A stretch of DNA of 64,000 nt, taken from contig JAGWHF010000012.1 of the NCBI GenBank assembly GCA_028866895.1, positions 1 through 64,000 on the forward strand, read 5' to 3'. This DNA comes from Nitrososphaerota archaeon. Its GTDB lineage: Archaea > Thermoproteota > Nitrososphaeria > Nitrososphaerales > Nitrosopumilaceae. The stretch's first letter is position 1. The number at the start of each line of letters is the position of its first letter. Made by a program: the position numbers and the translations under genes. Below the pieces are notes generated by a model. It did not search any database and was not told the DNA's origin. It saw only the letters and a list, made by a program, of their open reading frames with translations. Positions 1 to 64,000 of the stretch are shown piece after piece.

Positions 1-1
1 G

Positions 2-613
2 GAGGAACAGTGTATGGGGGGGCGCGAATGTCCCGGTGGAATTCCTCCGTCTCCTCCCGCGAGTATAGGTAACAGGAGACTGGAACTCACTCTAAAGATC
101 TACCCGAACTCAACAATGCCTAATGTACATTATATCTGGTTTAGGTTTTTTGATGCAAATACAAATCAGACACTTCACCATATAACGTTCTTTCTTCATA
201 TAACAAACCAAAGTCAATTATTGTTTTACGAATTATTTCATACTCATACGGGTATTTTAGAAATCAGATTCATTTCCACCTCAGGTACAAAATGGTATGT
301 TACAGGAGATCGAGAACCAATTCTAGGTGGATGGATGCCTTACAAGGACGATGAGCCTGTTACCGTACACGCACCCATGTTCAATGATACCAAGGCCACG
401 TATCACTTTAATGTACAAATAAGGACCATTGATCAAGACAACAATCTTTTTAATATTACCGATGCACCAGTTTTTGATTTCTACCTTAATATGAAAGAAC
501 AGAACCAAACCATCACCACTCCGAATATAACAGTGCCAGAATTTCCTTTTGTTATTCCGGTTTTGTTGATGGGAATAACAATTGCAGCTATATTCAAGAG
601 AAATCTTAGTTAA
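2..613 (+). CDS. secreted protein with PEF-type C-terminal anchor, 5' partial
   Basis: The frame is open to the left window edge, so the gene probably begins outside; an ATG at 14 is the first visible start. The visible part is rich in Asn, Thr and aromatic residues and looks like a beta-rich extracellular domain. It ends with PEFPF, then a hydrophobic segment of about 16 residues and a basic tail (KRNLS). This tripartite end resembles the PEF-CTERM type of archaeal surface-protein sorting signal. I do not recognise the domain itself. It is probably exported and membrane-anchored. Confidence 0.6.
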   Translation, partial: EEQCMGGRECPGGIPPSPPASIGNRRLELTLKIYPNSTMPNVHYIWFRFFDANTNQTLHHITFFLHITNQSQLLFYELFHTHTGILEIRFISTSGTKWYVTGDREPILGGWMPYKDDEPVTVHAPMFNDTKATYHFNVQIRTIDQDNNLFNITDAPVFDFYLNMKEQNQTITTPNITVPEFPFVIPVLLMGITIAAIFKRNLS

Positions 614-1066
614 AATGGATGTTGTTTTCCTGTCTTACACTCCAATTCTCTAATAGACACATTCCGCCATGCCTTCGCTAATTGACGAAAGACCAAATTT
701 TGTGATGTGAGACAAGATTGTAGGCAGAGCTGGGTGGTATGTGTTTCATGCAGATTTTGGTACTTCATCTGATGATAAAGGCGCATCCTATAGTTTCTAT
801 GTATCAAGTCCGTAACGAGAAGAAATTTCTGTCTTATGTGATATTGGATGACACTCATAAAACATTTTAAGACCGATTGCATTATTACAAGCATGCAAAA
901 AACCGCTAGAAAAGAGGCGGTTTTGGATGCTGCGGCAAGGGAGAACTTCCAGGCTCCTTGTGTGGATGAAAATAAAATTATTCATTGTGGACATACAAAA
1001 TGTTTATCTGCCCCAAGGGCGCTTACAATTTTCTTTAGAGGGCGAACAATACCTGGAATTTAATCG
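614..1066. other. no recognisable gene
   Basis: About 450 bases between the surface-protein gene and the convergent phosphatase gene. Short open frames exist on both strands, but none resembles a known family or has a convincing promoter. I see no tRNA signature or strong hairpin. Confidence 0.5.
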
Positions 1067-1870
1067 CTAACGCAGATTCAGCTTTGTGATGGTATCATCA
1101 AGTATCTCCCTGCTGGCTGCAGCTATGAATGAGATTTTTTTGTCGTACCCAAGGTCGGAATCTATGGGCTTTGAGTTTTTGCCCACTATTATGCCGCCAG
1201 CCTCGGATGCTATGAGAAAGCCCGCAGCGACGTCTGTAATCCTTAACTTTTCCCTCATGTCGACAAAAAGATCGACCAACCCGCGTGCAAATATGGCAAG
1301 TTCCAAGGCGACGGCGCCAAAATGCCGCACGTGGTTTGAGGCTGAAATTATTGGGGCCAACTTCACAAGAGCCTCTGCCGATATTCCCGACATGTCAAGG
1401 CCTACAACAAAATAAGGCGGCCTTTCCTTATGAACCATAATCCTTTTTCCATTCATAAATGCGCCATTTCCCTTTGAAGCTGAATACAGGTCTCCGCTGT
1501 AAAGGTCGATGATGACTGCATCCGTAACGCTGCTGAGTTTGTTTCCAGTTGAATACGCGAGGGAGCAGCAAGAAAAGGGAATTCCTCTTACCGCATTCGT
1601 AGACCCATCTACCGCATCCATTATTACAAACCCGTCAGATCTTCCGGAGATCTCCACCTTGCCGCATTCCTCTCCTAGAACAGTACAGGGAAGCTCAATC
1701 TCCCTCAGGTAATCCAAGACAGTCTTTTCTGCCAGTACGTCGATTTTCCTCGAAATATCTCCGCCGGCACCTATGCCGAAATCTCCTGCTGACTCTTTCG
1801 TTCCGGGGAGGTGCTTGACGCTGTTGTAAACCCGCTTTGCCGCCTCCTCCAATACCTCTATTTTTTCCAA
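1067..1870 (-). CDS. inositol monophosphatase / fructose-1,6-bisphosphatase family protein
   Basis: A 267-residue member of the Mg2+-dependent IMPase superfamily. The metal-binding motif DAVDGSTN lies near residue 86 and the second signature ITDVAAGFLIASEAGG lies in the C-terminal third. Archaeal members often hydrolyse both inositol-1-phosphate and fructose-1,6-bisphosphate (FBPase class IV), so a role in gluconeogenesis or polar-lipid synthesis is plausible. The sequence does not decide the substrate. It is divergent from the gene at 1926 across a short AT-rich spacer that contains TATA-like sequence for both directions (about 1890-1911). Confidence 0.85.
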   Translation of the reverse strand: MEKIEVLEEAAKRVYNSVKHLPGTKESAGDFGIGAGGDISRKIDVLAEKTVLDYLREIELPCTVLGEECGKVEISGRSDGFVIMDAVDGSTNAVRGIPFSCCSLAYSTGNKLSSVTDAVIIDLYSGDLYSASKGNGAFMNGKRIMVHKERPPYFVVGLDMSGISAEALVKLAPIISASNHVRHFGAVALELAIFARGLVDLFVDMREKLRITDVAAGFLIASEAGGIIVGKNSKPIDSDLGYDKKISFIAAASREILDDTITKLNLR

Positions 1871-1925
1871 GATTTTTTTTTAATTTCGGTCCTAATTTAT
1901 TTCAAATATAGAGAGGGCCATCTCA

Positions 1926-3077
1926 ATGCATAAATATCAAGTGGCGTTGTGCCATTGTGTGAGTAGCAAGGACGAATCCATCTACAGCAAGGATTCTCTA
2001 ATGTCAACGAAACCTGGGAAGGAAATAATGAAGCAGGCCATATTCAAGAGCAAGGGATACAGGCAATTTGACAAATACAAAAAGGAGGCAGAAGAGGAAT
2101 TTCCAAAATTTACCAGAAGGTTTGCAGACGATTTATTCAGGCAGATCAAATCTGACGACAATCCGACTGAGACCCAGGGAAAGTTTGCCTCCGAAGTAGG
2201 TTCTGATGAGATAATCCTGGCAGCTGCACAAATTGACGACGTCCGGAAAAGACTCGGCAATTACGACGTTTTGCTTGACAGGATCTCGCGAATCCTCAAT
2301 TCCAACTTTGTGAAGATGACCCTTCCCGTCTTCAATGCGCTTTACGATGCAGCCTCCCAACACTTTGGTGATCGGGTGGATGCCAAGAAGAAGGCGGATC
2401 TCATAGATGGCCACATTATTGCAATTGATCTGAGCGAGCCGATGGACAGGATAATGGACAAGGACGAGGATGTGGAATTTCTTGATGACTACAAACTCAT
2501 GAACCCGTACATCCTGAATCTTGCCAGGGAAAAGATAGCTTCGGGTGGGCCGGATGTGCTCGAAGAGTTTGAGAGGGGCTTCAAGGATGCAAGGGCCGGC
2601 CAATACATGGATTTTAAACTGAAGATGAGGCCAAGGGGCATATCGGAGGAAAGCATGATAGAATGCTACAAGAAATACAGGGCAGTCATGGGAACCGCCG
2701 GCAAAAACATGGCGCTGGGACGCCTTCCGCTGGGCGAGATCTTCTACCTTGGAATGTCCAAGGCGGCGGAGTCCGTCGGATGCGGAAACGAGATTGAGGA
2801 CTCTATAAAGAACGGACTTGTCAAGATCCCTTCCTGGCCTCTGTATTATGCCATGCTTGCAAACAATGTCCAAAAGGGGTTTGAGTTTACCGTGAAAAAG
2901 AGCGAGTTGTATCTGGCAGAGGCACGCCTTGCCTTGGATCTCCTGCCTGGAGGTTTCTCGCACAAGGAATTTCTCGAATTTCTTTTTCTAACCGTGGAGC
3001 ATTACAACCTTTTCTGGTTCGGCCAACTGCAGAAACAAAAGCTATGGTCTGAATTCGAATCAAAGCTCCCGCGGTGA
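1926..3077 (+). CDS. conserved hypothetical protein upstream of RFC large subunit
   Basis: A 383-residue soluble, charged, mostly helical protein without signal peptide or membrane segment; I recognise no domain. An ATG at 2001 (residues MSTKPGKE) is an alternative start, since the first 25 residues have an unusual composition with two Cys and two His. It ends six bases before the RFC large-subunit gene and is probably co-transcribed with it. A link to replication or repair is only suggested by position. Confidence 0.65.
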   Translation: MHKYQVALCHCVSSKDESIYSKDSLMSTKPGKEIMKQAIFKSKGYRQFDKYKKEAEEEFPKFTRRFADDLFRQIKSDDNPTETQGKFASEVGSDEIILAAAQIDDVRKRLGNYDVLLDRISRILNSNFVKMTLPVFNALYDAASQHFGDRVDAKKKADLIDGHIIAIDLSEPMDRIMDKDEDVEFLDDYKLMNPYILNLAREKIASGGPDVLEEFERGFKDARAGQYMDFKLKMRPRGISEESMIECYKKYRAVMGTAGKNMALGRLPLGEIFYLGMSKAAESVGCGNEIEDSIKNGLVKIPSWPLYYAMLANNVQKGFEFTVKKSELYLAEARLALDLLPGGFSHKEFLEFLFLTVEHYNLFWFGQLQKQKLWSEFESKLPR

Positions 3078-3082
3078 TCTAA

Positions 3083-4243
3083 ATGATGTGGTCAGAGAAA
3101 TACAGGCCAAAAAGCCTCTTGGAAATGATCGGAAATGAGGAAGCAAAGGAATCATTTGTAAAATGGGTGGCAAACTGGACGAGGGGGGCAAAACCCATCC
3201 TTCTGGTTGGCCCTCCCGGCGTGGGCAAGACCACGATGGCACTGCTTGTAGCAAAGCAGTTTGGCTACGACCTTGTGAGCCTCAATGCAAGTGACGTGAG
3301 AAACAAACAACGTCTTGAGGAAATCCTAAACCCGGCGCTGGGGAACCTTGGCCTACTTGGAAAGATCATGATATTTGTAGATGAAGTTGACGGAATCCAT
3401 GGAAGGGCAGACTTTGGAGGCGTCAGCGCACTTCTCCAGATACTAAAGGAGCCCACAGTGCCGATTGTCCTTGCCGCAAACTCTGAGAGCTCCGACAAAA
3501 TGAAGGATATCAGGAAGGCATCGGTCACAATCAGGATGATGCCTATTCCTCCGCGACTCCTGCGTCTCTATCTCGAATCCATCCTGCAAAAAGAGGGGGA
3601 GTCGCTGAGGGTAGGAACGCTGATAAAGCTTGTCCTTGATTCCAGGGGTGACATCAGGTCCATGCTAAACTCAGCCCAGGCACTGGTTGGAGGGTTTGAA
3701 CCGCAGACGGAGAAATCATTTGAAACAACGGATGTGGAATCCGCAGTCAATGCGTTCTTCAAGGCAAGGTCAAGGGATGAGGCAATGGCAATACTGTTTT
3801 CCCTCAGGATGGACCCGCAAGAGAAGATTAACGCCTTTTATTCGAGCATAATCACAAGCCACCTCTCGAAAAATGACATGAGTGAGATGCTTGACATCGT
3901 ATCAGAGGCAGACATACTTTACGGAAGGATAATGCGCGAACAGCAATGGAGGCTCCTGCGGTATCTCGATTCCATACTTGTCAAGCTTTACAGGAAGGAT
4001 GCAGCGGTACGATATTCGCAATATAATCTTCCATGGCCCCTGATAACCCGCCTGAGATGGGATGGCAAGGCAATAAAAGACTTGGAAACAGCCCTCTCAA
4101 GACGGATGCATGTGTCAAGGAGCAGTTTTGCCACCTTTTACCTGCCATACCTTCTGAGGTGTGTGAAAAACAAGACGCTTGAGATGGATCTCGATCCGGC
4201 ACAGACTGAAGTCATACAAAAGGAGCTGTCCTCTGCAAAATGA
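3083..4243 (+). CDS. rfcL: replication factor C large subunit (clamp loader)
   Basis: AAA+ ATPase of 386 residues that, with small RFC subunits, would load the PCNA clamp onto primed DNA. It opens with the typical WSEKYRPKSL, followed by Walker A GPPGVGKTT near residue 43 and Walker B IMIFVDEVDG near residue 95. A C-terminal helical collar region follows. The family is usually somewhat longer, because many archaeal large subunits have an extra charged tail ending in a PIP box; here the protein ends soon after the collar. It overlaps the next gene by four bases (ATGA), indicating translational coupling. Confidence 0.9.
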   Translation: MMWSEKYRPKSLLEMIGNEEAKESFVKWVANWTRGAKPILLVGPPGVGKTTMALLVAKQFGYDLVSLNASDVRNKQRLEEILNPALGNLGLLGKIMIFVDEVDGIHGRADFGGVSALLQILKEPTVPIVLAANSESSDKMKDIRKASVTIRMMPIPPRLLRLYLESILQKEGESLRVGTLIKLVLDSRGDIRSMLNSAQALVGGFEPQTEKSFETTDVESAVNAFFKARSRDEAMAILFSLRMDPQEKINAFYSSIITSHLSKNDMSEMLDIVSEADILYGRIMREQQWRLLRYLDSILVKLYRKDAAVRYSQYNLPWPLITRLRWDGKAIKDLETALSRRMHVSRSSFATFYLPYLLRCVKNKTLEMDLDPAQTEVIQKELSSAK

Positions 4244-4554
4244 GCTGGCGTTCTATTCCCATGAAATTTCCGGGAACCTGCACAGTTTGTAAAAAGAAGA
4301 TAGAGGTGGGGGAGGTAGCTCTCTGGGCAAAGGGCCTGGGGGTAAAACACCAGTCCTGCGCCGAGGCGGATGTAGAACTTGACTGCGCCGTGTGCGGCGG
4401 GAAGGCAGGTTGCAACCAATGCGAGTTCATGGATGACTGCGACAGAACAAAAGTCTCGCAGCTGTGCATCTGCAAAAAATGCTATGAGGCCAAGGACTCC
4501 ATTGTGCTATACCGGGAGGCCGTCTCGAGGAATTACAAGTTCCCGCCCCAGTAG
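4240..4554 (+). CDS. small multi-cysteine zinc-ribbon-like protein
   Basis: A 104-residue protein with several CxxC pairs (CTVC, CAVC, CICKKC) and further Cys and His residues, enough for two or more zinc sites. It overlaps the RFC large-subunit gene by ATGA and so is in the same operon. The first ATG at 4240 and a second at 4261 (MKFPGTC) are both possible starts. No enzymatic motif is visible. A nucleic-acid or protein-binding role is inferred only from the zinc-ribbon composition. Confidence 0.7.
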   Translation: MSWRSIPMKFPGTCTVCKKKIEVGEVALWAKGLGVKHQSCAEADVELDCAVCGGKAGCNQCEFMDDCDRTKVSQLCICKKCYEAKDSIVLYREAVSRNYKFPPQ

Positions 4555-4601
4555 TATCGTATCCTACTGCAAGTAAAAAGTTAAAATTTACCCCTTCCAA
4601 A

Positions 4602-4880
4602 ATGAAATCGATGACTAACGAGACCAAGATTGCCCCGCTTGATCCTGCATTTCATGGCGAGTCCAACTACGAGGTGGGGCTTGAGAAACTGCTTGCGGAG
4701 ACCAAAGAAATGGTCCAAAAGCTAAGGTCAGATCCCCATACGCCGGCAGACATACTGCAGGATGCCGCTGAAAAACTGCAGGTCATAGAATCGTTGTGGG
4801 AGAACTACCACATGGGAATGAATGTGTTCAGAAACGCAAAGGGCGGGCGTGACGGCATCAGGGAAGTCAAGCCAGAGTAA
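4602..4880 (+). CDS. small hypothetical helical protein
   Basis: A 92-residue acidic, probably all-helical soluble protein. The centre (LEKLLAETKEMVQKL and onward) could form a short coiled coil. I do not recognise a family. It follows the zinc-ribbon gene by 47 bases in the same direction. The start could be the ATG at 4602 or the one at 4611. Typical codon use and its place in a co-directional set support a real gene. Confidence 0.6.
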   Translation: MKSMTNETKIAPLDPAFHGESNYEVGLEKLLAETKEMVQKLRSDPHTPADILQDAAEKLQVIESLWENYHMGMNVFRNAKGGRDGIREVKPE

Positions 4881-5071
4881 ACGGTACCTCTAGTACAGAC
4901 TATTCCCTAAACAAGGGCGGGCAAGCCCGATTTAAAATCCAACATTCTACTGGTACATTTATCGCAAAACTCTCCACGATCTCAAAAGGATCGGCGCGTG
5001 CAAGTTGCCTGGCCCGGAACTGCAGTTGCGCTCGGGCTACCTTGCCAACCGATGACCGACCTGATGGAGCC

Positions 5072-5084
5072 TTAAATTAATATA
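5072..5084 (+). promoter_or_regulatory. TATA-type promoter of the carboxylase operon
   Basis: The AT-rich box TTAAATTAATATA lies about 30-40 bases before the ATG at 5112. This position supports 5112 as the start with a very short leader, and argues against the TTG at 5094. Confidence 0.6.
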
Positions 5085-5111
5085 GGTTGGAAATTGCTTC
5101 TAATTCGAATC

Positions 5112-6659
5112 ATGCACTCTGAAAAACTGAAAAATTTTCTTCAAAAAAGGCGTCAGGCAGATCAGGGTGGTGGCGAGGAAAGGATTCTTGCCCAGCATGA
5201 CAAGGGCAAGCTTACGGCCCGCGAGAGGATAGGCCTCCTGCTTGACGACGGAAGCTTTACTGAGATTGACGCACTGGCTACCCACCACTATTACGAATTT
5301 GAAATGCAGAACAAAAAGTTCTTCGGAGATGGGGTGGTCACAGGCTACGGAACAATAAACGGACGCAAGGTTTTCCTCTTTGCCTATGATTTTACCGTCC
5401 TTGGCGGCACTCTAAGCGAGATGGGTGCCAAAAAAATCACGAAAGTTATGGACCATGCCACGCGTGTAGGCTGTCCAATTATAGGAATAATAGATTCTGG
5501 AGGGGCACGAATCCAGGAGGGCATCTTGAGCTTGGACGGATTTGCAAGTATCTTCTATCACAATCAGCTAGCATCAGGTGTCGTACCGCAAATCACATGC
5601 AGCATAGGGCCATCTGCAGGAGGTGCAGTATATTCTCCAGCCATGACTGACTTTGTTATAATGGTCGACAAACTTGCCACCATGTTCGTCACAGGTCCCG
5701 AAGTTGTAAAGACTGTGCTGGGAGAGGAGGTATCGTTTGACGAGCTAGGTGGTGCAATGTCGCACGGCAAGATAAGCGGGGTCTCCCATTTTGTGGCAAA
5801 AAATGAATTTCAATGCATGGACATTGTAAAGACATTGCTATCCTACCTTCCTCAAAACAGCACGGAGGAACCGTCAATCGTAAACACGGGGGATGACCCG
5901 AACCGGCTGGATAACAACCTAATAACCATAGTTCCAGAAAACCCGTTACAGCCATATGACATGAAGGAAATTATCCATTCGATAGTGGACAACCACCAGT
6001 TCTTCGAGGTTCACGAGCTGTTTGCACCAAATGTCATTGTGGGCTTTTGCAGGCTCCACGGCAGAACGGTCGGCATTGTGGCAAACCAGCCCATGGTTCT
6101 GGCAGGAGCTCTTGACATCGACTCATCGAACAAGGCCTCTAGGTTTGTCAGATTCTGTGACTGCTACAATATTCCCATTATCACTCTGGTAGACACGCCA
6201 GGTTACATGCCTGGGACACAGCAAGAGCATGGTGGTATCATCAGACATGGGAGCAAGCTCTTGTATGCCTACTGTGAGGCGACAGTACCGAAGATCACGA
6301 TTATAATCGGAAAAGCATACGGAGGAGCATATATCGCAATGGGAAGCAAAAATCTTGGAACGGACATGAATTTTGCCTGGCCTACAGCACAAATCGCAGT
6401 TTTGGGTTCCGAGGCTGCAGTAAGGATAATGAACAGAAAGGAACTTGATGCCGCGAAAGACCCAGCCGCGCTGAAAAAACAACTTGTCGATAATTTCTCT
6501 GAAAAGTTTGCAAATCCCTACGTCGCCGCATCGTACGGAACCGTTGACACGGTGATAGACCCGGCGGAAACGAGGCCCGCGATTATAAGGGCTCTGGAAG
6601 GCCTCGCAAACAAGAGGGAGAGAAGACTTCCACGCAAGCACGGGAACATAAATCTCTGA
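5112..6659 (+). CDS. pccB: acetyl-CoA/propionyl-CoA carboxylase, carboxyltransferase subunit
   Basis: A 515-residue biotin-dependent carboxyltransferase. It would transfer CO2 from carboxybiotin to acetyl-CoA and propionyl-CoA, the carboxylation steps of the 3-hydroxypropionate/4-hydroxybutyrate cycle used for CO2 fixation in ammonia-oxidising archaea. Both crotonase-like halves are present: the glycine-rich oxyanion segment DSGGARIQEG in the N-terminal half, and the DTPGYMPG and GKAYGGAYIAM segments in the C-terminal half. Length matches PccB/AccD proteins. The biotin carboxylase gene follows after 5 bases and BCCP follows that, so the whole enzyme is encoded in one operon. Confidence 0.93.
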   Translation: MHSEKLKNFLQKRRQADQGGGEERILAQHDKGKLTARERIGLLLDDGSFTEIDALATHHYYEFEMQNKKFFGDGVVTGYGTINGRKVFLFAYDFTVLGGTLSEMGAKKITKVMDHATRVGCPIIGIIDSGGARIQEGILSLDGFASIFYHNQLASGVVPQITCSIGPSAGGAVYSPAMTDFVIMVDKLATMFVTGPEVVKTVLGEEVSFDELGGAMSHGKISGVSHFVAKNEFQCMDIVKTLLSYLPQNSTEEPSIVNTGDDPNRLDNNLITIVPENPLQPYDMKEIIHSIVDNHQFFEVHELFAPNVIVGFCRLHGRTVGIVANQPMVLAGALDIDSSNKASRFVRFCDCYNIPIITLVDTPGYMPGTQQEHGGIIRHGSKLLYAYCEATVPKITIIIGKAYGGAYIAMGSKNLGTDMNFAWPTAQIAVLGSEAAVRIMNRKELDAAKDPAALKKQLVDNFSEKFANPYVAASYGTVDTVIDPAETRPAIIRALEGLANKRERRLPRKHGNINL

Positions 6660-6664
6660 TAGGC

Positions 6665-8158
6665 ATGATCGAAAAAATTCTCATCGCAAACAGGGGAGAG
6701 ATCGCAATACGGGTCATCAGGACCTGCAACGCGCTGGGCATCGAGTCAGTAGCCATATACTCCGACGAGGACGTAAATTCAAAGCACGTCAAGATGGCCT
6801 CCGAATCCTACCATATAGGCCCTCCCTCTCCGTCACAGAGCTATCTTAACATGGAAAGGATAGTAGAGGCAGCCTTGAAATCGGGGGCCGATGCCATTCA
6901 TCCAGGTTACGGCTTTCTCTCGGAAAATGCAGACTTTGCAGACTTGTGTGAAAAAAATAAGATTAACTTTATCGGACCGTCCGGAAAATCGATGCGGCTT
7001 TGCGGCGACAAGATGTTGTGCAAGGCAGCGATGGCAAAAGCCAATGTTCCTACCGTCCCAGGCAGTCCGGGGATTGTCGAGGAGGTGGAAAAAGCTCTTG
7101 ATATAGCGCACAACATTGGGTACCCGGTCCTGCTCAAGTCGGTATTCGGGGGCGGAGGAAGGGGTATCAGACTTGTGCATGATGAAAAGGAACTCAGGCA
7201 GGCCTTCGAACTTGCTTCAGGCGAATCAAAGGCGGCATTTGGGAAATCTGCACTCTTTGTGGAGAAATTTCTTCCGAAGATAAGGCACATAGAGTTCCAG
7301 CTCGCAAGGGACAGGCAAGGAAACGCCGTCCATATTTTTGAAAGGGAGTGTTCCATACAGAGGCGCCACCAAAAACTGATCGAGATGTCCCCGTCCCCCG
7401 TAGTTGATCAGAAGACACGCGACGAGGTGGGACAGCTGGCGGTAAACGCCGCAATTGCCGTTGATTACCTCAATGCTGGGACTGCCGAATTCCTCCGGTT
7501 GGACGATGGGACATTTTATTTCATAGAAATCAACGCACGACTCCAAGTGGAACATCCTGTCACCGAGTTCGTTTCGGGGCTAGACTTGGTGAAACTGCAG
7601 ATTGATATTGCCAACGGCAAGGAGATTCCGTTCAAGCAGAAGGATCTGAAGGTAAACGGATGCGCAATAGAGTGCAGGATAAATGCCGAGGATACATTCC
7701 TTGACTTTGCCCCTTCCACGGGAAGGATATACGACGTAAACATCCCGGCAGGGCCGGGAGTGAGGGTGGACACATACCTCTATCCTGGCTGTAGCGTCTC
7801 CCCATACTATGACTCCCTTATGGCAAAGCTCATCACTTGGGGACAGAACTTCGAGGAGGCAAGGCAGCGGATGCAGACCTCCCTTTCAGACTTTTACATT
7901 GAGGGGGTGGAGACAGCCATTCCACTTTACAAGACCATTCTTGATACCAACGAATTCATCAAGGGTGACATGTCTACTGACTTTCTTGAGAGGTTCAAGA
8001 TACTGGACAGACTGCGTGAGGATCTCAAAAAGGAAGCCTCCAGAAAGGCCGAGCCAGGCTTGGCGGCCACGCTCATTCACTCTGAATTCCTTAAAAACAG
8101 GGTAAGGGCACAAAAGGAGCAATCCATCAGGTGGAAGGCACAACTGGACAGGAGTTAA
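6665..8158 (+). CDS. accC: biotin carboxylase subunit of acetyl/propionyl-CoA carboxylase
   Basis: A 497-residue ATP-grasp enzyme that carboxylates the biotin on BCCP using ATP and bicarbonate. Family signatures are clear: the N-terminal KILIANRGEIAIRVIR, the glycine-rich ATP loop GGGGRGIRLV, the region ERECSIQRRHQKLIE, and EINARLQVEHPVTE with the catalytic Arg/Glu set. The length is slightly above the usual 450, with a basic helical C-terminal extension after about residue 450. It sits between the carboxyltransferase gene and BCCP in the same operon. Confidence 0.94.
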   Translation: MIEKILIANRGEIAIRVIRTCNALGIESVAIYSDEDVNSKHVKMASESYHIGPPSPSQSYLNMERIVEAALKSGADAIHPGYGFLSENADFADLCEKNKINFIGPSGKSMRLCGDKMLCKAAMAKANVPTVPGSPGIVEEVEKALDIAHNIGYPVLLKSVFGGGGRGIRLVHDEKELRQAFELASGESKAAFGKSALFVEKFLPKIRHIEFQLARDRQGNAVHIFERECSIQRRHQKLIEMSPSPVVDQKTRDEVGQLAVNAAIAVDYLNAGTAEFLRLDDGTFYFIEINARLQVEHPVTEFVSGLDLVKLQIDIANGKEIPFKQKDLKVNGCAIECRINAEDTFLDFAPSTGRIYDVNIPAGPGVRVDTYLYPGCSVSPYYDSLMAKLITWGQNFEEARQRMQTSLSDFYIEGVETAIPLYKTILDTNEFIKGDMSTDFLERFKILDRLREDLKKEASRKAEPGLAATLIHSEFLKNRVRAQKEQSIRWKAQLDRS

Positions 8159-8159
8159 G

Positions 8160-8672
8160 ATGAAATTCAAACTTGAAAATACAGAGGAAAATCTGGAGGG
8201 GGCGGTAGTAAGATCCCTTGGCAATAATGAGTTTGTCCTAAAGATAGGAAGTCAGGAGCGCAACCTGAGGATAATGGATATGACCCATGAAAAGGTCGAG
8301 TTCATGCTTGACAATTCCTTCCATGCTGCAAAATACATAGAGAGCGCGACATCCAAAATAACGGTTGTCGTTGACGGCGTAAAGCTGACCTTCAACAAGC
8401 GTCCTGACCTCGAAAAAATAGTCTACAAAAACTCCGGAATGGAGTCTGCAGCAGACTCCCAGCTCAGTCTCAAGAGCCAAATTCCAGGAAGGGTGGTCTC
8501 GATAAACGTATCACAAGGGGACGAGGTAAAGAAGGGCGATGTCGTATGCGTTTTGGAGTCAATGAAGATGCAGGTCTCAATCAAATCGCACAAGGACGGC
8601 AAAGTAAGGGCTCTTAAGATAAAGCAGGGCGCATCCGTCGCAAAAAACGACGTCCTTGCAGAGATCGAATAG
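8160..8672 (+). CDS. biotin carboxyl carrier protein (BCCP)
   Basis: A 170-residue carrier with a C-terminal biotinyl-lipoyl domain. The biotin attachment site VLESMKMQVSI is intact, with the Lys of MKM modified. The N-terminal half (about 90 residues) resembles the BT-like linker region of propionyl-CoA carboxylases and may contact the carboxyltransferase. The ATG lies one base after the stop of the biotin carboxylase gene, so translation is probably coupled. It is the last gene of the operon; a peroxiredoxin gene converges on it. Confidence 0.93.
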   Translation: MKFKLENTEENLEGAVVRSLGNNEFVLKIGSQERNLRIMDMTHEKVEFMLDNSFHAAKYIESATSKITVVVDGVKLTFNKRPDLEKIVYKNSGMESAADSQLSLKSQIPGRVVSINVSQGDEVKKGDVVCVLESMKMQVSIKSHKDGKVRALKIKQGASVAKNDVLAEIE

Positions 8673-8721
8673 GGAATTTTTAGCAGGACAGGGATACGCA
8701 ACAAAAAATTGGAAGGTAGGA

Positions 8722-9192
8722 TTATCTTCCCTTCTTCAGAAAGTCGCCTATCTCTTGGTAGTTAGGCTCTACCAATGGATTATCCGTGACCCATTTGTAA
8801 ACCACAGTGCCATTCTCATCCACGATAAAGACGGAACGTTTTGCGGCATCATACCCCTTGACATGCAAGAGGTCCGGCATCAGAACCCCATAGTCGCGGA
8901 TGGTCTGACTCTTGTAATCTCCAAGCACGGGAAAGTTCAAGTGATGCATCTCGGCAAATGCCTTGTTTGCAAAAGGACCGTCATTGCTTATGCCTACTAC
9001 CTGGACTCCGAGCTTCGAAAAGTCATCCCATGTATCCCTGAAGGTACACATCTCCTTTGTGCACACGGGAGAACTTGCAGCCACGAAGAATGAAAGGACA
9101 ACCTTCTTTCCCTTGAACTCCTCCAGACTTCGCATTTTGAGGTCGGTATCAACAAGGGTGAACGGTGGTGCCTTCTCTCCAACATTTACCAT
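8722..9192 (-). CDS. peroxiredoxin (AhpE/Bcp-like)
   Basis: A 156-residue thioredoxin-fold peroxidase that reduces peroxides through a peroxidatic cysteine. The active-site region is VVLSFFVAASSPVCTKEMCT, with Cys44 as the likely peroxidatic residue and Cys49 nearby. The usual PxxxS/TxxC motif has Val where the Pro is normally found; Ser and Cys are kept. A conserved late segment contains FIVDENGTVVYKWV. It stands alone, convergent to the carboxylase operon and divergent from nuo. Oxidative stress protection is the likely role. Confidence 0.88.
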   Translation of the reverse strand: MVNVGEKAPPFTLVDTDLKMRSLEEFKGKKVVLSFFVAASSPVCTKEMCTFRDTWDDFSKLGVQVVGISNDGPFANKAFAEMHHLNFPVLGDYKSQTIRDYGVLMPDLLHVKGYDAAKRSVFIVDENGTVVYKWVTDNPLVEPNYQEIGDFLKKGR

Positions 9193-9355
9193 ATCAAGGC
9201 TCGATCATGCTCATATATCAATCCTCATCAGGAGTGCTTCTGCTCGGTGATTTTTTGAAAACCCCGCCAGAACTTGCTAACAAGTTCACTGTTTGATGAA
9301 AAATTATAAAAAAATTCCTTTTAATTTAAAATTCTGATCGCACTGTGCACATAGA

Positions 9356-9366
9356 TTTTTATACTC
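9356..9366 (+). promoter_or_regulatory. TATA-type promoter of the nuo operon
   Basis: The box TTTTTATACTC precedes nuoA. Its position favours the TTG at 9389 (about 30 bases downstream) over the TTG at 9377 as the nuoA start. Confidence 0.55.
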
Positions 9367-9388
9367 TCCGGTTAGCTTGTTAGCTACT

Positions 9389-9763
9389 TTGGTAGGAGAA
9401 ACCGCGGGTACCTTTAGTCCAGTCTTACTAATGTTTGCTTTTGCAATTGTTGCAACAGGGCCCGCCCTAATCCTTTCTAGGATGATCGCACCACGAAAGA
9501 CCCCAAGTCCGGTCAAGTTTCTCCCGATGGAGTCGGGCCAGGTTCCAAAGGAAGAAGGCCGTACCCACTTTATGATGCAGTATTATTCCTATGTTCTCAT
9601 GTTCGTAGTCTTTGATGTCATGTCTATTTTCCTGTATGCCTGGGGCAGCAGCCTACTGGGTTTGCCAAAAACGGCGACTCTTCCAATTATTGCTTTCCTT
9701 GGGGTAATGTTTGCGGCCTTTGCCTACGCCTTGTACCAAGCAGGGAGGAAAAACATTTGGTAA
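9389..9763 (+). CDS. nuoA: complex I subunit A
   Basis: Small membrane subunit (124 residues) with three membrane helices, at the junction of the quinone module and the proton-pumping arm. The conserved loop KFLPMESGQVP, which contains the usual acidic E-x-G motif, follows the first helix; the segment YYSYVLMFVVFDVMSIF is typical of the second. Start chosen from promoter position; an alternative TTG at 9377 would add four residues. It is the first gene of an eleven-gene operon. Confidence 0.88.
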   Translation: MVGETAGTFSPVLLMFAFAIVATGPALILSRMIAPRKTPSPVKFLPMESGQVPKEEGRTHFMMQYYSYVLMFVVFDVMSIFLYAWGSSLLGLPKTATLPIIAFLGVMFAAFAYALYQAGRKNIW

Positions 9764-9806
9764 CTTTTAAATCAAATACTGGAAAACTTCGAGGTAGGGA
9801 AGAGTA

Positions 9807-10334
9807 TTGCTAAAGGAATTTTTCAATCAGGAAACAGCACCGCACGCAACAAATGTTCTTGTTGGAAAACTAGGCGATATTCTCGTAAGGGCGGTAGGAA
9901 AGCCACTTGACTATGCGATAAATTGGGGCAGGCTGTGGTCGCTATGGCCCGTGCATCTGGAAACAGCCTGTTGCAGTGTGGAGTTTGGCGCCGCATCAAG
10001 TCCCAGGTATGATGTCGAGAGGTTTGGGATTATAGAAGCGTTTGGCTCTCTTCGTCAATGCGATCTCATCGTCGTAATGGGCACCATTACGAGGAAGATG
10101 GCGCCAAGACTGAGGATGGTTTACGACCAAATGCCGGATCCAAAGTACGTTATAGCAATGGGTGCGTGCGCAATTACGGGCGGCTTATACTTTGACTCGT
10201 ACAACGTGCTTCCGGGAATCGATGGCGTGCTCCCGGTAGATATCTACGTACCGGGCTGTCCTCCCAGGCCGGAAACCCTTATTCAAGGTTGTATGTTACT
10301 TCAAGAAAAAATTAAACGGATGAAGGGCGCATAG
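9807..10334 (+). CDS. nuoB: complex I subunit B (N2 Fe-S cluster)
   Basis: A 175-residue peripheral subunit that binds the terminal [4Fe-4S] cluster N2, which passes electrons to quinone. The ligand set is visible: adjacent Cys55-Cys56 in ETACCSVEF, a Cys in GACAITGG and the Cys of PGCPPRPE. The start is TTG, preceded by a purine-rich site (GAGGTAGGG, about 9791) in the 43-base gap after nuoA. That gap also holds a TATA-like CTTTTAAAT (from 9764), so an extra promoter inside the operon is possible. Confidence 0.92.
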   Translation: MLKEFFNQETAPHATNVLVGKLGDILVRAVGKPLDYAINWGRLWSLWPVHLETACCSVEFGAASSPRYDVERFGIIEAFGSLRQCDLIVVMGTITRKMAPRLRMVYDQMPDPKYVIAMGACAITGGLYFDSYNVLPGIDGVLPVDIYVPGCPPRPETLIQGCMLLQEKIKRMKGA

Positions 10335-10336
10335 GG

Positions 10337-10978
10337 ATGAGCTCAGAAAATGACAAGGATGGCCAGCCTGAGACTACCGAGTCTCACGGTGATGAAAAGC
10401 CGTTATCGAAAGATGAGGCAAAAAAATTTTATGAGGAAAAGGGAATTGATTTCTCTCCAGATGCACCGATAAATCCACGACCTGTACCCGAGTTCGAAAA
10501 GTCGATTTCCGACAAGATCTCGTCAAAATTCGGCCCCAAAATAACGGTTGACTATGTGAGGGCGCACAGGATACGTGTTTCCACCAAAAAGGAGGACATT
10601 CTGAGCGTGGCACAATTCATCCGCGACGAGCTCGGATATGATCACGCCGAGTCTGTAGCTGGAGTTGATTATCCAGACTCGAAGGAGATTGAGGTTGTTT
10701 ATCATCTTGGCTCATATACCGACGAGAAACTTGCCTCCCAAGTCTTGGCCCTTGCAACGCGCGTGCCTCGCGAAGAAATCCCCAATCCGGGAAAAGACAG
10801 TTCCAGGATGACCTCGCTCAGGGAGGTTTTCTATAGCGTTGAATTCCATGAAAGGGAGTGCTTTGAAATGTTCGGTGTATTCTTTGAAGGGCATCCAGAT
10901 AATAGAAGGCTTCTTCTGCCCGAAGACTGGGCGGACATTCCACCATTCAGAAAGGATTTCAAGATAAAGGGAAGATAG
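10337..10978 (+). CDS. nuoC: complex I subunit C
   Basis: A 213-residue peripheral-arm subunit. The family core (about residues 75-210) contains YHLGSYTDEK, the signature FHERECFEMFGV and the C-terminal PFRKDF. The first 60 residues are an acidic, low-complexity extension rich in Glu and Lys that is not part of the bacterial core. It starts 3 bases after nuoB. It helps form the quinone-reducing module with NuoB and NuoD. Confidence 0.9.
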   Translation: MSSENDKDGQPETTESHGDEKPLSKDEAKKFYEEKGIDFSPDAPINPRPVPEFEKSISDKISSKFGPKITVDYVRAHRIRVSTKKEDILSVAQFIRDELGYDHAESVAGVDYPDSKEIEVVYHLGSYTDEKLASQVLALATRVPREEIPNPGKDSSRMTSLREVFYSVEFHERECFEMFGVFFEGHPDNRRLLLPEDWADIPPFRKDFKIKGR

Positions 10979-10980
10979 AA

Positions 10981-12114
10981 ATGACAACACAACTCCCGCC
11001 GGGCATCAGCCTTGAGAAGGTAGACGACAGGATAATGACGCTCAACGTAGGGCCACAACATCCGGGTTCGGGCCACATGAGGCTCATAATCAAGGTGGAC
11101 GGGGATTATATCGTTTCATGCGATCCTGATCCTGGATACGTCCACCGAGGAGAAGAAAAGATGGCGGAGTACAGAAACTATATCCAGAACATCCCACACC
11201 TTGAAAGACCGGTAATCCATGATTCCTCCAACATACTCTATCCTTATTGTCTGGCGGTGGAGGACCTGCTTGGAATCGAGGTTCCGGAGAGAGCCAAGTA
11301 CATCCGAGTGATAGCGGCGGAGCTAAACCGGTGCATCTACACCCTTTACTGGCTTGCGATCTATGGGATCTTTCTCGGCCACTCGACCATGTTTATGTGG
11401 CCCGCAGGCGATCGTGAGCTTTTCATTGACTTGTTGGAGGCCATGTCAGGTGCAAGGGTCACCCATGCCTACCTTGTCCCCGGAGGCATTCGAAACGATC
11501 TTCCTGCAAACTTTGAGGAGAGGTGCCTCCGCCAAGTAAACTACTTTGAAAAAAGGATCAAGGAATACGAGGCGATATTTTATCAAAATCCGATTCTCAA
11601 AAGCCGTACTGAAGGGACCGGCATACTTTCAAGAACCGATGCCATAAGGCTTGGTACTACAGGCTCTGTCCTCCGCGCTTCTGGGATCGACTTTGACATA
11701 CGAAAGAAAGAGCCATACGATGTTTATGAAAACCTTGATTTTGAAACAGTGGTTATGAAGGAAGGCGATTCGTATGCACGCTCATACGTCCCATACCTAG
11801 AGATGTTTGAGAGCTGCAGGATAATACGGGACGCGCTGTCAAAGATGCCAAAATCCGGCTCCGTGCGTACCAAACTCAAGCCAAATCCAAAGGGTGGAAA
11901 CGAGGAGGTCTTCAAGAGGGTAGAGTCGGGAAGGGGTGCTCTTGGCTATTATATTGTATCAAATAACAGGCCTGAACCTTATAGGGTCAAGATAAGCGTG
12001 GGCTCGTTCAGAAACCTGATCTGCATGCCGTACCTGCTGAAAGGCGAACTGCTTGGAAACATGCCGTCAGTTTACTGGAGTCTTAATTACTGGCCTGTGG
12101 AGGCTGACAGGTAA
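10981..12114 (+). CDS. nuoD: complex I subunit D
   Basis: A 377-residue 49-kDa-type subunit related to the large subunit of NiFe hydrogenases, forming much of the quinone pocket. The N-terminal MTLNVGPQHPGSGHMR contains the His that contacts quinone, and RGEEKMAEYRNYIQN follows. The hydrogenase Ni-ligand cysteines are absent, as expected for complex I. It sits three bases after nuoC and abuts nuoH. Confidence 0.93.
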   Translation: MTTQLPPGISLEKVDDRIMTLNVGPQHPGSGHMRLIIKVDGDYIVSCDPDPGYVHRGEEKMAEYRNYIQNIPHLERPVIHDSSNILYPYCLAVEDLLGIEVPERAKYIRVIAAELNRCIYTLYWLAIYGIFLGHSTMFMWPAGDRELFIDLLEAMSGARVTHAYLVPGGIRNDLPANFEERCLRQVNYFEKRIKEYEAIFYQNPILKSRTEGTGILSRTDAIRLGTTGSVLRASGIDFDIRKKEPYDVYENLDFETVVMKEGDSYARSYVPYLEMFESCRIIRDALSKMPKSGSVRTKLKPNPKGGNEEVFKRVESGRGALGYYIVSNNRPEPYRVKISVGSFRNLICMPYLLKGELLGNMPSVYWSLNYWPVEADR

Positions 12115-13416
12115 ATGTCAACAATTGCGCCGCAGTTTAGGCTCAGCAGGTTCATTGCCTCTCTGTTTGACATCATTTTCTGGGTCCTCCTCATATTTTC
12201 ACTCGTAGGACTGCCTATCGTCTTCATCATCTTGTTCTACATCAAGCTGCCAATCATCAACGGTCAGCTTATGACTCCGTACCTTGCACTGACCTGGATT
12301 GCGGACCCATCACAGACAGTGCCCATAATAAAGTCGCTAATTCATACCACGTTCTTCCACGTGGTTGCCTTTCCGGGATTCGGCTTTGCCGCACTCCTCT
12401 CGGCGGCCACGATATATGTAGAGCGAAAGTTCCTCGCAAAGATACAACTTCGCGTGGGTCCACTGTACTGTGGCAGGATCGAGGGGATACTCCAGCTTAT
12501 GGGCGACGGCCTGAAACTAATCTCAAAGGAGATAATAATTCCTGCAAAGGCAGACAAGCCAATCTTCTGGATTGGTCCGCTGCTCTTTGTCGGCACGGCG
12601 GGAGCATTCGTCTCGCTCATCCCGGTAGCGCCAGGCTGGGTTGTTGCAAATCCCACCGTTAGCCTTCTTGCCGTCTTTGCCACCATAGGATTTTTCCCGA
12701 TAATATCTGTCCTCACAGCTTGGGCGGCAAACAACAAATGGACATTCATTGGCGGGCTGCGGGCACTGCATCAAATGATCGCGTTTGAAATTCCTCTGAT
12801 ACTGTCACTGCTCTCCGTTGTGATATTGACAGGCACCCTGAATCTGTCTCAGATAGTCCAGTCGCAGCAGCACTATTGGTGGATAGTCTTTGCCCCTATA
12901 AGCGCGATCGTATTCTTCATATGCATACTTGCAGAACTTGAGAGGATACCGTTTGATCTTCCAGAGGCAGAAAGTGAGATAGTCGCAGGCTGGCTTACCG
13001 AGTTCTCGGGCATGATGTATGGCCTGATACAGCTGGGGACATACCTGAAACTTTATGCATTTGCAGGACTCTTTACGGTGCTTTTCCTGGGGGGTTGGAA
13101 CGGGCCTATGGTGTGGCCGCCGCTCTCGCCTGAGCTTATCACGCACGGGATAACCATCGGACCGGTGAATGTGCAAATTGCAGGCCTTCCACTCTTCAGC
13201 CAGCCGATGCTTAATGGAACGCTGATGTTTGTGATAAAGACAGTCGGCGTGATTCTCTTGATCCTCCTGCCGCGAGGAGTCTTCCCAAGGATCAGGATCG
13301 ACATGTTGCTGCACACGGGATGGTACAAGCTAATCGGTCTTGCATTCGTTAACATCTTTATAGCTCTTGGATTGCTATACGCAGGTGTCTTGGGACCGGG
13401 AGGATTGATTCAATGA
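12115..13416 (+). CDS. nuoH: complex I subunit H
   Basis: A 433-residue membrane subunit with about nine helices that links the quinone site to the proton-pumping subunits. Conserved features include the loop YVERKFLAKIQLRVGP and the acidic stretch ELERIPFDLPEAESEIV. The protein is longer than bacterial NuoH (about 325-350) because of an extended N-terminal part with an added hydrophobic segment. Its end overlaps the start of nuoI by ATGA. Confidence 0.93.
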   Translation: MSTIAPQFRLSRFIASLFDIIFWVLLIFSLVGLPIVFIILFYIKLPIINGQLMTPYLALTWIADPSQTVPIIKSLIHTTFFHVVAFPGFGFAALLSAATIYVERKFLAKIQLRVGPLYCGRIEGILQLMGDGLKLISKEIIIPAKADKPIFWIGPLLFVGTAGAFVSLIPVAPGWVVANPTVSLLAVFATIGFFPIISVLTAWAANNKWTFIGGLRALHQMIAFEIPLILSLLSVVILTGTLNLSQIVQSQQHYWWIVFAPISAIVFFICILAELERIPFDLPEAESEIVAGWLTEFSGMMYGLIQLGTYLKLYAFAGLFTVLFLGGWNGPMVWPPLSPELITHGITIGPVNVQIAGLPLFSQPMLNGTLMFVIKTVGVILLILLPRGVFPRIRIDMLLHTGWYKLIGLAFVNIFIALGLLYAGVLGPGGLIQ

Positions 13417-13910
13417 GTTCTGCGGGCGGAATTATAAGGGCGCTCAATTCTGGCGTAAAGCATCTCGCCATACGCAGATTTACGCTGAGGTATCCTGAAC
13501 AGAAGCTGAAATTCGTAGGCGATGGTTTCCAATTTAATCCGGAAACGGGCGTAGGAATAGCTGGACTGCGTGGACGCCATATATTGTATCATGAGCACTG
13601 CACGGGGTGTCAACTATGCGCCGTAGCGTGCGAAGGAATAGCGGAGGCCATCAGCATGGTCAAGGTCAACGAGACATGGAAACAAAACAAGAAAGCGATA
13701 ATGCCGCAGATTGATTATGGAAAATGTGTATTTTGTGGTCTGTGTGTAGACGCATGTCCATTTTATGCATTGTACATGACAAATGACTATGAGCTTTCCT
13801 CCTTTACCAAGTCAGCCTTGATTTACACCCCTGCCCAACTTGCCATCAAGCCAAAAATCTCCCAAGACGTAGAAATAAAAATCGATGACAGGGGTGCTAC
13901 GCATGGTTGA
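13413..13910 (+). CDS. nuoI: complex I subunit I (two 4Fe-4S clusters)
   Basis: A 165-residue ferredoxin-like subunit. Two cluster motifs are intact: CTGCQLCAVACEG and CVFCGLCVDACPF, binding N6a and N6b that deliver electrons to NuoB. In ammonia-oxidising archaea no NADH-oxidising NuoEFG module is known, so a ferredoxin or another donor is presumed to dock nearby. Overlaps nuoH by four bases and nuoJ by eight. Confidence 0.93.
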   Translation: MSSAGGIIRALNSGVKHLAIRRFTLRYPEQKLKFVGDGFQFNPETGVGIAGLRGRHILYHEHCTGCQLCAVACEGIAEAISMVKVNETWKQNKKAIMPQIDYGKCVFCGLCVDACPFYALYMTNDYELSSFTKSALIYTPAQLAIKPKISQDVEIKIDDRGATHG

Positions 13911-14415
13911 TGCGGTTTTCCTTGCACTTTCAGTCCTAACTATAGGAAGCGCCATAGTGGCACTCGAGATACGATCTCTGATCTACGGATCTATAGCCCT
14001 CATGCTTACGCTGTCGGGTATTGCGGGCTTTTTCTTGCTCTTGGACGCCCCGTTTGTAGCCATGTTCCAGCTCTCAGTCTACGTGGGTTCAATCGCTGTA
14101 CTCATACTCTTTACGGTGATGCTGGTAAGAAGGGAGCTGATATTCAACAAGATAGAGGACAAGCGCAGGAGATACGCGGGAATTGGCCTAATGCTAGCAC
14201 TCATGCTAGGATTGGGCATGGTAATCATAGGTTCCGGCATGAAATCCATGGAGACCAATTCGCCCTCCGTGGACTACAAGAAGATTGGCGCGGACTTTCT
14301 CACATATTATTCGCCTGCTCTGATAGTTATGGCACTTATCTTGGCGGCTTCAGTGGTTGGAGCCCTAACTTTGGCAAGAAGGGAGGATATTACAAATGAC
14401 CAACGGACTGATTGA
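13903..14415 (+). CDS. nuoJ: complex I subunit J
   Basis: Membrane subunit of about 170 residues with five helices. It contains the region AMFQLSVYVGSIAVLILFTV, equivalent to the conserved pi-bulge helix of NuoJ. I prefer the ATG at 13903 (MVDAVFLALS), which overlaps nuoI by eight bases; the ATG at 13885 would add six non-conserved residues. It overlaps nuoK by about 20 bases. Confidence 0.88.
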   Translation: MVDAVFLALSVLTIGSAIVALEIRSLIYGSIALMLTLSGIAGFFLLLDAPFVAMFQLSVYVGSIAVLILFTVMLVRRELIFNKIEDKRRRYAGIGLMLALMLGLGMVIIGSGMKSMETNSPSVDYKKIGADFLTYYSPALIVMALILAASVVGALTLARREDITNDQRTD

Positions 14416-14701
14416 TTTCGTTCTGGTCTCAGTGGCCCTTCTGGCCATAGGGATTTATGGTCTTGCAGTAAAGCGAAACGCGATAAGGATGCTTTTCGGA
14501 GTGGAGATGATAATCAATTCTGCTAATCTAAACCTGGTCGCATTTGCAAGGTTTATCCCAAACAGCCAGGGTCAGACCCTAGCCCTTTTCTCGATTGCCA
14601 TTGCGGCAGCAGAAGTGGCAGTAGGGCTTGCCTTGATAATCGTGGCCTACAGGATGTACAAGAATATAGACATTGAAGACTTTAGGAGCTTGAAGGGATG
14701 A
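14396..14701 (+). CDS. nuoK: complex I subunit K
   Basis: A 101-residue subunit with three membrane helices. The two buried glutamates expected for proton transfer are visible: one in GVEMIINSANLNLV and one in AIAAAEVAVGLALI. Length is normal for NuoK. It overlaps nuoJ upstream and shares ATGA with nuoM downstream, so translation is tightly coupled. Confidence 0.92.
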   Translation: MTNGLIDFVLVSVALLAIGIYGLAVKRNAIRMLFGVEMIINSANLNLVAFARFIPNSQGQTLALFSIAIAAAEVAVGLALIIVAYRMYKNIDIEDFRSLKG

Positions 14702-16260
14702 TGCAGTACCTCCTACTACAAGCAATCTTCCTTCCGCTGCTTCTCTCTCCGGTGGCCTATATCCTAGGAAAGCGGTCGGGGCCAAATGCTGCCACGTGGT
14801 TCAGCTTCGGAATCATGGCATACTGCACCGCCATAGTGATTCTGGCCTCTACTTCGGGGAACTACGGCGAGCACTATCCTTGGACCCAGCAGTTTGGCGA
14901 GTTTGGGCTGGTCCTTGACGGACTGTCAACACCATTTGCAATAATCATCTACGTAGTCTCCACGCTAGTGGTCCTGTTCTCGAAACCGTACATGGTTGCA
15001 AAACTTACCGCGCAATACCAGGAAAAAGCGAATTCCCAAAAACAGGTGGTAGGGGAGGGTCAGACCACGATGGTAGAGTCTGCTTCTCTTAAGAGCTATG
15101 TGAACCAGCAGGTAGGGATCTACTATGCGCTATACCTTGTCATGGCCATGGGGATGCTCGGCGCCGTTCTTGCAACCAACCTGATTGAATTTTACATCTT
15201 CTTCGAGTTTATGCTGATTCCTGCATTCTTCATGATCGCCCTCTGGGGTTATGAATTGAAGAGGAGGGTTGCCCTGCTCTTCTTTTTCTGGACACACGTG
15301 GGAGCTGTAGCACTTCTTCTTGGTTTTCTTGCAATTGGGCTGTACTCGGGAAGCTTCAACTATGCCGATATTCATGAAAGTGCAATTCCTCACAGTATCC
15401 TCGTTCTTGCCGCAATAGGGATAATCATCGGGCTTGGGGTGAAGATGGCAGCATTTGTAATACATGTGTGGCTGCCTCATACGTACAGGGCCGCCCCCAC
15501 ACCACTCAACGCCCTGTCGTCTGGTGCAATGATGGGCGTAGGCGCCTACGGTTTCTTTAGGTTTCTTGCAATGCTGCTGCCGGCCGAGTTCGGTCACGTC
15601 GCGCTATTCTTGAACCTCTGGGGCGTTGCAACCATGCTGTATGGCTCCATAATGGCGCTTACACAAGATGATATACGGAAGTTCTTTGCCTATTCGAGTA
15701 TCAGCCAGATGGGCTACATATTATTTGGAATCGGTTCTGCCTCGGCGCTTGGGCTCTCAGGCTCTGAGCTTTTCTTTGTTTCCACAAGCATCGGGAAAGT
15801 GATTCTCTTTTTGATGGTTGGCGCAATCATCCTGCAGGTGGGCACTAGGAGCATTACCAAGATGGGCGGGCTTGCAGCAAACATGCCAATAACCGCGACA
15901 TGTGCCATGATAGGCGTGCTCACGCTAATGGGCATACCTCCGACAATCGGCTTCATGTCGGAATGGACAATGTTTACTGGCGTTCTGCAGACTGCAATCC
16001 AGGAAGGTTCAACAATCCGGGTGGTCTCATTTGCCCTTGGCTTGATTGCTACCGTTATTACCATGGCCTATTCATTGTGGATGATGAAGAGAGTCTTCTT
16101 TGGAAAACTCCCGGAACATCTAAAAAATACCAAGGAGGCAAGCTGGTATGTGACAGGCCCGATGATGGTCTTGGCAGGCTTCTCAATTGTTATTGGAATC
16201 TATCCTGATATCTTCTTCAACAAAATAATTCCCTTCATGAGAGGACTGGTGGGGGTCTAG
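14698..16260 (+). CDS. nuoM: complex I subunit M (antiporter-like proton channel)
   Basis: A 520-residue membrane protein with about 14 helices of the Mrp antiporter-like family. Key segments: FEFMLIPAFFMI with the conserved Glu in helix 5, WLPHTYRAAPTPLNALSSG with the conserved Pro-rich break, and AYSSISQMGYI. A cytoplasmic or external loop near residues 100-135 (rich in Gln, Lys and Ser) is longer than in bacterial homologues. It follows nuoK and precedes nuoL, the gene order usual for thaumarchaeal operons. Confidence 0.92.
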   Translation: MMQYLLLQAIFLPLLLSPVAYILGKRSGPNAATWFSFGIMAYCTAIVILASTSGNYGEHYPWTQQFGEFGLVLDGLSTPFAIIIYVVSTLVVLFSKPYMVAKLTAQYQEKANSQKQVVGEGQTTMVESASLKSYVNQQVGIYYALYLVMAMGMLGAVLATNLIEFYIFFEFMLIPAFFMIALWGYELKRRVALLFFFWTHVGAVALLLGFLAIGLYSGSFNYADIHESAIPHSILVLAAIGIIIGLGVKMAAFVIHVWLPHTYRAAPTPLNALSSGAMMGVGAYGFFRFLAMLLPAEFGHVALFLNLWGVATMLYGSIMALTQDDIRKFFAYSSISQMGYILFGIGSASALGLSGSELFFVSTSIGKVILFLMVGAIILQVGTRSITKMGGLAANMPITATCAMIGVLTLMGIPPTIGFMSEWTMFTGVLQTAIQEGSTIRVVSFALGLIATVITMAYSLWMMKRVFFGKLPEHLKNTKEASWYVTGPMMVLAGFSIVIGIYPDIFFNKIIPFMRGLVGV

Positions 16261-16262
16261 AA

Positions 16263-18341
16263 ATGGATTTTAGTTTTCTCGGCTTTAACATTGGTTCACT
16301 CAACGTCTGGGCGGTCTGGATACTGCCCTTTGTAGGGGCACTTGTAATCCCGGCTGCGGCAAGGGTCTCTAAAGCCGGCCCCGGTTATGTGGCAGTGGCA
16401 TTCGCACTTGTAAGCGCGATATCGGCCGCCACGCTGCTACCATTGGCACTAAACAACCATGAGATCCACAGCCAAATTCCATGGATACCATCCGTCGGAC
16501 TAAAGGCCGGAGTACTGGCTGATCCCCTTGCTGTCCTGATGGCCAACATTGTAGGATGGATATCTTTCCTGATCTTCGTTTACAGCTTGGGTTACATGAA
16601 GGGCGACAGGGACTTGATGAGGTTCTTCTTCTGGATGGCATTCTTTGTAGGCTCGATGCAGTTGATTGTATTATCGGACAACTTCCTCCAGCTCTTCTTT
16701 GGATGGGAGGGCGTGGGCTTGGCCTCTTACGCGCTCATCGGGTTTTGGTACAGGGACAAGAAAAAGGATCACGTAGGGACGGAGGGACGCACGGTCCTTG
16801 GGCTCTTGGATTACTATTCTCCTACCCAGTCTGGAATGAAGTCGTTCATCATGACCAAGGTGGGCGACATCATGATGCTTTCTGGAATGTTCCTCATCTT
16901 TGCCTTTGCAGGAACATTTGGGTTCAAGGAACTTGCCTCAAACACCTCCTGGGCCACTGCAATGTCAGCCCACAACCTGCTGATCCCGGCGGCGATCCTG
17001 CTATTTGGAGGCGCCGTAGGAAAGTCGGCGCAATTCCCTCTAAACGAGTGGCTTCTTGAGGCCATGACCGGTCCGACCTCGGTCTCCGCACTCATTCATG
17101 CGGCAACGATGGTAAAGGCCGGTGTATTCCTTGTTGCACGGCTTGGGCCGCTGTTCTTTGCACTTGCTGCCGCAGGCTTGGACATGAACCAGTTCTTCGA
17201 GGTTGTGGCATGGGTGGGTGCGATAACGGCATTCCTCCTTGCAACCCAGGGAATGGTGCACACCGAGATAAAGAAGGTCCTTGCGTATTCCACCGGCTCG
17301 CAGATAGGTTACATGATGTTGGCACTCGGTGTTGCCGGCCTCTCGCGCCAGTTCGTGGACGGCTATACTGCCGGATTTTTCCACCTTATCTCTCACGCAA
17401 TGTTCAAGGCATCACTCTTCATGGCGGCAGGCTCTCTCTTGCACGTCGTAGGATCTAGATTTATGACCGATATGGGAGGCCTGAGGCGGCTCATGCCCAA
17501 GACCTACATCTTCATGTGGGCTGCAGGACTCGGACTGATGGGCGCCCCATTCATATCCACTGGCTTTTGGAGCAAGGATGCGATATTTGGAGCCGTTTAC
17601 CAATCTGGAAGCAGCTGGGCGCTGCCACTCTTCATAATAGCGGCGATTACTGCGGTGATGACCACCTTCTACACCACGCGGCTGATAGGAATGGTGTTCT
17701 TTGGCAACAAGAGCAAGCACATAGAGCATCTGGAAAAGGAGGGATACCATGTACATGAGGCAAGTCCGGTCATGTGGATCCCGTACGGAATACTGGCTGC
17801 CCTTACAATCGGAGTAGGTATACTGGGCCTTGCATTTGAACACCAGATCCATGACATCTTTACGGCCTATCTCGCGTCAGACTTTGGAATCAAGTCCAGC
17901 GTGGGAGCTGTTGCGACCCAGTCCCAGAACCTGCTTGGGGGCTTTTTGGAGGGTGTCAATCCGCTAGCACTTTCAATCTCTCTATCGGCATTCGCCGTAG
18001 GCTTTGTACTGGGTTACATCTTTTACATCGGTAGGTTCGCAGATCCTGCAAAAGTCGTTAATTCGAACATATTCTTTTACGCCATACACAAGTTCTTCCT
18101 TAACAGGTGGTACCTTGACGCGCTTATCAACTGGACATTCGTTGTGGGTCCGCTGTATGTTGCAAGGGGAATTTACCGCTATTTTGAGGATAAGGTGATG
18201 GAGGGTTTCAACCTCGTGCCGGAAAAAACGATGGCGGGAGGGGCAAGGATCATGCAGGCAACCCAGACCGGAATATCGCAATCCTACTTGTACATATTTG
18301 GAGCAGGCATACTGATAGTGTTGCTGCTGCTTTTCATATAG
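16263..18341 (+). CDS. nuoL: complex I subunit L (distal proton pump with lateral helix)
   Basis: A 692-residue antiporter-like subunit, the largest of the operon. It has FFGWEGVGLASYALIGFW, the GKSAQFPLNEWL segment with the channel Lys, and VLAYSTGSQIGYM. The C-terminal part holds the additional amphipathic lateral helix and a final membrane segment (YIFGAGILIVLLLLF). It starts two bases after nuoM. Confidence 0.93.
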   Translation: MDFSFLGFNIGSLNVWAVWILPFVGALVIPAAARVSKAGPGYVAVAFALVSAISAATLLPLALNNHEIHSQIPWIPSVGLKAGVLADPLAVLMANIVGWISFLIFVYSLGYMKGDRDLMRFFFWMAFFVGSMQLIVLSDNFLQLFFGWEGVGLASYALIGFWYRDKKKDHVGTEGRTVLGLLDYYSPTQSGMKSFIMTKVGDIMMLSGMFLIFAFAGTFGFKELASNTSWATAMSAHNLLIPAAILLFGGAVGKSAQFPLNEWLLEAMTGPTSVSALIHAATMVKAGVFLVARLGPLFFALAAAGLDMNQFFEVVAWVGAITAFLLATQGMVHTEIKKVLAYSTGSQIGYMMLALGVAGLSRQFVDGYTAGFFHLISHAMFKASLFMAAGSLLHVVGSRFMTDMGGLRRLMPKTYIFMWAAGLGLMGAPFISTGFWSKDAIFGAVYQSGSSWALPLFIIAAITAVMTTFYTTRLIGMVFFGNKSKHIEHLEKEGYHVHEASPVMWIPYGILAALTIGVGILGLAFEHQIHDIFTAYLASDFGIKSSVGAVATQSQNLLGGFLEGVNPLALSISLSAFAVGFVLGYIFYIGRFADPAKVVNSNIFFYAIHKFFLNRWYLDALINWTFVVGPLYVARGIYRYFEDKVMEGFNLVPEKTMAGGARIMQATQTGISQSYLYIFGAGILIVLLLLFI

Positions 18342-19838
18342 GTGATAGACATGCTGGACTTTACCTCGACACCAATAATTCTAACGCTGATGCTTGGAGC
18401 CGTGGGTGTGATCATCCCGGTGATAAGCGCGGCAAGGAAGGAAAAGGGAGGAAAACTCTACGGCGGAATAGCATTCGGAGCACTTGTGGCCGCAATCGCC
18501 TTTGTCGGCTACCAGATAATGACAAAGAACGTGGCATCTGGTGCGCTCTTCTCAAAGGACGTTCTTTCAAACGACATGTTTGGATCCTTCTTTGCAATAG
18601 CCATGCTCATTGTGGGCATAATGACGACGGTAGGATCTTTCAACTACATGAGGGGCAGGGGCAACCCGGCAGTGTACTACTCGCTCATAGTGCTCTCAAC
18701 GATAGGCATGGTTCTGGTCGCATATTCCACGGACCTGGTAATGCTGTTTGTGGCATGGGAGCTGATGAGCATCCCTACATACGTGCTTGCGGGGTATGAC
18801 AAGAAGAACCCGTCCTCAAACGAGGCTGCAATCAAGTACTTTTTGTTTGGCGCTCTCTCCTCCGGTATAATCATTTGGGGGATATCCATTGCATACGGAC
18901 TCACAGGCTCTACCAACATAGAACAAGTGATCTCAGGCTTTTCACATCTGAGTCCAGGCATGCTCCCGCTTGCAATCCTCGCAGTAGCCATGTTCATTGC
19001 CGGTTTCGGATTCAAGATAGGGCTAGTGCCGTTCCACATGTGGCTTCCGGATACATATGAGGGGGCACCGCCGCCAATCTCTGCACTGCTTGCAGCCGGT
19101 ACGAAAAAGGCGGGATTTGCCGCTGCCCTGCGGGTCATAGTGATGGGTGCTATAGCACTGGACCTCAACTGGTCGTTTGCTCTTGCAATAATTGCAATAA
19201 TAACAATGACCTTTGGCAACCTGGCTGCCATCAGGCAGAAAAACATCTCAAGGATGCTTGCCTATTCTAGCATCGGCCATGCGGGATACATACTGATAGG
19301 GCTGAGCATTGCACCGTTTTCAGCATTAGGAGCTGCAGCGGCACTCTTCCACGTGCTAAACCATGCCGTAATGAAGGCAGCGGCATTTATTGCCGTGGCA
19401 GGCATTGTTGCCACACTGTCCATTACCAACATCGACAAACTCGCCGGGCTTGCAAAGAGGATGCCGATCACATCGCTTGGTCTTGTGGTCTCATTGCTTG
19501 CACTGGCGGGAGTGCCACCACTCAACGGATTTTGGAGCAAACTGATGCTGTTTGGGGCCGCGATAGATGCAGGCCACGTGGTGTCTTGGGCACCATACCT
19601 TGCAGTGGCAGGTGTCCTTAACAGCGCCCTGTCGCTAGCCTACTACGGATGGCTGATAAGGAAGATGTACTTCGAGGAAGGAGAGTCTGAGAAGAGGGTG
19701 AAGGAACCAAGGTCGATAATTGCTGTGATGATCTTCTCAATAATCTTCATGGTCGGCGTAGGCGTATATCCGGATCCGTTCATCCAATTTGCCAAGTCGG
19801 CAGTTCCAGTCCTTACATCGATTCCGGTTATACACTAA
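18342..19838 (+). CDS. nuoN: complex I subunit N
   Basis: A 498-residue antiporter-like subunit that closes the operon. It shows WELMSIPTYVLAGY, the LVPFHMWLPDTYEGAP break and LAYSSIGHAGYI. The GTG at 18342 follows the nuoL stop directly; an ATG at 18351 is an alternative. The 3' end overlaps the convergent prenyl synthase gene by 11 bases, leaving no room for a separate terminator between the two. Confidence 0.92.
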   Translation: MIDMLDFTSTPIILTLMLGAVGVIIPVISAARKEKGGKLYGGIAFGALVAAIAFVGYQIMTKNVASGALFSKDVLSNDMFGSFFAIAMLIVGIMTTVGSFNYMRGRGNPAVYYSLIVLSTIGMVLVAYSTDLVMLFVAWELMSIPTYVLAGYDKKNPSSNEAAIKYFLFGALSSGIIIWGISIAYGLTGSTNIEQVISGFSHLSPGMLPLAILAVAMFIAGFGFKIGLVPFHMWLPDTYEGAPPPISALLAAGTKKAGFAAALRVIVMGAIALDLNWSFALAIIAIITMTFGNLAAIRQKNISRMLAYSSIGHAGYILIGLSIAPFSALGAAAALFHVLNHAVMKAAAFIAVAGIVATLSITNIDKLAGLAKRMPITSLGLVVSLLALAGVPPLNGFWSKLMLFGAAIDAGHVVSWAPYLAVAGVLNSALSLAYYGWLIRKMYFEEGESEKRVKEPRSIIAVMIFSIIFMVGVGVYPDPFIQFAKSAVPVLTSIPVIH

Positions 19839-20679
19839 GCATCGTGAGGTCTATCAGGCTCTCGAGCCTCATTCTTGCCTCGCTGTCGTTTATCTTCCGT
19901 AATGAGACCTTTGCCTTTTTGGAATAGCTGTTAAGCAGTACGTCCATGTGATCAAAAACGTCCCTGGGATCGGAACTCTTCTTTATCAATATGTTGAATA
20001 TCTTGTCCTCGTTGTTCCAGTCCTGCAGGTCGTCCCGTATCTGATATGCTATCCCCATGTTCTTTCCATACTCTGCAAAAGCCAGAATCTGCTCCTCGTT
20101 GCCCCCACCCAGTATGGCTCCTATCTTCGTTGCAGCCTCAAAGGCAGTTGCCGTCTTGTACTCTATCACCTTGAGGTAGTCATCAAAAGTGACATCCTCG
20201 CTTGATTCCAACCTGGTCTCAATCATCTCGCCGTCGCTCATCATCATTGCTGTGTTGGCAAGCTCCCTTGCTATCCTTGCATTGTCAATACGGGAAGATA
20301 TGTTGAGGATAAGACCCAAGACAAAATCCCCGGTAATTATGCTCGTGTTGTAGCCATACTTTATGTGGAAGGGGTCCTTGCGCCTCCTTAGTATCTCGTT
20401 ATCAATAATGTCGTCATGTATTACAGATTCCGTGTGAAGCAACTCGACTGCACAGGCGGCAACAAAGGCGTTTTCTTCACACCTTCCAATGCTTTCGGCG
20501 GCCAGAATGAGAATCAGCGGCCTGATTCTCTTTCCACCCTCCAATGCGTACTGAAGCGGCTCAAAAAACTCCGAGGCGGAGTAAAGTTCCAACTCCTTTT
20601 TGAGTGCCTGGTTTATCATGTCAATGTATCTTTTGTAATCCTTTATCAGCGGGTTGATCTCAAAGTTCTTTCTATCCAA
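19828..20679 (-). CDS. polyprenyl (geranylgeranyl) diphosphate synthase
   Basis: A 283-residue trans-isoprenyl diphosphate synthase that condenses IPP with allylic diphosphates. In archaea it makes the C20 (or C15) chains of membrane ether lipids and GDGTs. Both aspartate-rich motifs are present: HDDIIDNE (about residue 89) and IRDDLQDWN. The GGKRIRP motif lies in the N-terminal region. The start is TTG at 20679. Chain length cannot be fixed from the sequence; C20 is expected from the organism type. A geranylgeranyl reductase gene is at 36.5-37.9 kb. Confidence 0.88.
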   Translation of the reverse strand: MDRKNFEINPLIKDYKRYIDMINQALKKELELYSASEFFEPLQYALEGGKRIRPLILILAAESIGRCEENAFVAACAVELLHTESVIHDDIIDNEILRRRKDPFHIKYGYNTSIITGDFVLGLILNISSRIDNARIARELANTAMMMSDGEMIETRLESSEDVTFDDYLKVIEYKTATAFEAATKIGAILGGGNEEQILAFAEYGKNMGIAYQIRDDLQDWNNEDKIFNILIKKSSDPRDVFDHMDVLLNSYSKKAKVSLRKINDSEARMRLESLIDLTMLSV

Positions 20680-20882
20680 AAATTTGCACTATCGTGCGTA
20701 GGAAATTGTATGCATATTAATGCTTTTGTAAAAAGCCTTTATTTACAAGCCATGATGCGACTCCCGGAATATCGTCAAACAGGCATGACTGGCATTACTG
20801 CGCGGGCCGGAAGGGTTTCTTGGATAATTATCAGGGTGTTGAGTTGCCCTCAGCTGGGTCAGCAGATTTCAAATGCTTTTGT

Positions 20883-20977
20883 TGGTGCTCCAGCCGGGAT
20901 TTTCATCGCAAAGAATTTGAACCCGGGATCCCCGGCTTGAAAGGCCGATATGCTTGACCGGTCTACACCACTGGAGC
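20883..20977 (-). tRNA. tRNA-Glu (TTC) with a 16-base intron in the T-loop
   Basis: On the minus strand the gene folds as acceptor GCTCCAG/CTGGAGC, a D-arm, and an anticodon arm TCGGC-CTTTCAA-GCCGG with anticodon TTC. The T-stem is CCGGG/CCCGG. Between the T-loop TTCAAAT and the 3' T-stem lie 16 extra bases (about 20898-20913; exact borders shift by up to three bases). Removing them gives a normal 76-base tRNA. A genomic CCA follows the discriminator A. Introns at non-canonical positions are known in archaeal tRNAs and are removed by the splicing endonuclease. Confidence 0.88.
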
Positions 20978-21061
20978 CCGAACTTGCATCCGGGTTCTTA
21001 TCCATAAAATCCTTTTGGAGTGATTCAAAAGATTTTTTTAGTGCTGAACTTGATAAAGCGC

Positions 21062-21697
21062 ATGAAATCACTCGTAGAGAGGATTGATAAGATTATCGAG
21101 GAACAAAGTTTGCTCAAGCACAAGTTTTATGTCATGTGGAACGAAGGAAATCTGTCCGTTGAATCGCTCAGCGGATACTCCAAGGAATATTTCCAGCTGG
21201 TCAAGTCAGTGCCCTCCTACGTGGGCGCGGTTATGGAAAACTCCCCCTCGGAACTAAGGCCGGCAATTTATGCCAATCAGGAGGAAGAGTCAGAGCATAT
21301 TGCTCCATGGATCAAATTTGCTAGCTCCTTGGGCGTGAATTCCGAGGAAATGCAGTCCTACATGGGGCTCAGCAAGACAAGACAGGCCGTGTCCGACCTT
21401 TCAGGGCTGATGACGTCGTTTGAAGGAGGCGCGGCAGCAATGTATGCTTTGGAGCAGGAGATCCCAAAAATAAGCCTGTCAAAAATTGACGGCCTTAGGA
21501 AATTCTATGGTGTGGCAGACGATGACGCCATCGAGTACTTTAGGATTCACGCAGAGGCTGACATACGGCATGCTGCTCTCTGGAGGAGGGTTATTGAACA
21601 GTCAAGGGCAAGCGAGGACGATCTTGTCCAGTCTGCAACCGAATCACTCAAGGCTCAGAACCTGCTTCTTGACAGCTGCTACGAGGCGTACTGTTAG
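21062..21697 (+). CDS. haem-oxygenase-like (TenA/PqqC/CADD-type) protein
   Basis: A 212-residue helical protein of the haem-oxygenase-like superfamily. The N-terminal LLKHKFYVMWNEGNL and the acid/His metal ligands in EEESEHIAPW and RIHAEADIRHA match the CADD-type group, whose chlamydial and nitrifier members make p-aminobenzoate using a di-metal centre and their own tyrosine. A similar folate-related role here is inference; a TenA-type thiaminase is the alternative. ATG 21062 was chosen because the longer frame from 21020 adds 14 hydrophobic residues with no family match. Confidence 0.75.
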   Translation: MKSLVERIDKIIEEQSLLKHKFYVMWNEGNLSVESLSGYSKEYFQLVKSVPSYVGAVMENSPSELRPAIYANQEEESEHIAPWIKFASSLGVNSEEMQSYMGLSKTRQAVSDLSGLMTSFEGGAAAMYALEQEIPKISLSKIDGLRKFYGVADDDAIEYFRIHAEADIRHAALWRRVIEQSRASEDDLVQSATESLKAQNLLLDSCYEAYC

Positions 21698-21750
21698 CAT
21701 CCTGCCAACTCTATACTATTTTATACTGCATGCCAAATTGTTCTGTCGTT

Positions 21751-21824
21751 GGGCCCATAACTCAGCTTGGTAGAGTAACCGGCTCATAACCGGTGAGCCA
21801 AGGGATCGAAGCCCTTTGGGCCCA
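21751..21824 (+). tRNA. tRNA with CAT anticodon (elongator Met or Ile2)
   Basis: Complete cloverleaf of 74 bases: acceptor GGGCCCA/TGGGCCC, D-stem ACTC/GAGT, anticodon arm ACCGG-CTCATAA-CCGGT, T-arm AAGGG-ATCGAAG-CCCTT, discriminator A. No CCA is encoded and no intron is seen. The anticodon stem lacks the three G:C pairs of an initiator tRNA, so it is elongator Met or the Ile tRNA whose C34 becomes agmatidine. The T-loop has A at position 54 instead of T. Confidence 0.92.
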
Positions 21825-22061
21825 CTTTCCAACTAACCTTCAAAATAAAGCGGCGTTTCTCAAATTCATGATATGTAAAAAACCCCTCTCACAACCCAGC
21901 AAAACCAATTTTAAAATATTCAGCCATCCATTCTGATTTGGCTGCGATGAGGAATCAGAGTTATGGCTGAAGTGATGATGTAAAGGCATTTGTCTGAGCT
22001 GCCGAAGATTTAGGAGATCTGATAAATTTGACACAAAGAACACCAACATAAAACGTTACAG

Positions 22062-22087
22062 AGTATATATAAAGCCCATATATAAGC
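22062..22087 (+). promoter_or_regulatory. double TATA box in front of the TBP gene
   Basis: Two TATA-like boxes lie in series: GTATATATAAAG (22063-22074) and CATATATAAG (about 22078-22087). The first is correctly placed for a leaderless transcript starting near the GTG at 22094. The second would cover the start site, so TBP bound there could interfere with its own transcription. Confidence 0.5.
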
Positions 22088-22093
22088 ACCAGA

Positions 22094-22657
22094 GTGCCCC
22101 AGACAAAACCTATTGTCAGCATTGAAAATGTCGTAGCCTCGGCCTCGGTTGACCAACGCATTGATCTCAACGTGATAACGCAGACCTTCCCGGACGTAGA
22201 GTATCACCCAGATCAGTTCCCGGGGCTTGTCTTTAGGTTGAAATCGCCAAAGACGGCTACGCTAATCTTCAGCTCGGGCAAGATGGTCTGCACTGGAGCA
22301 AAATCCGAAGAGCAGGCAATTAAGGCAGTGCAAAGCGTAGTCCAGAAATTAAGAAAGGGAGGAATCAAGATAAAAAAAGACGCAGTAATAGTCATTCAGA
22401 ACATTGTTGCATCCGCAAGCTTGGGTGGGAAGATACACCTCGAACAAGCTGCAAGGGGGCTGCCAAGGAGTATGTATGAACCGGAGCAGTTTCCAGGCCT
22501 CATCCACCGGATGCTTGATCCCAAGACGGTGATTCTTCTGTTTGCATCTGGAAAGCTGGTATGCACGGGTGCCAAAAAAGAGGCTGAGGTTTACCGTGCC
22601 GTGCACAACCTGCATACGCTGCTAGAGGAAAAAGAGCTCATGATATACGAGAGCTGA
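22094..22657 (+). CDS. tbp: TATA-box binding protein
   Basis: A 187-residue general transcription factor with the two imperfect repeats that form the DNA-binding saddle. Repeat one (about residues 8-95) holds IENVVASASVD, YHPDQFPGLVFR and FSSGKMVCTGAKS. Repeat two (about 97-187) holds IQNIVASASLG, YEPEQFPGLIHR and FASGKLVCTGAK. The start is GTG with almost no leader. The tail after the second repeat is short and mildly acidic. Confidence 0.97.
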   Translation: MPQTKPIVSIENVVASASVDQRIDLNVITQTFPDVEYHPDQFPGLVFRLKSPKTATLIFSSGKMVCTGAKSEEQAIKAVQSVVQKLRKGGIKIKKDAVIVIQNIVASASLGGKIHLEQAARGLPRSMYEPEQFPGLIHRMLDPKTVILLFASGKLVCTGAKKEAEVYRAVHNLHTLLEEKELMIYES

Positions 22658-22677
22658 CCTTTCAGCCCGCCTAAAAC

Positions 22678-23283
22678 TCACCGCCTCATCTGGTCCCTAA
22701 TGCGCTCAAGGGTCTTGCCGTCCAGCAATTCCTCCTCAAACAGAATTTCTGAAATTTTCATCACGTCAGTTATTTCATGCAGCCGGACGCCTTCTGACGC
22801 GAGCAGCTCTGCCGCGCCTTCAAGCCTGTTTATTACCACAAATGCGTCTTTAACCGACATCTTTGCATCCTTTAGCGCCTTGACAGCCCTTATGATGGAC
22901 TGCCCAGTCGTCCCTACGTCGTCCACAAGAAGGACTCTTGTTCCCTCACTTATCCTTCCCTCTATGAGGCTGCCAGTCCCATAATCCTTTGGTTTCTGCC
23001 TTACGTATGCCAACGGCTTTACGGTTTCCGTTGCAAGCGCTGCAGCTATGACTAGTCCAGAGGTCGGAACGGAGGCGATGCAGTCAAAACTGTCCAATCC
23101 CACGCTTCCTGAGATGGCCTCCTGCAGGTTTTTTATCATCTTTCTGAATTGGTGTGGAAAGCTTGGAACCAGTCTGAGGTCTACGTAATATGCGCTTTCC
23201 TTTCCGCTTGAGAGCCTGAAAGTACCAAACTTTATGGCAGAACTTTGGTGCAAAAATATTGCAAATTCTTTGACAAAATCCAC
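22678..23283 (-). CDS. pyrE: orotate phosphoribosyltransferase
   Basis: A 201-residue PRTase that makes orotidine 5'-phosphate from orotate and PRPP in pyrimidine synthesis. The PRPP loop VLLVDDVGTTGQS (about residue 120) and the early FGTFRLSSGKESAYYVDLR are characteristic. The start is GTG at 23283. It is divergent from the next gene across a 49-base spacer with TATA-like sequence for both. Its 3' end converges on tbp. Confidence 0.93.
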   Translation of the reverse strand: MDFVKEFAIFLHQSSAIKFGTFRLSSGKESAYYVDLRLVPSFPHQFRKMIKNLQEAISGSVGLDSFDCIASVPTSGLVIAAALATETVKPLAYVRQKPKDYGTGSLIEGRISEGTRVLLVDDVGTTGQSIIRAVKALKDAKMSVKDAFVVINRLEGAAELLASEGVRLHEITDVMKISEILFEEELLDGKTLERIRDQMRR

Positions 23284-23332
23284 AGCAAATTTTACTGAAC
23301 TAGATTTATTTTAACTGTCTCATCGGTACTGT

Positions 23333-24421
23333 ATGCCGGAAATTTGGCTCAGCTACGGGGCAACCGAGGTTGTTTTAGACATAAGGGCGGAAAACCTTGA
23401 AAGGGAGATAGGACCACCCGCCTCGAACCTTGGAGACTCCGAGATATCGTCTAGATTGCAGTCTATCGACCTTTCCAAGCCCACCGAACTTGTAGTTCTG
23501 GAATCCACCAGGTCAGTGCAAAAGGTAATATCATCCGTCCTGGAGATATGCGACCAAAAATCATTTCCCAAACCGAGAATCCTCGTAGACAAATCGAACC
23601 TCCACTCCGCCAAAAACATGTTTTCAGATCCTAATATCTCCATCTCGGGGTTTGACACCGCACAGCTGGCAAGCGCCAATATGATGTTCATAGGAGAGAT
23701 GGAGTTTGATGGGCTTTTTGGGTACAGCACGGTAGCCACGAAGCTGCTGCGGCGTTTCGGGCAGGAGGGCATGTTGGAAGCTTACGAGAAGAAAAGCGGC
23801 AACCTGCCCCACCCGGGAGAGGACCTGCCTACAATCGAGGTCGCAAAAAAATTTACTGATGGTTTTGAAATTTCAGCACTCGAAATCGTCGCAAGCCCGT
23901 CAGGCATAGTGGATCTTTCGGTCGGCCACCCATCATCCACCATGAACCTTTCAAAATCACTTTCTTCTAGGACCGTTGGTGATGCAGGCAGGAACAAGAT
24001 ATTGTTTATCAGCACAGGGAAGGAGACTAGCAATGAGACGCTTGACAGGTCGCTCTCTTCTCTTTGGAACTGTGCGGGCGCGGTAAAGGAGCAGGGCTTT
24101 GCAATACTCCTTGCTGAATGCAAGAGCGGCCTCGGATCAGATGCATTAATCCAGTATGTTGAGGGGAGGATGAGCCTTGACAGGCTGAAAAATCCTGCAA
24201 GGTACGTTGACGGAATGGAGAACCTCCTTTACCTGACTGAGATCCAAAAACAACTCGGCGTAGGTCTAGTCTCGGTTCTTCCCCACTACTATGTACAGGA
24301 CAAGCTTGCCCTCGTGCCTTTTGGAGGCACAAAGGAGTCGATGGAATACGTGCTGAAGACATACGGGGAGAGGCAAAAAGCCGTCATAGTTTCAGATGGC
24401 AGCCGCGTCCTATTGAGATAG
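23333..24421 (+). CDS. protein with LarA-like (lactate racemase) C-terminal resemblance
   Basis: A 362-residue soluble protein. The C-terminal half (about residues 205-360) contains the run KILFISTGKETSN, then GAVKEQGFAILLAECKSGLG and VSVLPHYYVQDKL. This order resembles the C-terminal domain of LarA-type nickel-pincer racemases. The N-terminal half does not show the expected His residues, so a racemase activity is not supported. I give the family link low weight. It overlaps the convergent site-2 protease gene by 12 bases. Confidence 0.5.
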   Translation: MPEIWLSYGATEVVLDIRAENLEREIGPPASNLGDSEISSRLQSIDLSKPTELVVLESTRSVQKVISSVLEICDQKSFPKPRILVDKSNLHSAKNMFSDPNISISGFDTAQLASANMMFIGEMEFDGLFGYSTVATKLLRRFGQEGMLEAYEKKSGNLPHPGEDLPTIEVAKKFTDGFEISALEIVASPSGIVDLSVGHPSSTMNLSKSLSSRTVGDAGRNKILFISTGKETSNETLDRSLSSLWNCAGAVKEQGFAILLAECKSGLGSDALIQYVEGRMSLDRLKNPARYVDGMENLLYLTEIQKQLGVGLVSVLPHYYVQDKLALVPFGGTKESMEYVLKTYGERQKAVIVSDGSRVLLR

Positions 24422-25492
24422 TAGAGAAAAGGGAAGCGGCGCGCAAAGAAAGGCAAGTACCATGATAAATGGAAACATCCTCCTCCTGCGGGGAGAAAGG
24501 GGTGATATGTCGTCGAGCGGCCTGGCATCCCCAGTCCTCATGCTTAAAGCCAAAACAAAGAGGGCCATGATGTAATAGCCTGATACTGCAAGAATGCCAA
24601 TGCTTGCGTATGTGAGAACCCTGTGCCGTCTTGGGCCCACTGTTGCCCGCGCAACATGGCCGCCGTCAAGCTGCCAGGCAGGAAGAAGATTGAGGAATGT
24701 GAGGAGAAACCCAAACCATGCAGCCAGCATGACGGGGGACATTATCATTTCCTCCCCAGGCACGTGCTTGTGCATGAGAATGATGGTGGCATCCATCAGC
24801 ATGCTTGAGTGAATCTCCAGCAGGCCGTGTTGCGAGGAAAGTGTGTGGGCCTCCTGAGCTGAAATCATTGGAGAGAGATAGGCCCCATAGGTGGAGACTG
24901 CTATGGCTACCAACAGCCCGGCAACGGGACCTGATATCCCTATATCAAACAGCATGTTCTTGTTGATTATCAGGCCCCTTGATAGTATGAGGGCGCCAAA
25001 CGTAGGGATGAATCCAATTATGGGTATCCCGGGAATGAAGTACGGCCAGCTTATCTTGATGCCGTGTCTTTTGGACGCAATCATGTGGCCAAGCTCATGA
25101 ATGCCCAATATCCCCATCAGGGAAACCGTATAAAGGAAAGCTACGAAGAGGGGATCCCCCACCTTTGCTATCGAGTTTGTAGCTATCGCACGGTAGTATC
25201 CGTCTATCATGACGGTGGTGACCGTTCCCCCAAACAAAACGCGGGGAATCCACGTGCGCCTGGACTTTGGGGGCCGGAAGCTGGATATTACTATGAAGGT
25301 TGCACCCGTGTCTCTCTCCAAGCTTGCAACAAGATTCCGCTGTTCCATCCTCTGTGCCACGGCCTGAAACCTTTTCATCAGGTCGTGGTCGCCAATCTCT
25401 ATCACAAGTGATTTGGGGGTCTGGTTTACGCCCTTGATGGTGAAAAATGCCGAAACGATATCTATTACCTCATCAGTGGTAGGTACGCTCAA
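24410..25492 (-). CDS. site-2 protease family intramembrane zinc metalloprotease (M50)
   Basis: A 360-residue polytopic membrane protease. The zinc motif HELGH lies in GILGIHELGHMIASKRHG (about residue 133), and the second motif LLPAWQLDGGHVARA supplies the Asp ligand. A soluble N-terminal domain of about 85 residues comes first. At least six hydrophobic segments follow. Such proteases cut membrane-bound regulators; the substrate is not evident from the neighbourhood. Confidence 0.88.
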   Translation of the reverse strand: MSVPTTDEVIDIVSAFFTIKGVNQTPKSLVIEIGDHDLMKRFQAVAQRMEQRNLVASLERDTGATFIVISSFRPPKSRRTWIPRVLFGGTVTTVMIDGYYRAIATNSIAKVGDPLFVAFLYTVSLMGILGIHELGHMIASKRHGIKISWPYFIPGIPIIGFIPTFGALILSRGLIINKNMLFDIGISGPVAGLLVAIAVSTYGAYLSPMISAQEAHTLSSQHGLLEIHSSMLMDATIILMHKHVPGEEMIMSPVMLAAWFGFLLTFLNLLPAWQLDGGHVARATVGPRRHRVLTYASIGILAVSGYYIMALFVLALSMRTGDARPLDDISPLSPRRRRMFPFIMVLAFLCAPLPFSLLSQ

Positions 25493-25696
25493 TCAATCTT
25501 TGTGATGCGCCATTACATTAATTCCTTTTTTCTGGAATTCTGCATGCCACTGTTGGGATGTCCCATGGGGCGTTGCTTACGGTACCCTGTAGCAGCCAAT
25601 CGCACCAAGAAGCAAACGTCCATAGCAGGTACCAATGCGAGAATTGGGAGCTCCGCCGCGTAAAGTTAAATAATTAATAATTCAAGTAATCTCGGA

Positions 25697-26197
25697 ATGC
25701 AAGTGGCCCTCAGAGAGGTAGGAAACTGCATAATAAGACGGTGTGATTCATCCGACATAATCCCAGTAATGGAGATTAACCTCAAGACACTGCCGGAACA
25801 TTATTCGGACTACTTTTATGAGAGCCTGCTTGCCGAACTGCCAGAGGCATTCATCGTTGCAGAGGTTGAAAAAAGACTGGTAGGGTATATCATGTGCAAA
25901 ATCGAGTACGGCTTTTCAAACTTTAAAAAACTCGGATTTGTAAAGAAGGGCCACGTCGTCTCTGTGGCAGTGCTGCCGGAACACAGGCAAAAGGGGATTG
26001 GCCGGGCCCTCGTGGAGGAGTCAATAGCGGGTGTGAAGCTGAAAAAGGCCGACGAACTGTATCTTGAGGTGAGATGCAGCAACAGGGAAGCTATAGGACT
26101 CTATGAAAAACTCGGATTCATAATAAAGCAACGACTGAAGGCGTACTACCGGGACGGGGAGGATGCATACCTGATGGCGATTGAGTTTACATACTAG
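25697..26197 (+). CDS. rimI: GNAT N-acetyltransferase, RimI/archaeal N-terminal acetyltransferase type
   Basis: A 166-residue acetyl-CoA-dependent acetyltransferase. The region VVSVAVLPEHRQKGIGRALVEES contains the RxxGxG/A acetyl-CoA loop, and LEVRCSNREAIGLYEKLGF is the typical C-terminal motif of RimI and archaeal NatA-like enzymes that modify protein N-termini. The upstream box GTTAAATAATTAATA (about 25664-25679) is placed for a very short leader. Confidence 0.85.
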   Translation: MQVALREVGNCIIRRCDSSDIIPVMEINLKTLPEHYSDYFYESLLAELPEAFIVAEVEKRLVGYIMCKIEYGFSNFKKLGFVKKGHVVSVAVLPEHRQKGIGRALVEESIAGVKLKKADELYLEVRCSNREAIGLYEKLGFIIKQRLKAYYRDGEDAYLMAIEFTY

Positions 26198-26233
26198 CTT
26201 AAAATAAATTAGTCCGAAAGAGTGGTTAGCTTA

Positions 26234-26458
26234 ATGACCAAAAGGCGCTCCGTGGGAATAATGATCTTCGTCTTGTCTATCGGGGGTTTCTTCGTTTACG
26301 CCTACCTGCTGATGCTCTCTGAATGGAGCCCCATAGTCCTCCAGCTCTCCGTCCTGATGGCAGTAGGAGGCATACTTGGCGTGATATCGTGGATAGGGTA
26401 TAACATGGCAACCTCGAGGCCCTCGCCGTCCTCCTTCATTACAGACGATAAAAAGTAA
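26234..26458 (+). CDS. small two-helix membrane protein
   Basis: About 74 residues with two hydrophobic segments (IMIFVLSIGGFFVYAYLLML and a second near residues 35-55) and a short polar tail. No family recognised. The ATG at 26234 lies about 30 bases after a TATA-like AAAATAAATTAG (26200-26211), which supports this start rather than the GTG at 26222. It follows rimI but seems to have its own promoter. Confidence 0.6.
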   Translation: MTKRRSVGIMIFVLSIGGFFVYAYLLMLSEWSPIVLQLSVLMAVGGILGVISWIGYNMATSRPSPSSFITDDKK

Positions 26459-26478
26459 GCCGCTCCCGGGGTAAATTA

Positions 26479-27312
26479 CTAGGACAGTCTTGCATCGACC
26501 ACGGCTTGGTAGAATCTCGGCCCAATGGGCCTTACATTTTTTGCGCCCAGCACTTCAGCCCTTCCCTCCATGACTGACAGGAAATGCTCCCTTGCCACAG
26601 AGGGGGCATCACCCTTCCTCTCAGAGTGAACGTGGCAATAATAATGAAGTATCCCGTGTCGCTTCAAGGATTTTACGGCGGAAGGCAGGAACTCGTCGGA
26701 CCTCTCGGGGAGGAGCATCAAAACCCTGTCTCCCACCTCTGCAAGCCTCTTCTCTATGACCTCTGAAGCGTCTCCCTCGATAGATTCCACGGTACCCTGC
26801 AGCTTGTTGAGGGCGACGTTCTGAGAACAAAGGTCTACGGCATACGGATTGATGTCGATGCTGTACACGTGGCACTTCTTCTTCTTGGCTGCCACTATAG
26901 AGAACATCCCCACACCGCCAAACATGTTGACCACGACATCCCCGTCATTTACCAGATCAGCTATCCGCAGACGTTCAGTAGAGAGTCTCGGCGAAAAAAA
27001 GGCCTTTTCAATGTCGACTTTGAACCTGCAGCCATGCTCCCTGTATTCCGTCTCCGTACTGTCCTCTCCTGCAAGCAGTTCGAGCCTGCGTATGCGGTAG
27101 TCACCCTCAACGGGAGAGGACTGGTAAAAGATCGATCTTGCCGTCCCAACCTTCTCCAGGAGTACTTCGCCTATCTCCTTTCTCCTTGGGAGCAGTGAAT
27201 CGGGAATCCTCAGGATGATCCTGTTCCCAATCTGGTCAAAGGCACCGTACATCTGCTCCGTCTCCTCGGGAGTCAGTATGCTTGCCATTGCCTGCTTTAG
27301 CATCTTGGTCAA
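26479..27312 (-). CDS. tRNA methyltransferase of the Trm5/Taw22 type
   Basis: A 277-residue class I SAM-dependent methyltransferase. The SAM loop VVNMFGGVGMFSIVAA is followed by the acidic VYSIDINPYA. The motif LLPERSDEFL matches the catalytic NLPxxxxEFL region of Trm5, with Leu in place of the usual Asn. Trm5 makes m1G37 in tRNAs and related enzymes act in wyosine synthesis. It overlaps the end of the ABCE1 gene by four bases and is probably co-transcribed with it. Confidence 0.82.
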   Translation of the reverse strand: MTKMLKQAMASILTPEETEQMYGAFDQIGNRIILRIPDSLLPRRKEIGEVLLEKVGTARSIFYQSSPVEGDYRIRRLELLAGEDSTETEYREHGCRFKVDIEKAFFSPRLSTERLRIADLVNDGDVVVNMFGGVGMFSIVAAKKKKCHVYSIDINPYAVDLCSQNVALNKLQGTVESIEGDASEVIEKRLAEVGDRVLMLLPERSDEFLPSAVKSLKRHGILHYYCHVHSERKGDAPSVAREHFLSVMEGRAEVLGAKNVRPIGPRFYQAVVDARLS

Positions 27313-29093
27313 TTTCTATAGTAAAAATGTCCGCTCTGCTTCTGTTCCCTGTCGAGCCTGCTTTCAGACTTGTTTACACGCGGCCTCATGCTGACCTCGT
27401 CCCTCCTGTATGTGATATCAAGAGACCGGAGGAACTGGTTCATGCCGTCAGCCTTTGACATTGGGGCACTGGCGTGTCCCTCCCTTCCGGGATTCCCATG
27501 GAAGATGACAAGGGAGTCGGAAATGAGATCCATGAGCTGAATGTCGTGATCAATTATGATTGCAGACCTTCCGTACGAGCGGACGAATCTCTGGATGAGT
27601 TTTGCCATCGCAATCCTGTCTTCCACATCTAGGAACGCCGACGGTTCGTCCAGGGCATAGAGATCTACCTTCTGAAGAAGGCACGCAGCTATCGCCACCT
27701 TTTGGAGCTCTCCGCCCGACAGGTTCTTGACGGACTTGTTGTAAAGCTTCCTTATCTTCATGGGGTTTAGTATTATCTCTTCTTCCGAGGTTCCTTCTAA
27801 CGGTCCGCCGTTTACCTTCTCAAGCAGCGCCATCACCTCAACCTCATATTCATTTGAGAGATACTGCGGCTTGTATGCTATCTTTATCCTGGCATCAATC
27901 TCGCCGGTGTCAGGCTTTTCAACACCTGAGATCATCTTCATCATGGTAGTCTTGCCAAGCGCGTTGGCGCCCACGATGCCCAGCACCTCGCTCTTACGCA
28001 CCCTGCCTGCGTCCACTGTCAGCGAAAAATTGGGAAATTTTTTCGCCAGGGGGGGATATTGAATGATGTTCTCCGTCACCACAAACTCGTCCGTCGAGGT
28101 AGACGCATCGAACCTGAAGGCGGCATCCCTGAACCTCACGTTCTCGTTTGGCAAGTATCCGTCCAAGAAAACGTTGATCCCCACCTTCGTGGAGAGCATG
28201 TTTGCCACTATTCCATATGCTGCGGGCTCGCCGTATACTATCTCAATGAAGTCGCTGAGATAGTCAAGCAAGGTAAGATCATGCTCTACCACCATTACGC
28301 TCTTTCCAATCTTTGCCAGATTCTGTATCACTCGGGCAACACCCATCCTCTGGAAGACGTCATTGTATGAAGAGGGCTCGTCAAAAAAGTAAAAATCGGA
28401 CTCTTTTGATGCAGCCACCGCAACTGCGATCCTTTGTAGCTCCCCACCGCTCAGCTCCGGAAGCCTTGTGTCAAGTGCGTTTTGCAGTCCAAGCTCATTG
28501 ACAAGTTCCGGAATCTTGTTCCGCTCATCGTATCTCTCGAGGAGCTCTCTTGCGGTTCCATCAAACGCCTTTGCTAGGTTGTAAACCTGCTGGGGCTTTA
28601 TTGATGCCTTTAGGTCCTTGTTTGCTATTTTCTCGAAGTGGACCTTCAACTCTGTGCCCTGGAAGTTCTTCAGGATCTCGGCCCATTCGGGTGGGGACTC
28701 GTATCTGCCCAGATTGGGCCTCAAGCTTCCCGAAAGGATCCCCACCACAGTACTCTTTCCAATCCCATTCCTTCCGAGCAATCCCATCACCTGTCCTTTC
28801 TTCAAACTGGGTATCCTGTAAAGCCTAAAGCCGTTGACTCCGTACTGGTGAATTTTATCTGACTTTAGCTCCTCTGCAAGGTTCACGATTGTTATGGCGT
28901 CAAAGGGACACACCTTCACACAAATTCCGCATCCATTGCATATGTTCTCGTCTATCTGTGCCTTGGCAGTCTCATCGTTGAGTATTATGCAGTCCGCCCC
29001 TGATTTGTTCATGGGGCAATATTTTATGCACTCAAGGCCGCACTTTTTTGTTTGGCATGCTTCCTTATCGAGGACCGCCACCCTGTGTGTCAT
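27309..29093 (-). CDS. ABCE1/Rli1 ribosome recycling ATPase
   Basis: About 594 residues. The N-terminal Fe-S domain carries cysteine clusters CxxxxCxxxC (TKKCGLECIKYCP) and CNGCGICVKVCPF. Two ABC ATPase domains follow, with Walker A GRNGIGKST and GANALGKTT and signatures LSGGELQR and LSGGELQK. The protein splits archaeal ribosomes after termination. I chose the ATG at 29093 (MTHRVAVLDKEAC) because the family begins there; a longer frame to 29150 is unsupported. A box GAGATATAAC (about 29112-29121 on this strand) fits a leaderless start. Confidence 0.95.
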   Translation of the reverse strand: MTHRVAVLDKEACQTKKCGLECIKYCPMNKSGADCIILNDETAKAQIDENICNGCGICVKVCPFDAITIVNLAEELKSDKIHQYGVNGFRLYRIPSLKKGQVMGLLGRNGIGKSTVVGILSGSLRPNLGRYESPPEWAEILKNFQGTELKVHFEKIANKDLKASIKPQQVYNLAKAFDGTARELLERYDERNKIPELVNELGLQNALDTRLPELSGGELQRIAVAVAASKESDFYFFDEPSSYNDVFQRMGVARVIQNLAKIGKSVMVVEHDLTLLDYLSDFIEIVYGEPAAYGIVANMLSTKVGINVFLDGYLPNENVRFRDAAFRFDASTSTDEFVVTENIIQYPPLAKKFPNFSLTVDAGRVRKSEVLGIVGANALGKTTMMKMISGVEKPDTGEIDARIKIAYKPQYLSNEYEVEVMALLEKVNGGPLEGTSEEEIILNPMKIRKLYNKSVKNLSGGELQKVAIAACLLQKVDLYALDEPSAFLDVEDRIAMAKLIQRFVRSYGRSAIIIDHDIQLMDLISDSLVIFHGNPGREGHASAPMSKADGMNQFLRSLDITYRRDEVSMRPRVNKSESRLDREQKQSGHFYYRN

Positions 29094-29167
29094 GGCTATT
29101 CCCGGCGTTATTGGGTTATATCTCTTCCAAGCAACCTTAATACAGATCATTATTTGTTATTGAATTC

Positions 29168-29286
29168 AAGCCGGCCATAGCGTTGGGGTCCGACCCGGTC
29201 CCATTCCGAACCCGGAAGTCAAACCCAGCGTCGCTACTGTGCTACTAAGGTGCGAGAGCCCTTGGGAAGCAGTAGTGCTGGCGCCT
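29168..29286 (+). rRNA. 5S ribosomal RNA
   Basis: About 119 bases. The ends pair (GCCGGC near 29170 with GCTGGC near 29277), and the conserved loop regions GTCCCATTCCGAACCCGGAAG and CTACTAAGGTG/GAGAGCCC are those of archaeal 5S rRNA. It stands alone, away from any 16S or 23S gene in this window, and is followed by a short T-run that may end transcription. The exact ends may be off by two or three bases. Confidence 0.93.
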
Positions 29287-29289
29287 TTT

Positions 29290-29547
29290 CTATTCTAATG
29301 CAACGGAGTTTGGGGAACCCTTCCAGACGGTCAGGGTTGCGATATCCTTGTCTATCCCCCTTTTCTCGGCATCATCGGGAAAATTTTCCACATAATCCGA
29401 TATCATGGCGCTAATCACCTTGTCGATCTCCTGGACGGAATTTGTGTCTGTGAACAGGTAGGGTATCTCATTGCATACCACCAAAAACCCGTTTGGATTG
29501 GGATTTATGGTAAATGTCAGCCTTGGAATCTTTCGAGTCCTTGCCAT
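29290..29547 (-). CDS. small HicB-like/hypothetical protein
   Basis: An 85-residue protein. The pattern FTINPNPNGFLVVCNEIPYL followed by a helical half resembles the HicB/UPF0150 fold, a beta-rich partial RNase H-like domain. No HicA-type toxin gene lies beside it, so a toxin-antitoxin role is not supported. Start at ATG 29547 (MARTRKIPRL); the longer frame to 29568 adds seven unsupported residues. Its 3' end comes within four bases of the 5S gene. Confidence 0.6.
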   Translation of the reverse strand: MARTRKIPRLTFTINPNPNGFLVVCNEIPYLFTDTNSVQEIDKVISAMISDYVENFPDDAEKRGIDKDIATLTVWKGSPNSVALE

Positions 29548-29602
29548 TCCCAATCTATACGGCAACAAAGCCTAAAAAGATCTTGTTTGCCAGTAAGAAA
29601 CA

Positions 29603-29731
29603 TTGGCAACCTGCTCAATCTGTGGCGAACGGTTCTCCGATGATATAAGATTTCTGAACCACATGATGGAAAAACACGGCTTTAGGAATCCAAATACCGG
29701 AACCCCTGACCGCAACAGCCGAGGTTACTGA
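29603..29731 (+). CDS. 42-residue C2H2 zinc-finger mini-protein
   Basis: A TTG-started frame encodes a 42-residue protein with one classic finger: CSIC, twelve residues, then HMMEKH. The spacing CxxC-x12-HxxxxH and hydrophobic positions are right for a C2H2 finger. A TATA-like CCTAAAAAGA (29570-29579) lies about 25-30 bases before the TTG and predicts a leaderless transcript. It sits alone between two minus-strand genes. Small zinc-finger proteins of this kind occur in archaea and may bind nucleic acids. Confidence 0.65.
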   Translation: MATCSICGERFSDDIRFLNHMMEKHGFRNPNTGTPDRNSRGY

Positions 29732-29744
29732 ACACCAACAAGAC

Positions 29745-30128
29745 TTAGTCCAAAGGTATCTTCTTGCTGTTTGACAACAGGATGCATGCCCGCATGAAAA
29801 ACTCCCTCGTCGTCTTGCATTGCTCCCCAAAAATAAGAGGCACCTCCTTGAACGACTTCCTCCTAGTCCTGCCCACTACGGAAAGAAGCAGAGGCAAGAC
29901 TCCAGCCCGTCCCCCGTAGGCGGCCTTGCCAGTAACAAACCAAAACATTCCTGTCGGATCATAATCCGCTGGAAAGATATGTGACTTTATCTCCCTTCCA
30001 AGCTCCGTGTAATGGCCTACTATGAGCATCTTCCCACCTGCAATGGCCTTGACAATGCTTGCGAATCTTGAGCAATGATAGCACGTGTCATCGTAAATCA
30101 GTATGGGCGTGAGATCCTTGACATTCAT
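29745..30128 (-). CDS. DCC-family thiol-disulfide protein (DUF393)
   Basis: A 127-residue protein with the DxxCxxC signature YDDTCYHCSRF right after the first beta strand, which defines the DCC family of predicted thioredoxin-like oxidoreductases. The rest of the fold (FPADYDPTGMFWFVTG, then a basic helical region) is consistent. Substrate unknown. Confidence 0.75.
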   Translation of the reverse strand: MNVKDLTPILIYDDTCYHCSRFASIVKAIAGGKMLIVGHYTELGREIKSHIFPADYDPTGMFWFVTGKAAYGGRAGVLPLLLSVVGRTRRKSFKEVPLIFGEQCKTTREFFMRACILLSNSKKIPLD

Positions 30129-30281
30129 ATTCTAAATTCGCGTGGTCTGGATTAAAATTTTACGAGATGGAAATGGGGCGGTTTAGCTGAAAATAACTAT
30201 TTATTGTCTGCAAATGCGCTAAAAAATCATGAAATCCCGTTCGCACCGTGCCGGTCTCACCATTCAAACTTTTGGACAGAC

Positions 30282-31949
30282 ATGGGCCTAAATTACTATC
30301 ACATCTTAAAAAGAGTAAGGCAAGCCAGAAAACTTGTCATAAAGGGGACGACGGCGGCAGGCTCCGGCCATCCGGGAGGCTCATTTTCGATGGCGGAAAT
30401 CATGGGCTGCATGTATTCCAAATTCCTGAGATGCGATCCCAAGAACCCGCTCTGGGACGGGAGGGACAGGCTAGTCCTATCAAAGGGGCACGCCTCGCCA
30501 GGCCTTTTCTCCAACCTTGCAGTCGCCGGCTTTTTCGACAGATCAGAGATGGAGTCGTTGAGAAAACTGGGCAGCAGGTTGCAGGGTCACCCTGACTTCA
30601 AGTGCCCCGGGGTCGAGTTCTGCGGAGGGTCCCTCGGCCTGGGACTCTCGTTCTCCATCGGTCTTGCACTCGCCGCAAAAATGGACGGCAAAAATCACCA
30701 CATCTATACCGTCATTGGAGACGGAGAGTCTGATGAGGGGCAGGTGTGGGAGGCAGCTATGGCGGGGTCAAAGTTCAGGCTCGACAACCTCACTGTATTC
30801 CTTGACAGGAACTTCATCCAGCAAGACGATTATACTGAGCGGGTAATGCCTCTTGACGAGGAACTCCTCGGAGATGATATTTCCGAGATGTGGAAGAATG
30901 CCGCAAGATGGAGGGTCGGAGATAAATGGAGGGCCTTTGGCTGGAATGTTCTGGAAATAGACGGCCACCGTATAGAGCAAATCTCAAAGGTGGTAAACTC
31001 CGTACTTCAAACAAAGGGCACCCCCTCAATAATCATTGCACGCACTATAAAGGGCAAATCTGTAGAACACATGGAGGACAATCCGAAATGGCACGGCGTG
31101 GCGCCTAGCCCGACCATCTCGCCCATAATAGAACTTGAGATTGATTGCCAGTTCCTAATAGCCCCATCAATCATTGCAGGGGACATGTCAAACCTTGAAA
31201 ACGAGGTCAAGAGGGCATCACACGGCAGGTCTGACTTCATTCATCTGGACGTTATGGACGGCCAGTTCGTCCCCAATAGGACGTTTGACCATGAGAAAAT
31301 AAGACAGCTAAGGCCGATTACTACAATACCGTTTGACACACACCTGATGATAAATGAGCCGGTAAAGCATGTAAGGGATTACATCGAGGCAGGCAGTGAC
31401 ATCATAACAGTCCATGCCGAAGTCTGCGACGAGTCAAGTTTTGGAGAGATCAGGGACATTTTGCGTTCAAACGAAACCAGCCTCGGACTTGCCATAAACC
31501 CTGAGACGGAAATTCCTACGTGGGCTGAAAAATTCATCCCCGATCTTGACCAGTTGATAATAATGTCCGTAGTCCCGGGCAAGTCGGGGCAGAAGTACAT
31601 CGAATCCACCCATGAAAAAACACAGAGAATATCGAAATTTCTGCAGGAGCGGAACTTTCAGGGATTAATAGAGGCAGACGGAGGAGTAGACCTGTCCAAC
31701 GTGGAATCGTGCTTCTTGGACGGTGCTAGGGTGTTCGTCGGGGGCAGTGCCATCATAGGGCAGAAGGACGTGCGTCTTGTCATCTCAGAATTCAGGAAGC
31801 GCCTCATGCATGCGCGACGAAAACTTCTCATAACCAAGGCACACAGCCTTGGAGGCGCTGATCTTGTGACCAAGTGGATAGACCTACACGAGGTAGGAAA
31901 GAAAAAGTCGGAACTTGTTCAGATAGCAAAGGAGTCAGGCTTCCTATGA
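30282..31949 (+). CDS. transketolase N-terminal domain fused to ribulose-phosphate 3-epimerase
   Basis: A 555-residue fusion. Residues about 1-285 are the thiamine-diphosphate-binding N-terminal half of transketolase (GTTAAGSGHPGGSFSMAEI, LSKGHASPGLF, VIGDGESDEGQVWEAAM). Residues about 290-520 are a TIM-barrel ribulose-phosphate 3-epimerase (IAPSIIAGDMSN, FIHLDVMDGQFVPN, FDTHLMI, SVVPGKSGQ, EADGGVD). A basic tail of about 40 residues follows. Both activities belong to the non-oxidative pentose phosphate pathway. The start ATG 30282 fits the family; the open frame reaches back to a TTG at 30204. It shares ATGA with the next gene. Confidence 0.9.
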   Translation: MGLNYYHILKRVRQARKLVIKGTTAAGSGHPGGSFSMAEIMGCMYSKFLRCDPKNPLWDGRDRLVLSKGHASPGLFSNLAVAGFFDRSEMESLRKLGSRLQGHPDFKCPGVEFCGGSLGLGLSFSIGLALAAKMDGKNHHIYTVIGDGESDEGQVWEAAMAGSKFRLDNLTVFLDRNFIQQDDYTERVMPLDEELLGDDISEMWKNAARWRVGDKWRAFGWNVLEIDGHRIEQISKVVNSVLQTKGTPSIIIARTIKGKSVEHMEDNPKWHGVAPSPTISPIIELEIDCQFLIAPSIIAGDMSNLENEVKRASHGRSDFIHLDVMDGQFVPNRTFDHEKIRQLRPITTIPFDTHLMINEPVKHVRDYIEAGSDIITVHAEVCDESSFGEIRDILRSNETSLGLAINPETEIPTWAEKFIPDLDQLIIMSVVPGKSGQKYIESTHEKTQRISKFLQERNFQGLIEADGGVDLSNVESCFLDGARVFVGGSAIIGQKDVRLVISEFRKRLMHARRKLLITKAHSLGGADLVTKWIDLHEVGKKKSELVQIAKESGFL

Positions 31950-32914
31950 CGGAGTATGCTGACATGAGGACAGTCTACGGGGATACTCTCATCAAGGTAG
32001 GGGAGGAAAACCCCAACGTGGTGGTTGTGGGTGCGGACACAACTGATTCGCTCAAGACAAAACCATTCGGCAAGAAATTTCCAGGCAGATTTTTCAACAT
32101 AGGTATTGCAGAGGGAAACCTCATAACGATAGCGGCAGGCCTTGCAAACGAGGGAAAGATTCCGTTTGCAAGTACGTATGCCGCATTCCTGCCTGGGAGA
32201 TGTGTTGACCAGATAAGAAACTCGATCGCGTATCCGTCTCGCGATGGAAGGAAGGGACTGAACGTCAAGATGGTTGTCTCTCACGGAGGCTTGAGCGTAG
32301 GGGCAGACGGCGGCTCCCACCAACAGATTGAGGATATCGCAATCACGCGCTCCATACCCAATGTTAGCGTGATGGTGCCATCTGATACGGTTTCAGTAGA
32401 AAAATTGGTCAGGCTGATGGTGCAGCAGTATGGCCCGTTCTACATGAGGATGGCAAGGTCAAAGACTCCGATAATTCATCCACAAACGCAGGAGTTCAAG
32501 ACGGGAAGGGGAATAGTCTTGAGGGAAGGCTCTGATTGCACCATCGCAGCATGCGGCATCACGGTACAGATGGCACTGGATGCTGCGGACTTGTTGAGGC
32601 AGGAGGGCATATCGTGCAGGGTGATTGACATGTTCTCGATAAAACCCATCGACTCGGAACTCCTAGAAAAGGCTGCGCGGGAGACGGGCGGGATTGTGAC
32701 ATGCGAGGAACACAACATAATGGCAGGGTTTGGCTCCGCCGTATCTGAGGTGGTCTCCGGCATGTATCCGGTACCGATAAGAAGGATTGGGGTCAGGGAT
32801 CAATTCGGCGAGTCTGCAAGGGACAGCGAGGTGCCAATGTTGCTTGAAAAGCACGGCATAACATCAATTCATATATCTAATGCTGTTAAGGATATCAGGA
32901 GCGGTAAACAATGA
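31946..32914 (+). CDS. transketolase C-terminal subunit
   Basis: A 322-residue protein equivalent to the pyrimidine-binding and C-terminal domains of transketolase. Landmarks are NVVVVGADTTDS, FFNIGIAEGNLITIAAGLA with the catalytic Glu, and VVSHGGLSVGADGGSHQQIED. It would pair with the N-terminal half encoded just upstream to rebuild the enzyme. The ATG at 31946 overlaps the upstream stop (ATGA), and its own end shares ATGA with the transaldolase gene. Confidence 0.92.
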   Translation: MTEYADMRTVYGDTLIKVGEENPNVVVVGADTTDSLKTKPFGKKFPGRFFNIGIAEGNLITIAAGLANEGKIPFASTYAAFLPGRCVDQIRNSIAYPSRDGRKGLNVKMVVSHGGLSVGADGGSHQQIEDIAITRSIPNVSVMVPSDTVSVEKLVRLMVQQYGPFYMRMARSKTPIIHPQTQEFKTGRGIVLREGSDCTIAACGITVQMALDAADLLRQEGISCRVIDMFSIKPIDSELLEKAARETGGIVTCEEHNIMAGFGSAVSEVVSGMYPVPIRRIGVRDQFGESARDSEVPMLLEKHGITSIHISNAVKDIRSGKQ

Positions 32915-33576
32915 AGATTTTCCTAGATACTGCAAACCTCGCCTCGATAAGGACGTACAACGATATGGGCCTTGTTGATGGCATCACTACAAACCCGTCA
33001 CTTTTGGCAAAGGAGGGGGGAGATCCGCAGAAAACAATGGAGGAGATTGTCAGGCTCATCAAGGGTGATGTAAGCCTCGAAGTGGTCGGCACTGAAACTT
33101 CCTCCATGATAGACGAGGGAAGAAGGCTGAGAAAATTCGGCAACAACGTAGTGGTCAAATGCCCTCTAACGTCTGAAGGACTCAAGGCATGTCGGACCCT
33201 TACAAACGAGGGCATTCCGGTAAATGTGACTCTCTGCTTTTCCGTAAACCAGGCCATACTTGCCGCAAAGGCAGGGGCAAAGTACGTAAGCCCGTTTATT
33301 GGCAGGCTTGACGACAACGGGCAGGATGGAATGCTCCTCATCGAGGAGATTCACCAGGTATTCCAAAACTACAAGTTTGGCACACAGATCCTGGTTGCAA
33401 GCGTCAGGCATCCAATGCATGTGGTGGAGGCCGCAAAAATAGGGGCAGATGTAGTGACGCTGCCTCCGGAGGTACTGGGCAAGATGCTAAAGCACCCCCT
33501 TACTGATATAGGCCTCAAGAACTTTTTGGCAGACTGGGAGAAACTCAAGAAGGAAAACCCCGGAATCAGAATCTGA
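32911..33576 (+). CDS. tal: transaldolase (TalC/FSA-type)
   Basis: A 221-residue short-type transaldolase. It opens with MKIFLDTANL, has GITTNPSLLAKEG, and the Schiff-base Lys lies in NVVVKCPLT. A further signature is VSPFIGRLDD. Short members can be transaldolases or fructose-6-phosphate aldolases; the operon context with transketolase and epimerase favours sugar-phosphate interconversion supplying ribose. Coupled by ATGA to the upstream gene. Confidence 0.9.
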   Translation: MKIFLDTANLASIRTYNDMGLVDGITTNPSLLAKEGGDPQKTMEEIVRLIKGDVSLEVVGTETSSMIDEGRRLRKFGNNVVVKCPLTSEGLKACRTLTNEGIPVNVTLCFSVNQAILAAKAGAKYVSPFIGRLDDNGQDGMLLIEEIHQVFQNYKFGTQILVASVRHPMHVVEAAKIGADVVTLPPEVLGKMLKHPLTDIGLKNFLADWEKLKKENPGIRI

Positions 33577-33582
33577 CCAGAA

Positions 33583-34038
33583 CTAATGTTTTCCTATCCA
33601 CTGATACCTGTGCTCCTCGTCAAACAGATCTGAGATTAGCTCGTTTTTAGTGACCCGCGGTCCAAGGTCTGCCTCAAAAAAGCCCAGCTTCCCCTTGCAA
33701 GGTATGGGGACCAGCAACTCCCTTGGGTTTCTCAACAAAAATCCATACCTGCTGCCCTGAAAGTCGCTGCCTGCAAGGTGTTTCTCATAATCCAATCTTA
33801 TCTCCTCCGCCGTCTTGTAAACCCTGACGCCAAAAATCTCGACCCTGCCAATTATGACCCCCCTCCTCAGCTCCTTTTCATCAACCCCAAGCATCCTGCA
33901 GGCATCGGTGTTAATCTTTAGTGGCGCATGCACCAGAAATTCCCCGCGAAACCCAGTGTTCCATCTCCGCAGTTCGATTGTTTTCCTGCCCTGGACGATC
34001 AGGTCGGCGTACGGCTGCGAGACAGATAGGCACTTCAT
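33583..34038 (-). CDS. ASCH-domain protein
   Basis: A 151-residue protein with the ASCH/PUA-like pattern: MKCLSVSQPYADLIVQGRKT, IELRRWNTGFRGEFLVHAP, then VIIGRVEI. ASCH domains are small RNA-binding or nuclease-like barrels. The ATG at 34038 begins one base after the upstream VWA gene ends, so both are probably in one transcript. Function beyond the fold is unknown. Confidence 0.8.
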   Translation of the reverse strand: MKCLSVSQPYADLIVQGRKTIELRRWNTGFRGEFLVHAPLKINTDACRMLGVDEKELRRGVIIGRVEIFGVRVYKTAEEIRLDYEKHLAGSDFQGSRYGFLLRNPRELLVPIPCKGKLGFFEADLGPRVTKNELISDLFDEEHRYQWIGKH

Positions 34039-34039
34039 G

Positions 34040-35608
34040 CTAGTCGGTCTCAAGCACGGTTAGTACTCTTTTTGGTATCTCGTTCAACCTGCTCACAGCC
34101 AAGGTGCGCTCGTATCCAAGCCGCCTCAAGTTGTTTGCTATGGTTATGGCCGATCCTGTGTCGGGACCTACCCCTATTGCAACCATGCGTACGCCAAGAA
34201 GTTTAAAGTCCCTCATGACGGATCTTACCGCGTCCGGATCCGACGGTTCGCCATCTGTGAGAGTGAGGAAGATGTCGGGCTTTTTCGACCTGAGAATGGG
34301 GAGGAGGAGATCGTAAACCTCGGCCAGAGGGGTGCTGCCGTTTGCCTTTATCTGGGCAAGTCTCTTTGCCGACGAATTATTCCACTGCAGGTTTTCAGGT
34401 TTTATCAGCCAGCATGTGACCTGCTTCTGCTCAGTGTTGAAGGCATACACCGAGAATTTGACCTTCAAAAAGTCCAGAACCTCGCATAGGGCAAGGGTTG
34501 CCTTCTTGTACTCGGTCTCCTGCTCGGCAATGCTGGACGAATGATCAAGAAGAATGAATATGCGCGTCTTGATTGCAATTTTTTTATCCATGATAAACGG
34601 CTTGTGGCCCTCCATGTATGTCTCCTCGTCAAACTCGTCGCCTGCAAAGACGTGCTGTTCTTTCCAGCCAGATTTCCACTCCTTAAACTTGCTTTTCAGA
34701 TTGTTTATCAGGTCCATGTCATAGATCTTGGTCTCATCCACGTTTGTAAGGGCCGGTATGCTTATCCCCACCACATCTGTCACAAGGCCTTTGTTCTCGC
34801 TCCTCTTTGCCTCATCAAGCATGACCTTGAACTCCTCGAACACCTGTTTTCCCTCCATGATCCTTGTGGGATCCAAATCGCCAAAATCGCTTTCCCTGTA
34901 CTTTGCAATCTTCCCCAATGTCTTCACAAAATCCTGTTCCGTCATTGCAATCCCGGAGGATATCTTGGGCATGGAGATGGGGATGGTGAAGAGGGGATCA
35001 ATTTCAAGGGCCTTTATGATCTCGGCTACTTTCTTCTCGAGCCAGTCAGTACTGTATCCTTTTTCAACCGCCTCATCTATCGAGGCAGAGGCAACCGATG
35101 ATGCCTTCTGAATCTTTTCGAAGGCGCTGGCTTGCAGGTCTCCTTTGATGTCGCCTAAAAGGAAGTATTGGGCAAAACCTTCAACAATCCTGCTTGGCCC
35201 GTAAAGCGAATTTAGCAGCGGCCTGTACAGCCACGAGAAACCGTAATTGAATATGATCTCCTCATCCATCCCCTGCCAGAACTTCCTGCCGATCTTCTCT
35301 ATCCTCCTGGTATCCAGCGTATTTAGGATGAATCCAAACGCGTGGTCATTGCTTAGTATCTTGCTACAATGCCTTACCCTCATGGCCTCGTACCATAGCG
35401 CTGTCCTAAACTGCCTGTATTTCTGGAAGTTGGTCCCGTGGTATTTGTCGAGGGGAAACATTATGATCTTTTTTTCGCGCAGCTTCGTCTGGTTTTCCTT
35501 CTGATCCTTTATGCTCAAAGTGATCTCCTCCTTTCCGGACCAACGTCTGACAAGGAAGGTCCCGATTTCAAGGAGTGTGTCAGTCCGCAGCTGCAGTGGC
35601 GAGATCAA
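34040..35608 (-). CDS. VWA-domain (CoxE-like) protein partner of MoxR ATPase
   Basis: A 522-residue protein with a C-terminal von Willebrand A domain. The metal-ion site is readable as FILLDHSSS (DxSxS-like), a Thr in ANGSTPLAEV and the Asp of LTLTDGEPSD. The N-terminal 300 residues are helical, as in CoxE-type partners of MoxR ATPases. I chose the TTG at 35608 because TTGA overlaps the MoxR stop; the frame continues to 35665. In other organisms such pairs remodel or insert metals into large enzyme complexes; the client here is unknown. Confidence 0.82.
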   Translation of the reverse strand: MISPLQLRTDTLLEIGTFLVRRWSGKEEITLSIKDQKENQTKLREKKIIMFPLDKYHGTNFQKYRQFRTALWYEAMRVRHCSKILSNDHAFGFILNTLDTRRIEKIGRKFWQGMDEEIIFNYGFSWLYRPLLNSLYGPSRIVEGFAQYFLLGDIKGDLQASAFEKIQKASSVASASIDEAVEKGYSTDWLEKKVAEIIKALEIDPLFTIPISMPKISSGIAMTEQDFVKTLGKIAKYRESDFGDLDPTRIMEGKQVFEEFKVMLDEAKRSENKGLVTDVVGISIPALTNVDETKIYDMDLINNLKSKFKEWKSGWKEQHVFAGDEFDEETYMEGHKPFIMDKKIAIKTRIFILLDHSSSIAEQETEYKKATLALCEVLDFLKVKFSVYAFNTEQKQVTCWLIKPENLQWNNSSAKRLAQIKANGSTPLAEVYDLLLPILRSKKPDIFLTLTDGEPSDPDAVRSVMRDFKLLGVRMVAIGVGPDTGSAITIANNLRRLGYERTLAVSRLNEIPKRVLTVLETD

Positions 35609-36402
35609 TTTCCAAACATCGATGTTATGATGTCGTTTACCTTCTGGTACTCCACATTGCCCCACTGAGCGTAAACATTTGCAAAGACAATGTCTGCAGC
35701 CTGCCGCGGCTTCATTCCGGAATCCAGGACCTTCCCAAAGGCGATGGTCTCGCGCAGGCTTGGCGAATAATACAACTCCTCAACTGCGGCAGCCTGCCTG
35801 AGGGTGTTTGCAAGCCTTATGCCCTGGACAAGCTCGTTTTCATGCGATCCTCTCACGTATTTTTTCACGATTTGTAGTTCAATCTCCTCCGGAGGGTAAT
35901 CGAGCCTTACCCTGACGGGAAACCTGCTGAGAAGCTGGGGGGGAAGCTCCTTTGTGCCCACGTGGGACAGCGGATTTATTGTCGAGATTACAAACCATCC
36001 CTTTGTCGCCTCTACCAACTCTCCACCGGCCTCCTTTAGCACAATCTGCCTTCTGTCGTCCAGTGCCTCATCCAATCTCAGCAGCACGTCCGCCTCCGCC
36101 GAATTGATCTCATCAAGATAGAGCATGCTGCCCTCCTTCATTGATTTTACCAGAATGCCGTGCTCAAAGCCCACAGAACCGCTCTCGAGAGTTTTCGAGC
36201 CCACAAGGTGGCTCTCCCTTGTCCTGAGGCTGAAGTTGATGGACTCTAGTTTTTTTCCCTTCCTTGTTGCAAACTCCCTCACAAGGGTGGTCTTTCCAGT
36301 GCCCTTTGGCCCTATTATCAGAACAAACAGTCCGGCTTCATATGCCTTGTCTAGAACTTCGAAGGAATTATTCCAATCAATGTAAAGGGATTCGGCTAGC
36401 AC
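35605..36402 (-). CDS. MoxR-family AAA ATPase
   Basis: About 265 residues. Walker A is IIGPKGTGKTTL, Walker B SMLYLDEINSA, and the sensor region STINPLSHVGTKELPPQLLSRF. These fit the MoxR/CbbQ/NorQ class of AAA ATPases, which act with VWA proteins like the one encoded next. The GTG at 36402 is about 27 bases after a TATA-like TCTTAAATTATGG on this strand (36420-36432), so I prefer it over the ATG at 36450. Translationally coupled to the VWA gene. Confidence 0.85.
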   Translation of the reverse strand: MLAESLYIDWNNSFEVLDKAYEAGLFVLIIGPKGTGKTTLVREFATRKGKKLESINFSLRTRESHLVGSKTLESGSVGFEHGILVKSMKEGSMLYLDEINSAEADVLLRLDEALDDRRQIVLKEAGGELVEATKGWFVISTINPLSHVGTKELPPQLLSRFPVRVRLDYPPEEIELQIVKKYVRGSHENELVQGIRLANTLRQAAAVEELYYSPSLRETIAFGKVLDSGMKPRQAADIVFANVYAQWGNVEYQKVNDIITSMFGN

Positions 36403-36488
36403 GATTATAGAAAGTAGTTTCCATAATTTAAGATTGCCTAAGTTTGACAAAAGTTAGACGGGTCTGGGACATGACCGTTGTTGGATGC

Positions 36489-37946
36489 CTAGTTCTCAAG
36501 CCTTGCATAAGATTCGTCCAAAATCTTGTGCAGTGTCTTGTTCCATACCTCGTATCCTTCCGGCCTTCTTGGAAAGTTGCGGTAGTGTTCCGTCAAGACC
36601 TTGTTCTGCTGAGCGGTAAACCTCAGCCCGTCGGCCAGCTTCTTGTTCAAAGCTCCTCTTATCATCATGCCGAGCTTTCCCACCGTGCCAAAGTCGGGGT
36701 GTTCCCCCTTGCTGATGGCCTCCACGTCCATCTTGGACAGGAAATGTTTCATACCGTAGTTTATCTGATCATTTGTCAGTGTCTGCAGCATCCTCCTGAA
36801 GATCTCAAGTCCGGCAGTCTTGTAACCGTAGTCGTTTATGAAATCGATGTTGTACTTCCACAGGCCTGCCTCGCTTACGTCTCCTGCCTCTAATGCCTCT
36901 ACTGCATTTCTTCCTATTATGGTCGCGGCAACAATTGCGGGCCCTATGCCTCCAGCATCAAGTGGCTTTGGCATCCATGCCGCGTCACCCACGAGCATGT
37001 ATCCGTTAGCAACAAGGCAGTCATTCTGCCTCCTCACTGATACCTGCCAGTTTCCACTCACGTTTGCAGAGTCGCTCGGATCGTCTGACAACCTGGGATT
37101 CTTTATGGCCTTGTTTATCTTCACATAATCATTAATCAGCTTTGTAACATCATCATTTTTGCCCAGCCTCTGGTTCCGTTTCTGCAGCTCCTTCTGCTGT
37201 ACGCCAAGCCCAATATTCACCTTTCTCTCGCCCTTTGGGAAGACCCATCCGTACCCGCCGGGTGCAATGTCCTGGTCCAAATGTATGATGCAATAGTCGG
37301 GATCAAAGTCCTTCTTGTCCTCGATACCATGGTCGAACTTCATGATGTGTCTGCCTGTTGACTCTAGATCATCACGGTCGATCTTCCTCTCAATCTTTGA
37401 GTTGATTGCAAGGCCGTTTCTTAGCATCGAGGTCACTCCAGTAGCGTCAATCACTATCCTCCCGGTCTTTTTGTACGGCTCATTGGTGGCTAGATTTGTC
37501 CCCTCTACGCCTACGACCCTCCCATCCTCATAGGTCAGGTTTCTCAGGGCGACGGAAAACTGGATGTTTATTCCCATCTTCCTTGAATCACTAAGCTGGC
37601 GCCTTGGGAGTTGTTGCCTGTTTAGCATGTACCCGTCACCATCAAACGGTATGGATGTCTCCCTGTCAGGTGAGAATGCCATGACGCCCTTTACGGGATG
37701 TTCGATCTCAGGGTTTCCCCAACTGATCTTTATCCTCTCGGTCATGTAGTCCACGGTGTTCTTGCCCACAGCATCGCCGCATATCCACCCGTTTACAGTC
37801 TTCTTTCCAAGCGTAGGTTCTGGGTTCCTGTCAATCACGAGGATGGACAGCCTTTGTTTTGAGTAGAATGCAGCCGACTGCGCGGAGATCATTCCAGCCA
37901 GGCCTCCTCCAGCCACTATGATGTCGTAATCCGATTTCACAGCCAA
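36489..37946 (-). CDS. geranylgeranyl reductase family FAD protein
   Basis: A 485-residue flavoprotein. The N-terminal dinucleotide fold is YDIIVAGGGLAGMISAQSA, and the second FAD segment is YMLVGDAAWMPKPLDAGGIGPA. The family saturates geranylgeranyl chains of archaeal ether lipids, which fits the prenyl synthase at 19.8 kb; some relatives act on other isoprenoids such as menaquinone. The length is at the upper end for the family, with a C-terminal helical extension of about 100 residues. Confidence 0.87.
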   Translation of the reverse strand: MAVKSDYDIIVAGGGLAGMISAQSAAFYSKQRLSILVIDRNPEPTLGKKTVNGWICGDAVGKNTVDYMTERIKISWGNPEIEHPVKGVMAFSPDRETSIPFDGDGYMLNRQQLPRRQLSDSRKMGINIQFSVALRNLTYEDGRVVGVEGTNLATNEPYKKTGRIVIDATGVTSMLRNGLAINSKIERKIDRDDLESTGRHIMKFDHGIEDKKDFDPDYCIIHLDQDIAPGGYGWVFPKGERKVNIGLGVQQKELQKRNQRLGKNDDVTKLINDYVKINKAIKNPRLSDDPSDSANVSGNWQVSVRRQNDCLVANGYMLVGDAAWMPKPLDAGGIGPAIVAATIIGRNAVEALEAGDVSEAGLWKYNIDFINDYGYKTAGLEIFRRMLQTLTNDQINYGMKHFLSKMDVEAISKGEHPDFGTVGKLGMMIRGALNKKLADGLRFTAQQNKVLTEHYRNFPRRPEGYEVWNKTLHKILDESYARLEN

Positions 37947-38129
37947 AAAACAGGATCAACTCTATTTAAAAGAACCGTATCAATGCAGATCAGGTCTTCG
38001 GGTCGGTTCGTCGCGGCTTCCTCACAGCGATAGCTCAGACTGGAGCGGCAAAAATATTACCTCATTCCCTTTTTGCACTTGTTATCAAACACTATTAAAC
38101 CATGCCATGCATGAGCTGAATTTTGCAAC

Positions 38130-38552
38130 TTAGGTTCTCAATAATTCTGTATATGTTCTTGCAGCCTCCCCTTTTTTGTAAATTGGCACCTTGATCCTTA
38201 CCTTTATTGCATTATTTTGTTGCAAGCTTATCGTCCTGCCTGCAATCTCTGCCTTTCCTATCCTCAAGTACAACGACGAGTCCTCGAAATACATGCCGAT
38301 GTTGTCGCGTACTTCCTCTATCTGCACGGGGGGAATCCTAGACACCAGGTTGCGAACAAAATCCTCCGCCCGTCTCTTTGTAAGGATGGCCCTGGAGACA
38401 ATGATGGGATTTCCATGGTATCCTTCCGTCCTTTCATGCGAGAATTCAGCCTCGCCAATCTTGAATATGTCGGATAGCGGACCGAAGATCTTCTCTCCGT
38501 CCTCGGTGGCATGGAGAATTACCTCTATGCTGACTTCTATCTGGTTTACCAT
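38130..38552 (-). CDS. predicted exosome-associated RNA-binding protein (COG1325-like)
   Basis: A 140-residue protein whose pattern (EVSIEVILHATEDGEKI, then HGNPIIVSRAIL, then SLYLRIGKAEIAG) resembles the archaeal COG1325/UPF0201 group linked to RNA processing. It lies 29 bases after the eS1 gene on the same strand. The exosome association is from genome context in other archaea, not proven by the sequence. Confidence 0.72.
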   Translation of the reverse strand: MVNQIEVSIEVILHATEDGEKIFGPLSDIFKIGEAEFSHERTEGYHGNPIIVSRAILTKRRAEDFVRNLVSRIPPVQIEEVRDNIGMYFEDSSLYLRIGKAEIAGRTISLQQNNAIKVRIKVPIYKKGEAARTYTELLRT

Positions 38553-38581
38553 GGCAAAAGCTGCCTAGCGCTCGATTATTC

Positions 38582-39199
38582 CTATTTGGCCTGCAACAGG
38601 ACGGTCTCTGCCTCTGCAGTCCTGATAAGCTTCGCCTTCTCTATTCCTATGTGCCTTACATGGATTATCTTCTTTACGGCCGCCATTATGTCGGAATTTA
38701 TCTTCCCAAAGGCTGTTGCTTGGATAAATTGATCTATTGTCATCTCCGGGATGGTCTTGGACATCACGTCCTTTGCTATCAGCCTCAACGCATGCTTTCT
38801 TGAAGTGTTGAGCTTCTTCTGTGTAAGCGCAATTATCTTTATCCTGAAAAGATAGCCGTCCTTTGTCCTTACATCACCTATGAAGTTAATCAAGGAGGAC
38901 CCGCGTCTTACCAGGCTCCTGAGAAACTCTTTGGCATATTCATACCTCTTGAATATCGAGGTTGCAGTCTCACCATCCACCTTGTTTATCTGGAAATACA
39001 GCTTGAACTGGTGCTGGGAGGGATCACCCTTCACGATGTCAAAAAGCGTCACTTCGACAACCCTTCCTATGGCCCCCTCATCCTCTGTAATGGGGATATA
39101 CGCTATGGGGACATTGTTGAAGGCTGCCGGGGCAAGAACTGTAACCCATTTCTTCTCTCTCCACTTATCCTTGACCCTTGTAGTCTTTTGACGCGCCAA
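38582..39199 (-). CDS. rps3ae: 30S ribosomal protein eS1 (S3Ae)
   Basis: A 205-residue ribosomal protein. It opens MARQKTTRVKDKWREKKW and contains KRYEYAKEFLRSLVRRGSS and the basic RKHALRLIAKDV, all characteristic of eS1. Start is TTG at 39199. It binds 16S rRNA near the mRNA exit. It lies in a minus-strand translation-related cluster with SerRS, Pcc1, a DHH nuclease and uS15. Confidence 0.95.
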   Translation of the reverse strand: MARQKTTRVKDKWREKKWVTVLAPAAFNNVPIAYIPITEDEGAIGRVVEVTLFDIVKGDPSQHQFKLYFQINKVDGETATSIFKRYEYAKEFLRSLVRRGSSLINFIGDVRTKDGYLFRIKIIALTQKKLNTSRKHALRLIAKDVMSKTIPEMTIDQFIQATAFGKINSDIMAAVKKIIHVRHIGIEKAKLIRTAEAETVLLQAK

Positions 39200-39449
39200 C
39201 TAAAATCAACCTCTAGAGCCAAAATATAAGTTGTGTCGATGGGCTGGACTAATTTGCATCTAGGACCGGATTCTTTCCCGCCAAGGGTTCTACCTAAAAC
39301 ATCTCAAATCTGAGCCCGTGTGGAGAGGTGGCCTACAATGCGTGCCATCTCCGTCCGGCCGTACGGTGCCTAGTTAGGAAATACCGTTTACGAAATTGCG
39401 CAAACCGGCATCTTGCCCATATCTGCCAATCTGCCGCCATGACGGCACC
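39200..39449. other. spacer without recognisable gene
   Basis: A 250-base gap between the eS1 and SerRS genes. It contains promoter-like AT-rich sequence near the eS1 start but no tRNA, hairpin terminator or convincing short gene that I can see. Confidence 0.5.
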
Positions 39450-40712
39450 TCAGATCGTGCTTGATCCAACATACTTTTGCAGTACCTTTGGCACAGATAT
39501 GTGGCCGTCTACCGTCTGAAAGTTCTCAAGTATGGAAACCATGGTTCTTGTTGTCGCCACCAGCGTGCAGTTAAGGGTGTGCAGGTATTGGGGTGGTTCG
39601 TCCGTCCTGTCCCGGAACCTTATCTTGAGCCTCCTTGCCTGAAAGTCGAGGCAGTTTGAACATGATGCCACCTCTCTGTAATTTTTCTGACCTGCCATCC
39701 AGGCCTCCAGATCATACGTCTTGGCAGAAACCTTTCCCATGTCGCCGCTTGATAGCAAAACTATGCGGTATGGCAGCCCCAACTTCTGGTAAAACTCCTC
39801 CACATTTGAGAGCATCTTCTCATGTTCCGCCCACGAATCATCGGGCCTAGAGAAGACGAACTGCTCTACCTTTTCAAACTGGTGCACCCTGAATATGCCC
39901 TTCTGGTCTCTACCATGAGCTCCAGCCTCCTTCCGGAAACACGTGCTGATTCCTGCATACCTCAAAGGAAGGCTTCCCCCTGCAATTATCTCGTCCGAGT
40001 GCATAGATGCGATTGCATGCTCGGATGTTCCTATGAGGAAGAGGTCCTCTCCTTCCACCTTGTAAATCACATCCTCAAAATCCTCAGCTATGACAGCCCC
40101 TTCCATTGCATTACGGTTTATCATGTAGGGTGTCTGCACGGGCACGAATTTTCTCTCCGTTATGAATTCCAGGGCAAACTGCAGTAGTGCCTGATTCAAT
40201 TTTACAAGCTGGTTTTTCAGGTAGTAAAACCTTGCACCGGACACCTTTGCCGCCCTCTCCAGATCCACAAGGCCCAGCCTTTGAGTCAAGTCTATGTGAT
40301 CGCGTATCTCGAATCCGAACGACGGCAGATCCCCCCACTTCCGTATGATCTTGTTTGCAGTCTCATCCTTGCCTACGGGAACTGACTCATGAATGAGATT
40401 CGGCATGGTCAGGGAAAGCCTCCTGTACGCCTCCTCCGTCCTGACCTGATCCTCCTCCAGAACTTGAAGTTGTTGAGAGACCGACTGCATCTTGGAAATG
40501 AGTGCGGATGCATCCCCGCCTGACTTCTTCTTACTTGCAATCTCCAACGAAATCTGGTTTTTCGTCTTCCTCATCTCGTCTGTTCTGACTATCAAATCCC
40601 TTCTCTCCCTGTCGTACCGCAGAAAATCATCAAACGGAAAGTCGATGGACCTTGCGCTTAGCATATCGCGTATCTTGTCAGGATTGTCCCTGATTATCTT
40701 CGGATCAAGCAT
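39450..40712 (-). CDS. serS: seryl-tRNA synthetase
   Basis: A 420-residue class II synthetase of the common (not methanogenic) type. The N-terminal 110 residues form the long antiparallel coiled-coil arm that holds the tRNA variable arm. The catalytic core shows motif 2 (FRKEAGAHGRDQKGIFRVHQ) and motif 3 (LNCTLVATTRTMVSILEN). The start ATG overlaps the Pcc1 stop by eight bases. It would charge all Ser tRNAs; none lies in this window. Confidence 0.95.
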   Translation of the reverse strand: MLDPKIIRDNPDKIRDMLSARSIDFPFDDFLRYDRERRDLIVRTDEMRKTKNQISLEIASKKKSGGDASALISKMQSVSQQLQVLEEDQVRTEEAYRRLSLTMPNLIHESVPVGKDETANKIIRKWGDLPSFGFEIRDHIDLTQRLGLVDLERAAKVSGARFYYLKNQLVKLNQALLQFALEFITERKFVPVQTPYMINRNAMEGAVIAEDFEDVIYKVEGEDLFLIGTSEHAIASMHSDEIIAGGSLPLRYAGISTCFRKEAGAHGRDQKGIFRVHQFEKVEQFVFSRPDDSWAEHEKMLSNVEEFYQKLGLPYRIVLLSSGDMGKVSAKTYDLEAWMAGQKNYREVASCSNCLDFQARRLKIRFRDRTDEPPQYLHTLNCTLVATTRTMVSILENFQTVDGHISVPKVLQKYVGSSTI

Positions 40713-40953
40713 CTTCTGTCACTTTGAGAACGAGGTTCGTATGTTCAAGAACTTCATCAATAGTAGAGATCAGTGTTCGTATATTTCCTTTCCCCTCGAA
40801 TGTGAGGACCAGATCTCTGCCCGTCCCCTCGATCCTAAACGAGAGGCCTTCCGGAAAATCTACATTGTCAGGCTCAAGGGCCTTCCTGACCGCCTCTGCC
40901 TTCCTTTCTGTAATGTTATTTAGAAACACTTGCACTCTGCATTCTAGAGACAT
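40705..40953 (-). CDS. KEOPS complex subunit Pcc1
   Basis: An 82-residue protein with the Pcc1 layout: a beta-strand start (CRVQVFLNN), a helix ERKAEAVRKALEPDN, two strands and a C-terminal helix STIDEVLEHTNLVLKV. KEOPS makes the t6A37 modification in ANN-decoding tRNAs, and Pcc1 dimerises the complex. The start ATG at 40953 overlaps the end of the upstream DHH gene by 38 bases; a longer frame to 41037 has no family support. Confidence 0.82.
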   Translation of the reverse strand: MSLECRVQVFLNNITERKAEAVRKALEPDNVDFPEGLSFRIEGTGRDLVLTFEGKGNIRTLISTIDEVLEHTNLVLKVTEDA

Positions 40954-42334
40954 TTTCTTCCAGATAATCCAGAAATTCGTCCAATTTATCCTTGGTAATT
41001 CTTGCTCCTGCGGCAGCGTCGTGCCCGCCCCCAACACCGGATACCTTTGAAGCGCATTCCCTCATGAGCAACCCTAGGTTGACCTCTGACTTGCAACCCG
41101 TTGACTTCCTTGAAGAGAACTTTATTGTCCCCTCCTCGCCGTTCGTCCTAAGGATGATGATCTTTCCCGTGTTCTTCTGAGAGCCTCCTAATAGAGACGA
41201 GACTGCCCCGGTCATGTTCTCCGGAACCAATCCCTCACCGTTTACAAGGAGGTACGCCCCATTGTCGGTAATCCTCCACCTCTCGCTTGACAGCGTATTC
41301 ATGTAGGTCCTCAAAAATGTCCGGTATTCCACAAGGATGCTTTCTCCTTCCTGCAACATCTTCGTCCTGTCCCCCATGCATATGGCCACTCCGACGCCGG
41401 CCTTTCGTATCCTTCCACACGAGTTTAGCATCGTTGAAAACTCCCGCGCGTCGCGCAGGAAGCTCCTTTTATCCTCCCCAACCAACGTGTAGGTGTATCC
41501 CACCAATTCGTCGATTATGTTGCTTGCATTTTTGTTGGGAATAAATTTTGATATGGTTTCCAAAAGAATTCTCTTTTCTTCCTCATTTAGCTCCGCAGGT
41601 ACTCTCCACCTGCCTCCCTCCTTGAGTTTGATTCCTGACGAGTTGAGCAAGGAGAGGCAGGCGTCACGATTCCACGTAAGCCCCTCTATGAACGGCTGGG
41701 AGGTGAATGCAAGTGCGTCAGGCAGGGGTCTTGTCTCCCTTCCAACCAAGAGGATGTCAAGATCAATCTCAAGCTGGCGGTTCTTCTTTGCGGTTGCCGC
41801 AATCTCGACGTTAGTACCAGTGAAGGACTTTTTCTCCCCCCTGTCCTGCCTGTCCCCAAGTGCGGCCACCACGGCAATCCATGCGAGGTCCGTGTTCTCC
41901 CTGTGCAGAGCCTTGGAGACCAGATATGCCATTCCGCCTGCCGAGACATCTAGTCCTCCATCCAGACCGTACTTCCATGCGTTGATCACCCGCTCGTTGT
42001 CGAATTCCTCCTGGGGAATCTGGTGGTGATCTACCACTATCCAGTTATCATCTAACGCCTCATCCAATTCACTCCCGAATCCGCCGCCAAGATCAGTTAT
42101 GATGTGAAACTGCCTCGAGTCGCCCTTTAGACGCTCGATGAGACTCTTGCTGAACTCGTTGACTGTCCTGAGTGTGCACTTTGCACCTGACCTGATGAGT
42201 GATTTGGTGACAATGCTCCCGGATGTAATGCCGTCGCAGTCAAGATGGGTTATCACCGAGATGTTTTTCCCGGATTTTATGCAATCAGATACCTTGTCAT
42301 GAAAATAGGATAGAGCTTGGTCGCGGCTGCCCAT
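40916..42334 (-). CDS. DHH-family (RecJ-like) phosphoesterase/nuclease
   Basis: A 472-residue DHH-DHHA1 protein. Metal motifs are ITHLDCDGITSGSI, FHIITDLGGGF and the DHH itself in IVVDHHQIPQEE. The glycine-rich DHHA1 motif is VSGVGGGHDAAAGARI. Archaeal homologues act as ssDNA or RNA exonucleases, and some (GAN) bind the GINS replication complex. The ATG overlaps the uS15 stop by one base (TAATG). Confidence 0.9.
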   Translation of the reverse strand: MGSRDQALSYFHDKVSDCIKSGKNISVITHLDCDGITSGSIVTKSLIRSGAKCTLRTVNEFSKSLIERLKGDSRQFHIITDLGGGFGSELDEALDDNWIVVDHHQIPQEEFDNERVINAWKYGLDGGLDVSAGGMAYLVSKALHRENTDLAWIAVVAALGDRQDRGEKKSFTGTNVEIAATAKKNRQLEIDLDILLVGRETRPLPDALAFTSQPFIEGLTWNRDACLSLLNSSGIKLKEGGRWRVPAELNEEEKRILLETISKFIPNKNASNIIDELVGYTYTLVGEDKRSFLRDAREFSTMLNSCGRIRKAGVGVAICMGDRTKMLQEGESILVEYRTFLRTYMNTLSSERWRITDNGAYLLVNGEGLVPENMTGAVSSLLGGSQKNTGKIIILRTNGEEGTIKFSSRKSTGCKSEVNLGLLMRECASKVSGVGGGHDAAAGARITKDKLDEFLDYLEENVSRMQSASVSK

Positions 42335-42783
42335 TATTCAAGTTGAGCTATGACTGCCTTATATTTCCAAGTTTTGGGAATGCGTCCGATCTGCTTGTAG
42401 TATGACGAAAGCCTGTGTACCTTTGCCTCCAGCAGCTCAAGTGATCTGACATTTCTCCTGTCGGATTTGTTTGCTCTGAGGTGTTTCTGGAGGCCTAGGG
42501 CCTTGGTGACTAGGTTATTGAGGTCTTCTGGCATGTCTGGGGTGACTCCCTTCTCTTCGAGTATCCTCACTATTGATTTCTTTGTGATGTGTTTGGTCAA
42601 TGGTACTGCATATTGGTCGCGCAGCTTGACGCCTATCTCGCTTGGTTTTAGGCCTTCCTTTGAGTATTTTACCACGAGTTCCTCGATCTCCTCAGGATTC
42701 TGCTTTACCCATGTCGGCGCACTCGGAGTAACAGGCCTAATCGAGTGTGACTTGCCATGTCTGTGTGAATGAAGTCGACCCAC
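42334..42783 (-). CDS. rps15: 30S ribosomal protein uS15
   Basis: About 149 residues. The GTG at 42783 gives the typical start MGRLHSHRHGKSHS; an ATG at 42792 would add MPF. The archaeal N-terminal extension (SAPTWVKQNPEEIEELV) precedes the common uS15 core with LEAKVHRLSSYYKQIGRIP. It heads a co-directional set with the DHH nuclease, Pcc1, SerRS and eS1, a grouping often seen in archaea. Confidence 0.95.
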   Translation of the reverse strand: MGRLHSHRHGKSHSIRPVTPSAPTWVKQNPEEIEELVVKYSKEGLKPSEIGVKLRDQYAVPLTKHITKKSIVRILEEKGVTPDMPEDLNNLVTKALGLQKHLRANKSDRRNVRSLELLEAKVHRLSSYYKQIGRIPKTWKYKAVIAQLE

Positions 42784-42848
42784 GAACGGCATCCCTGTGT
42801 TGCAAACATAAATGTTACTTGAGGCTTCTACCCCCGCCGCCGCATAAG

Positions 42849-42858
42849 AGTTAAATAC
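42849..42858 (+). promoter_or_regulatory. TATA-type promoter of the small exported membrane protein gene
   Basis: The box AGTTAAATAC sits about 31-40 bases before the ATG at 42889. The spacer between this gene and divergent rps15 is about 100 bases. Confidence 0.5.
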
Positions 42859-42888
42859 TATCAAAAGTCATTTTTAGTAGGTGCTGAA

Positions 42889-43200
42889 ATGAACAAACCA
42901 ATAATTATTGGAGCTGCACTACTTGGTTTCTTTGTAGTGTCTTCGTTTGCTCCACTTGCTGCGGCACAGTACGCAGGAGTTGGGGGCGGCGGTCATATTA
43001 CATTGGAAGACCAATTAAAACTAGCACGCGAAAGAATTGCCGACGTACAGGCAAATCCACACGCTGGATCTGGTACGCCATACCTTGACGCCAATGGTGT
43101 CATCGGTGCGACCATAATCTCGGGTGCGATTTTTGGCGGAATCTTCATTGCTTTTGTCGTAAGAGCAAAGCAGATCGAGAAGGCAAGAAAGCAGCGCTAG
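42889..43200 (+). CDS. small exported membrane protein, candidate extra AMO subunit (AmoY/AmoZ-like)
   Basis: A 103-residue protein with a signal peptide (IIIGAALLGFFVVSSFAPLA, cut near AAAQYA), an extracytoplasmic region of about 45 residues and one C-terminal membrane helix (ATIISGAIFGGIFIAFVV) with a basic tail. It has its own TATA promoter and a T-rich terminator. With the next gene it forms a pair of compact membrane proteins near the amo/amt region. Two additional small archaeal AMO subunits, AmoY and AmoZ, have been described; assignment to them is my inference from size, topology and pairing. Confidence 0.6.
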   Translation: MNKPIIIGAALLGFFVVSSFAPLAAAQYAGVGGGGHITLEDQLKLARERIADVQANPHAGSGTPYLDANGVIGATIISGAIFGGIFIAFVVRAKQIEKARKQR

Positions 43201-43227
43201 ATCTTTTCCCTTTTATTATTTTATTAC
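43201..43227 (+). terminator. T-rich terminator
   Basis: Directly after the stop codon, a T-rich run (CTTTTCCCTTTTATTATTTT) typical of archaeal intrinsic termination. Confidence 0.55.
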
Positions 43228-43264
43228 GAGTAGCAGGCTACCCTATCCTTTAAGGCGGCACAGA

Positions 43265-43277
43265 AATGTATATATCG
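43265..43277 (+). promoter_or_regulatory. strong TATA promoter for the 90-residue membrane protein
   Basis: AATGTATATATCG lies about 25-30 bases before the ATG at 43298, predicting a leaderless transcript. The box closely resembles the TTTATATATCTCG box of amoA (53818-53830). Confidence 0.6.
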
Positions 43278-43297
43278 CACATAACTTGTTTTGAATA

Positions 43298-43570
43298 ATG
43301 ATGAGCGCGATATTTGCTATGCTCGTAGGCGCACTGTCGAATTTTGCAGGTCAAATAGGTCCACAATACGACCCGTTATTCTACGATGTAATGACCTACA
43401 TATTTGCAACTATGATGTTCGCAGTCTTCCTACTCGGCGTCATCGCTTTCTGGCTCAGAGCACATGGTATGGGTTCAGGCGCTGTCCGAGAAAGATGGGT
43501 TGCTGAACTTGACAAGCACTTTGAGAGAGAAGGTATTGGTCTGATACCAGACAACGGAAAGTACTGGTAA
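43298..43570 (+). CDS. small membrane protein, candidate extra AMO subunit (AmoY/AmoZ-like)
   Basis: A 90-residue protein with two hydrophobic segments (IFAMLVGALSNFAG and YIFATMMFAVFLLGVIAFWL) and a C-terminal soluble part (AVRERWVAELDKHFEREG) ending in PDNGKYW. It has an independent strong TATA promoter like that of amoA. Position next to another small membrane protein gene makes the two a plausible AmoY/AmoZ pair; this is inference, and neither resembles AmoA, AmoB, AmoC or AmoX in sequence. Confidence 0.6.
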   Translation: MMSAIFAMLVGALSNFAGQIGPQYDPLFYDVMTYIFATMMFAVFLLGVIAFWLRAHGMGSGAVRERWVAELDKHFEREGIGLIPDNGKYW

Positions 43571-43914
43571 GACTCCATCCTTTTTCCTTCTTTTTACTTA
43601 CTGTGGTACACACTGTTAAAGTAATTCCGACAGACAGGCCCGAATTAACCGTAGTTTTGCTGCCAAAACATATGCTGTCTGCCTTCATTGATGTCCAAAT
43701 CGGGGTTTGTTCACAAATCAGCGACTAGTCTTGTTATCCTTCGTGGCTATGGGGCTGCAAACCTTCACATCATGTGCAATTTTTTGCTCCGGAAGCGATT
43801 CTCTTGTGTTATTCTGACAGGGTAGTTTACAGACAGTCGCGCTCTTGTGGTTTATCCATCCGTACCCAGGACGCATTCTAGACTATTGATGACGTGTGAG
43901 GTGGAGCCAAGTCC
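43571..43914. other. non-coding stretch
   Basis: About 340 bases. A T-rich terminator-like run (about 43579-43599) follows the membrane protein gene. The rest has no open frame with family resemblance, no tRNA signature and no long inverted repeat that I can see. Confidence 0.5.
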
Positions 43915-44430
43915 CTACTGTTTGGGTGGGGTAAAAGAAGGAGCTCCTTGGTTATTTGAAACGAAATCAGCCCTGTAATGCGCTCCATCAACCATGGGTG
44001 CATGGATGTAGTCCGGTGACTCCACCCCGTTGACATAAATCTTGGATTTTGCCTCGTTCATGTTTCGTATGTCAAATCCCTCTATCCACATAAATTGTCC
44101 TATCTGGAAGGAATATGGCTTTGTCCAAGCAGCGTGAATCACCCCATCATCTGATAATGTGTAAATCGACCGTTGGCAGTTCTTGGTAATCCCAACGTCA
44201 GCCGGTATCTTCTGTTTAACCCCATCTATGTACATGTCCAGGGTAACGGCGACCTGATACTTTATCTCGAGGCCATTTATGCACTGGTAAAGAGGATCAT
44301 CGGCCTTTACTATTTTCTGCACTATGAAGGTATTTGTCAAGGCCACCCCAATGCCTATTGCCGCAGTAAGTGCGAGATATCTTATCGTCTGCTTCCTTTT
44401 TACAGGATCTCCGGTCCCGGGCCAGATCAT
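43915..44430 (-). CDS. exported or membrane-anchored hypothetical protein
   Basis: A 171-residue protein with one N-terminal membrane segment (YLALTAAIGIGVALTNTFIV) and an extracytoplasmic domain with two Cys residues (in YQCINGLEI and TKNCQRS) that could form a disulfide. Domain unknown. The ATG at 44430 lies near a strong box CCAATATATATAAC (44447-44460 on this strand), consistent with a leaderless transcript. Its place in the nitrogen gene region is suggestive only. Confidence 0.65.
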   Translation of the reverse strand: MIWPGTGDPVKRKQTIRYLALTAAIGIGVALTNTFIVQKIVKADDPLYQCINGLEIKYQVAVTLDMYIDGVKQKIPADVGITKNCQRSIYTLSDDGVIHAAWTKPYSFQIGQFMWIEGFDIRNMNEAKSKIYVNGVESPDYIHAPMVDGAHYRADFVSNNQGAPSFTPPKQ

Positions 44431-44556
44431 GATTCTGTTTATTCTGCTAGAGTTATATATATTGGCCCTCGTCTTGGTGGGTCATTGCCGCCCTCACAAA
44501 GACAGCTACGCCGCCTAAAAAACAACCCGCTGTAGAATGGATGATCTAAAAGAAAT

Positions 44557-44898
44557 TTAGAGTGAAGACTCGCCACGTTTCTTCGTGCCTACGTCGATGG
44601 CGTCTTCAACATTGTAGATGAATATCTTTCCTTCTCCTGCCATACCAGTGCTTGCATGAGACGTTATCGCATCGATGACTTTGTCTACCATGTTGTCATG
44701 CACAACGACGAAGAGATTCACATTGACATTGTAGGAAGACATGAATCTTCCACCCCTGCCTGATGCGACCAGCTCCCTTGGCCTCTTGCCCCTCCCCTTT
44801 GCCGTGAAGTAAGTAAAGCCACCGATGTCCAATTGCGTTAACGCAGTAAAGACAGGATCCAACTTGTCTTCTGGAACTACAGCTTCAATTTTTTTCAT
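44557..44898 (-). CDS. PII-family nitrogen regulatory protein (GlnK/GlnB-like)
   Basis: A 113-residue PII protein. It begins MKKIEAVVPEDKLDPVFTAL, and the C-terminal AGEGKIFIYNVEDAIDVGTK is the family signature that binds ATP and 2-oxoglutarate. The T-loop (about residues 36-55, GKRPRELVASGRGGRFMSSY) has Phe where bacterial PII has the uridylylated Tyr51, so control by uridylylation is unlikely. It is divergent from the Cas4-like gene, and amt lies 3 kb away. A likely role is adjusting ammonium uptake to nitrogen status. Confidence 0.9.
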   Translation of the reverse strand: MKKIEAVVPEDKLDPVFTALTQLDIGGFTYFTAKGRGKRPRELVASGRGGRFMSSYNVNVNLFVVVHDNMVDKVIDAITSHASTGMAGEGKIFIYNVEDAIDVGTKKRGESSL

Positions 44899-44916
44899 GG
44901 CTTGATTTCAGTGCAA

Positions 44917-44979
44917 CTATGAAATGCTTTTATTAAAATTATTGCTTAGAAGTATCCGGGAGAAAGAATATTATCATAG
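44917..44979. promoter_or_regulatory. inverted CTATGA/TCATAG operator-like pair between PII and Cas4-like genes
   Basis: CTATGAAA (44917-44924) lies between the PII gene start and its TATA-like box on the minus strand. TATCATAG (44972-44979) lies upstream of the TATA box of the Cas4-like gene. The two are inverted relative to each other, as are the copies next to amt. Confidence 0.45.
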
Positions 44980-45013
44980 AAAAATGATTTTGGGATAAAA
45001 TACCTTTTATAGA
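44971..45013 (+). promoter_or_regulatory. promoter block shared with amt
   Basis: These 43 bases match 48031-48073 in front of amt at 38 positions. The shared core TAAAATACCTTTTATAG contains the TATA box; a TATCATAGAA motif sits at the left end. The start codon lies at nearly the same distance in both copies. Confidence 0.75.
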
Positions 45014-45036
45014 TCAAAAACCTCCTTTTTCAAAGA

Positions 45037-45783
45037 ATGACCCAATCCAAAGTAAAAAAGGTTAGAATCGTGGAAAAGGTCCAGGAGAAATTGAAGCAGG
45101 GGATAGATAATTACCGAGCAGCAACTGACGCAGCGCCAAAGTTTGATGTCTATGATGTGATAGAGGAGGTGTTCGCAGCCATCAATCCGCAAGTTTCCGA
45201 TGAGAGCAAGGTGACTGTGGATGAGGTAAGCGGCTGCCTCCGAGCTGCGTATCTGGACAGAAAAGACCCATCCGAACAAACCCACAAGCAGATGATGGAA
45301 AAAATCATGCAGAAGAGCGCATTGAGCATAATGGAAAAACCCATGGAAGGCAAGCTTGATGCAGGGTCTGGCGTGAAGCTTGTTGGAAGGGCGGAAAGGG
45401 TGGCAGACGATGTGGCCATGGTGTTCAAATCAGTTGAGGAACTACCGGAGATGCCCTATGCCGAACACTTCATTCAACTAAACTCCTACCTGCACATGTT
45501 TGACAAGCCGGAGGGCGTGATTGTCTACTTTGACAGGGAGGGAAACGAGATGGAGTTTCAGGTTCCAAAAAGCGAGAAGCTACTCGGTGAGACAAAACGC
45601 AGGGCAAGGATTCTAAATACGCTGCTCAAGAACAACGTAGCTCCAGCCATAGAGCCATCTGAGAGATGCCTTGGATGTCCTCACAATGAAAAGTGTTACT
45701 ATACATCGGAGGACAAGCAAAAATGGGGATTCTGGGCCCGTGGCAAATGGCGCGAACTCAAGGCAAAGGACAGCATCCTGTAA
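45037..45783 (+). CDS. Cas4/RecB-like Fe-S protein outside any CRISPR locus
   Basis: A 248-residue protein with the Cas4-type cysteine set: Cys67 in SGCLRAAYL near the N-terminal third and Cys211, Cys214 and Cys220 in CLGCPHNEKC. The QxxxY motif is present (Gln147-Tyr151, IQLNSYL), as is a Lys131 that would be the last residue of the D-E/DxK nuclease centre. The acidic residue two places before this Lys is replaced by Val (MVFK), and the first Asp appears as Glu120. Nuclease activity is therefore doubtful. No cas1, cas2 or repeat array is near. Its promoter nearly copies that of amt. Confidence 0.75.
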   Translation: MTQSKVKKVRIVEKVQEKLKQGIDNYRAATDAAPKFDVYDVIEEVFAAINPQVSDESKVTVDEVSGCLRAAYLDRKDPSEQTHKQMMEKIMQKSALSIMEKPMEGKLDAGSGVKLVGRAERVADDVAMVFKSVEELPEMPYAEHFIQLNSYLHMFDKPEGVIVYFDREGNEMEFQVPKSEKLLGETKRRARILNTLLKNNVAPAIEPSERCLGCPHNEKCYYTSEDKQKWGFWARGKWRELKAKDSIL

Positions 45784-46423
45784 CCCTAACCCAATTTTAT
45801 TTCACAACTTTCCTATTGTGGGGTTTCCGTCTCTCATACCCCAAGACAATCAAGTACCTTGGGATCCACTTGTAAGGGGTAACATAGCATCCGGTTTCAC
45901 ATATGGCTAGGGTCGGTATTTGTACCTGGCGACAAGGTGACGTTCCTCTATGTGAGATGCGTCCACAAGGAAACAAGCCTGACAATGTACCTTTCTCCCG
46001 GCATGCCATCACCTTGTGTTTCCCCGTGGGATGGGGAAGATCGAGAGGATTTTTTGGCCTGGAAAAATCCGGCTTTACGGCAAGGCGGAAAGCAAGCGCA
46101 ACCATGCACAATAAAATTCAAGTCAGACGCCGCGTCCGGGTAAACGGGACAGCATCTTTATCCCGTTTCAGATTCGGTTTGCAACATATGGGACAACAAT
46201 CGTGCTTTGATTCTGGTGGGATGTAATGTGATCATCCTTCCATATTTCAAGGCTGACACTGCAAGCTAGAGGAACGTGTTCACCACACTTCTCCAAAACA
46301 TGCTTGTGACAGACAGCAAAAGTATTGAAATAAGAAGAGAGCGTCTTGCTTCTGCATGGTTTCCTTCAACCACGTTTAGGGTGTTGCACAAATGGGGAAA
46401 TATCCCGTTCTATGGTAGTACCG
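45784..46423. other. gap with possible decayed gene
   Basis: About 640 bases without a convincing intact gene. From about 45877 to 46144 one plus-strand frame stays open (including VPGDKVTFLYVRC and MYLSPGMPSPC) but has no start codon or promoter in place; it could be the remnant of a secreted protein. After a stop the same frame continues with short hydrophobic pieces to about 46268. I see no RNA gene. Confidence 0.35.
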
Positions 46424-46636
46424 TCAGCCTGAAACGTCAGGATTTTTCAGAAATACACGGGTCTTGAACGGTTTATGGGAATTTGGGTGGTAATACTCTG
46501 CCCTCACACCTTGCCCAAAGGGTATTATCTTGATCAAGTCGGTTTGCTGTAGTGCTATGTCAGTTTCCCTCAGGTATTCTATGATTTCATGCCGGGACAT
46601 GTTCAGTATCTCATCAATTTTTTTCCTGCCAGCCAC
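46424..46636 (-). CDS. small hypothetical protein
   Basis: A 70-residue soluble protein starting with GTG (MAGRKKIDEILNMS). The first half is helical and the second half (VRAEYYHPNSHKPFKTRVFL) beta-like. A TATA-like GTTAAATATCGG (about 46656-46667 on this strand) lies 20-30 bases before the start and supports expression. No family recognised. Confidence 0.5.
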   Translation of the reverse strand: MAGRKKIDEILNMSRHEIIEYLRETDIALQQTDLIKIIPFGQGVRAEYYHPNSHKPFKTRVFLKNPDVSG

Positions 46637-46738
46637 AATGTACTCGAACCCATCATCCGATATTTAACGTGTCTTTTGAGGGAAAATCCGAGGGTGTGGT
46701 GTTTAATGTTAAATACGTAGAAGGGGTGATATCCTAAG

Positions 46739-47212
46739 ATGACAGATGGTGTGACGGAGTGGTTTGATGATTTTCTTGGCCTCGGCTACCACCTATATGA
46801 CGTGCGCCCCGTAATATTCCTCCTGCTTGATGAAAGGAGGAAACTGGCAGGCACTTGGAACAAAGTTCTCAAGTACCTTCCTGACGACGAGATTAAGATG
46901 AGGTTTGTCGAGACAGATGAAAAGTATGGATTTGTCCTTTACTGTCAGTCAAGAATACTGCAGAGCACCTGGGTATTCTTCAAATCTCTCAACACCTCGG
47001 TGCATTACAGGCAGTTCAAGGACGACTATGACGGTGCGGCAATCCTAAAACTTGCACTGCTTATCAAGAAGAAGGACGGATCAACAGAGCTCGAGATATT
47101 CAAGCATCAAAAACGCATCACTGACGTGAAGTTTATGACGGAGCCCGAGGCTGTCAACGATGCGATCCTTGCAAGCTCGCTTAGAAAGATGTCCAGTCAG
47201 AGCGGACAATAG
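46739..47212 (+). CDS. hypothetical protein
   Basis: A 157-residue soluble protein with alternating hydrophobic strands in the centre (GFVLYCQSRILQSTWVFF) and a C-terminal helix. No known domain recognised. The box GTTAAATACG (46708-46717) is placed about 25-30 bases before the ATG. It converges on the next gene with a ten-base gap. Confidence 0.6.
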   Translation: MTDGVTEWFDDFLGLGYHLYDVRPVIFLLLDERRKLAGTWNKVLKYLPDDEIKMRFVETDEKYGFVLYCQSRILQSTWVFFKSLNTSVHYRQFKDDYDGAAILKLALLIKKKDGSTELEIFKHQKRITDVKFMTEPEAVNDAILASSLRKMSSQSGQ

Positions 47213-47221
47213 AAAAGGAAG

Positions 47222-47707
47222 TCAAAGATAAGATCTTATCAGGTTTACCCATTCTGTCCAGTCCAAACTGTAATACATCAGAGGCTGTCTCTGCGGATAA
47301 TTAATTACGGATTTTGTTATTGCAAACTCGTATTTTTTTTCCTTGTTTTTTTCGTCCTTGAATGTCACGCGCAAAAAGTTTACCTTCCTCGAAGTTACGC
47401 TTTCTACGCTCACTATGGAATTTAACGGAATCAGCCAGCTCTTGGAATTCTTTGAAATATCCTCGTCCAGATCTACCTCAGAATAGTTTGCCAGCTTGCC
47501 AACCCTTGCCTTGTCATCACCGAAATATCTTTGCTGTTCCTTCGGCGTGATGTAGAGGTAATGGGGAACGAAAATCAAGTTTTTGTTTGTGAGTGCAAGC
47601 ACGCCCTCCTTGCTTTTGTGAAAGAACCCTGAAAGTCCTAGGGCGATTCCCCAAATCTTTGGGAGTGAGGCTATGATGTTTTCGTCCTCTTCAAGGTTGA
47701 CCTTCAT
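47222..47707 (-). CDS. hypothetical protein with PH/GRAM-like pattern
   Basis: A 161-residue protein: early hydrophobic strand-helix, then EGVLALTNKNLIFVPHYLYI, IPLNSIVSVESVTSRKVNFL and LRVTFKDEKNKEKKYEFAI, ending in a helix DWTEWVNLIRSY. This series of strands closed by one helix looks like a PH/GRAM-type barrel. Such domains bind lipids or proteins; no more specific role is visible. Confidence 0.6.
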   Translation of the reverse strand: MKVNLEEDENIIASLPKIWGIALGLSGFFHKSKEGVLALTNKNLIFVPHYLYITPKEQQRYFGDDKARVGKLANYSEVDLDEDISKNSKSWLIPLNSIVSVESVTSRKVNFLRVTFKDEKNKEKKYEFAITKSVINYPQRQPLMYYSLDWTEWVNLIRSYL

Positions 47708-47771
47708 AAGGAATCACCAACTACATGGTAATTCAACCTTTTTTAAATTCAGAATTAAAAATAACGAGGAT

Positions 47772-47933
47772 TTATGGATGTTCTCCGCCTTCGTACTGCA
47801 TTCCATAAGTCCCGGCGTGTTTTCCCTCTCTTATCCTCTTGTACCGATAGGCCCTTTCCCCAAAGTAGATGGCGATCGTCATGCCGAGGGTAACCGCCGT
47901 TGCAATGAAAATTTCGATGCCTGCTTCGGCCAT
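47772..47933 (-). CDS. 53-residue single-helix membrane protein divergent from amt
   Basis: An ATG at 47933 opens a 53-residue protein. It has an acidic start (MAEAGIEI), one membrane helix (FIATAVTLGMTIAIYFG), and a basic stretch followed by YGMQYEGGEHP. It is divergent from amt across a 162-base spacer that holds a perfect 11-base inverted repeat. A TATA-like TTATTATACAAG (47954-47965 on this strand) is well placed. A role with the ammonium transporter is inferred from position only. Confidence 0.65.
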   Translation of the reverse strand: MAEAGIEIFIATAVTLGMTIAIYFGERAYRYKRIREGKHAGTYGMQYEGGEHP

Positions 47934-47985
47934 GCCTCAACTACCTTATCTCTTGTATAATAATTTTTTTTAAAATTTTTTCAAA

Positions 47986-48041
47986 TTCTATGATACCCAA
48001 ATTTTTCTGGAAGGGATCTTTTGATACCTAGTATCATAGAA
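47986..48041. repeat. 11-base perfect inverted repeat upstream of amt (operator candidate)
   Basis: TTCTATGATAC (47986-47996) and GTATCATAGAA (48031-48041) are exact reverse complements, 34 bases apart. Each arm lies about 20-25 bases upstream of the TATA box of one of the two divergent genes. The right arm also forms a second palindrome GATAC-CTA-GTATC (48023-48035). Confidence 0.7.
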
Positions 48042-48073
48042 ATTTTATTTTAGGATAAAATACCTTTTATAGA
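48031..48073 (+). promoter_or_regulatory. amt promoter block shared with the Cas4-like gene
   Basis: 38 of 43 bases match 44971-45013. The TATA element CTTTTATAG (48064-48072) lies about 25-33 bases before the amt ATG at 48096, predicting a leaderless or nearly leaderless mRNA. Confidence 0.75.
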
Positions 48074-48095
48074 CGGGAATCATCTCTACGAAAAG

Positions 48096-49601
48096 ATGTC
48101 GGAAACAATCTCGAGAATGCCACTACAGACAATATCTAAGCACAAATGGCCGCTCGTTTTTGCAGTTGCAGCACTGGTTGTTACAATGTCAGGAATCACT
48201 GCAACTCAGAACGCGCAGGCACAATTTGGCCCGATTGGGAATCTCGCGAATCCTCAAGACACACATGAGATTCACTGCGGTCAGCCGATGACGCCGCCAG
48301 GAAACGGGACGTTCGGCGGCAGTGCGGCTCCATGCATTGACACAGGAGACACCACCTTCATGTACACAGCTGCAGTCTTCGTCATGATAATGACTCCGGG
48401 AGGCGTAGGCTTTCTGTACGGTGGTCTGTCCAGAAGGAAGCAAGCACTCACCGTGATCTTGCAAAACTTCATGGTATACTCCATTGTGAGCGTCCAGTGG
48501 GTCATTTGGGGATATGCACTGATGTTCGGGCCATCCGCAGATCCGTATGGCTTCATAGGAAATCTCGATTGGTTTGGCCTCAACAACGTCTTCCATAACG
48601 CACCGGCTGACGTTTACGCACCTACGATTCCACATCTGGCCTATGTGATGTTCCAGCTCATGTTCGCCGCCATCACGCCTGCCCTTGCAATCGCAGGGTA
48701 TGCTGACAGGGTGAAGATGAGCGCGTTTCTTATACATGTAGTTCTATGGACTACCTTTGTATACGACATTGTGGGACACGCAAACTGGTCACTTGGAAGC
48801 CAGGGGACTTCGGTAGGCTGGTTGGCAAAGATAGGGACTGAGGACTTTGCAGGTGGAACAGTCATCCACATCACCTCCGGTTTTGCCGGGCTTGCAGCAG
48901 CAATGTTCCTTGGGCGTAGGATAGGCTATGGAAAGGCGCCGTTTGAACCACATTCGATTCCTCTTATCATCTTGGGAGCCACGATCCTTTGGTTTGGATG
49001 GTTCGGCTTCAACCCGGGGAGTGCAGGATTTGCAGGATTCCTTGAGACACAAGCATTCCAGAACACAAACATCGCCACTGCGGTTGCAGCAATATGGTGG
49101 TTATTCCTTGCATGGGCTCATACCGGCAAGGCAAGCGCTATAGGTGCATGCAATGGTGCGGTAGCAGGCCTTGTAGCAATCACACCAGCATCAGGATTCA
49201 TAGGAACATGGGCGTCGATAATTGTAGGCTTTGCCTGTGCGACTGTATGTTTCTACTGTGTTCTGATAAAGAACAGGGCCAGGATAGACGATGCACTGGA
49301 CACATGGGGTGTCCACGGTATGGGTGGTGTCACTGGCGCACTCTTGACGGGTGCATTCAGCGAAACACGTATCAACCCGTACGGCCACAACGGTCTGTTC
49401 TTTGGAAACCCCATGCAGTTTGTAATCAACTGTGAGGGAGCGGGTTTCGGTGCGGCATGGTCGTTTGGTATCACCTACATAATATGGAGGATACAGGACG
49501 CGATCTGGCCGGGCGGTGTAAGGGTAACACCCAAGGAAGAAGAGATAGGCTTAGACTTGTCCCAAGTAGGAGAGAGAGCATACTCGCAGTTTGCGGAGTA
49601 G
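48096..49601 (+). CDS. amt: ammonium transporter Amt
   Basis: A 501-residue Amt/MEP/Rh channel with an N-terminal signal-like segment and eleven predicted helices. The pore twin histidines are readable in VIHITSGFAG and WGVHGMGGVTG. The phenylalanine-gate region and the family stretch VGFLYGGLSRRK are present. An extra extracytoplasmic loop of about 40 residues between the first and second hydrophobic stretches has two Cys residues. PII encoded at 44.6 kb is its likely regulator. Confidence 0.95.
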   Translation: MSETISRMPLQTISKHKWPLVFAVAALVVTMSGITATQNAQAQFGPIGNLANPQDTHEIHCGQPMTPPGNGTFGGSAAPCIDTGDTTFMYTAAVFVMIMTPGGVGFLYGGLSRRKQALTVILQNFMVYSIVSVQWVIWGYALMFGPSADPYGFIGNLDWFGLNNVFHNAPADVYAPTIPHLAYVMFQLMFAAITPALAIAGYADRVKMSAFLIHVVLWTTFVYDIVGHANWSLGSQGTSVGWLAKIGTEDFAGGTVIHITSGFAGLAAAMFLGRRIGYGKAPFEPHSIPLIILGATILWFGWFGFNPGSAGFAGFLETQAFQNTNIATAVAAIWWLFLAWAHTGKASAIGACNGAVAGLVAITPASGFIGTWASIIVGFACATVCFYCVLIKNRARIDDALDTWGVHGMGGVTGALLTGAFSETRINPYGHNGLFFGNPMQFVINCEGAGFGAAWSFGITYIIWRIQDAIWPGGVRVTPKEEEIGLDLSQVGERAYSQFAE

Positions 49602-49705
49602 TGCTTAAGCCCCCCCATTTTTCTGCTTATTTTTGATATCGGAATGAGATTAACTTATGAATCGTACTTGGAAAAGGTAAAAAGGATGAGGGATTTGACT
49701 CAAAC

Positions 49706-49918
49706 ATGGCAGACAAGTGGCTGATATTTTGCGCAACACAGTTTGTTAGCGCAGCCTTTGGATTCTACTGGGGTTTTGCAGCACGGGCTGATCCCCATCA
49801 CTACAATCTGATCTTCATGTACGTGGGGGGATTCTTCTTTTCCCTGGGTGTTTTTTCAATTACAAGGTGGGGTTATGATAGGTGGAAGTCGAAGCAGAAA
49901 CCTAGAAAACGCAGGTAG
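49706..49918 (+). CDS. small two-helix membrane protein
   Basis: A 70-residue protein with two membrane segments (about residues 5-25 and 33-54) and a strongly basic tail (KSKQKPRKRR). No family recognised. It follows amt by about 100 bases in the same direction. A purine-rich GGATGAGGGA about 20 bases before the ATG could act in ribosome binding. Confidence 0.55.
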   Translation: MADKWLIFCATQFVSAAFGFYWGFAARADPHHYNLIFMYVGGFFFSLGVFSITRWGYDRWKSKQKPRKRR

Positions 49919-49993
49919 AGACAAATCCAAAAATTGTCTGCAGTTATCAGTTTTGTTTATATCGACCGCCATTGCGAATACTTTTGATATTGC

Positions 49994-50683
49994 TTGTCCT
50001 CTGAAAAATCATTTCACTTATCAAGAAACAAAAGATATGCCATTTTTGCAATAATTACCGCGATCGGCGTTTCAATAGCACTATACAACGCACTTGGTAG
50101 CTTCAACTATGGTCATATCAAGGACTGGAACTTTGACTCTTACCAAAACAATACCACGCCGTCATCGTTTGAGGTTTTTGAATCCAACTCCCAGCCAGGG
50201 CTGTGGCTTGTTAAATCTGATGATTCGGCGCCCTCCAAACCCAACGTGTTGGCAACCAACCCTGTTGGAAGCAGTTCTGGCTATCATATACAGATAATGC
50301 CTGATTCGCCCATGGCATCAGATGCCCAGGTAAGCGTAAAATTCAGAATAATGCCTGGCACTGTGGAGCAGGCTGGATTGGTGGTCCGCTTCATCGACCC
50401 AAGCCATTATTTTGTTTTGATGGCAGATCCACTCCATGACAGGATCTCCCTGTGTAAGGCTGATGTCCAATTTCTTGTCTGTAATTACGAGGCAAGTGCT
50501 CACATAAGCACGGGCACATGGCATACCTTGGAGGCTACCATATCCTCCGAAGGAATAGGCGGCTGGTTTGATGGTACGGAGATAATCAAAGCCAACAATG
50601 AATACTACCAGACGGGTCAGATAGGGCTGTGGGCCAAGGATGACACCAAGGCCTCATTTGACGACCTTCAGGCAAAATATTGA
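49994..50683 (+). CDS. secreted or anchored LamG/ConA-like domain protein
   Basis: A 229-residue protein with an N-terminal membrane segment (YAIFAIITAIGVSIALYNAL) and an extracytoplasmic domain. The repeated beta pattern (VSVKFRIMPGTVEQAGLVVR, then WHTLEATISSEGIGGWFDG, then GQIGLWAKDDTKASFDDL) is that of LamG/DUF1080-type jelly rolls that bind carbohydrate or form surface proteins. Start TTG 49994 fits a TATA-like TTTATATCG (49956-49964). Confidence 0.7.
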   Translation: MSSEKSFHLSRNKRYAIFAIITAIGVSIALYNALGSFNYGHIKDWNFDSYQNNTTPSSFEVFESNSQPGLWLVKSDDSAPSKPNVLATNPVGSSSGYHIQIMPDSPMASDAQVSVKFRIMPGTVEQAGLVVRFIDPSHYFVLMADPLHDRISLCKADVQFLVCNYEASAHISTGTWHTLEATISSEGIGGWFDGTEIIKANNEYYQTGQIGLWAKDDTKASFDDLQAKY

Positions 50684-50859
50684 TTGCGGCACAATTTTAG
50701 GAACCTGCCTTGATGAAATATGGTTTCTCTCGGGTTGAATTGAGAGGTAAATCCGATGCCATTGCAATCTGAAAATTGAATTCTCTGGTGTCGGATACGC
50801 TGACCTGATTGCGCAAATCTCCTTGAAGATTAATAAAGCGCTTCCTTGAAACACAATTT

Positions 50860-51162
50860 ATGTTATTTGGAGTCTTTGCCATCCACAGTCCAGAATCCTG
50901 CCCAATGAACAACTCTAGAAGCAAGAAAATCTTCCTTGATATTCAGAACAAGATGAAATCAAGCACAAGGAAGCACAATATCCTGAAGGTCGTCGCGTTC
51001 TACATGTCAGTACTTGAGCATGAATGGATAATCATACTTGACGCAAAAAACGCGCATGATATAGAGAAATTCTGCATGGATGTGGGAATTTCATCTACAA
51101 GCACGGTAAAGATAGTGCCGGTAAGCAATTACAGCGATGTCATAAAAAAACTCGCTCAATAA
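50860..51162 (+). CDS. small hypothetical protein, ferredoxin-like fold suspected
   Basis: A 100-residue protein. The second half (HEWIIILDAKNAHDIEKFC, then VKIVPVSNYSDVIKK) has a beta-alpha-beta pattern like small dimeric alpha/beta-barrel proteins. A box AGATTAATAAAG (50827-50838) lies 25-30 bases before the ATG at 50860, supporting this start over the ATG at 50905. Function unknown. Confidence 0.55.
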   Translation: MLFGVFAIHSPESCPMNNSRSKKIFLDIQNKMKSSTRKHNILKVVAFYMSVLEHEWIIILDAKNAHDIEKFCMDVGISSTSTVKIVPVSNYSDVIKKLAQ

Positions 51163-51318
51163 TGAAAAACTCTAGAGTCCATACTCGTAATTTAAGTGTG
51201 GAATTGATGTTTCTCTTTCGGAAGTTTTGGGCTTTTTCATGCCTTATCTTGGTTCAGCGGCAGACGTGTAAATGCCTGTAGCCGCCAAGAATATTATTGG
51301 CACGATCTTAGATTTGAC

Positions 51319-51597
51319 ATGGATTCGAAAAAGGAACGGGTCTCCTTTAGGACTCAGATTGTCCTTGCGATTATTCCATCCTTTATCTCACAACTAATCG
51401 CCTTTTACCGGGTTAAAAAACTGGTTAATGGGCTGGTAATCGAGGTTGCGGTATTTTTCATCGACATGGTAATACAGATAATGATATCATGGCCTGTCGG
51501 GATGATTGTCTCGCTGCCAATTACTATTGGGATTCCTGCGTACTATGTTCGCAAGTGGACTTTGGAGTTTAATGCACGGCCGCAAGGATTTTTCTAA
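51319..51597 (+). CDS. small membrane protein
   Basis: A 92-residue protein with two to three hydrophobic stretches (VLAIIPSFISQLIAFY; VIEVAVFFIDMVIQIMI; VGMIVSLPITIGIPAYYV) and a polar tail. No family recognised. It precedes the convergent amoB gene. Confidence 0.55.
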   Translation: MDSKKERVSFRTQIVLAIIPSFISQLIAFYRVKKLVNGLVIEVAVFFIDMVIQIMISWPVGMIVSLPITIGIPAYYVRKWTLEFNARPQGFF

Positions 51598-51649
51598 AGT
51601 AAGACTTTGGTTCTTTGGATAATAAAATGAAAAGAGAGGGGGTGATTTT

Positions 51650-52216
51650 TTAAATCACTTGCCACGGTCTTGTCGCAAACGTCACCGCATACCCTGCTCC
51701 AATTATTATGGATTGGTAAATGATGTTTGTGTATGGGATTGGTTTGACGATCGGCGGGCCAGTTACGACAATTGTCTGTCCTGGACCTAGACCTGGACCG
51801 ATGCTTGCGATGTTGAGCTGTGTGTGCATGTGGTAAACTGCAGGCTCAAGAGCTCTGATGGTGATCTTGTATGGGACCACAGCGTTTGCAGGAATCGTTA
51901 TGACGTTTCCTGGTGGGTCTCTTGCTACTACCTCCCATCTGTTACCGGCGTTGGGAGAGTCACCGTATACAGTATACCAGCCCCTTAGATCTCTGTCTAC
52001 GAGGCTGACAAACTTGCCAGAGTCTGTTAGCGTGTCACCTGTCTGGACTGACTGTTTAGACCAAGTCTCGTCGTCTATCCTGACAAAGCGACTTTGAAGT
52101 TGTGCCTGCACACCATGCGCTTCTGCATGTTGGAACATTTGTGCAAATGATGGTCCAACTGCTCCAAGTGCTACTACCACACCTATCGCAGCTACAATAA
52201 ACTTCTTATCGACCAT
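51650..52216 (-). CDS. amoB: ammonia monooxygenase subunit B
   Basis: A 188-residue AmoB with signal peptide (cut near SFAQ) and a single cupredoxin-like extracytoplasmic domain; archaeal AmoB lacks the second cupredoxin domain and helices of bacterial homologues. Likely copper ligands are His30 or His34 near the mature N-terminus (HAEAHG) and His129/His131 in VYHMHTQL. It is divergent from amoC, with a TATA-like ACATATATCG (about 52246-52255 on this strand) about 30-40 bases before its ATG. Confidence 0.96.
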   Translation of the reverse strand: MVDKKFIVAAIGVVVALGAVGPSFAQMFQHAEAHGVQAQLQSRFVRIDDETWSKQSVQTGDTLTDSGKFVSLVDRDLRGWYTVYGDSPNAGNRWEVVARDPPGNVITIPANAVVPYKITIRALEPAVYHMHTQLNIASIGPGLGPGQTIVVTGPPIVKPIPYTNIIYQSIIIGAGYAVTFATRPWQVI

Positions 52217-52364
52217 ATCGCTTAACTAATCCAAGTGACAAACTACAACGATATATGTTTTGCCTTTTTTCTTGGCCGATCTTCGCTGTTTTGTGATGTG
52301 AAATGATTAGCTTTGATGTCAATCATCCTATCGCGGTTTATTTAATAAAAATTTTTTGATATTT

Positions 52365-52373
52365 TATCATAGG
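52365..52373. promoter_or_regulatory. TATCATAG motif between amoB and amoC
   Basis: TATCATAGG in the long AT-rich amoB-amoC spacer matches the motif found at amt (48032) and the Cas4-like gene (44972). It is about 80 bases upstream of the amoC TATA box, farther than at the other two genes. Confidence 0.4.
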
Positions 52374-52448
52374 AAAAAAAAATAATTTTGAAAATTTAAT
52401 CTTGTATTATGAAATTAATTTAATGAATATTGTAAAAATTATGGCTGA

Positions 52449-52462
52449 TGGTTTAAATATCT
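52449..52462 (+). promoter_or_regulatory. amoC promoter (TATA box)
   Basis: GGTTTAAATATCTG lies about 20-33 bases before the amoC ATG, predicting a leaderless transcript. Confidence 0.6.
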
Positions 52463-52481
52463 GATTTTTCACCATACAGAC

Positions 52482-53045
52482 ATGGCACAAATGCCAGCAC
52501 TGATTCCAAAGGAAGTCGAGATTCAGAGGCTGAAGAAGATCTACATGATCGTCATAGCGATGGGATCTATCGCAGCTTCCGTTGAAGTCGATAACTTTGT
52601 TGATGGATCACTGCATCAGACATCAATCAGAGACAGTGCCTTCACACCGGCGCACTGGTGGCTCTACAGCCACTTTATCGCATTGCCACTCGGCTGGGCC
52701 GCAGTGTCAATGTATGATAGAAAAGTGCCGATACTGAGAGGACCGAACAACTCGATGAACACTGGTCTAAAGATGACAATCCTTGGCTATCTTGCGACGA
52801 TGTTCACGATAGCAGTCAATGAGTTGTGGCACTTTTGGTACGTGGAGGAGATCTTTGCAGTTCCAAACCACTGGATGTTCAATATGGGTGTGGTGGTAGC
52901 ATTCATGGGCGCACTTGCCTATGTAGTTAGAGTCTACGCACGCCTTGTCGAGCTTGGTGCTGAAACACCTGGTGAGAACCCGTATGTTGCAGAGATGTAC
53001 AAGATGGCCCTAGAGGGCAAGCTGTACAGCAGATCCATCCCATAA
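52482..53045 (+). CDS. amoC: ammonia monooxygenase subunit C
   Basis: A 187-residue integral membrane subunit with about five to six helices. The region RDSAFTPAHWWLYSHF carries the Asp/His/His residues (Asp51, His58, His64) that are good candidates for the membrane copper site, and NELWHFWYVEEI is the second conserved block. Length and start agree with archaeal AmoC. It has its own promoter and terminator, so the amo genes here appear to be separate transcription units. Confidence 0.97.
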   Translation: MAQMPALIPKEVEIQRLKKIYMIVIAMGSIAASVEVDNFVDGSLHQTSIRDSAFTPAHWWLYSHFIALPLGWAAVSMYDRKVPILRGPNNSMNTGLKMTILGYLATMFTIAVNELWHFWYVEEIFAVPNHWMFNMGVVVAFMGALAYVVRVYARLVELGAETPGENPYVAEMYKMALEGKLYSRSIP

Positions 53046-53049
53046 ACAA

Positions 53050-53080
53050 GCGCGATTTGCGCATTTTTTTATTATTTTTA
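53050..53080 (+). terminator. amoC terminator
   Basis: A short hairpin (GCGC, five-base loop, GCGC) followed by a run of T residues just after the amoC stop. Confidence 0.55.
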
Positions 53081-53201
53081 TAAGCACTGACGGTATTCGT
53101 ATCGAATATCTCTGGGCAGATGAAGACCACTGGTTTAAGATCTTGCTATCCTATGCAAGTGCTTGGTTTTAGGACAAATTATTCAGGTATCTGGGAAAAA
53201 C

Positions 53202-53211
53202 TTAAAAGCAA
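53202..53211 (+). promoter_or_regulatory. amoX promoter (TATA-like box)
   Basis: ACTTAAAAGC lies about 22-31 bases before the amoX ATG at 53233. Confidence 0.45.
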
Positions 53212-53232
53212 ACGTCTTTCTAACAAAGACAC

Positions 53233-53595
53233 ATGACCTTACCAAAAGGATTCGGTTCTGGTGGCGGAGCCTCCAGCTCAGACGTCTCCAAGATGATTGG
53301 CAGGCGTATTGAGAACTACGTTGGAGTAATCACAGGCGCATTTGTTGCGTTGTGGTTGGGAACGTGGGGAGGAGTTGCCGTAGCAGTTACCTACTATCCG
53401 TGGGCATATCCACCGCCGAGCGCACACTTTGCACTGACTGTGTTGACCATCATAGAGTCAATAGGATATCTATTCTGTGTTAAGGTAGCAACTGAAGGTA
53501 CGGATAAGGCAAAAACATACAATGGTCTTATAGCTGGTGTGGTAGGTGCGCTTGCAATTGCGACAATAGTTACCGACAGCCTCTTCTTTGGATAG
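53233..53595 (+). CDS. amoX: AmoX, archaeal-specific AMO-associated membrane protein
   Basis: A 120-residue protein with a soluble Gly/Ser-rich N-terminus (GFGSGGGASSSDVSK) and three hydrophobic segments (IENYVGVITGAFVALWLGTW; FALTVLTIIESIGYLF; LIAGVVGALAIATIV). It is the small gene always found with amoA and amoC in ammonia-oxidising archaea and has been recovered with the enzyme complex. Position between amoC and amoA supports the identity. Confidence 0.9.
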   Translation: MTLPKGFGSGGGASSSDVSKMIGRRIENYVGVITGAFVALWLGTWGGVAVAVTYYPWAYPPPSAHFALTVLTIIESIGYLFCVKVATEGTDKAKTYNGLIAGVVGALAIATIVTDSLFFG

Positions 53596-53600
53596 AAGGC

Positions 53601-53622
53601 TTAACTTTTCTTTCTTTTATTA
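53601..53622 (+). terminator. T-rich terminator after amoX
   Basis: A T/C-rich run (CTTTTCTTTCTTTTATTA) starts about ten bases after the amoX stop. Confidence 0.45.
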
Positions 53623-53817
53623 TGAACTGTTCAGCCGGGGCTAATCTCGGTAGTCGGTATTCAAGATTTATTTTGTATCCTGCACAGCTCTTCTCATCCC
53701 GATGTGTTGTGCTCGTCATGATTCAGCATATGTGAGATCCTGACCAATCATGGAAACCAGGTCAATGGGTTTATCTACCGATCAGATGGGCAGTCTCCGT
53801 ACGTAAATATAATAAAA

Positions 53818-53830
53818 TTTTATATATCTC
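53818..53830 (+). promoter_or_regulatory. amoA promoter (TATA box)
   Basis: TTTATATATCTCG lies 20-32 bases before the amoA ATG at 53850, in the 254-base gap after amoX. It resembles the box at 43265-43277. Confidence 0.6.
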
Positions 53831-53849
53831 GCCTATTCATAAAAATTCA

Positions 53850-54500
53850 ATGGTCTGGCTAAGACGCTGTACTCACTACTTGTTTATAGTAGTGGTAGCA
53901 GTCAACTCGACCTTGTTGACAATCAACACGGGAGACTGGGATTTCTACACTGACTGGGCCTGGACATCGTTTGTTATCTTCTCGATAGGACAATCAACGA
54001 TGCTCGCAGTCGGTGCAGCATATTACCTTACGTTCACTGGCGTGCCAGGAACGGCAACCTACTATGCACTGATAATGACGGTGTATACGTGGATTGCAAA
54101 AGGTGCCTGGTTCTCCTTGGGGTACCCGTACAGTTTCATCGTAGTACCAGTGTGGTTGCCATCGGCAATGCTGATGGATCTGACCTATTGGGCCACCAAG
54201 AGAAACAAACACATGTTGATCTTGGTTGGAGGTGTGCTGTGTGGAATGGCTCTACCCTTGTTCAACATGATCAATCTGTTGACAATTGACGATCCATTGG
54301 AAACTGCCTTCAAGTATCCAAGAACAACATTGCCGCCATACATGACGCCAATAGAACCGCAAGTCGGAAAGTTCTACGATAGTCCGACTGCTCTGGCTTC
54401 TGGCGTAAGTGCAGTATTGTGTGTAACAATGGCTGCCTTGGGCACAAAGTTGACGACTTGGACGTATAGATGGATGGCAGCCTGGTCGAAGTGGGATTAA
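53850..54500 (+). CDS. amoA: ammonia monooxygenase subunit A
   Basis: A 216-residue membrane subunit, the usual phylogenetic marker for ammonia-oxidising archaea. It begins MVWLRRCTHYLFIVVVAVNS and ends WTYRWMAAWSKWD, as archaeal AmoA does, and contains YLTFTGVPGTATYYALIMTV and PPYMTPIEPQVGKFY. With AmoB, AmoC and AmoX it oxidises ammonia to hydroxylamine at the outer face of the membrane. The gene follows amoX in the same direction but has its own TATA box. Confidence 0.98.
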   Translation: MVWLRRCTHYLFIVVVAVNSTLLTINTGDWDFYTDWAWTSFVIFSIGQSTMLAVGAAYYLTFTGVPGTATYYALIMTVYTWIAKGAWFSLGYPYSFIVVPVWLPSAMLMDLTYWATKRNKHMLILVGGVLCGMALPLFNMINLLTIDDPLETAFKYPRTTLPPYMTPIEPQVGKFYDSPTALASGVSAVLCVTMAALGTKLTTWTYRWMAAWSKWD

Positions 54501-54505
54501 CCCCT

Positions 54506-54530
54506 CCCTTTTCTTTTAATTTATTTTGAC
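54506..54530 (+). terminator. T-rich terminator after amoA
   Basis: A run of C/T and T residues (CCCTTTTCTTTTAATTTATT) shortly after the amoA stop. Confidence 0.5.
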
Positions 54531-54671
54531 AGAGTAACCCTAAGGTATCCTCCCACATGCCTCAATCCGTATCAAAGACGCATAAGGTGTGTTTTTGATT
54601 AAAAAAAGCAACACAATGTGTGATCTTTTCTTATCATCCTAGAGGAAATTCTGCTTTGAAATTAATCCCTA

Positions 54672-55550
54672 TTGAAGCAAGAATATTCGCTAGTCTCCTC
54701 CCAACTGAGACCTTTTGTAAAGTGGGCCGGTGGAAAGAGGCAGCTCTTGCCTATAATATCAAGCCATATTCCTGCAAAATTTGAGAGGTATTTCGAACCC
54801 TTCCTTGGTGGAGGGGCAGTATTCTTCAGCCTGGTTTCTCAAAGGAATGATGTCAAGTGGCTCCTGTCTGATCTGAACTCGGATCTAGTCTTGTCCTATA
54901 CCACCATTCGGGACAAAGTTGATGATCTGATTGCAGCATTGGAGCAACACTCGTCTGCCTACTTTAAGGATCCAAATTCTTACTATTACAGTGTAAGGGA
55001 GCGTAGCACGAGGGGCAGGATTGAGAAAGTATCAAGACTTATTTTTCTCAACAGGACCTGTTTTAACGGACTTTACAGAGTAAATAGCAAAGGAAAGTTC
55101 AATGTTCCACTAGGCAGGTATGTAAATCCAAATATTGTAAACAGGGAGAATCTTCTCGCAGTAAGCGAGGCATTACGATCAAGGGACATCTCAATTAAAT
55201 GTCAAGATTTCGAGGAAGCCCTCAAAATTCCCGCTTGCGGTGATTTTGTCTACCTGGATCCTCCGTACCAGCCTGTCAGCGACACCTCCAACTTTACAAG
55301 TTACACCAATGACAGCTTTGGCTATGAGGATCAGGAGAGGCTTTTTTACAGATTCAAGGCACTCGATAAGAAGGGAGTAAAGATTCTCATGTCAAATTCA
55401 AAATCACCGGCAATTATAGAACTATTCAAGGAATTCTCTGATGGCATGGTGGAGATTAACGCGAACAGGTCAATAAATTCGGTCTCTCAGAAAAGGACCG
55501 GCCATGCCGAGCTTCTCATCATGAATTACGGAATCCGGCAGTCCAGATAA
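54672..55550 (+). CDS. DNA adenine methyltransferase (Dam/DpnM-type)
   Basis: A 292-residue class alpha N6-adenine methylase. The SAM-binding start is PFVKWAGGKRQLLPII, with FEPFLGGGAVFF next, and the catalytic DPPY lies in FVYLDPPYQP. The family usually methylates GATC. The start is TTG. No restriction endonuclease is recognisable beside it; the gene that follows is AbiTii-like. The pair may be a defence island fragment or a solitary modification gene. Confidence 0.9.
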   Translation: MKQEYSLVSSQLRPFVKWAGGKRQLLPIISSHIPAKFERYFEPFLGGGAVFFSLVSQRNDVKWLLSDLNSDLVLSYTTIRDKVDDLIAALEQHSSAYFKDPNSYYYSVRERSTRGRIEKVSRLIFLNRTCFNGLYRVNSKGKFNVPLGRYVNPNIVNRENLLAVSEALRSRDISIKCQDFEEALKIPACGDFVYLDPPYQPVSDTSNFTSYTNDSFGYEDQERLFYRFKALDKKGVKILMSNSKSPAIIELFKEFSDGMVEINANRSINSVSQKRTGHAELLIMNYGIRQSR

Positions 55551-55584
55551 GGTAAAATCAAGGATGATCCAAAGATCTGGATAG

Positions 55585-56127
55585 TTGGAATCTGCCGTCA
55601 AAGAAGAGGCCTTGAGGATGGCCGAATCTGCAAGCATAGACCTATTGGAGGAAAAAAAGCCACTCAGTGAGATTCTCGCCTCGTGCAAAACGATAGCAAA
55701 GCTGCTCCGCATATCTGATGTGACTTCCTGGATAGATCTTGAAATAAACGGCTATCTTGTAAGATATAAGACAAGGGACCAGCTGTCAGTCGCCCTGCCA
55801 TCTTACAGGAAAACCGATTGGAAGTTTTACGATCTTTATGGAAACCTGCTCTCCCTTCCTCCTGATATTGTGGGTCTCTTTGGAAAGTCCGTAGTATATC
55901 ATCCCGTCTCGGAGCTTGAAAACAGCAGTCAGATTGTAGTTGGGGACAAACTGCTGGATGATTTTAACAAGTTCATATCAACCCATGGTATGGATTACGC
56001 CTCAAAAAATGTCAGGATACACGAGGCAAAAATCTCGAAAATGGAGATAGGCCAAGTGCTTGAAGGCATCAAGAAAAAGGTGCACGAATTTCTCGACATG
56101 GTGATTGCTATGCTGGAGCCTGCTTGA
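55585..56127 (+). CDS. AbiTii-like protein
   Basis: A 180-residue protein. The N-terminal part (ASIDLLEEKKPLSEILASCK, then SWIDLEINGY, then LPSYRKTDWKFYDLYGN) matches the layout of the AbiTii domain found in predicted abortive-infection proteins. The C-terminal 60 residues are helical. Start is TTG. It lies 34 bases after the adenine methylase, so both are probably in one transcript. Defence function is inferred from the domain name and neighbour, not shown. Confidence 0.7.
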   Translation: MESAVKEEALRMAESASIDLLEEKKPLSEILASCKTIAKLLRISDVTSWIDLEINGYLVRYKTRDQLSVALPSYRKTDWKFYDLYGNLLSLPPDIVGLFGKSVVYHPVSELENSSQIVVGDKLLDDFNKFISTHGMDYASKNVRIHEAKISKMEIGQVLEGIKKKVHEFLDMVIAMLEPA

Positions 56128-56194
56128 CTGCGGGCGTAACATTGGGGAGAGATGTTTTCTTACCAGAACTTCATCCCTTCTAGAAAACACGATA

Positions 56195-56268
56195 AGCTTC
56201 GAGCGGGATTCGATCCCGCGACCTTTACCTTACCAAGGTAACGCTCTACCAGGCTGAGCTATCGAAGC
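56195..56268 (-). tRNA. tRNA-Thr (GGT)
   Basis: Complete cloverleaf of 74 bases on the minus strand: acceptor GCTTCGA/TCGAAGC, D-stem GCTC/GAGC, anticodon arm TTACC-TTGGTAA-GGTAA with anticodon GGT, T-arm GCGGG-ATCGAAT-CCCGC, discriminator T. No intron, no encoded CCA. The T-loop again has A at position 54. Confidence 0.93.
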
Positions 56269-56367
56269 ATGAGATGCTCGACCTGACGAATCCTTATTAA
56301 CCTTACTTGATTCGAAAAATTATTTTTCATAAAACGTTTAATTTCTCCAAACTTTTGCTAATAAAAC

Positions 56368-56490
56368 GCAGGAGTCGCCGAGCCTGGCCAAAGAAGGCAA
56401 TATTGGCCTTTGGACGCGCGGGACTTAAGATCATAAAAATGGGTGATCCCGTCTCTTAGGGGTTCGTGGGTTCAAATCCCACCTCCTGCA
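56368..56490 (+). tRNA. tRNA-Leu (TAA) with two apparent introns
   Basis: The 123-base gene has acceptor GCAGGAG/CTCCTGC, a long variable arm and T-arm GTGGG-TTCAAAT-CCCAC. The D-arm closes properly (GCC with GGC) only if 22 bases at about 56394-56415 are removed. The anticodon arm CGGGA-CTTAAGA-TCCCG is restored by removing 16 bases at about 56430-56445, the canonical 37/38 position. The spliced tRNA has 85 bases, normal for Leu. The first insert can fold with its flanks into a hairpin (CCAAA with TTTGG, AGGC with GCCT). Confidence 0.85.
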
Positions 56491-56492
56491 TC

Positions 56493-56879
56493 TTACCTTT
56501 GGTGTTTGATTCCCTTTACATTCAAGACTTCATAGACTTCGGGAAGCGAGAAAACAAATCCAATGTGGACGCAGTCCTTCTCCTCGCACAACAAGCAATA
56601 CAGTTCGCCGTTCTGTACGGCAACCTCGGCTATCCTGTTTTTTATGTTGTCCTTTACGACCACCCTGTTATCGTCAGCAGAAATCTTTTCAAGTTTGGGA
56701 GCATATCTTGCAAAAGTTTCATCCTTTTGCATTAGATCCTCCATCATAAAGGTGATGTACCCTGCGAAGCTATTGATTCCTCGCATCGCCAAGTCCTGCT
56801 TGTTCTTCTTGTAGACGTCGTGGAACCTGTTGTATACCTCTTCTGAGACTGTTATTGACTTGAATCCTTCTTTGGGCAT
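56493..56879 (-). CDS. hypothetical protein with RHH-like start and Cys/His cluster
   Basis: A 128-residue protein. The N-terminal 50 residues (GFKSITVSEEVYNRFHDVYK) resemble a ribbon-helix-helix DNA-binding unit. The C-terminal part has CLLCEEKDCVH, a CxxC-x4-CxH cluster that could bind zinc. Its stop lies two bases after the tRNA-Leu end. Possibly a transcription factor of archaeal type; not assigned. Confidence 0.65.
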   Translation of the reverse strand: MPKEGFKSITVSEEVYNRFHDVYKKNKQDLAMRGINSFAGYITFMMEDLMQKDETFARYAPKLEKISADDNRVVVKDNIKNRIAEVAVQNGELYCLLCEEKDCVHIGFVFSLPEVYEVLNVKGIKHQR

Positions 56880-57109
56880 GCTGTACCTATACCGTACTTT
56901 AAAGTACTCATATTTAACGCTTGTGAAGCCAAAAAGTATGACTGTAAGTTAACAAAAATCGGACGAAAATCATTTTCAGGGTTTGTCTGGGAACCTAAAG
57001 ACACTTATCTGCAATCCCAGAACGTGATTCAATATTTTGGTTTTTAAGGGATTCTCTAAGTGGCAAAAGTTGGAGGACAATAGGTGACCCAGTTTTGCAA
57101 AACGCTGAA

Positions 57110-57619
57110 ATGCTGATTCTTACTCTTGGGATGGTTTCTGTGGGAGCCCTTAGATTCCGACGGCGTATGTCTGGCGGGAGAGTGAGCAGAGGTTCCCTTA
57201 TCACCACCCTTTCAGTCTATTCAGTTGTAAGCATAGTAGCAATGACGAGTTCCATCATGTTGGGAGTTCCGGAGATGGTAATACCTCTCTACTGCGCAAC
57301 ACTGCTATGTTCTGCCTTTCTTACAATCAGGTGGGTTGACAAAAAAATCATTCTCTGGAGAGGAGATGATGGTCTTGTCTGGGCAAAGGGTGGGAATTTG
57401 CCATACATTCTTTGGTTTGGAGGATTTTTATCGAGAATAATTATGGGATATATCTTCATAGGGCCGGACATGATCTCCAACATGTTTACCATTCACAAAT
57501 CTCTTGGCACCGCAGGATTGGACGCACTCGTTATCTCCGATGTTGTGTTGATGGTGGGGGTGGGGGCATTAGGGGGCAGAAATATGCTGATAATGTCAAG
57601 GCTAAAGGCCTTCAAGTAG
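57110..57619 (+). CDS. multi-helix membrane protein, CcdC-like pattern
   Basis: About 169 residues with four to five hydrophobic segments. The central part (RWVDKKIILWRGDDGLVWAK, followed by PYILWFGGFLSR) resembles CcdC/DUF1453 membrane proteins. The ATG at 57110 is preferred; a TTG at 57095 would add five residues. Function unknown. Confidence 0.55.
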   Translation: MLILTLGMVSVGALRFRRRMSGGRVSRGSLITTLSVYSVVSIVAMTSSIMLGVPEMVIPLYCATLLCSAFLTIRWVDKKIILWRGDDGLVWAKGGNLPYILWFGGFLSRIIMGYIFIGPDMISNMFTIHKSLGTAGLDALVISDVVLMVGVGALGGRNMLIMSRLKAFK

Positions 57620-57885
57620 CCAAGAATTGGCATTACTGTTAACCGCATTTGGAACTTGGAATTTCGTGCGTGACCGATAAAATCATCTGAATAGACTTCC
57701 AATACTGAATTTCTAGTTTGGTATCGGCAGTCTTTGCACTCAAAGTTTGATTGAACTTAAGTTTTTGGTATCAATAATACGCGGCTCTTATTTACTTTCT
57801 TTGTAGTTATACCATTAACAGTGCGCTCGTAATATACGAAGACCACACCACGCACTTGGATAACCAGACCATACCAAAGTACCTG
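57620..57885. other. spacer without gene
   Basis: About 270 bases with no convincing open frame or RNA gene; it leads to the hairpin at 57886. Confidence 0.45.
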
Positions 57886-57917
57886 TCAGCAGGAGTCCAA
57901 ATGTGGACTCCTGCTGA
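57886..57917. repeat. perfect 13-base hairpin upstream of a regulator gene
   Basis: TCAGCAGGAGTCC (57886-57898) and GGACTCCTGCTGA (57905-57917) are exact reverse complements around the loop AAATGT. The hairpin ends about ten bases before the TATA-like CTAAATAAC (57929-57937) of the gene at 57959. It could be an autoregulatory operator or the end of the upstream transcript. Confidence 0.7.
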
Positions 57918-57958
57918 TTTTAATAGTTCTAAATAACAGCAGATCCGACTAGAAAACA

Positions 57959-58858
57959 GTGACAAGAGGCTACAACGTAGAGCAAATCAGGGAAAAATTA
58001 ATTGACGTCCTCAACCAGTCCAAAATCGGGCTTACCGGGACGGAGATTGCTGAAAAACTTCATGTTAACCGGGTTACCATGGCAAAATACCTCAAGGTCT
58101 TTGCGGCTGAGAGCCTCATCAAACAGAAAAATATCGGCAGTGTAAACCTGTGGTTTGTCGAGAAGGGAGTTGCCCAGCTAAGCTTTCCCGCGGATCTTTT
58201 CCACGTGAAGAGCCGCTATCTTGAATACGTGCTGGCAGGAGCAGGACAGGAGGCGCGCAACCTCATAAGGACATCGCTGCATTCAGGGGCAAATCCCTCA
58301 AAACTCGTGGCCGAAGTGGTGGTATCTGCAATTGATGCTGTGGAAAACTCGTACAAAAATGGCAAGATAGGAAAGTCGGAGAAGTCATCAATTGAAGAGA
58401 TAGTGTCGTCTTCCCTATACCTGATCCGTATGTCTGAAAGGGAGGTAAACCCAAAAAAGAATGTGGTACTTATCTCAACCGACTACCAAAACTCGCTCCT
58501 TGCCCTCGCCGCCTCTGCAGCTTTTCAGGCGGAAGAGTGGGGGGTATCGTTGTTGGGCGACATGTCATCCGAGATAGACGTGATGTTTGACATCGATCTG
58601 CAGAGGTTCCTCAGCAAGATATGGCAAAAGAGGGAAGGTGTCATGATCATCGTAGTCTTCTCCTCTGGGGAAGGCCCCATCAGGTTTTTCTCCCAGGCGG
58701 CGATCTCTTGTAAGGAAAAACTGGGTAAAAACCTCCATCTTGTGGTATGTACCAAGGGTGGAAAGAAATCAAAAACTACATCTGACTTTGTCTCAGATGA
58801 TCTCGAAAAAGTATTGCAGTGGTCTCAGACAACATATCAGAGCCTGCAATCTCAATGA
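57959..58858 (+). CDS. winged-helix regulator with degenerate B12-binding-type domain
   Basis: A 299-residue protein. Residues about 8-70 form a winged helix-turn-helix (LTGTEIAEKLHVNRVTMAKYL). The rest follows the cap plus Rossmann order of methanogenic corrinoid/MetH-type B12 domains (EVVVSAIDAVENSYKNGKI, then VVLISTDYQNSLLALAASAAFQAEEWG). The cobalamin-binding DxHxxG is replaced by DYQNSL, so cobalt coordination by His is unlikely. The start is GTG at 57959, predicted leaderless. Ligand and targets unknown. Confidence 0.75.
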   Translation: MTRGYNVEQIREKLIDVLNQSKIGLTGTEIAEKLHVNRVTMAKYLKVFAAESLIKQKNIGSVNLWFVEKGVAQLSFPADLFHVKSRYLEYVLAGAGQEARNLIRTSLHSGANPSKLVAEVVVSAIDAVENSYKNGKIGKSEKSSIEEIVSSSLYLIRMSEREVNPKKNVVLISTDYQNSLLALAASAAFQAEEWGVSLLGDMSSEIDVMFDIDLQRFLSKIWQKREGVMIIVVFSSGEGPIRFFSQAAISCKEKLGKNLHLVVCTKGGKKSKTTSDFVSDDLEKVLQWSQTTYQSLQSQ

Positions 58859-59202
58859 GCCAGTATCTCAATCACCTTGAAGGGAATCTCTGCGAAATTA
58901 ATTCCCCTCTCTGCAGAAAGCAGAAGAACATTGTCTTGGACGGGAAAACTCATGACGATTACCTTTTCCCTGTGTGACATTGCAAACTGCACGGGGCCCA
59001 AGACCTTGTCGAATTCACGCCTCATCTTTGTCCTTAGGACGAGCTCCATGTAGAGCATCTCGTCATCTTTTGTGTCCTCGAAGGATTTGAGGCCATTCCT
59101 CATTCCTCCGGCGACAAGCCTGCCCCTCTCGTTTACCAACCCCACAAAACGAATCTTCGCATCAAGATCCATTACCTTCTTGCAGGTCTTCTCATAATCC
59201 AT
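58852..59202 (-). CDS. small thaumarchaeal-type hypothetical protein (DUF6659-like)
   Basis: A 116-residue protein (MDYEKTCKKVMDLDAKIRFV). Alternating strands and helices (RFVGLVNERGRLVAGGM, then MLYMELVLRTKMRREFD, then EKVIVMSFPVQDNVLLLSAE) recall a roadblock/profilin-like fold and the DUF6659 proteins that ammonia-oxidising archaea carry in several copies. The ATG at 59202 is used; the frame upstream to 59295 has unrelated composition. It converges on the regulator gene with a seven-base overlap. Confidence 0.65.
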   Translation of the reverse strand: MDYEKTCKKVMDLDAKIRFVGLVNERGRLVAGGMRNGLKSFEDTKDDEMLYMELVLRTKMRREFDKVLGPVQFAMSHREKVIVMSFPVQDNVLLLSAERGINFAEIPFKVIEILAH

Positions 59203-59310
59203 ATTTTGTGCACTCTCTGCTGGACAGATTCGGGGGTTGACAGCTTCCCGACAACAAGAGGAGTAGGAATAGCGACTATTTATGAGATCTCTCATCTTGG
59301 ATTATAGGGA

Positions 59311-59398
59311 TGGGCCGAATGGGATTTGAACCCACGACCTTTCGATATCTGAATAATTTTATCAGTCGAACGCTCCAGCCAAGCTGAGCTATCGGCCC
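59311..59398 (-). tRNA. tRNA-Ile (GAT) with a 13-base intron
   Basis: On the minus strand: acceptor GGGCCGA/TCGGCCC, D-stem GCTC/GAGC, T-arm GTGGG-TTCAAAT-CCCAT, discriminator A. The anticodon arm TTCGA-CTGATAA-TCGAA (anticodon GAT) is restored by removing 13 bases at 59347-59359, the canonical position after base 37. Spliced length is 75. No CCA is encoded. Confidence 0.9.
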
Positions 59399-59496
59399 AA
59401 GAATTTTTCCGATTCAACTGTCATTTAAGTCTGCTGGCTTTTGGATCTTCCTGCTAGAGGTTTACCTGCCGGATATTGTTGGCTGGGCGTTGGGTG

Positions 59497-60048
59497 CTAG
59501 TCTTTCCATTTGATGGAGCAGCCAATTGACGGGTCGAAGTCCCGCTCGATTTTTTTTCCTGCAAGAACCATTTCTATATTGGCGATCATGGTTTTCTCGG
59601 TCGCCGTGTCTTCAGGCTTCATGGCATTGTCTATTCTTCCATGGAAGACAAGGCTTCTATTCTTGTCAAATAGGAACGGATCAGGGGTGCAAACAGCTCC
59701 ATACTTCTTTGCCACCTCCTGGGTTTCGTCGACAAGGTAGGTGAATTTTATGGCCTTTTCTTCTGCAAACTTTTTCATGTTCTCAAAGCTGTCATCTGGA
59801 TAATTTTTAGGATCATTGCTGTTTATGCCTACCATTGCTATTTTTCCATTGAATTTTTGGTATATCTCGTTCATTGCTGCAACCTTGGCCTGTACGTAAG
59901 GGCAGTGGTTGCACATGAAGATTACAAGTAGTGCGGGATAATCCTTGAATTCTGACAGTGCGTGCTTCTTGTCGTCGATGCCGACCAGGTTGAAATCCGG
60001 TGCCTTGTCGCCCGCTTTTAAGACACCTTCCGATTTTAGCAGGACCAT
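59497..60048 (-). CDS. thioredoxin-fold peroxiredoxin-like protein
   Basis: A 183-residue AhpC/TSA-type protein. The active region LLVIFMCNHCPYVQAKV has a CxxC pair (CNHC) instead of the classical PxxxT/SxxC peroxidatic motif, typical of the PRX-like1 subgroup. A C-terminal GCSIKW adds a third Cys. The ATG at 60048 was chosen because TATA-like sequence (ATTTTATTGATATAC, about 60066-60080 on this strand) precedes it. Likely a thiol-disulfide oxidoreductase. Confidence 0.8.
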   Translation of the reverse strand: MVLLKSEGVLKAGDKAPDFNLVGIDDKKHALSEFKDYPALLVIFMCNHCPYVQAKVAAMNEIYQKFNGKIAMVGINSNDPKNYPDDSFENMKKFAEEKAIKFTYLVDETQEVAKKYGAVCTPDPFLFDKNRSLVFHGRIDNAMKPEDTATEKTMIANIEMVLAGKKIERDFDPSIGCSIKWKD

Positions 60049-60131
60049 GGGACTTTTAGCAAGTATATCAATAAAATCTTTACCAGTGGAGGACAACAAT
60101 TAAAATCTGCACGCTTTTGAATGCATACGAT

Positions 60132-60203
60132 GGGCTGGTAGTTCAGCGGTAGAATACCCGCCTTGCACGCGGGGGGTCTGGGGTTCAAATCCCCACCAGT
60201 CCA
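60132..60203 (+). tRNA. tRNA-Ala (TGC), likely integration site
   Basis: Cloverleaf of 72 bases: acceptor GGGCTGG/CCAGTCC, D-stem GTTC/GAAT, anticodon stem CCCGC around loop CTTGCAC (anticodon TGC), T-arm TGGGG-TTCAAAT-CCCCA, discriminator A. No intron. A tyrosine recombinase gene begins 86 bases downstream, so the 3' half is the probable attachment site. Confidence 0.93.
60184..60203 (+). other. putative attL in the tRNA-Ala 3' end
   Basis: The last 20 bases of the tRNA, from the T-loop to the discriminator, are the usual crossover site for archaeal elements carrying tyrosine recombinases. The matching copy (attR) would lie beyond the right window edge. Confidence 0.4.
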
Positions 60204-60288
60204 CCTACCACAGCGTCCAAAACCCCCTTTTGCATTTCACTCGCTTCAATCTCCGGAACCCATTAAAAGGGAATGCCGTTCTGTTGGT

Positions 60289-61602
60289 ATGCTAAAGTGC
60301 ACAAGACTTCTAGTAGATGACGATGTCAGGAGATGGTACGAGAATCTTTGTAGGGGAAGCAAGCTTACCGCAAGCGTAAGGCTACGAAGGCTTAACCTCT
60401 TTTGTATCCAACACAAGACATCTCCAGGGGAACTTGTATCGATTGGAAAACAGGATCCAAGAAAGCTTGATGACTTGTTGCACGATCATGTGGCAGAGCT
60501 TGAATCAAAAAAACATGCGCCAAGCTACATCGATGACGTTCTCAAGGCAGTAAGGTCATGGCTCTCCTACAACTATATCGAGCTTAAAAGAAAGATAAAG
60601 ATAGCAAACGCTGATGTTGCCGTAACACTGCAGAACGAGCAGATACCATCAAAGAAGGAGCTAAAAGAGATACTAGATGCGGCTACCAGAAGGGGACGTG
60701 CCAGCATATCCCTGATGGCGTTTGCAGGGCTCAGGCCGCAGGTTCTTGGAAAAGACGATGGTTCTGACGCGCTCCGTATGTCTGACATACCGGACTTGGG
60801 AATAGAAAACGAAACGATACATTTCAAGAGAATGCCTGCAATGATTGTGGTAAGGCCTGCGCTTTCCAAGGCGGGACACAGGTACATTACATTTCTTACA
60901 AGCCAAGGATGCCAGCATCTCTTAGGATACCTCAAGGGTCGCATCATGGAAGGTGAAAAAATAACAAACGACTCTCCTGTGATATCAGTAAACCAAGGAT
61001 GGGACAAGAAGGGAGGAAGGACAAGCAACCCTATTCTTACAACCAAATCAATCACAGTAGAGATTAGAGAAGCAATCTGGGCTGTAAAAAAGTCAAGACC
61101 ATATGTCCTGAGGTCATACTTTGACACCCAGCTTCTCATGGCTGAAAGCCATGGAAAGATAGCTCATGCATACAGGCAGTTCTTCATGGGCCACAAGGGA
61201 GACATGGAAGCTCGGTATACAACTAACAAGGGAAGGCTCTCAGACGAGATGTTGGAAGACATGAGGAGGACATTTCAGCAGAGCGAACAGTTCCTAACTA
61301 CAGAAGAGATCCAAGAAAAGGACAAGAAGGAACTACTGCTTGAGATGTGGCGCGAGCAGGCAAAGCTTTACGGAATAAATCCGATGAAGATAAAGATAGA
61401 GAAGCAAAGGGATGAAGAGGGTACACCAGGCCTTGATGACGAGATTCTTGCAATCAAGGACGCCATAATAAAATCAAGAGAGGAAAGATATCAGGGCAAG
61501 CTCGTCTCAGAGGAAAATCTTGTATCCTTTGTAGAACAGGGGTGGGACATCGTAAAGGAACTACAGAACGGCAAGGTCCTTGTGCGAAGGCGAGCTCTCT
61601 AG
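60289..61602 (+). CDS. tyrosine recombinase / integrase
   Basis: A 437-residue integrase. The catalytic set can be read as Arg149 (FAGLRPQV), Lys194 (ALSKAGHRY), Arg275 (VLRSYFDTQLL), His302 (FMGHKGD) and Tyr310 (EARYTTNKGRL). The second box has Leu where HxxR is more usual. Residues 1-115 are the helical core-binding domain and the last 100 residues are a charged extension. ATG 60289 is 20-30 bases after TATA-like CATTAAAAG (60261-60269). It is next to tRNA-Ala, the expected target. Confidence 0.88.
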   Translation: MLKCTRLLVDDDVRRWYENLCRGSKLTASVRLRRLNLFCIQHKTSPGELVSIGKQDPRKLDDLLHDHVAELESKKHAPSYIDDVLKAVRSWLSYNYIELKRKIKIANADVAVTLQNEQIPSKKELKEILDAATRRGRASISLMAFAGLRPQVLGKDDGSDALRMSDIPDLGIENETIHFKRMPAMIVVRPALSKAGHRYITFLTSQGCQHLLGYLKGRIMEGEKITNDSPVISVNQGWDKKGGRTSNPILTTKSITVEIREAIWAVKKSRPYVLRSYFDTQLLMAESHGKIAHAYRQFFMGHKGDMEARYTTNKGRLSDEMLEDMRRTFQQSEQFLTTEEIQEKDKKELLLEMWREQAKLYGINPMKIKIEKQRDEEGTPGLDDEILAIKDAIIKSREERYQGKLVSEENLVSFVEQGWDIVKELQNGKVLVRRRAL

Positions 61603-62043
61603 TACGCTCAGTATGGATTCTACTATCTTCTCCTTCTTTCTGTATGCCTTCTCTGATAGTATCGCAAGCAGCCCGTTTACAATCTCCTGGTACGGCTCTA
61701 TTGCCTTGCAAATCAAATAATCAAAAAACTCATGCCTCAGTGTCTTGACTGCCTCGTTGACGGTCTCAGAATAAATGTATACAGTTCTTCCACACACCTC
61801 ACCCTCCTTTGCAGAGTTGGCATCTGGAACCCATCTGAGCTGCAGTTCTTCCCCTTTCCCTGATGCTTTCTTGAGCCTTTCAAGCTCAGATTCTAACCTG
61901 TACAATACAGGATATGTGCAGGTCGATTTTAAGGGGCACGAGGATTCTTTTTCCTCCGGTGCTGATTTTGTGCAAGAAGCAAAAAGCTGCACGTGGCAAA
62001 AAATTTTCCACAAATCCCCAACTCGACGGTTCCAGAATATCAT
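61561..62043 (-). CDS. element-encoded protein with HExxD motif
   Basis: A 160-residue protein convergent to the integrase, overlapping its end by 42 bases. The N-terminal 45 residues are Cys-rich (five Cys up to STCTYP) and could bind metal. The helix KTLRHEFFDYLICKAIEPY has a HExxD/zincin-like pattern after strand GRTVYIYSET, as in small predicted metalloproteins. Enzymatic activity is uncertain. The start at 62043 lies only about two bases from the first hairpin. Confidence 0.55.
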   Translation of the reverse strand: MIFWNRRVGDLWKIFCHVQLFASCTKSAPEEKESSCPLKSTCTYPVLYRLESELERLKKASGKGEELQLRWVPDANSAKEGEVCGRTVYIYSETVNEAVKTLRHEFFDYLICKAIEPYQEIVNGLLAILSEKAYRKKEKIVESILSVLESSPSHKDLAVL

Positions 62044-62044
62044 T

Positions 62045-62112
62045 ACGTATCATAAAGGTGGACATCCAGCGGGAATATTTTCTCCCGTTAGATGTCCACC
62101 TTTATGATATGT
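62045..62112. repeat. tandem hairpin unit 1
   Basis: A perfect 19-base inverted repeat, 62048-62066 and 62091-62109, extended by three more pairs with one wobble. Inside it lies the conserved core CGGGAATATTTTCTCCCG (62070-62087). Confidence 0.85.
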
Positions 62113-62164
62113 AAAGATGTTACGTGGTAAGCCATCCTGGTGACAAGAAATAATCCTCTAGAAT

Positions 62165-62220
62165 CAAAAGATATACAATCGACGGGAATTTTTTCTCCCG
62201 CTGTTTGTTTATCTTTCTGA
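62165..62220. repeat. tandem hairpin unit 2
   Basis: An imperfect inverted repeat (about 62168-62187 with 62196-62216) around the core CGGGAATTTTTTCTCCCG (62183-62200). The stem sequence differs from unit 1 but mostly keeps self-complementarity. Confidence 0.75.
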
Positions 62221-62284
62221 TATGTAAAAATCCTACACAATATTGCAAGCCACTATGATGATAACATGGAATGATCCTCTAGAA

Positions 62285-62340
62285 TCAGAGGTGAATCATC
62301 CAACGGGAAAAAAAATTCCCGCTGGATGATTCACTCCTGA
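62285..62340. repeat. tandem hairpin unit 3
   Basis: TCAG/CTGA outer stem, a perfect 12-base stem (GTGAATCATCCA 62291-62302 with its complement 62323-62334) and the core CGGGAAAAAAAATTCCCG (62304-62321). The stem again differs from units 1 and 2. Confidence 0.85.
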
Positions 62341-62506
62341 ATTCATAACATTGTTCCATATGGTACAGACCCCCGAGATTAAGAACACCTGACAGTATGA
62401 GGCCGGGGACAAATTCCTCTGATTTTTGTTGCAGTGTTATCCTCTAAATCAAATTGCAGCGTCATTCATGTGTTATACATCAGGCGCAGCTTGCGGCCTG
62501 TCTCCG

Positions 62507-62516
62507 GCCCTTAAAT
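62507..62516 (+). promoter_or_regulatory. TATA-like box of the actin-like gene
   Basis: GCCCTTAAATGG overlaps an ATG at 62515 and lies 23-32 bases before a TTG at 62539, which favours the TTG as the start of a leaderless mRNA. Confidence 0.5.
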
Positions 62517-62538
62517 GGCACCCGCGTCACAATATTCG

Positions 62539-63378
62539 TTGACAGCAATAGGCCTTGACGTGGGAACCGGATTTGTGAAATGTGTCTCGGATGCCAAGAG
62601 GATAAGGTTCCCGTCGCTTTACGCTTACAGGCTGCCCCATGCGTGGGAAAAGGAGCAGAGGAAGGTCGAAGGGGTTGGCGATGCAGCAGCTGCCATGCTG
62701 CATGATCCTGATACCATATCAATCAGCCCTGTAATGTACGGAAGGCCGGTCAACGAGGAGGCATTTTCCAAGCTTGTAAGGGAGGCCGTGACATTAACTA
62801 CCGATAGCAGGGACGCGCTTGGCGAGAATCCACCGCAGATGGCATTTGCAGTGGGGCTGCCATATGAGGCCAAGTCAAGCCTTGGTGCCATACAAAAAAT
62901 GATAACAAGGCTGTACAAGCCGATAGCCTGTGATGTTGTGCCGCAGGCACTAGGCACAATTGTTTGCCAGTCCATGACAGACGGAATCGTGGTATCGATA
63001 GGCCGGGGAACCACCGAGATTGTAGCATTCTTGGGAAACGAGGCCAAGTGGGGCCAGTCACACCACCACGCGGTAGGTTACATCTCGTCCAAGATCGGGG
63101 GCGAGTACTCGTACCTTGACGATACAATATTTGCATCAGGGGAGAGTGCAAAGCTTGTTTCCGCACTTGCAGATTATATCATCAACAGGATACAAGCTTC
63201 AAGGCAGATCTTCCCAAGCCTGCAGGTAATAGTGTCAGGCAACGGCATACTGATACCTGGCATGGAGCAAGTCATCCGGTCAAGGATTGATGACATCATA
63301 ATACCGCAGGATCCTGTCATGTCAAATGCAATTGGGCTGTACAAGATTGCATCCTGGTACAAAGATTCGAGATGCTAA
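62539..63378 (+). CDS. actin-like ATPase (ParM/Alp-type, plasmid segregation)
   Basis: About 279 residues with the actin-fold ATP motifs: phosphate-1 AIGLDVGTGFVKCVS at the N-terminus, phosphate-2 IVVSIGRGTTEIVAF in the middle and the adenosine motif VIVSGNGILIPGM near the C-terminus. Length and order match archaeal ParM/Ta0583-like proteins that form filaments to segregate plasmids. The second phosphate loop has Ser-Ile-Gly-Arg where DxGxGT is common. TTG 62539 is preferred over ATG 62515 on promoter position. It overlaps the next gene by seven bases. Confidence 0.85.
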   Translation: MTAIGLDVGTGFVKCVSDAKRIRFPSLYAYRLPHAWEKEQRKVEGVGDAAAAMLHDPDTISISPVMYGRPVNEEAFSKLVREAVTLTTDSRDALGENPPQMAFAVGLPYEAKSSLGAIQKMITRLYKPIACDVVPQALGTIVCQSMTDGIVVSIGRGTTEIVAFLGNEAKWGQSHHHAVGYISSKIGGEYSYLDDTIFASGESAKLVSALADYIINRIQASRQIFPSLQVIVSGNGILIPGMEQVIRSRIDDIIIPQDPVMSNAIGLYKIASWYKDSRC

Positions 63379-63662
63379 GCCGCACCCAGAGAAGGTTTCT
63401 TACAGAACCGGATTCATTTTCAAGGAGGAATTCCAGGCAGCATCGCTATACCATAAGAAAGATGGTCGCAAGATCTCTTGATGATATCGAGCTTGTGATA
63501 AGGAACCACAATATTGTTGGGCTTGATATCAAATCATTGAAGACAAGGCTTGAGAGCCTTGTCATGTTGCTTGGGTCTGGCGATATCTCAGAGGATAAAA
63601 AAACGTCACCGGATATGCAGACAGGGGCAAACCCATACGTGAAAGCCAATTCCGCCTGGTGA
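63372..63662 (+). CDS. small basic protein, putative partner of the actin-like ATPase
   Basis: A 96-residue protein. The N-terminal half is strongly basic (SRTQRRFLTEPDSFSRRNSR, then RYTIRKMVAR) and could bind DNA; the second half is acidic and helical. Its ATG lies inside the end of the actin-like gene, so the two are translationally coupled. In ParM systems the downstream gene encodes the adaptor that links filament to DNA, and I infer the same role here. No ParR sequence signature is visible. Confidence 0.6.
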   Translation: MLSRTQRRFLTEPDSFSRRNSRQHRYTIRKMVARSLDDIELVIRNHNIVGLDIKSLKTRLESLVMLLGSGDISEDKKTSPDMQTGANPYVKANSAW

Positions 63663-64000
63663 AAATAGGCCTTTAATAGAAAACCCCTTTCTCTTCTTGA
63701 GCTCGAAAGCTCAAAACCAAAACCATACGTAAGACTGCGCAATACTGCGCAAATGCATCCCAGGCAACATCGCCACCCATTGTAGAATGTAAAACATTTT
63801 CCAAGAAAACTGTACAAGACTAAAACCTCCAAAACTACACAACTATATCCATATTGTCATCGTATGCAATGACGTCTGAACATGACTTGTAAAACCATCA
63901 AACGGCAGACCAAAAACCATACGACCAAGCTTGTAAATAAAAAATCAGACAAGAGAAAAAAGATACCCGGGATGATGACATCTTGTAAGATACTGCGTGA
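63663..64000. other. element region without clear gene
   Basis: About 340 bases. A small hairpin GAGCT-CGAA-AGCTC (about 63700-63713) and a direct repeat ACTGCGCAA/ACTGCGCAA (63734-63752) are seen. ACCATACG occurs at about 63722 and 63909. A frame may begin with the ATG at 63973 and run out of the window; the AT-rich GTAAATAAAAAATC (63932-63945) could be its promoter. Confidence 0.45.

Follow-up and report, generated by a model that had tools for sequence, protein, structure and literature searches.

Among the described systems closest to the locus presented here are the oriT mimics of staphylococci, which have an identical core and a divergent IR2; one plasmid there carries mimics of three subtypes (PMC8136818). 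Archaeal conjugative elements have no relaxase that has been recognised so far (PMC9905601, PMC6563490), nor is an oriT known for them, and a limited literature search found no described archaeal oriT. An oriT reading therefore has no positive control. The hairpins described below may be cis-acting DNA sites of the conjugation machinery in a family of integrative conjugative elements (ICEs) of this archaeal genus, either the oriT itself or its specificity part, and this is the reading that we prefer, though tentatively.

The window, the whole stretch of 64,000 nucleotides that was analysed, contains an element that we call W; labels in G and C stand for genomes and contigs. Three tandem hairpins lie in W between two divergent genes, alp and a small antisense gene (Table 1). 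They had been described in an initial annotation of this DNA, and the three units, their spacing of 113 and 121 and the linker repeats were all as it said. It had also called the first and third units perfectly self-complementary, which has to be corrected, as both have small internal mismatches beside the core. Conservation extends over a unit of about 84 bp, with the box CTCTAGAATCA before and TTCTGTAA/GATATGTAA after at a fixed distance, and the linkers between the 84-base units are about 30–40 bases and contain no genes. Folded as single-stranded DNA, the units gave z-scores of -11.7 (W1), -4.1 (W2) and -7.8 (W3), and none of 200 shuffles folded as well as any of them. Their strength was also compared with a background of 376 windows of 160 bp from the first 60 kb of the window, where W1 and W3 were matched by none and W2 by three. 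Elsewhere in the window strong hairpins are few: with a minimum score of 16, a scan returned W1–W3 and three others. The sole compact stem-loop among these others is at 57886-57917, between two same-strand genes.

Table 1. Coordinates of the hairpin units, their flanking boxes and the neighbouring genes in the window.
Feature	Position	Strand	Remarks
tRNA-Ala (TGC)	60132..60205	+	directly before integrase gene; presumed integration target
Integrase-like gene	60208..61602	+	160 of 400 genomes sampled from the class have relatives
Small gene (ORF160)	61561..61905	-	antisense to integrase 3' end; shorter if it starts near the TATA-like box
Hairpin unit W1	62037..62120	.	stem about 62054-62103, core 62070-62087
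W1 right flanking box GATATGTAAA	62106..62115	.	counterpart in W2 at 62219-62228 (alignment)
Hairpin unit W2	62150..62233	.	stem about 62167-62216, core 62183-62200; outer stem unique
W2 left flanking box TCCTCTAGAATCA	62154..62166	.	counterpart in W3 at 62275-62287 (alignment)
Hairpin unit W3	62271..62354	.	stem about 62284-62340, core 62304-62321; outer stem unique
alp, actin-like (ParM-type) ATPase	62542..63378	+	probable leaderless start near 62542
ParR-like small adaptor gene	63372..63662	+	downstream of alp

A covariance model, the search that the annotation had proposed, gave further copies in three of about 250 genomes of the family (six in G027, two in G016 and one in G005), which with the window's own makes four carriers among the 250, and in a sample of 400 genomes from the class it gave no carriers beyond those four; in these searches weak family members may be missed because the first filters were loose. 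Pattern scans gave only chance matches, in IMG/VR (two patterns) on inspection and in GTDB genomes among the matches listed. The six hairpins of G027 form an array in an element syntenic with W, and the nine units of the two arrays align without gaps, with one exception. In the alignment 88.9% of the cells pair and 12 of the 21 pairs change on both sides; the covariation score is 0.511 as compared to 0.187 in shuffles (0 of 500), and sliding the partner abolishes the signal. As would be expected of oriT mimics, the array units have a common core and outer stems that vary with compensation. The core, which the annotation took to be fixed over 18 bases, has the same form in W1–W3 (CGGGAA-N7-TCCCG) and is not strictly fixed in the relatives, where TGGGAA, CGGGAG and GGGGAA occur. 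Selection on the fold had been proposed as well, to be given up if no other genome kept the design with compensatory stem changes; other genomes do keep it, and the proposal therefore stands.

A structured RNA family, another suggestion made from the sequence, fared less well. The mismatches in the stems are strand-symmetric (GT 9, AC 9) and therefore give no pointer to an RNA from one strand. TATA-like boxes read by eye suggest that alp and the small gene are both probably leaderless, with the array between these divergent genes and upstream of both boxes. Furthermore, only tRNAs and 5S reached the gathering score in an Rfam search of the window, with no family for the hairpins, and Rfam on the hairpins themselves gave only sub-threshold miRNA-precursor matches. 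On these observations an RNA family is not supported.

The gene order tRNA, integrase, antisense small gene, hairpins, alp and parR-like gene is common to W and G027. The integrase-like gene is not named by any Pfam, PHROG or NCBIfam model; according to our own reading of its motifs, the product would be a tyrosine recombinase. As to a right attachment site, no matching downstream repeat of at least 14 bp was found on the contig. Small genes of the ORF160 type adjoin the integrase in antisense in the related loci inspected; the one in W has no confident Pfam or NCBIfam match, and it is possible that it acts as a recombination partner of the integrase. The alp product matches a PHROG partition protein (2.2e-9) and has its nearest relatives in G027 (67%) and G041 (60%), and ParR-like homologues follow the closer alp relatives. 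No relative was found in IMG/VR with alp, the alp alignment or the integrase, and a plasmid search with alp gave no match. An AbiEi/AbiEii pair and a PemK/MazF-like gene are located downstream on the same contig (L031 9647-12477, contig 71646-74476), and these genes probably lie on W.

The hairpins are tied to neither of the two larger neighbours. A tie to alp was rejected, since most alp-parR pairs have no hairpin upstream, and so was a tie to the integrase, since the locus of an 81% identical integrase in G019:C133 has no hairpin. Among 30 integrase loci scanned, hairpin units were found only with W, G027 and G016; the two hairpins of G016 lie beside a related integrase with no adjacent alp.

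The annotation had offered a partition centromere for the adjacent ATPase, and in W and G027 the array is indeed directly upstream of alp-parR, the usual parC place. The likeness is to parC of ParMRC, where repeated sites likewise precede the genes of an actin-like ATPase and its small adaptor. In a wider form, the hairpins could be element-specific operator or partition (parS/parC-like) sites, the DNA-binding protein of each element recognising its own palindrome, and a centromere is the natural version given the adjacent alp-parR. Consistent with this, G041 has a palindrome immediately next to the TATA-like box of alp, a parR-like remnant interrupted by a stop codon survives in G016 at 1.2 kb past the hairpins, and ICEs of this class are reported with ParB-like genes in the conjugation module (PMC6563490). 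A parC would, however, be expected upstream of parM in each system, and such hairpins were missing upstream of the other alp-parR pairs examined, with G041 and its one palindrome of a different kind as the exception. Hairpins also occur away from alp: in G016, and inside type IV secretion loci, where the checked sites are single-copy in the ICE contigs. Known parC sites are short direct repeats, not covarying hairpins, and for a simple protein-binding site there would be no need of complete compensatory pairing where the stem varies. A different conserved non-coding block is moreover found after parR in 12 loci. An operator or partition site is in our view rather unlikely, and the centromere proposal is weak; the interpretation in the initial annotation is, as a whole, partly supported.

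The block after parR is about 350–400 nt long (window 63680-64000) and has its own TATA-like box, with GGCAACATCGCCA at 63763-63775. It is present in the 12 aligned alp-parR loci of the genus and family, is not seen after parR in G027, and stops before an AGGAGGT box in most loci; it is a candidate for a structured leader or a partition site. In a more divergent alp group (L022, L024, L026, L028 and L029), palindromic AAAACCATANGGTTTT repeats were observed about 340 bp downstream of alp. The parR-like remnant of G016:C120, which has the stop in frame, belongs to L048 (7599-9142), where the usual alp partner is replaced by a PH/POB3-like gene also present in conjugative elements.

The single hairpin of G005 gave a different picture of where these structures occur. 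It lies in a type IV secretion locus, after pilin and small-membrane genes, and when the region was aligned to relatives of this locus, different hairpins were seen in the same place. A pilin search returned 13 loci, eight of which, G005 included, have a pilin 68-100% identical to that of G005. All of these close loci (8 of 8, pilin identity at least 68%) have a hairpin 392-426 nt behind the pilin gene. This is one site per conjugative element, among the conjugation genes, as an oriT should be; some of these loci have an additional weaker hairpin within 1.5 kb. The five more distant loci have hairpins nearby in two cases (G006:C1a and G023:C41) and none in two, and in one the contig is too short. 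The ICE hairpins are strong, five of the eight exceeding all 376 chromosomal windows and the other three being equalled by 3-6 windows. Their stems are mostly unrelated between the eight loci; the hairpins of G023:C18 and G019:C99 are 96% identical, and those of G000:C95 and G000:C10 have a weak similarity (score 0.27, 6 of 3000 shuffles). The arms are single-copy in G000:C95 (90 kb), in the G005 contig and in 60 kb of G023:C18. The Pfam content of the secretion locus includes VirB6/TrbL, prepilin peptidase, PrgI-like, T2SSE (VirB11/TadA) and TraG/VirB4-type ATPases.

In the G000:C95 and G005 loci the hairpin comes after the stop codon of a small pilin-cluster gene, which is a terminator-like position, and in G000:C95 it precedes the VirB11 TATA-like box. 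It is conceivable that the hairpins form transcript 3' ends, with a conserved structure and a free sequence after the pilin cluster, and that the copies in W insulate the integrase from alp transcription. Against this, no T run follows the hairpins that were read, the neighbouring chromosome has few hairpins of this strength, and tandem arrays of 3–6 lie between two divergent genes. Nor would terminators account for stem sequences common to unrelated positions in different elements (W1, G6, G005), or for the lack of a GT excess over AC mismatches. We consider terminators unlikely, more so than operator or partition sites; both of these explanations stay in consideration, the one for the terminator-like place of the hairpins in the ICE loci read in sequence, the other for the parC-like place of the array.

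Hairpins were also found in elements with no detected secretion genes, namely those of W, G027, G016 and G041, and there elsewhere than at the pilin spot. A tblastn search of these elements for the secretion-locus genes gave no match except a PH-like protein in G016; for W the search reaches the contig end at 74651, and genes further on are possible. The pilin search of the G027, G016 and G041 genomes gave no match. W1 is 96% identical to the G005 hairpin over 50 nt (BLAST E 4.6e-16, score 0.92), and G6 of G027 matches it almost as well (E 5.4e-14, score 0.85). Only these two of the nine W and G027 units closely match a hairpin of a conjugative element; the remaining units have the G005 core with other outer stems. 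The hairpin of G041 is similar to that of G023/G019:C99, and 0 of 3000 stem shuffles were as similar. BLAST with the G023 hairpin did not have it among the matches listed, and this likeness therefore rests on the stem-shuffle test. In both cases, W1/G6 with G005 and G041 with G023, a similar site is found on elements without detected transfer genes, as in oriT mimicry. The genome from which the window comes also has two conjugative elements, whose hairpins are unrelated. This counts against a conjugation site, as do the few close matches (two of the nine units), the few carriers (four of the 250 family genomes) and the terminator-like position at the ICE loci that were read.

The near-identity of W1, G6 and G005 is confined to about 50 bp, the flanks being unrelated, and could also come from small mobile palindromes (MITE- or REPIN-like) spreading between elements, their palindromy maintained by template switching and not by function. 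Such palindromes would not be expected to recur at one set place in eight secretion loci whose hairpins are mostly unrelated in sequence, nor to keep a fixed 84-bp architecture with flanking boxes, and there are at most six model-matching copies per genome. This explanation is very unlikely. Slightly less probable again is a replication origin of the excised element, which the annotation had also named. The structured, A/T-centred palindrome array in the module common to W and G027 (integrase, small gene, array, alp, parR) would suit an origin; no initiator was recognised among the neighbouring proteins scanned, however, and the ICE hairpin is single and in the secretion locus.

We return to the preferred reading, a DNA site of conjugation. 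Related self-transmissible elements carry one such hairpin at a fixed spot among their transfer genes, and the array may therefore consist of recognition sites for hitchhiking. We infer that the hairpin is recognised by a conjugation protein, starting or licensing transfer, and the recognised form would be folded DNA, as a cruciform or a single-strand hairpin. Each conjugative element would have a single hairpin, its stem peculiar to that element, in the interval between the pilin genes and the gene for the VirB11-like ATPase. W, with three variants in an array next to the integrase and no secretion genes detected, would be open to the action in trans of several ICE types and would need a helper. 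More tentatively still, the hairpins could be the first candidate oriT of archaeal conjugative elements, and the W array an oriT-mimic cassette of a mobilizable element that uses several conjugative types. For the question of how archaeal conjugation chooses its DNA, the covarying hairpin is a concrete candidate for the recognised site, and the fact that elements in which no secretion genes were detected reuse it in arrays suggests mobilization by hitchhiking among ammonia-oxidizing archaea.

The hairpins can be compared with two further kinds of site. With integron attC they would share a folded strand as the site, a structure that is conserved while the sequence varies, and an integrase-like gene nearby. 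Unlike attC, where gene cassettes lie between the sites, there are no cassettes between the units; the conserved core is at the tip and not at the base, and secretion loci have related hairpins with no integrase beside them. The likeness to the staphylococcal pWBG749 family (PMC4652767, PMC8136818) is one of arrangement. Our elements differ in being archaeal, with no relaxase known and with transfer and a cognate protein still hypothetical; the hairpins are much longer, and the mimics stand in a tandem array beside an integrase. In both, the conjugative element has one site subtype, built of a conserved core and a variable inverted repeat, which in pWBG749 sets the specificity. The non-conjugative plasmids of that family carry mimics, sometimes of several subtypes, and such a hitchhiker needs no transfer genes of its own.
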